From an uncultured Eubacterium sp. (GTDB taxonomy: Bacteria; Bacillota; Clostridia; Oscillospirales; Acutalibacteraceae), in assembly GCA_945980015.1 (NCBI GenBank), contig CAMFQI010000015.1, positions 1 through 10,251 on the forward strand: a DNA stretch of 10,251 nucleotides, read 5' to 3'. The translations under genes and the position numbers were made by a program. Positions 1 through 10,251 of this stretch are shown piece after piece. Numbering within the stretch: the first letter of the stretch is position 1; the number at the start of each line of letters is the position of its first letter. The notes beneath the pieces were generated by a model. The model saw nothing but the letters and a program-made list of their open reading frames with translations. It was not told the origin of the DNA and did not search any database.

Positions 1-3000
1 TGCAAATCTGCCGAATACTCCCATACACCGTTTTCCCAAGTACCGTAGGTCATTAAACTTTGTTGCTCGATATTATATGTGCCGTCGGTATTGTACTGCG
101 CAACGTAGCCCAGATCCTCGCTGAACGCTTCGATATATTCATCACCGTTGCCGTAAACAAACTGCGCCGCATTTTCTCTGCAATATTCGTCGGCGGTTGA
201 ATTAATTCCGCTGATAATCGTAAGAACAGGATAGTTCTTGTTGCTGAAATTCGTTTCAAAAGCGTTCGTCAGGTTAACATTGTGCTTTGCGATAACGGCG
301 TATTTAAGGTTGCGGCAACCGTCAAAGGCGTAGCTTCCGATATAGCTTACCTTGTTGCCCAAAACGACTGTTTTAAGTCCGTAGCAATAGTTGAACGCAT
401 ATTCCTCTATCGTTTCCAAATTCTTCGGTGCAAGGAAATATTCGAGGTCGTCACAGTTGTAAAATGCACCTGTTTTAATTACCCTCAGTGCACCGTCATT
501 ATCAATATTAACAGTCTTCAAATTTCCGCATTTATAAAACATCTCCGTCGGTATAACCTCAACGCCGCTATCAACCGTAACCTCAGTAAGATTGTTGCAC
601 AGTTCAAAGCAGCTGTCACCGTATTCTATGTAGTCGTACATATGAACACTCGTTATACCTGTGTATCTAAATGCATTGGCACCTATTGCGGTTATTTGTT
701 CAATGTTGAAATCTCTTTCCAAGCCGTCGTATTTATTACAGCTTTCAAATGCCGATTTGCCAATCGTTGTAACAAGCGGAACACTAACGCCCTCAAGTCT
801 TGTACAATCTCTAAATGCGTTTTCAGGTAAATATGTCATTTTCGGCATTGAAGCAGATTGCAGATAATTACAATTCAAAAATGCACCTTTGCCCATTCTC
901 ATCATATTAGGCAAACTGACATTTACAATCGCACTGCAATATGCAAACGCATTAACGCCGACCTCGACAATATTATCAAGGTTAATGCTATCAAGCACCT
1001 TGCAACCGTAAAAACAGTTATCCGGTATCGCACTAATGCTATCCGGCAAAACAACTGTTTTAAGACTGTTGCAATTAGCAAACGCATAATCCCCAAGCCG
1101 TTCAACAGTAGACGGTATCTCAACGCTTTCTATCTTCGTATTCGCAAACATATATGCGCCAAGCGTTTTGACATTGCCGAAATCAACTTTTGTTATCGGG
1201 CAATATCTAAACAACTGACTGCCGAAAAATGTATCGGGAGAAAATCCTGTAAGGTCAATCTCCGTATACTTTGCACCGTAAAGCGACGAAGTTCCGAAAT
1301 GCGTTACACTCTTCGGGAAATTGAAGTCCTCAAATCTGTTATCGTAAAATGCGAAATCACCGACATATTCAAGCGCCGAATCACCGGGGAAATAAGCCTG
1401 CTTAAGTTGACAGCCGTAAAACGCTCTTTGGTCAATCATTGTAAGCCCCGAGCCAAATTCAACCGTGTCAATCTTTGCGTTATAAAATGTATCTTGACCT
1501 ATCGCAGTCAGCGAATCGGGAAGTGAGAGAGTTCCGATTTGCTTGGAATTGCCTATATTTGACGACGATGAAATCGAGGTAATACCCTCGCCGATAACGA
1601 CGTCGACCTTTTGAGAGTCGCTCTTGCCTAAGACAACGGCAAAGCTCGTAGCCGATGTGCCGTCGCTGTTTTTAACATTACTGCTGACAAGCTCGCCTGT
1701 GCCGTTGATATAAAGCACGGTCTTGTCGTAGTTGTACTCCCATGTGCCGTTTTTCCATGTACCTGAGCTTGTGCCCTTTTCGTCCTCTTCCTGAATGAGT
1801 GCTTCAAGCTCGTCACTCAAGTCGCCGCTTCCCTTTGCCTTAAACTCAAGGTCGTTACTGCGTGCATATTTATATGCGGTTGAGCCGTTTGCACCGTACA
1901 AAACGGGATTTGAATTTTTGAACATTCTTGCGCCTGCGCTGAAATAGAATTTTGTAAACACAACCCTTTCAAGCGAGGTACAGTTTGCAAACGCCTCCGC
2001 TCCGACAGTCGAAACATACGGATAAACGATAACCTCTTTAAGCGAGGTGCAACCGTCAAAGGTATTGTCGGGGATAAATGTCACATGTTCATCCATTGTT
2101 GCACTCGTCAGCCTTGTACAGTTGCTGAACGCACCTTTGCCGTAGCTTGTGCCGGCTTTCATATGTACTTGTCTTATACCGCTGTTTTGGAACGCCCATT
2201 CGCCCACCGACGTTACGCTGTCGGGAATTGCGGAAAACTCGGTATCCGAACAATTTATAAATGCTCCGGTTCCAATAGTTGTCAGATTATCTCCGAAAGT
2301 AACCTCTTTAAGCGATGTTGCATTATAAAATGCCTGATAACCTATCGAAGTTACATTAGGAGCATTAAAAGACTCAATTCCACCGTTTTTGAATGCATAT
2401 CTTCCGATACTTGTAATATTGCCGAAATCAAATTCGGTCAGCTTGTATGTATTTGAAAATGTATTGTCATTTATAACGGTAATTTTAGGAATGTTAACGC
2501 TTTCAAGACTATGACAACTTATAAACGCATAATCGCCGATATATGTACAATTCGGCACATCAACGCTTACGAGATTTGTACATCCTCGAAATGCGCCCCA
2601 GCCCAGCTCCAAAATGGTTTCGCTGCTGACCTGCGATATCGAAGTGTCTTCAAATGCAGAATCACAGACATACTCAACATTGCTGAAATCGAAGCCGTCA
2701 AGCAACGAACAGTTATAAAATGCGTCAGATGAAATATATGTACAGTTCGGAATACTAACGCTCGAAAGATTCGTACAATCCATAAATGCACCATCGCCGA
2801 GCTCCGTCACCTTTTCTGCCTCAACGCTCGTAAGTCCCGTGTTTTCAAATGCACTGCTGCCGATAGACACGATATTACCGAAATCGAAGCTTTCAAGCGA
2901 GTAGCAGCTATAAAAAGCGGACGGACCGACTTTCGTAATTTTGTCCGTAAGCGTAACGCTTGTAAGATTTCCACAGCCTGTAAAGAACTGCTCGGGAACG

Positions 3001-3689
3001 GTGTCGCCGTCAAAATAGCACTCGTTAAAATCGAACGAGGTAATTGCGGTTTCGGCAAACGGAGCATAGTGATACTCAATCCTAGTATCTCTCGGCTCAA
3101 AGCTGATGCTTTCAAGCTTGGGACTGCTAAAGGCAAAGTCGTTTAGCTTCTTTACCGAAGCAGGTATTGTAATCTCGGTAATTTCGGTGCTTGCAAAAGC
3201 AGAATAACCGATTTCCTCAACACCGCTCGGAAGCGTAACGCTTTCAACCGAGGATTCGGAAAATGTATAGTCGCCGATAAATCTCAATACCGAGCCTTCC
3301 TCAAACTCAACGGTTTTCAGGCTTGGATAATATTCTCTGATACACTCGATATCGACAATTTCTTCAACATTTTTGCCGAAAACCAAATGCTCAAACCCTG
3401 TGTAGCAATAAAGGATACCGCCGCCGTTTTGCAAGGAATAAGCCGGCAAATAGGGGTGTTGACCGTTTGACGAGTTATAGCCCTTTATTACCTTTGCGTC
3501 AAGATAAAGCGTTTTTGTTGCGCTGTCGTAATTCCAGGTGCAGTTTTCATTTTTGCCCGACGCGGAAACATTCGACGTTTGGTGCGGGAATGAAGACGCA
3601 AGCGTTGTTATCGGTAAACACGACATAACAAGAATTACACAAAGTAAAACGCTGATTGCTCTATTTATATATTTCAAAGTCTTTTTCAT
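1..3689 (-). CDS. Giant secreted BspA-like leucine-rich repeat (LRR_5) protein, partial: C-terminus beyond the window
   Basis: The frame is open from the ATG at 3689 to base 1: 1229 codons with no stop, so the 3' end lies outside. Residues 1-31 are a signal peptide (MKKTLKYINR start, hydrophobic core, likely cut after TLA31). Residue 52 onward holds a W-x-Y...LYL cap, followed by about twenty LRR_5 units of 20-24 residues (I/V-x-x-I-G-x-x-A-F-x-x-C-x-x-L) to about 590. A closing cap with VLYG and STAYKYA follows at about 595-617. A second opening cap is at W645/W650 (LYINGTGEL), a second array of about nineteen units ends near 1150, and a second closing cap has NSTADEYC. A third opening cap (W1218/W1223) is cut by the window edge. 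Known BspA-like proteins are surface adhesins or cell-contact proteins; adhesion here is inferred. No wall anchor is visible. It is the third gene of the sigma/membrane-sensor operon, 14 bases after its neighbour. Confidence 0.9.
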   Translation of the reverse strand, partial: MKKTLKYINRAISVLLCVILVMSCLPITTLASSFPHQTSNVSASGKNENCTWNYDSATKTLYLDAKVIKGYNSSNGQHPYLPAYSLQNGGGILYCYTGFEHLVFGKNVEEIVDIECIREYYPSLKTVEFEEGSVLRFIGDYTFSESSVESVTLPSGVEEIGYSAFASTEITEITIPASVKKLNDFAFSSPKLESISFEPRDTRIEYHYAPFAETAITSFDFNECYFDGDTVPEQFFTGCGNLTSVTLTDKITKVGPSAFYSCYSLESFDFGNIVSIGSSAFENTGLTSVEAEKVTELGDGAFMDCTNLSSVSIPNCTYISSDAFYNCSLLDGFDFSNVEYVCDSAFEDTSISQVSSETILELGWGAFRGCTNLVSVDVPNCTYIGDYAFISCHSLESVNIPKITVINDNTFSNTYKLTEFDFGNITSIGRYAFKNGGIESFNAPNVTSIGYQAFYNATSLKEVTFGDNLTTIGTGAFINCSDTEFSAIPDSVTSVGEWAFQNSGIRQVHMKAGTSYGKGAFSNCTRLTSATMDEHVTFIPDNTFDGCTSLKEVIVYPYVSTVGAEAFANCTSLERVVFTKFYFSAGARMFKNSNPVLYGANGSTAYKYARSNDLEFKAKGSGDLSDELEALIQEEDEKGTSSGTWKNGTWEYNYDKTVLYINGTGELVSSNVKNSDGTSATSFAVVLGKSDSQKVDVVIGEGITSISSSSNIGNSKQIGTLSLPDSLTAIGQDTFYNAKIDTVEFGSGLTMIDQRAFYGCQLKQAYFPGDSALEYVGDFAFYDNRFEDFNFPKSVTHFGTSSLYGAKYTEIDLTGFSPDTFFGSQLFRYCPITKVDFGNVKTLGAYMFANTKIESVEIPSTVERLGDYAFANCNSLKTVVLPDSISAIPDNCFYGCKVLDSINLDNIVEVGVNAFAYCSAIVNVSLPNMMRMGKGAFLNCNYLQSASMPKMTYLPENAFRDCTRLEGVSVPLVTTIGKSAFESCNKYDGLERDFNIEQITAIGANAFRYTGITSVHMYDYIEYGDSCFELCNNLTEVTVDSGVEVIPTEMFYKCGNLKTVNIDNDGALRVIKTGAFYNCDDLEYFLAPKNLETIEEYAFNYCYGLKTVVLGNKVSYIGSYAFDGCRNLKYAVIAKHNVNLTNAFETNFSNKNYPVLTIISGINSTADEYCRENAAQFVYGNGDEYIEAFSEDLGYVAQYNTDGTYNIEQQSLMTYGTWENGVWEYSADL
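2499..2888 (-). repeat. Tandem 65-residue duplication inside the giant LRR protein
   Basis: Two consecutive 195-base units (2888-2694 and 2693-2499; residues about 268-332 and 333-397) each encode a block of three LRR_5 units. Both start with FDF(G/S)N and contain EL-G-x-GAF-x-x-CTNL and then PNCTYI. By eye 33 of 65 residues are identical without gaps. A third FDFGN(I)TSIG start follows 22 residues after the second unit, so the block may once have been repeated further. This is a super-repeat above the basic LRR period and suggests that the array grew by duplicating three-unit blocks. Confidence 0.75.
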
Positions 3690-3697
3690 TGCTTTTT

Positions 3698-3704
3698 CTC
3701 CTTT
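3698..3704 (-). promoter_or_regulatory. Ribosome binding site of the giant LRR gene
   Basis: AAAGGAG lies 8 bases before the ATG at 3689 and overlaps the last base of the TGA stop of the upstream membrane protein (3704-3706). It fixes the start of the giant gene and suggests translational coupling to the gene before it. Confidence 0.85.
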
Positions 3705-5638
3705 CACAGCTCTTCCTCAGGCGGTAATATATTGCCATTTTTGTCGTGAGCCGTATACGAAATAGAATTTTCATTTGCGTAATTATGCATTTTTGAGCCG
3801 TAAAGCACATTCATATGAAGCTTTTTGCCCGGATAAAACGCTAGTGTTCCTATTTCTTCGACATATTCCGCACCCGAAACAGATGTAAGCCTGCTTGTAT
3901 AAAATGCGTAGTCGCCGATATATTTCACAGAATTAGGTAGCTTGAGAGCAGTAATCATAGTACTCATAAAAGCGTAATCTTCGATTCTCTCAACCCCGCC
4001 ATCAACCGTAAGCTCCTTTATTCTTGCGCCCTTGAAGGCAGAATACGAAACGCTCTTGATGTTCGACGTTATATGAACGCTTATGATGTTGTAGCACATC
4101 ATAAATGCGCCGTCGCCGATATGCTCCATATGGTCTATGTCATTGATAACAACGGTGTTGCAATATGCAAACGCATAATCACCGACGTAGCAAAGCCTGT
4201 CAAGAGGGCTGTCAACAGTCATTTCGCTGTCGTCATAAAATGCGAAATCACCTACTCGCCTGATATTCTGCGAGCCGTATACATCCTCTAGCAAATAACA
4301 CTCGTTGAACGCAAGGCGACCTATCGTTTCGACATTGCCGCCGAGGTTAATCTTCTTCAACGCCTCACAGCCGTTAAATGCGTAGTCGCCGATTGACTTT
4401 GTATTGCTTGATAGCTTAATATTCTCTACTGCGGTTTTTTCAAACGCCCTGTTTTCAACAACGCTTACATTCGGTATATCAACCGTCTTGAGCTTCGTGC
4501 AATTTGCAAACGCACCTGCTCCGACCTTTCTTAAGCTCGTAGACGAAAACGCTTTTATATTCCTGCCCTCAAACACGCCGTTTTCAATCGACACAACAGG
4601 CTTACTATCCACGCTGTCAAGCACGATATTATCCTCGTTGCCGCTATACGCCGTAATGTATGCGCCCTCGTCTGTCAAGAGGTATTCGTATTCGCCATTC
4701 GTACAAATCTCGCTATACCTCGTTTCCTCATTCGGTCTGACGGTCACATCAATCTCAACAACCGTATTTAGATATACGAGCTTAACAACGTAATTCCCTG
4801 TTTTAGTCGTATCAATATTTGCCGTCCTGTCGCAGCTTGAATAATCAAGCTCACGCCGACTGCCGTCACTGTAAACGCGGTAAAGCTCCAAGCCGTCATA
4901 CGAAAACGTCTCACCGTATATATAATTCGTTTTCATATTGCTACTGTCCAAATAAACGCCTACAAGCGTTTTACCGGCCTCCTGCGGCAGCTCAACGCCT
5001 GACGGCACACTCGGTATAACAACCTTGTTCGGGCGCTTTCCGAAGTCTTTAATTACACCGCTTTCTGTTTTTTCCTCAAACGACGTATTATTAGACGCTT
5101 GTGTTGAGCCTGCATTTTTATTTGCGGCTTTATTTTCGTTTTCCAAAGGCTCGTCGGCATTTTCGCTAACCTGCTCAAAATCCTCGTTTTCGCTTTGAAC
5201 ATAGGTGTTGTCTTCAAGCTTTTCGTATTTATCGTTACTAAATATTGAAACAATTTTTTTGTTTAGCTCGCCCAAAATATCGTAGTCGGTTATTGCCTTT
5301 ACGGTTGCATTAACCGTTATGGTGCCTGTTGCAACAATAGCCGCAACAACCGCCGCACGTGCAAAAACGTTGAGCCTCTTGAACCAACCCTTGTTTTCAG
5401 GCGCAATTCTTTTTAGAAATTCATCACTCGTAATAAGCGGAACAAACACACGAAAATCGCTGTTTTCCTCTTGCTCGAGCTTCAATACCAAATCTATACA
5501 TTCCTCAACAAGTGATGTATTAACTTGACTTACATCCTTGTCAAGCTCTCTGTCGATTACGGCATTGAGAAGCGATATTAAATTTTCGTTTTTAATATTT
5601 GACATTACACGGCAGTCAAGTCTGATATTTGTCATCAT
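3704..5638 (-). CDS. Single-pass membrane protein with anti-sigma-like cytoplasmic head, Big_3-like Ig domain and LRR_5 ectodomain
   Basis: The 644-residue product has a charged soluble head (about 1-89), one hydrophobic segment (about 91-112, Ala/Val/Ile/Thr rich), an acidic Asn/Glu-rich linker (about 135-200), a Big_3-like Ig domain (about 222-301; YGETFSYDGL, YSDGS, GNYVVKLVY) and LRR_5 repeats (about 315-605: GAFANC, DYAFNGC, LAFNEC, DGAFMMC and others). A closing cap with VLYGSK and YANENSISY matches the giant neighbour's module ends. There is no N-terminal signal peptide, so topology should be N-in, C-out. Directly downstream of an ECF sigma gene, the head is best read as the anti-sigma domain; no HxxxCxxC zinc motif is seen. 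The ectodomain would sense an outside signal. The second ATG (5635) has better ribosome-site spacing (6 against 3 bases), so the true protein may be 643 residues. LRR fold and topology are sure; the anti-sigma role is inferred from position. Confidence 0.85.
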   Translation of the reverse strand: MMTNIRLDCRVMSNIKNENLISLLNAVIDRELDKDVSQVNTSLVEECIDLVLKLEQEENSDFRVFVPLITSDEFLKRIAPENKGWFKRLNVFARAAVVAAIVATGTITVNATVKAITDYDILGELNKKIVSIFSNDKYEKLEDNTYVQSENEDFEQVSENADEPLENENKAANKNAGSTQASNNTSFEEKTESGVIKDFGKRPNKVVIPSVPSGVELPQEAGKTLVGVYLDSSNMKTNYIYGETFSYDGLELYRVYSDGSRRELDYSSCDRTANIDTTKTGNYVVKLVYLNTVVEIDVTVRPNEETRYSEICTNGEYEYLLTDEGAYITAYSGNEDNIVLDSVDSKPVVSIENGVFEGRNIKAFSSTSLRKVGAGAFANCTKLKTVDIPNVSVVENRAFEKTAVENIKLSSNTKSIGDYAFNGCEALKKINLGGNVETIGRLAFNECYLLEDVYGSQNIRRVGDFAFYDDSEMTVDSPLDRLCYVGDYAFAYCNTVVINDIDHMEHIGDGAFMMCYNIISVHITSNIKSVSYSAFKGARIKELTVDGGVERIEDYAFMSTMITALKLPNSVKYIGDYAFYTSRLTSVSGAEYVEEIGTLAFYPGKKLHMNVLYGSKMHNYANENSISYTAHDKNGNILPPEEEL

Positions 5639-5641
5639 TTT

Positions 5642-5649
5642 TCCTTTCC
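5642..5649 (-). promoter_or_regulatory. Ribosome binding site of the membrane LRR sensor gene
   Basis: GGAAAGGA precedes two adjacent ATG codons. The spacing is only 3 bases to the first (5638) and 6 bases to the second (5635), which favours the second as the real start. It lies in the 25-base gap after the sigma factor stop. Confidence 0.6.
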
Positions 5650-5663
5650 GAAAAATAAAAGGG

Positions 5664-6188
5664 TTACGAGCTGAAATAATCCCTTGGGAATATTTTTCTT
5701 AATTTTTGTCTTATACGGCTAAGCTCCGTATATACCGCCGAGATATTCCTGTTTTGAATATCTGCGATAGCGTCCGCCGTCAGCTCGTCTATGTATCGAA
5801 GCTTAAAGGTTTCGGCTTCTCGGTCGCTCAAGGCGGCGCTGATTTCTATTGAATACTGCTCAAAGGTCAATCTGTCGTCTATATCCTCGCTTTGAGACGG
5901 AATATGTATTACTTCGTTTATATTAACTACGTCCTGCTGTTTTTCTAGCTGACGAAGTTGCTTCAAAATGTAGTATCGCGCGGTTTGAAGAAGAAAAGCA
6001 TAAGCGTTTTCTATCTTCTCACCGTCGCAATACTTTTTATAGAGGACTACAAAAGCTTCTTGGGTGCAATCCTCGGCAGACGCTCTGTCATTGGGTAAAC
6101 GTGACAAACAAAATCTGTAAACACCTGAATAATACCTGTCAAACGCCTGCTTGAACACTTCTTTGGCATTATTTTGTTTTTTATCCAC
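5664..6188 (-). CDS. ECF-type RNA polymerase sigma factor (sigma-70 family)
   Basis: The 174-residue product has the two domains of an ECF sigma factor and nothing else. Region 2 is at about 15-82 (YYSGVYRFCLSRL, then AEDCTQEAFVVLYKK, which matches the core-binding 2.2 helix, and the -10-recognising part AYAFLLQTARYYILKQLR). Region 4 is at about 114-168 (LSDREAETFKLRY, then ISAVYTELSRIRQKLRKI, a helix-turn-helix of the -35-binding type). It should direct RNA polymerase to a small set of promoters in response to its partner. The start is GTG at 6188, with AAAGGGGG 11 bases upstream (6200-6207); a nearer ATG at 6195 is out of frame and stops after four codons. It heads the minus-strand operon with the membrane LRR sensor and the giant LRR protein, so those are its likely partner and target. 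The stop is TAA. Confidence 0.92.
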   Translation of the reverse strand: MDKKQNNAKEVFKQAFDRYYSGVYRFCLSRLPNDRASAEDCTQEAFVVLYKKYCDGEKIENAYAFLLQTARYYILKQLRQLEKQQDVVNINEVIHIPSQSEDIDDRLTFEQYSIEISAALSDREAETFKLRYIDELTADAIADIQNRNISAVYTELSRIRQKLRKIFPRDYFSS

Positions 6189-6240
6189 CGAGCATCACAC
6201 CCCCTTTCCATTCGTTGTTTAATAAAATAACAACGGTGTA

Positions 6241-6287
6241 AGACTGCAAAATTTCTGTTGCTTTGAAGCAGTCTCTACTATATAGTA
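6241..6287. promoter_or_regulatory. Palindromes in the divergent intergenic region, near the start of the sigma operon
   Basis: AGACTGC (6241-6247) and GCAGTCT (6268-6274) form a perfect 7-bp inverted repeat with a 20-base spacer. TACTATATAGTA (6276-6287) is a perfect 12-base palindrome right beside it. TATAGT occurs on both strands within the palindrome; on the plus strand TTGCTT (6258-6263) lies 17 bases before it, a passable sigma-70 promoter. Any of these could be an operator or promoter for the minus-strand sigma operon or the plus-strand hydrolase. The structure is plain; the function is a guess. Confidence 0.4.
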
Positions 6288-6336
6288 CCATAACTCGCCC
6301 AAAACCTTACAGGATTTTGCAAATTTTTTTATTTTT

Positions 6337-6354
6337 TTTGAAAATTTTTTCAAA
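6337..6354. repeat. Perfect AT-rich inverted repeat over the hydrolase -35 region
   Basis: TTTGAAAA and TTTTCAAA flank a TT centre, an 8-bp perfect inverted repeat. It lies in a T-rich tract (6323-6350) and covers the position of the -35 element for the TATAAT box at 6371. It could be an operator or simply low-complexity, bent promoter DNA. Confidence 0.35.
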
Positions 6355-6376
6355 GCCGCCGTTTTTGTGGTATAAT
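6348..6376 (+). promoter_or_regulatory. Extended -10 promoter of the alpha/beta hydrolase gene
   Basis: TGGTATAAT gives a perfect TATAAT at 6371-6376 with the extended TGn motif. The -35 position 17 bases upstream is TTTCAA (6348-6353), a weak match that fits an extended -10 promoter. Transcription would start near 6383, leaving a leader of about 20 bases that contains the ribosome site. It also shows that an in-frame ATG at 6263 cannot be the start for transcripts from this promoter. Confidence 0.7.
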
Positions 6377-6389
6377 CAAGGCATAAATC

Positions 6390-6394
6390 AAGGA
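6390..6394 (+). promoter_or_regulatory. Ribosome binding site deciding the hydrolase start
   Basis: AAGGA lies 9 bases before GTG 6404 and 18 before ATG 6413. Spacing favours the GTG start, three codons longer than the ATG version. Confidence 0.6.
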
Positions 6395-6403
6395 TTTTTT
6401 ACG

Positions 6404-7096
6404 GTGAACAATATGGATATTAAACTGAATTATGTTGAAAAAGGAAGCGGAAAGCCACTCGTTTTGCTCCACGGAAACGGCGGTTCACTCGACTGCTTCA
6501 AAAAGCAAATAGAATATTTTTCAAAATACTTTCGTGTTATTGCGCTCGACACACGTGGTCACGGTAATTCGCCCAGGGGCACTGCGCCGTTTACCATTGA
6601 ACAGTTCAGTGAGGATTTGAAATGCTTTTTAGATGAAAATAATCTAAATAAAATTTATCTTTTAGGCTTCTCGGACGGTGGAAATATTGCGCTCACCTTT
6701 GCGCTGAAATATCCCGAATACATCGACAAAATGATAATCAACGGCTCTAATCTCACCCCTCGGGGAGTTAAAGAGTGTTTTCAAATTCCTATTGAAATAA
6801 ACTACCGCCTGACGGGACTTATATCAAACAGAAGCGAAAAAGCGAAAAAACGCCACGAGCTTTTGGGCTTAATGGTAAACGAGCCTAATATAAAATTTGA
6901 TGAGCTGAAAAAACTCACATTTCCCACTCTCGTGCTTGTCGGAAAGCACGATATGATAAAACATTCCCATTCCGAAAAAATCGCAAATGCTCTGCCTAAT
7001 TCCGAATTCGTAGTGCTAAACGGTACTCACGGCATTGTGCATGAAGTCCCCGAAAAGTACAACCAAGCGGTACATTCTTTCCTTAAACAAGAGTAA
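6404..7096 (+). CDS. Alpha/beta fold hydrolase
   Basis: From GTG 6404 the product has 230 residues (227 from ATG 6413); a longer reading from 6263 would start upstream of the promoter. Motifs, numbered from the ATG, are: LVLLHGNGGS (oxyanion-hole HG at 20-21), DTRGHGNS (46-53), nucleophile elbow GFSDGG with Ser87, LVLVGKHD with Asp180, and GTHG with His206. All three members of the Ser-Asp-His triad are thus present. Family members are soluble esterases, lipases, C-C hydrolases or haloperoxidase-like enzymes; the substrate cannot be told from sequence. There is no signal peptide, so it is cytoplasmic. The cap region (about 115-165) is short and Lys-rich. The gene is a single transcription unit, divergent from the sigma operon, and ends in TAA just before a strong hairpin terminator. 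Confidence 0.9.
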   Translation: MNNMDIKLNYVEKGSGKPLVLLHGNGGSLDCFKKQIEYFSKYFRVIALDTRGHGNSPRGTAPFTIEQFSEDLKCFLDENNLNKIYLLGFSDGGNIALTFALKYPEYIDKMIINGSNLTPRGVKECFQIPIEINYRLTGLISNRSEKAKKRHELLGLMVNEPNIKFDELKKLTFPTLVLVGKHDMIKHSHSEKIANALPNSEFVVLNGTHGIVHEVPEKYNQAVHSFLKQE

Positions 7097-7102
7097 GAAA
7101 TA

Positions 7103-7132
7103 AGCCCGAAGCACAAATTGCTTCGGGCTTTT
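7103..7132. terminator. Bidirectional intrinsic terminator
   Basis: AGCCCGAAGC (7103-7112) and GCTTCGGGCT (7120-7129) form a perfect 10-bp GC-rich stem with a 7-base loop, followed on the plus strand by TTTT. It starts 7 bases after the hydrolase stop. On the minus strand, 15 bases beyond the beta-galactosidase stop, the same hairpin is followed by TATTTC, a weaker T tract, so it probably serves both convergent genes. Confidence 0.9.
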
Positions 7133-7146
7133 GAATGTTAAAAAAT

Positions 7147-8160
7147 TTATTTAATCGGCTCAACCTCGAAGGAATATTCAAGCGGACAGGTGTAGCCGAA
7201 TTTTATTTGATGCTCCTTTGACGGAATAGGTCCGCAGCTTCCCGAACCGGTACCTCTTACAAAGCCGTCAACGGCAGTAAAGGTTGTTTCGGTATCGGGC
7301 AAATCCTCGATATGCTTTGCTGTTTTAAGCTGACCGAGAGTGAAGTGATTTGCATTAAAGCTAAACGGCTTTTCGATATGTGAAAATCTTAAGCCGACGC
7401 CGTTTTCATCTGTAACAACGCTGTATCTCACATCTCCTCGGTTGCCCGAATCCTGCGGCTTAATGTACTTATGAGCCATTTTGCCGACCGTGGTTTTATA
7501 AGCTCCGATAGGCGAATGCTCCTTAAAATCGGAATAGTTTTCGACAGGTCCTCTGCCGTAGTATTCTACATTCTCAAATTCGCAGGGCATTTCAAGATGA
7601 ACGCCGAAGCGCGGAAGCTGGTCGGTAAGCGGAAAAACCTTTTTGAGCGAAATATCAATACGCATTTTGCCCGTTTTTTCAAAGAAATAGTTAACCTGCG
7701 CCCTTGCAAGAACAACAACGCCCCTTGTGACAAAATCGTAAACGGTGCTTACACATTGCTCACCGCCTATATTTTTCACCTCACAGGAAACGAGCTTTGC
7801 ATTTGAGCAGTCAAGACCGATAATTTTCCAGAATATAACCATATACTGATCGTTGTCTAGTCTGCCTCTGTAAATATGCGGAACGAAGCCGCCTTGAGCG
7901 TCAAGCGGTGCGGTGTTCAAATACTGCGTGCCGTCAACCTCGTAGCTTACAAGTCCCTCGTTCTTGTCAAATACGGCGTTGCCGTTATCAAACCGAACGG
8001 TAATAATGCCATCGCCGTTCTCGATGTCAGCGCTTGCACAAATTCTGTTTTCGTAAGGCTTCGCAAGAGAAACAATGACCTGCTCAACTGCAATTTCCCT
8101 ATCGGAAGCCTTATCGGTATAGATAAAGTTAACGAATACATCGCTGTCGGATTTTGACAA
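7147..8160 (-). CDS. lacZ: Beta-galactosidase (GH2), C-terminal part: rest of domain 4 and the small-chain domain 5, cut off by an in-frame TAG
   Basis: The frame is the same as that of the upstream piece; only TAG 8176-8178 divides them. Counted from TTG 8160 it has 337 residues. Residues 7-31 (DVFVNFIYTD...) look like the last strands of LacZ domain 4. About 40-337 is the Bgal_small_N domain: FDKNEGLVSY, RGRLDND, RFGVHLE, YYGRGPVENYSD, then KYIKPQDSGNRGDVRY, all matching conserved E. coli LacZ stretches. Near the C-terminus GSGSCGP stands where E. coli has GDDSW, so the Trp999 position is Cys. TTG 8160 has no visible ribosome site, so independent translation is doubtful; it would need readthrough or reinitiation after the TAG. 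LacM of lactobacilli is a natural free subunit of this kind and similar length. If the stop is real and tight, this is the dead 3' end of a pseudogene. Confidence 0.8.
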   Translation of the reverse strand: MSKSDSDVFVNFIYTDKASDREIAVEQVIVSLAKPYENRICASADIENGDGIITVRFDNGNAVFDKNEGLVSYEVDGTQYLNTAPLDAQGGFVPHIYRGRLDNDQYMVIFWKIIGLDCSNAKLVSCEVKNIGGEQCVSTVYDFVTRGVVVLARAQVNYFFEKTGKMRIDISLKKVFPLTDQLPRFGVHLEMPCEFENVEYYGRGPVENYSDFKEHSPIGAYKTTVGKMAHKYIKPQDSGNRGDVRYSVVTDENGVGLRFSHIEKPFSFNANHFTLGQLKTAKHIEDLPDTETTFTAVDGFVRGTGSGSCGPIPSKEHQIKFGYTCPLEYSFEVEPIK

Positions 8161-8175
8161 AACAGGCGAATTAAT

Positions 8176-8178
8176 CTA
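8176..8178 (-). other. In-frame TAG stop interrupting the beta-galactosidase gene
   Basis: The codons read ...R-K-K-I-TAG-I-N-S-P-V-L..., and both sides are in the same frame with no missing sequence. Alignment from memory with E. coli LacZ (VAPQGKQLIELPEL) puts a Glu at this place, so GAG to TAG by one base change is the simplest origin. The complete genes visible here end in TAA (three) or TGA (one); no other TAG terminates or interrupts a gene, so the window neither supports nor excludes amber recoding. Confidence 0.85.
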
Positions 8179-10107
8179 AATTTTCTTTCTCGTTTGAGGT
8201 GCGATTACCGACTTGATTTTTCCTGAAGCCGCAACGCTGCCGTTATCAATTATCTCATACGAAATTTCGATATCCGAGCTATCCTTGAAGCATCTTGTGT
8301 TTTTCAGCTCAAAGGTGTTGCTTCCTATATACTGCGCTCTTATCGGACGGTAGCAAACCTTCATTTCAAGCGCGCCGCTTGACGGCTTGCGGTCGGGATA
8401 AAAAAGACCGTCAACACAGAAATTTCCGTCGTGGATAGGCTCGTTGTGGTCGCCGCCATAGGTCCATTTGTACCTTGCGTTTTCGTCATACACGCCGTGG
8501 TCCGCCCATTCCCAAATGCAACCGCCCATAAACTGCTTCGAGGAATAGAAAAGCTCCATATATTCCTCAAGTCCACCCGGACCGTTGCCCATTGCATGCG
8601 CATATTCGCATTGGAAAAACGGCTTGCCCTTGTACTTATTTCCTGCAGTTCCCTTTCGGATTTTCCTCATCAAATCCTGAGTAGCATACATTCTCGAAAC
8701 AACGTCGTACGCCCAACGCTTACTGCGGTTAACACCCTCGTAATGAACGGGAATTTCGGGATTTGCCTTTTTCAGAAAATCGTAGCAGACGTCCTGACAT
8801 TTGTAGCCGCCCGACTCGTTGCCGAGACTCCACATTGTGATTGACGGGTGATTTTTATCACGCTCGTACATTCTTTGCACTCTGTCGAGATAGTGCGAAG
8901 CCCACGTAATATCGTTGCTCAATCTGTTAGGATTATACGTACTGTGAGGTACTGCATAAAAGCCGTGAGTTTCGATATCCGCCTCATCAACAACATAAAG
9001 TCCGTACATATCGCACATAGTGAGAAATACAGGATCGGGAGGATAATGAGAGGTACGAACGGAGTTGCAGTTGTACTCCTTCATCAGCTTAATATCAAGC
9101 TCCAAATCATCAAGCGAAACGGCATAGCCCTTTGTCATATGTGTGTCGTGATGATTAACGCCGAGCATTTTTATCGGCTTTTCATTAAAGAGAAATACCT
9201 CGCCGTCGATTTTTATATCCTTGAAGCCAATGTAGGTACGAATAGCCTCAACATCTTTTATTTTGATTGTAACTTCATAGAGATTTGGTGTTTCGGCCGT
9301 CCATTCATTTACTTTAAGATTTTTTATAATTGTGTTGCTTTCATTTGTTGTGAATAGGTCACAGTAAATGTCAACATCATCAAAATTGCCATCAATTTTT
9401 ATTTTCAAATCATAAGTGCCGTCAGCATTTTTGCTAGGTCTGAAAAGAAAATCGTCAATGTGCTTTTCCTCTTGATTGATGATATAAACATCACGGAAAA
9501 TGCCGTTTTCCCTAAACATATCCTGACATTCGAGATATGTGCCGTTGCACCATTTGTAGTTCACAACAAGAATTTCGTTTTCGCCGTCAATCAAAAAATC
9601 GGTTATATCAAACTCAGCGGTATTGTGCGAGCCCTCGGAATAGCCGACGTATTTTGAATTTACATAAAGTGTAAACGCTCCTGCCACGCCGAGAAATGAG
9701 ATAATCTGTCGGTATGACTTTTTGAGTGCTACGGATTTTCTGTAAATTCCTACAGCCACGTCCTCGGGAATATGAGGCGGCTTTTTCGGAAACGGATAAC
9801 GGGTGTTGATATACGCAATTTGGTCGTAGCCGTTTCTCTGCCAGGTTGACGGAACGTTGAGTTTATCAAACGATGTGTTGTCCGTATCAAGCGTGTTTGG
9901 AATTTCGCTCAGCTTTTCGTAATACAAAAAATCCCATTCTCCGCTTAAAACAGTCACTCTGTCGGAATTGTAACGCTCGTTTTTGTAATCGGTTTTTTCA
10001 AATGCGTTCTCACGGGAAAACGGAATAAAATACGTCCTTGCAGGAAGCTTGTTTTCCTCAAAAACAGAAAATTCGGCGTGAATTTTTTTATTTATGTTAT
10101 ACTTCAT
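8176..10107 (-). CDS. lacZ: Beta-galactosidase (GH2), N-terminal and catalytic part, ended by a premature TAG
   Basis: The 643-residue piece holds the sugar-binding jelly-roll (about 35-212: LSGEWDF, VPSTWQRNGYDQIAY, GVAGAFTLYVNSKYVGYS), the first Ig-like domain (about 213-296), the TIM barrel (about 300-590) and the first strands of domain 4. Both catalytic glutamates are there: the acid/base in SLGNESG (Glu431) and the nucleophile in CEYAHAMGN (Glu501), with the substrate-site stretches MLGVNHHDTH, RTSHYPPDP and DEADIETHG. The enzyme hydrolyses terminal beta-galactosides such as lactose in the cytoplasm; no signal peptide is seen. E. coli LacZ is 1023 residues; this piece plus the downstream one gives about 986. 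The ATG at 10107 has AGGT 6 bases upstream. LacL of lactobacilli is a similar free large subunit, so partial function with the downstream piece is possible, but a nonsense-mutated gene is likelier. Confidence 0.9.
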   Translation of the reverse strand: MKYNINKKIHAEFSVFEENKLPARTYFIPFSRENAFEKTDYKNERYNSDRVTVLSGEWDFLYYEKLSEIPNTLDTDNTSFDKLNVPSTWQRNGYDQIAYINTRYPFPKKPPHIPEDVAVGIYRKSVALKKSYRQIISFLGVAGAFTLYVNSKYVGYSEGSHNTAEFDITDFLIDGENEILVVNYKWCNGTYLECQDMFRENGIFRDVYIINQEEKHIDDFLFRPSKNADGTYDLKIKIDGNFDDVDIYCDLFTTNESNTIIKNLKVNEWTAETPNLYEVTIKIKDVEAIRTYIGFKDIKIDGEVFLFNEKPIKMLGVNHHDTHMTKGYAVSLDDLELDIKLMKEYNCNSVRTSHYPPDPVFLTMCDMYGLYVVDEADIETHGFYAVPHSTYNPNRLSNDITWASHYLDRVQRMYERDKNHPSITMWSLGNESGGYKCQDVCYDFLKKANPEIPVHYEGVNRSKRWAYDVVSRMYATQDLMRKIRKGTAGNKYKGKPFFQCEYAHAMGNGPGGLEEYMELFYSSKQFMGGCIWEWADHGVYDENARYKWTYGGDHNEPIHDGNFCVDGLFYPDRKPSSGALEMKVCYRPIRAQYIGSNTFELKNTRCFKDSSDIEISYEIIDNGSVAASGKIKSVIAPQTRKKI

Positions 10108-10147
10108 ACAGTTACCTGCTTTCCTGAATTTTTACTGTCAAATCTTG

Positions 10148-10157
10148 CCCATATGGG
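10148..10157. promoter_or_regulatory. Palindrome upstream of the beta-galactosidase gene, possible operator
   Basis: CCCATATGGG is a perfect 10-base palindrome, extending with one mismatch to TTGCCCATATGGGAAA (10145-10160). It sits about 40 bases before the start codon, in the leader if transcription starts near 10232. A sugar-responsive repressor could bind here; no regulator gene is in the window. Confidence 0.35.
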
Positions 10158-10206
10158 AAAAATCAACGGCTTTTTATATATTAATTTCATAGCCTAACAG
10201 TAATCC

Positions 10207-10220
10207 AACATAATTATGTT
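10207..10220. promoter_or_regulatory. Palindrome just downstream of the putative beta-galactosidase -10 box
   Basis: AACATAATTATGTT is a perfect 14-base palindrome. It lies about 20 bases downstream of the TATAAT at 10239-10244, where a repressor would block a starting polymerase. An AT-rich inverted repeat TAAATT/AATTTA (10221-10236) abuts it. The operator role is inferred from position only. Confidence 0.4.
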
Positions 10221-10238
10221 TAAATTAAAAAATTTACG

Positions 10239-10244
10239 ATTATA
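10239..10244 (-). promoter_or_regulatory. Candidate -10 box for the beta-galactosidase gene
   Basis: TATAAT reads on the minus strand about 130 bases before the start codon. Its -35 element would fall outside the window, so the promoter cannot be completed. It could equally belong to something upstream. Confidence 0.4.
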
Positions 10245-10251
10245 CAGCCTT

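Follow-up and report, generated by a model that had tools for sequence, protein, structure and literature searches.

Class I anti-sigma domains are described, in the part of PMC7406223 available to us, as small cytoplasmic heads that precede a transmembrane helix and are encoded by a gene adjoining the ECF gene; the same part notes that the Hx3Cx2C zinc motif is missing from many of the known members. RsiV and RsiP are, in the available excerpts of PMC6066255 and PMC8844934, cleaved by signal peptidase and then by RasP. A further arrangement is that of SigI/RsgI, an autoregulated operon whose anti-sigma factor has intracellular, transmembrane and outer sensory parts (PMC6056542, in excerpt). 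Among the open-licence PMC papers listed in our literature searches, we found no report of an anti-sigma factor with an LRR ectodomain or of the triad described here.

The window, that is the whole stretch of 10,251 nucleotides that was analysed, is the entire contig C15 of the MAG of an uncultured Eubacterium sp. (G000; 1.53 Mb, 293 contigs, 74% complete). At positions 3-6188 its minus strand carries a triad of genes for an ECF sigma factor, a single-pass LRR_5 protein and a secreted LRR_5 giant. Intergenic gaps are 25 bases between the sigma gene and that of the middle protein and 14 bases between the latter and the giant, so that the coordinates bear out the tight minus-strand cluster of three genes named in the original prediction. 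The first gene (5664..6188, minus strand, GTG start) encodes a sigma factor of 174 aa, in which Sigma70_r2 (PF04542, 34.1 bits) and Sigma70_r4_2 (PF08281, 33.6 bits) both exceed the Pfam cut-off. It also matches the NCBIfam sigma70-ECF model TIGR02937 (66.8 bits vs a cut-off of 42.9), and a profile of 16 relatives recovered SigW from the PDB (1.2e-16). Having regions 2 and 4 and no region 3 match, the protein has the composition expected of an ECF sigma factor.

The second gene (3704..5638, minus strand) encodes a membrane sensor and putative anti-sigma factor of 644 aa, as read from Pfam and hydropathy. Its only hydrophobic segment, at about residues 89-116, corresponds to a predicted transmembrane helix at residues 91-117 (5288..5368, minus strand; helices at 91-102 and 108-117 in a low-confidence model). 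Before it lies the cytoplasmic head, a putative sigma-binding domain at residues 1-85 (5384..5638, minus strand), and beyond it follow a Big_3 Ig-like domain at residues 234-300 (4739..4939, minus strand; PF07523, 28.3 bits, cut-off 21.2) and an LRR_5 ectodomain at about residues 340-632 (3743..4621, minus strand; PF13306), the latter also seen in the structure model and by Foldseek. The expected plan of a soluble head, one transmembrane helix and an Ig plus LRR_5 ectodomain was thus recovered by Pfam (Big_3, LRR_5) and by the single hydrophobic segment. The structure model of the ectodomain is confident from about residue 220, with pLDDT mostly >90 in the LRR_5 part, and Foldseek found the sensor model to resemble solved LRR_5 proteins (for example 4fs7, 4gt6 and 6mlx). 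Against the HupY/LrrG model NF047961 the sensor gave a weak match of 73 bits, the cut-off being 1250.

The head has a pattern of its own. In an alignment of 16 heads that included the transmembrane helix nine columns are invariant, seven of them within the head (L24, I28, E31, K34, C47, E55 and P67; no Pfam match in the window's head). Across these 16 sequences Pfam returned no family for the window's member and none common to two members, and the Hx3Cx2C zinc motif is absent from the alignment. When the head was compared by profile with PDB chains there was no significant match and no solved anti-sigma domain was detected; its structure model, helical but poor (mean pLDDT 54.5), gave no significant fold match. 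DUF4179 is absent from the 14 families listed for the 16 heads, transmembrane helix included, at E up to 1. The original prediction had likened the pair to SigI/RsgI of cellulolytic clostridia: the analogy holds for the layout and fails for the family, as the window's sigma factor shows no match to a SigI model in the 25 of 66 NCBIfam matches listed, and the Pfam matches listed for the sensor and the 16 heads include no RsgI domain.

Conservation of the locus was followed by a sensor search of 60 related genomes and by running the head profile against 80 genomes of the genus, 55 of which (55/80) gave a match. We examined 56 loci, a set that leaves out all weaker head matches together with seven of E below 4.2e-13 (in G078, G083 twice, G089, G026, G031 and G080); since further heads lie beyond these loci, the class counts are minima. 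The triad, here called class I, occurs at no fewer than 20 loci in 19/80 genomes of the genus, the window included, in the order sigma factor, head-TM-Big_3-LRR_5 sensor and LRR_5 giant with dockerin. The sigma gene is adjacent in 19/20 class I loci and the LRR giant likewise in 19/20, both exceptions lying at contig ends. Conservation of gene order among relatives, on which the original prediction had staked itself, is therefore found, and chance neighbourhood of the three genes is ruled out by the 20 class I loci. A scan of viral contigs confirmed no relative, and a viral origin was set aside.

Three further classes share the head. The 14 class II loci have a sigma gene in 13/14 and sensor frames of 511-1411 aa, three of which were scanned and contain Big_3 or Flg_new repeats; no LRR giant stands behind the sensor in these 14 loci, one of which meets its contig end 201 nt on. 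In the 13 class III loci the sensor is short, measuring 215-233 aa in 12 and truncated by the end of the contig in the last, and is followed by an LRR_5 frame, which measures 1,176-1,365 aa within the covered sequence in 12 loci and is split into 300, 851 and 329 aa in one. Class IV comprises six loci without an LRR giant, in one of which the sensor is interrupted; a further three loci, at contig ends, are left unassigned. One head is thus common to LRR, Flg_new/Big_3 and short sensors. When the sensor was run against a large protein set there were 14 matches, all with LRR_5. Of 19 loci from a GTDB scan, 18 correspond to genus members already seen and one is a weak LRR match; these members are deposited as Eubacterium sp., Clostridium sp., Oscillospiraceae, Ruminococcaceae or Clostridia bacterium, and several come from rumen or reticulum. 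Outside the genus the head is rare within the order: it was detected in 19/394 genomes drawn from the order, four of which belong to this genus (the window's own included), and the strongest of the other 15 are four of one other genus of the family (E 1.8e-22 to 6.4e-19), where the head frames measure 332-390 aa. A broader search with short heads returned 22 proteins, none informatively named.

This distribution bears on the role of the membrane protein. It might be a co-transcribed adhesin or scaffold, with the sigma factor controlled in some other way, a reading favoured by the want of any sequence or fold link between the head and a known anti-sigma domain. Yet in 53/56 loci the head immediately follows a sigma gene, whatever the ectodomain, and this is the usual position of an ECF anti-sigma gene (the other three heads are 0-140 nt from a contig end), and the small N-terminal part, single transmembrane helix and large outer part reproduce the layout of RsiV or RsgI; we hold the adhesin or scaffold reading to be very improbable. 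As an anti-sigma factor the protein has a candidate point of control, for the tripeptide [VA]NA occurs at the outer end of the transmembrane helix in 20/20 class I sensors. In the window it is V-N-A at residues 109-111 (5306..5314, minus strand). The tripeptide fits the -3/-1 rule of signal peptidase and is thus a candidate cleavage site; it may also be purely structural. The window's own MAG also encodes a protein of the RseP family (G000:C24).

Evolutionary distances within class I are correlated between sigma factor and head (r 0.78), head and LRR (0.81) and sigma factor and LRR (0.72). In classes I, II and III alike, 0/500 label permutations reached the correlation between sigma factor and head. 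It can be explained by shared descent, because the other two correlations are about as high. Coevolution as proof of binding between sigma factor and head was accordingly rejected, the correlation being about as high for parts that share descent only.

The third gene encodes the giant secreted LRR_5 protein, of which the window holds the N-terminal 1,229 aa (3..3689, minus strand, ATG start, open at the contig end), beginning with a segment that resembles a signal peptide in hydropathy and sequence (3597..3689, minus strand). As had been supposed, it is made of LRR_5 like the sensor, with Pfam scores of 577 bits for the giant and 177 bits for the sensor. Contig C192 of the same MAG overlaps the cut end by 55 exact bases and carries the remainder of the gene (locus L067, 247-3641). 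The window piece corresponds to residues 41-1269 of a one-piece ortholog frame in G013 (95% identity) and the C192 piece to residues 1253-2382 (97% identity); as both fall on this uninterrupted frame, the whole giant should measure about 2,340 aa. At the end of the C192 piece there is a Cys-rich region followed by Dockerin_1 (PF00404, 30.7 bits, cut-off 22.9). A type I dockerin exceeds the Pfam cut-off in all three giants scanned to their end (L067, L052 and L058), and a dockerin profile of our own matched 18/20 class I loci, the remaining two being cut by contig ends; this class I profile found none in the 13 class III loci. Two relatives also have a CarboxypepD_reg match, below threshold, ahead of the dockerin. 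Cohesin was found neither in G000 (74% complete) nor in G013 (98% complete), and is present in 16/60 genomes of the genus searched.

Since sensor and giant are both LRR_5 proteins and adjacent in 19/20 class I loci, the sensor LRR could bind the giant, or the subtilases described below, and report the assembly of the cell's own surface layer in a feedback loop. The original prediction had likewise named the giant as a possible ligand, but similarity lends this no support: the giant of the same locus is the one nearest to the sensor LRR in 1/18 loci, and its median rank is 9.5 of 18. Moreover, class III pairs LRR giants with non-LRR sensors and the 14 class II loci show neither, so that the head appears to work without a match between LRR and giant. 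We therefore consider such self-monitoring quite unlikely.

The operon is preceded by a two-box promoter of ECF type, TGTAAGGTTTT-N12-GTACTATATAG (6278..6311, minus strand), read directly and by PWM, 123 nt upstream of the sigma start. It is the best PWM site (leave-one-out score 23.5, reached by 0/200 mononucleotide shuffles) and the only strict match in the MAG, with 0 in the reversed-pattern control. The PWM was built from 17 class I sigma genes and assessed by leave-one-out against 200 mononucleotide shuffles each. Its best site lies 48-184 nt upstream of these 17 genes, and in 14/17 promoters 0/200 shuffles reached the score; the three not clearly above shuffles are L111, L054 and L108 (3, 14 and 15 of 200), of which L054 belongs to G007, one of the two species with co-varying promoters discussed below. 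In class I the upstream box is TGTAAG (or TGTGAC, TGTAAA and similar), usually with a T-rich stretch, and the second box, GTACTA, GTACATACATA or a GAC variant, starts 22-23 nt beyond the first T. For ECF -35 elements the excerpted part of PMC6056542 notes a T-tract on the downstream side of the AAC triad. Two operons have an additional LRR gene at their head, and in these the site lies in front of that LRR gene (22.4 and 13.0 bits). With a threshold of 14 bits the PWM marks, in the fetched loci, 1/274 other genes and 1/52 head genes, and 22/51 sigma genes of all classes, so the promoters of the classes are related; most sigma genes of classes II and III have other boxes (TGTCAAC..., GACATATTT...). 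A sigma-70 promoter for the operon was rejected, the consensus scan giving no minus-strand match just upstream of the sigma gene and being overall near the shuffle mean (25 vs 21.7). The comparison of non-sigma-70 promoters proposed at the outset thus gave a positive answer, a two-box motif before class I sigma genes and subtilases, and the motif indicates that class I operons are probably autoregulated from it.

Two patterns were then run through whole genomes. Pattern 1, TGTAAGRTTT-N12-14-GTAC, was written from sigma promoters alone and run in the 19 class I genomes, where it gave 16 sites in 10/19 (reversed control 0): nine before class I sigma genes, four before secreted subtilases, one before a secreted LRR-like protein of G060 and one without an assigned gene, the remaining site lying some 380 nt before another sigma/head pair in G002:C94. 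Pattern 2, AAGTGTRA-N17-19-GTACWW, was written after the targets of pattern 1 had been seen and was run in 27 genomes; its 13 sites comprise four class I sigma operons, six subtilases (all 21-152 nt before the start of the operon or subtilase) and three without a clear gene nearby, with 0 sites in the eight genomes without class I and two in the reversed control. Class I sigma genes or secreted subtilases thus account for 13/16 sites of pattern 1 and 10/13 of pattern 2.

With the PWM, scores >=13 were obtained at eight subtilases in five genomes (two in G007, one each in G008, G062 and G075, three in G078). All eight have Peptidase_S8 and seven also LRR_5; the eighth, L231, has no LRR_5 in the sequence portion covered and its motif 203 nt upstream. 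Leaving out two genes without a readable start, G080:C4 and two cut G000 genes, a score >=14 was found at 7/39 subtilase genes of class I genomes vs 0/24 of genomes without class I (Fisher p 0.03), and a score >=13 at 8/39 vs 1/24 (p 0.07), a modest difference at the level of genes. No motif-bearing subtilase was found in 14/19 class I genomes, among them G000, whose two candidates, subtilase-LRR genes on C102 and C50, are both cut at the 5' end; no subtilase at all was found in G013 (98% complete) or G017. Because the G000 genes are cut and none was found in G013, the subtilase part of the regulon is drawn from related species. Three things go beyond the original prediction: the giant's dockerin, the subtilases that share the operon's type of promoter, and the paralogous sigma/head systems whose sensors have different ectodomains.

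The subtilase motif could be read by a paralog of the class I sigma factor encoded in the same genome, in which case the class I factor would serve its own operon only. The genomes do carry several sigma/head pairs with related promoters, as the 22/51 sigma genes reached by the class I PWM at >=14 illustrate, the G002:C94 site precedes such a pair, and in G000, G013 and G017 the single strict site is the one before the operon. On the other hand, the unusual TGTGAC variants recur at both sigma and subtilase promoters of one genome, as TGTGACAAAAC in G007 and TGTGACGTTTT in G062, so that within each of these two genomes the variant letters before the subtilase agree with those before the class I sigma gene, and most sigma genes of classes II and III have the other boxes named above. 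We judge a paralogous reader unlikely, and take the class I sigma factor as the more plausible one for the subtilases too.

As far as can be read from sequence, layout, conservation, promoter and genome-wide sites agree with the view, which we consider probable, that the locus as a whole is an ECF/anti-sigma switch that controls its own expression and has an LRR receptor of BspA type. The sensor head would hold the sigma factor at the membrane, and the outer Ig plus BspA-type LRR_5 part would act as the receptor that senses a ligand. On ligand contact the sensor would be cut near the outer end of its transmembrane helix, most likely by signal peptidase at [VA]NA, and a second cut inside the membrane by a protease of RseP/RasP type would free the sigma factor. 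We favour such ligand-induced two-step proteolysis, as an inference, because of the [VA]NA tripeptide, the precedent of RsiV and RsiP and the RseP-family gene. The freed sigma factor would transcribe its own operon from the two-box promoter, giving the giant LRR_5-dockerin surface protein, and in several related species it would also transcribe secreted subtilases, most of them with LRR_5.

Gut Clostridia commonly have LRR proteins of BspA type, and to our knowledge the control of their expression there is largely open. The locus supplies a switch that can be tested: its promoter can be named, its sigma factor is accompanied by a putative anti-sigma head without a Pfam family, and its predicted targets include secreted subtilases in some species. 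If the LRR_5 ectodomain is the receptor, an adhesin fold would have been recruited for signalling and its ligand would be open to simple binding assays. The conserved layout and the promoter type shared with secreted subtilases in some species suggest a dedicated surface-sensing circuit. More tentatively, and with less confidence than we would need to prefer it, the circuit may be a protein-targeting counterpart of cellulosome sensing: an LRR-receptor ECF switch, a giant LRR-dockerin protein and LRR-guided subtilases, built around a common head that would be a new anti-sigma family re-used in the genus with at least three ectodomain types. If that were true, one LRR protein would let the cell detect protein or glycoprotein surfaces of host, feed or partner cell, and the cell would respond with LRR-guided adhesion and proteolysis.

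SigV/RsiV and SigP/RsiP of Bacillus and Clostridioides are, in the excerpts available, likewise an ECF sigma factor with a single-pass anti-sigma factor that has an extracytoplasmic part, and in the present sensor the transmembrane segment is followed by the [VA]NA tripeptide and a predicted helix; the receptor here, however, is Ig plus LRR_5 where RsiV has a lysozyme-binding domain, DUF4179 is not among the matches of the 16 heads, and the operon carries a giant surface protein. In RseA, RsiW, ChrR and RskA the placing of the head before the transmembrane helix and of the gene is as in the window's sensor, whereas the head family found here showed no zinc motif in the alignment and no significant profile or fold match, its model being poor. 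SigI/RsgI of cellulolytic clostridia is alike in having dockerin-bearing secreted targets; here, in contrast, the sigma factor is ECF and not sigma-I, the promoter is different, the ectodomain is LRR_5 where theirs is carbohydrate-binding, and the predicted targets are an LRR giant and subtilases. With BspA-type LRR_5 surface proteins such as the streptococcal adhesin HupY/LrrG, giant and sensor ectodomain share the LRR_5 fold, but in class I loci a membrane regulator, too, has this fold as its outer part, and the giant carries a dockerin at its end. Because its predicted working is that of SigV/RsiV or SigI/RsgI and the domains that define those systems were absent from the matches listed, the locus would represent a new form of transmembrane ECF signalling.

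The first 55 bases of the window (1-55) are identical to the end of contig C192, whose locus L067 holds the rest of the giant LRR_5 gene, so that the two contig ends overlap exactly inside that gene. Such an overlap is of the type left by an assembly graph at a branch. Elsewhere in the window, a LacZ-type beta-galactosidase is encoded on the minus strand in two adjoining frames, the small-chain part at 7147-8160 and the GH2 part at 8176-10107, which represent either a two-subunit arrangement or a gene that is broken or wrongly assembled.

Five class I loci (L058, L103, L105, L108 and L203), in which a sigma gene, the sensor and an LRR_5 giant with dockerin stand together, lie beside a gene that we take, by its sequence, to resemble the sporulation gene spoIVA. 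The class II sensors (L063, L110, L114, L115, L117; L113, L118, L121) occupy a small number of recurring positions, where the neighbours are either a nucleotidyltransferase-like gene or trp-like genes. The sigma genes that accompany these sensors often carry a different promoter type, for example TGTCAACTTTT...GGGACTACTATATGA. In L065 (3818-7147) a class II-like sensor is broken by a stop directly after the TM segment, which splits it into a first frame of 122 aa and a second of 985 aa.

Class III loci (L128, L130, L131 and L133-L141) combine a short sensor, often with a SPALA-like segment after the TM, with a following LRR_5 protein of about 1,200-1,360 aa in most cases. Their promoters are of the type GACATATTT...GACTACTTTATGA, and the C-ends of the proteins vary between repeat-like YSAWSKAK ends, a hydrophobic tail, and a TM with a basic tail.

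Two subtilase genes (L272 and L273) of G030, a genome without class I loci, have in common a different two-box motif, TGAAAGTTTTTTTG...TGTATATACATATATG, which perhaps marks another ECF regulon. A search for cohesins in the window's own genome (G000) and its congener G013 found none. Cohesin matches are clustered in some congeners (G062:C15, G025:C22, G016:C3 and G002:C1), and the dockerins of the genus may therefore have partners in those species.
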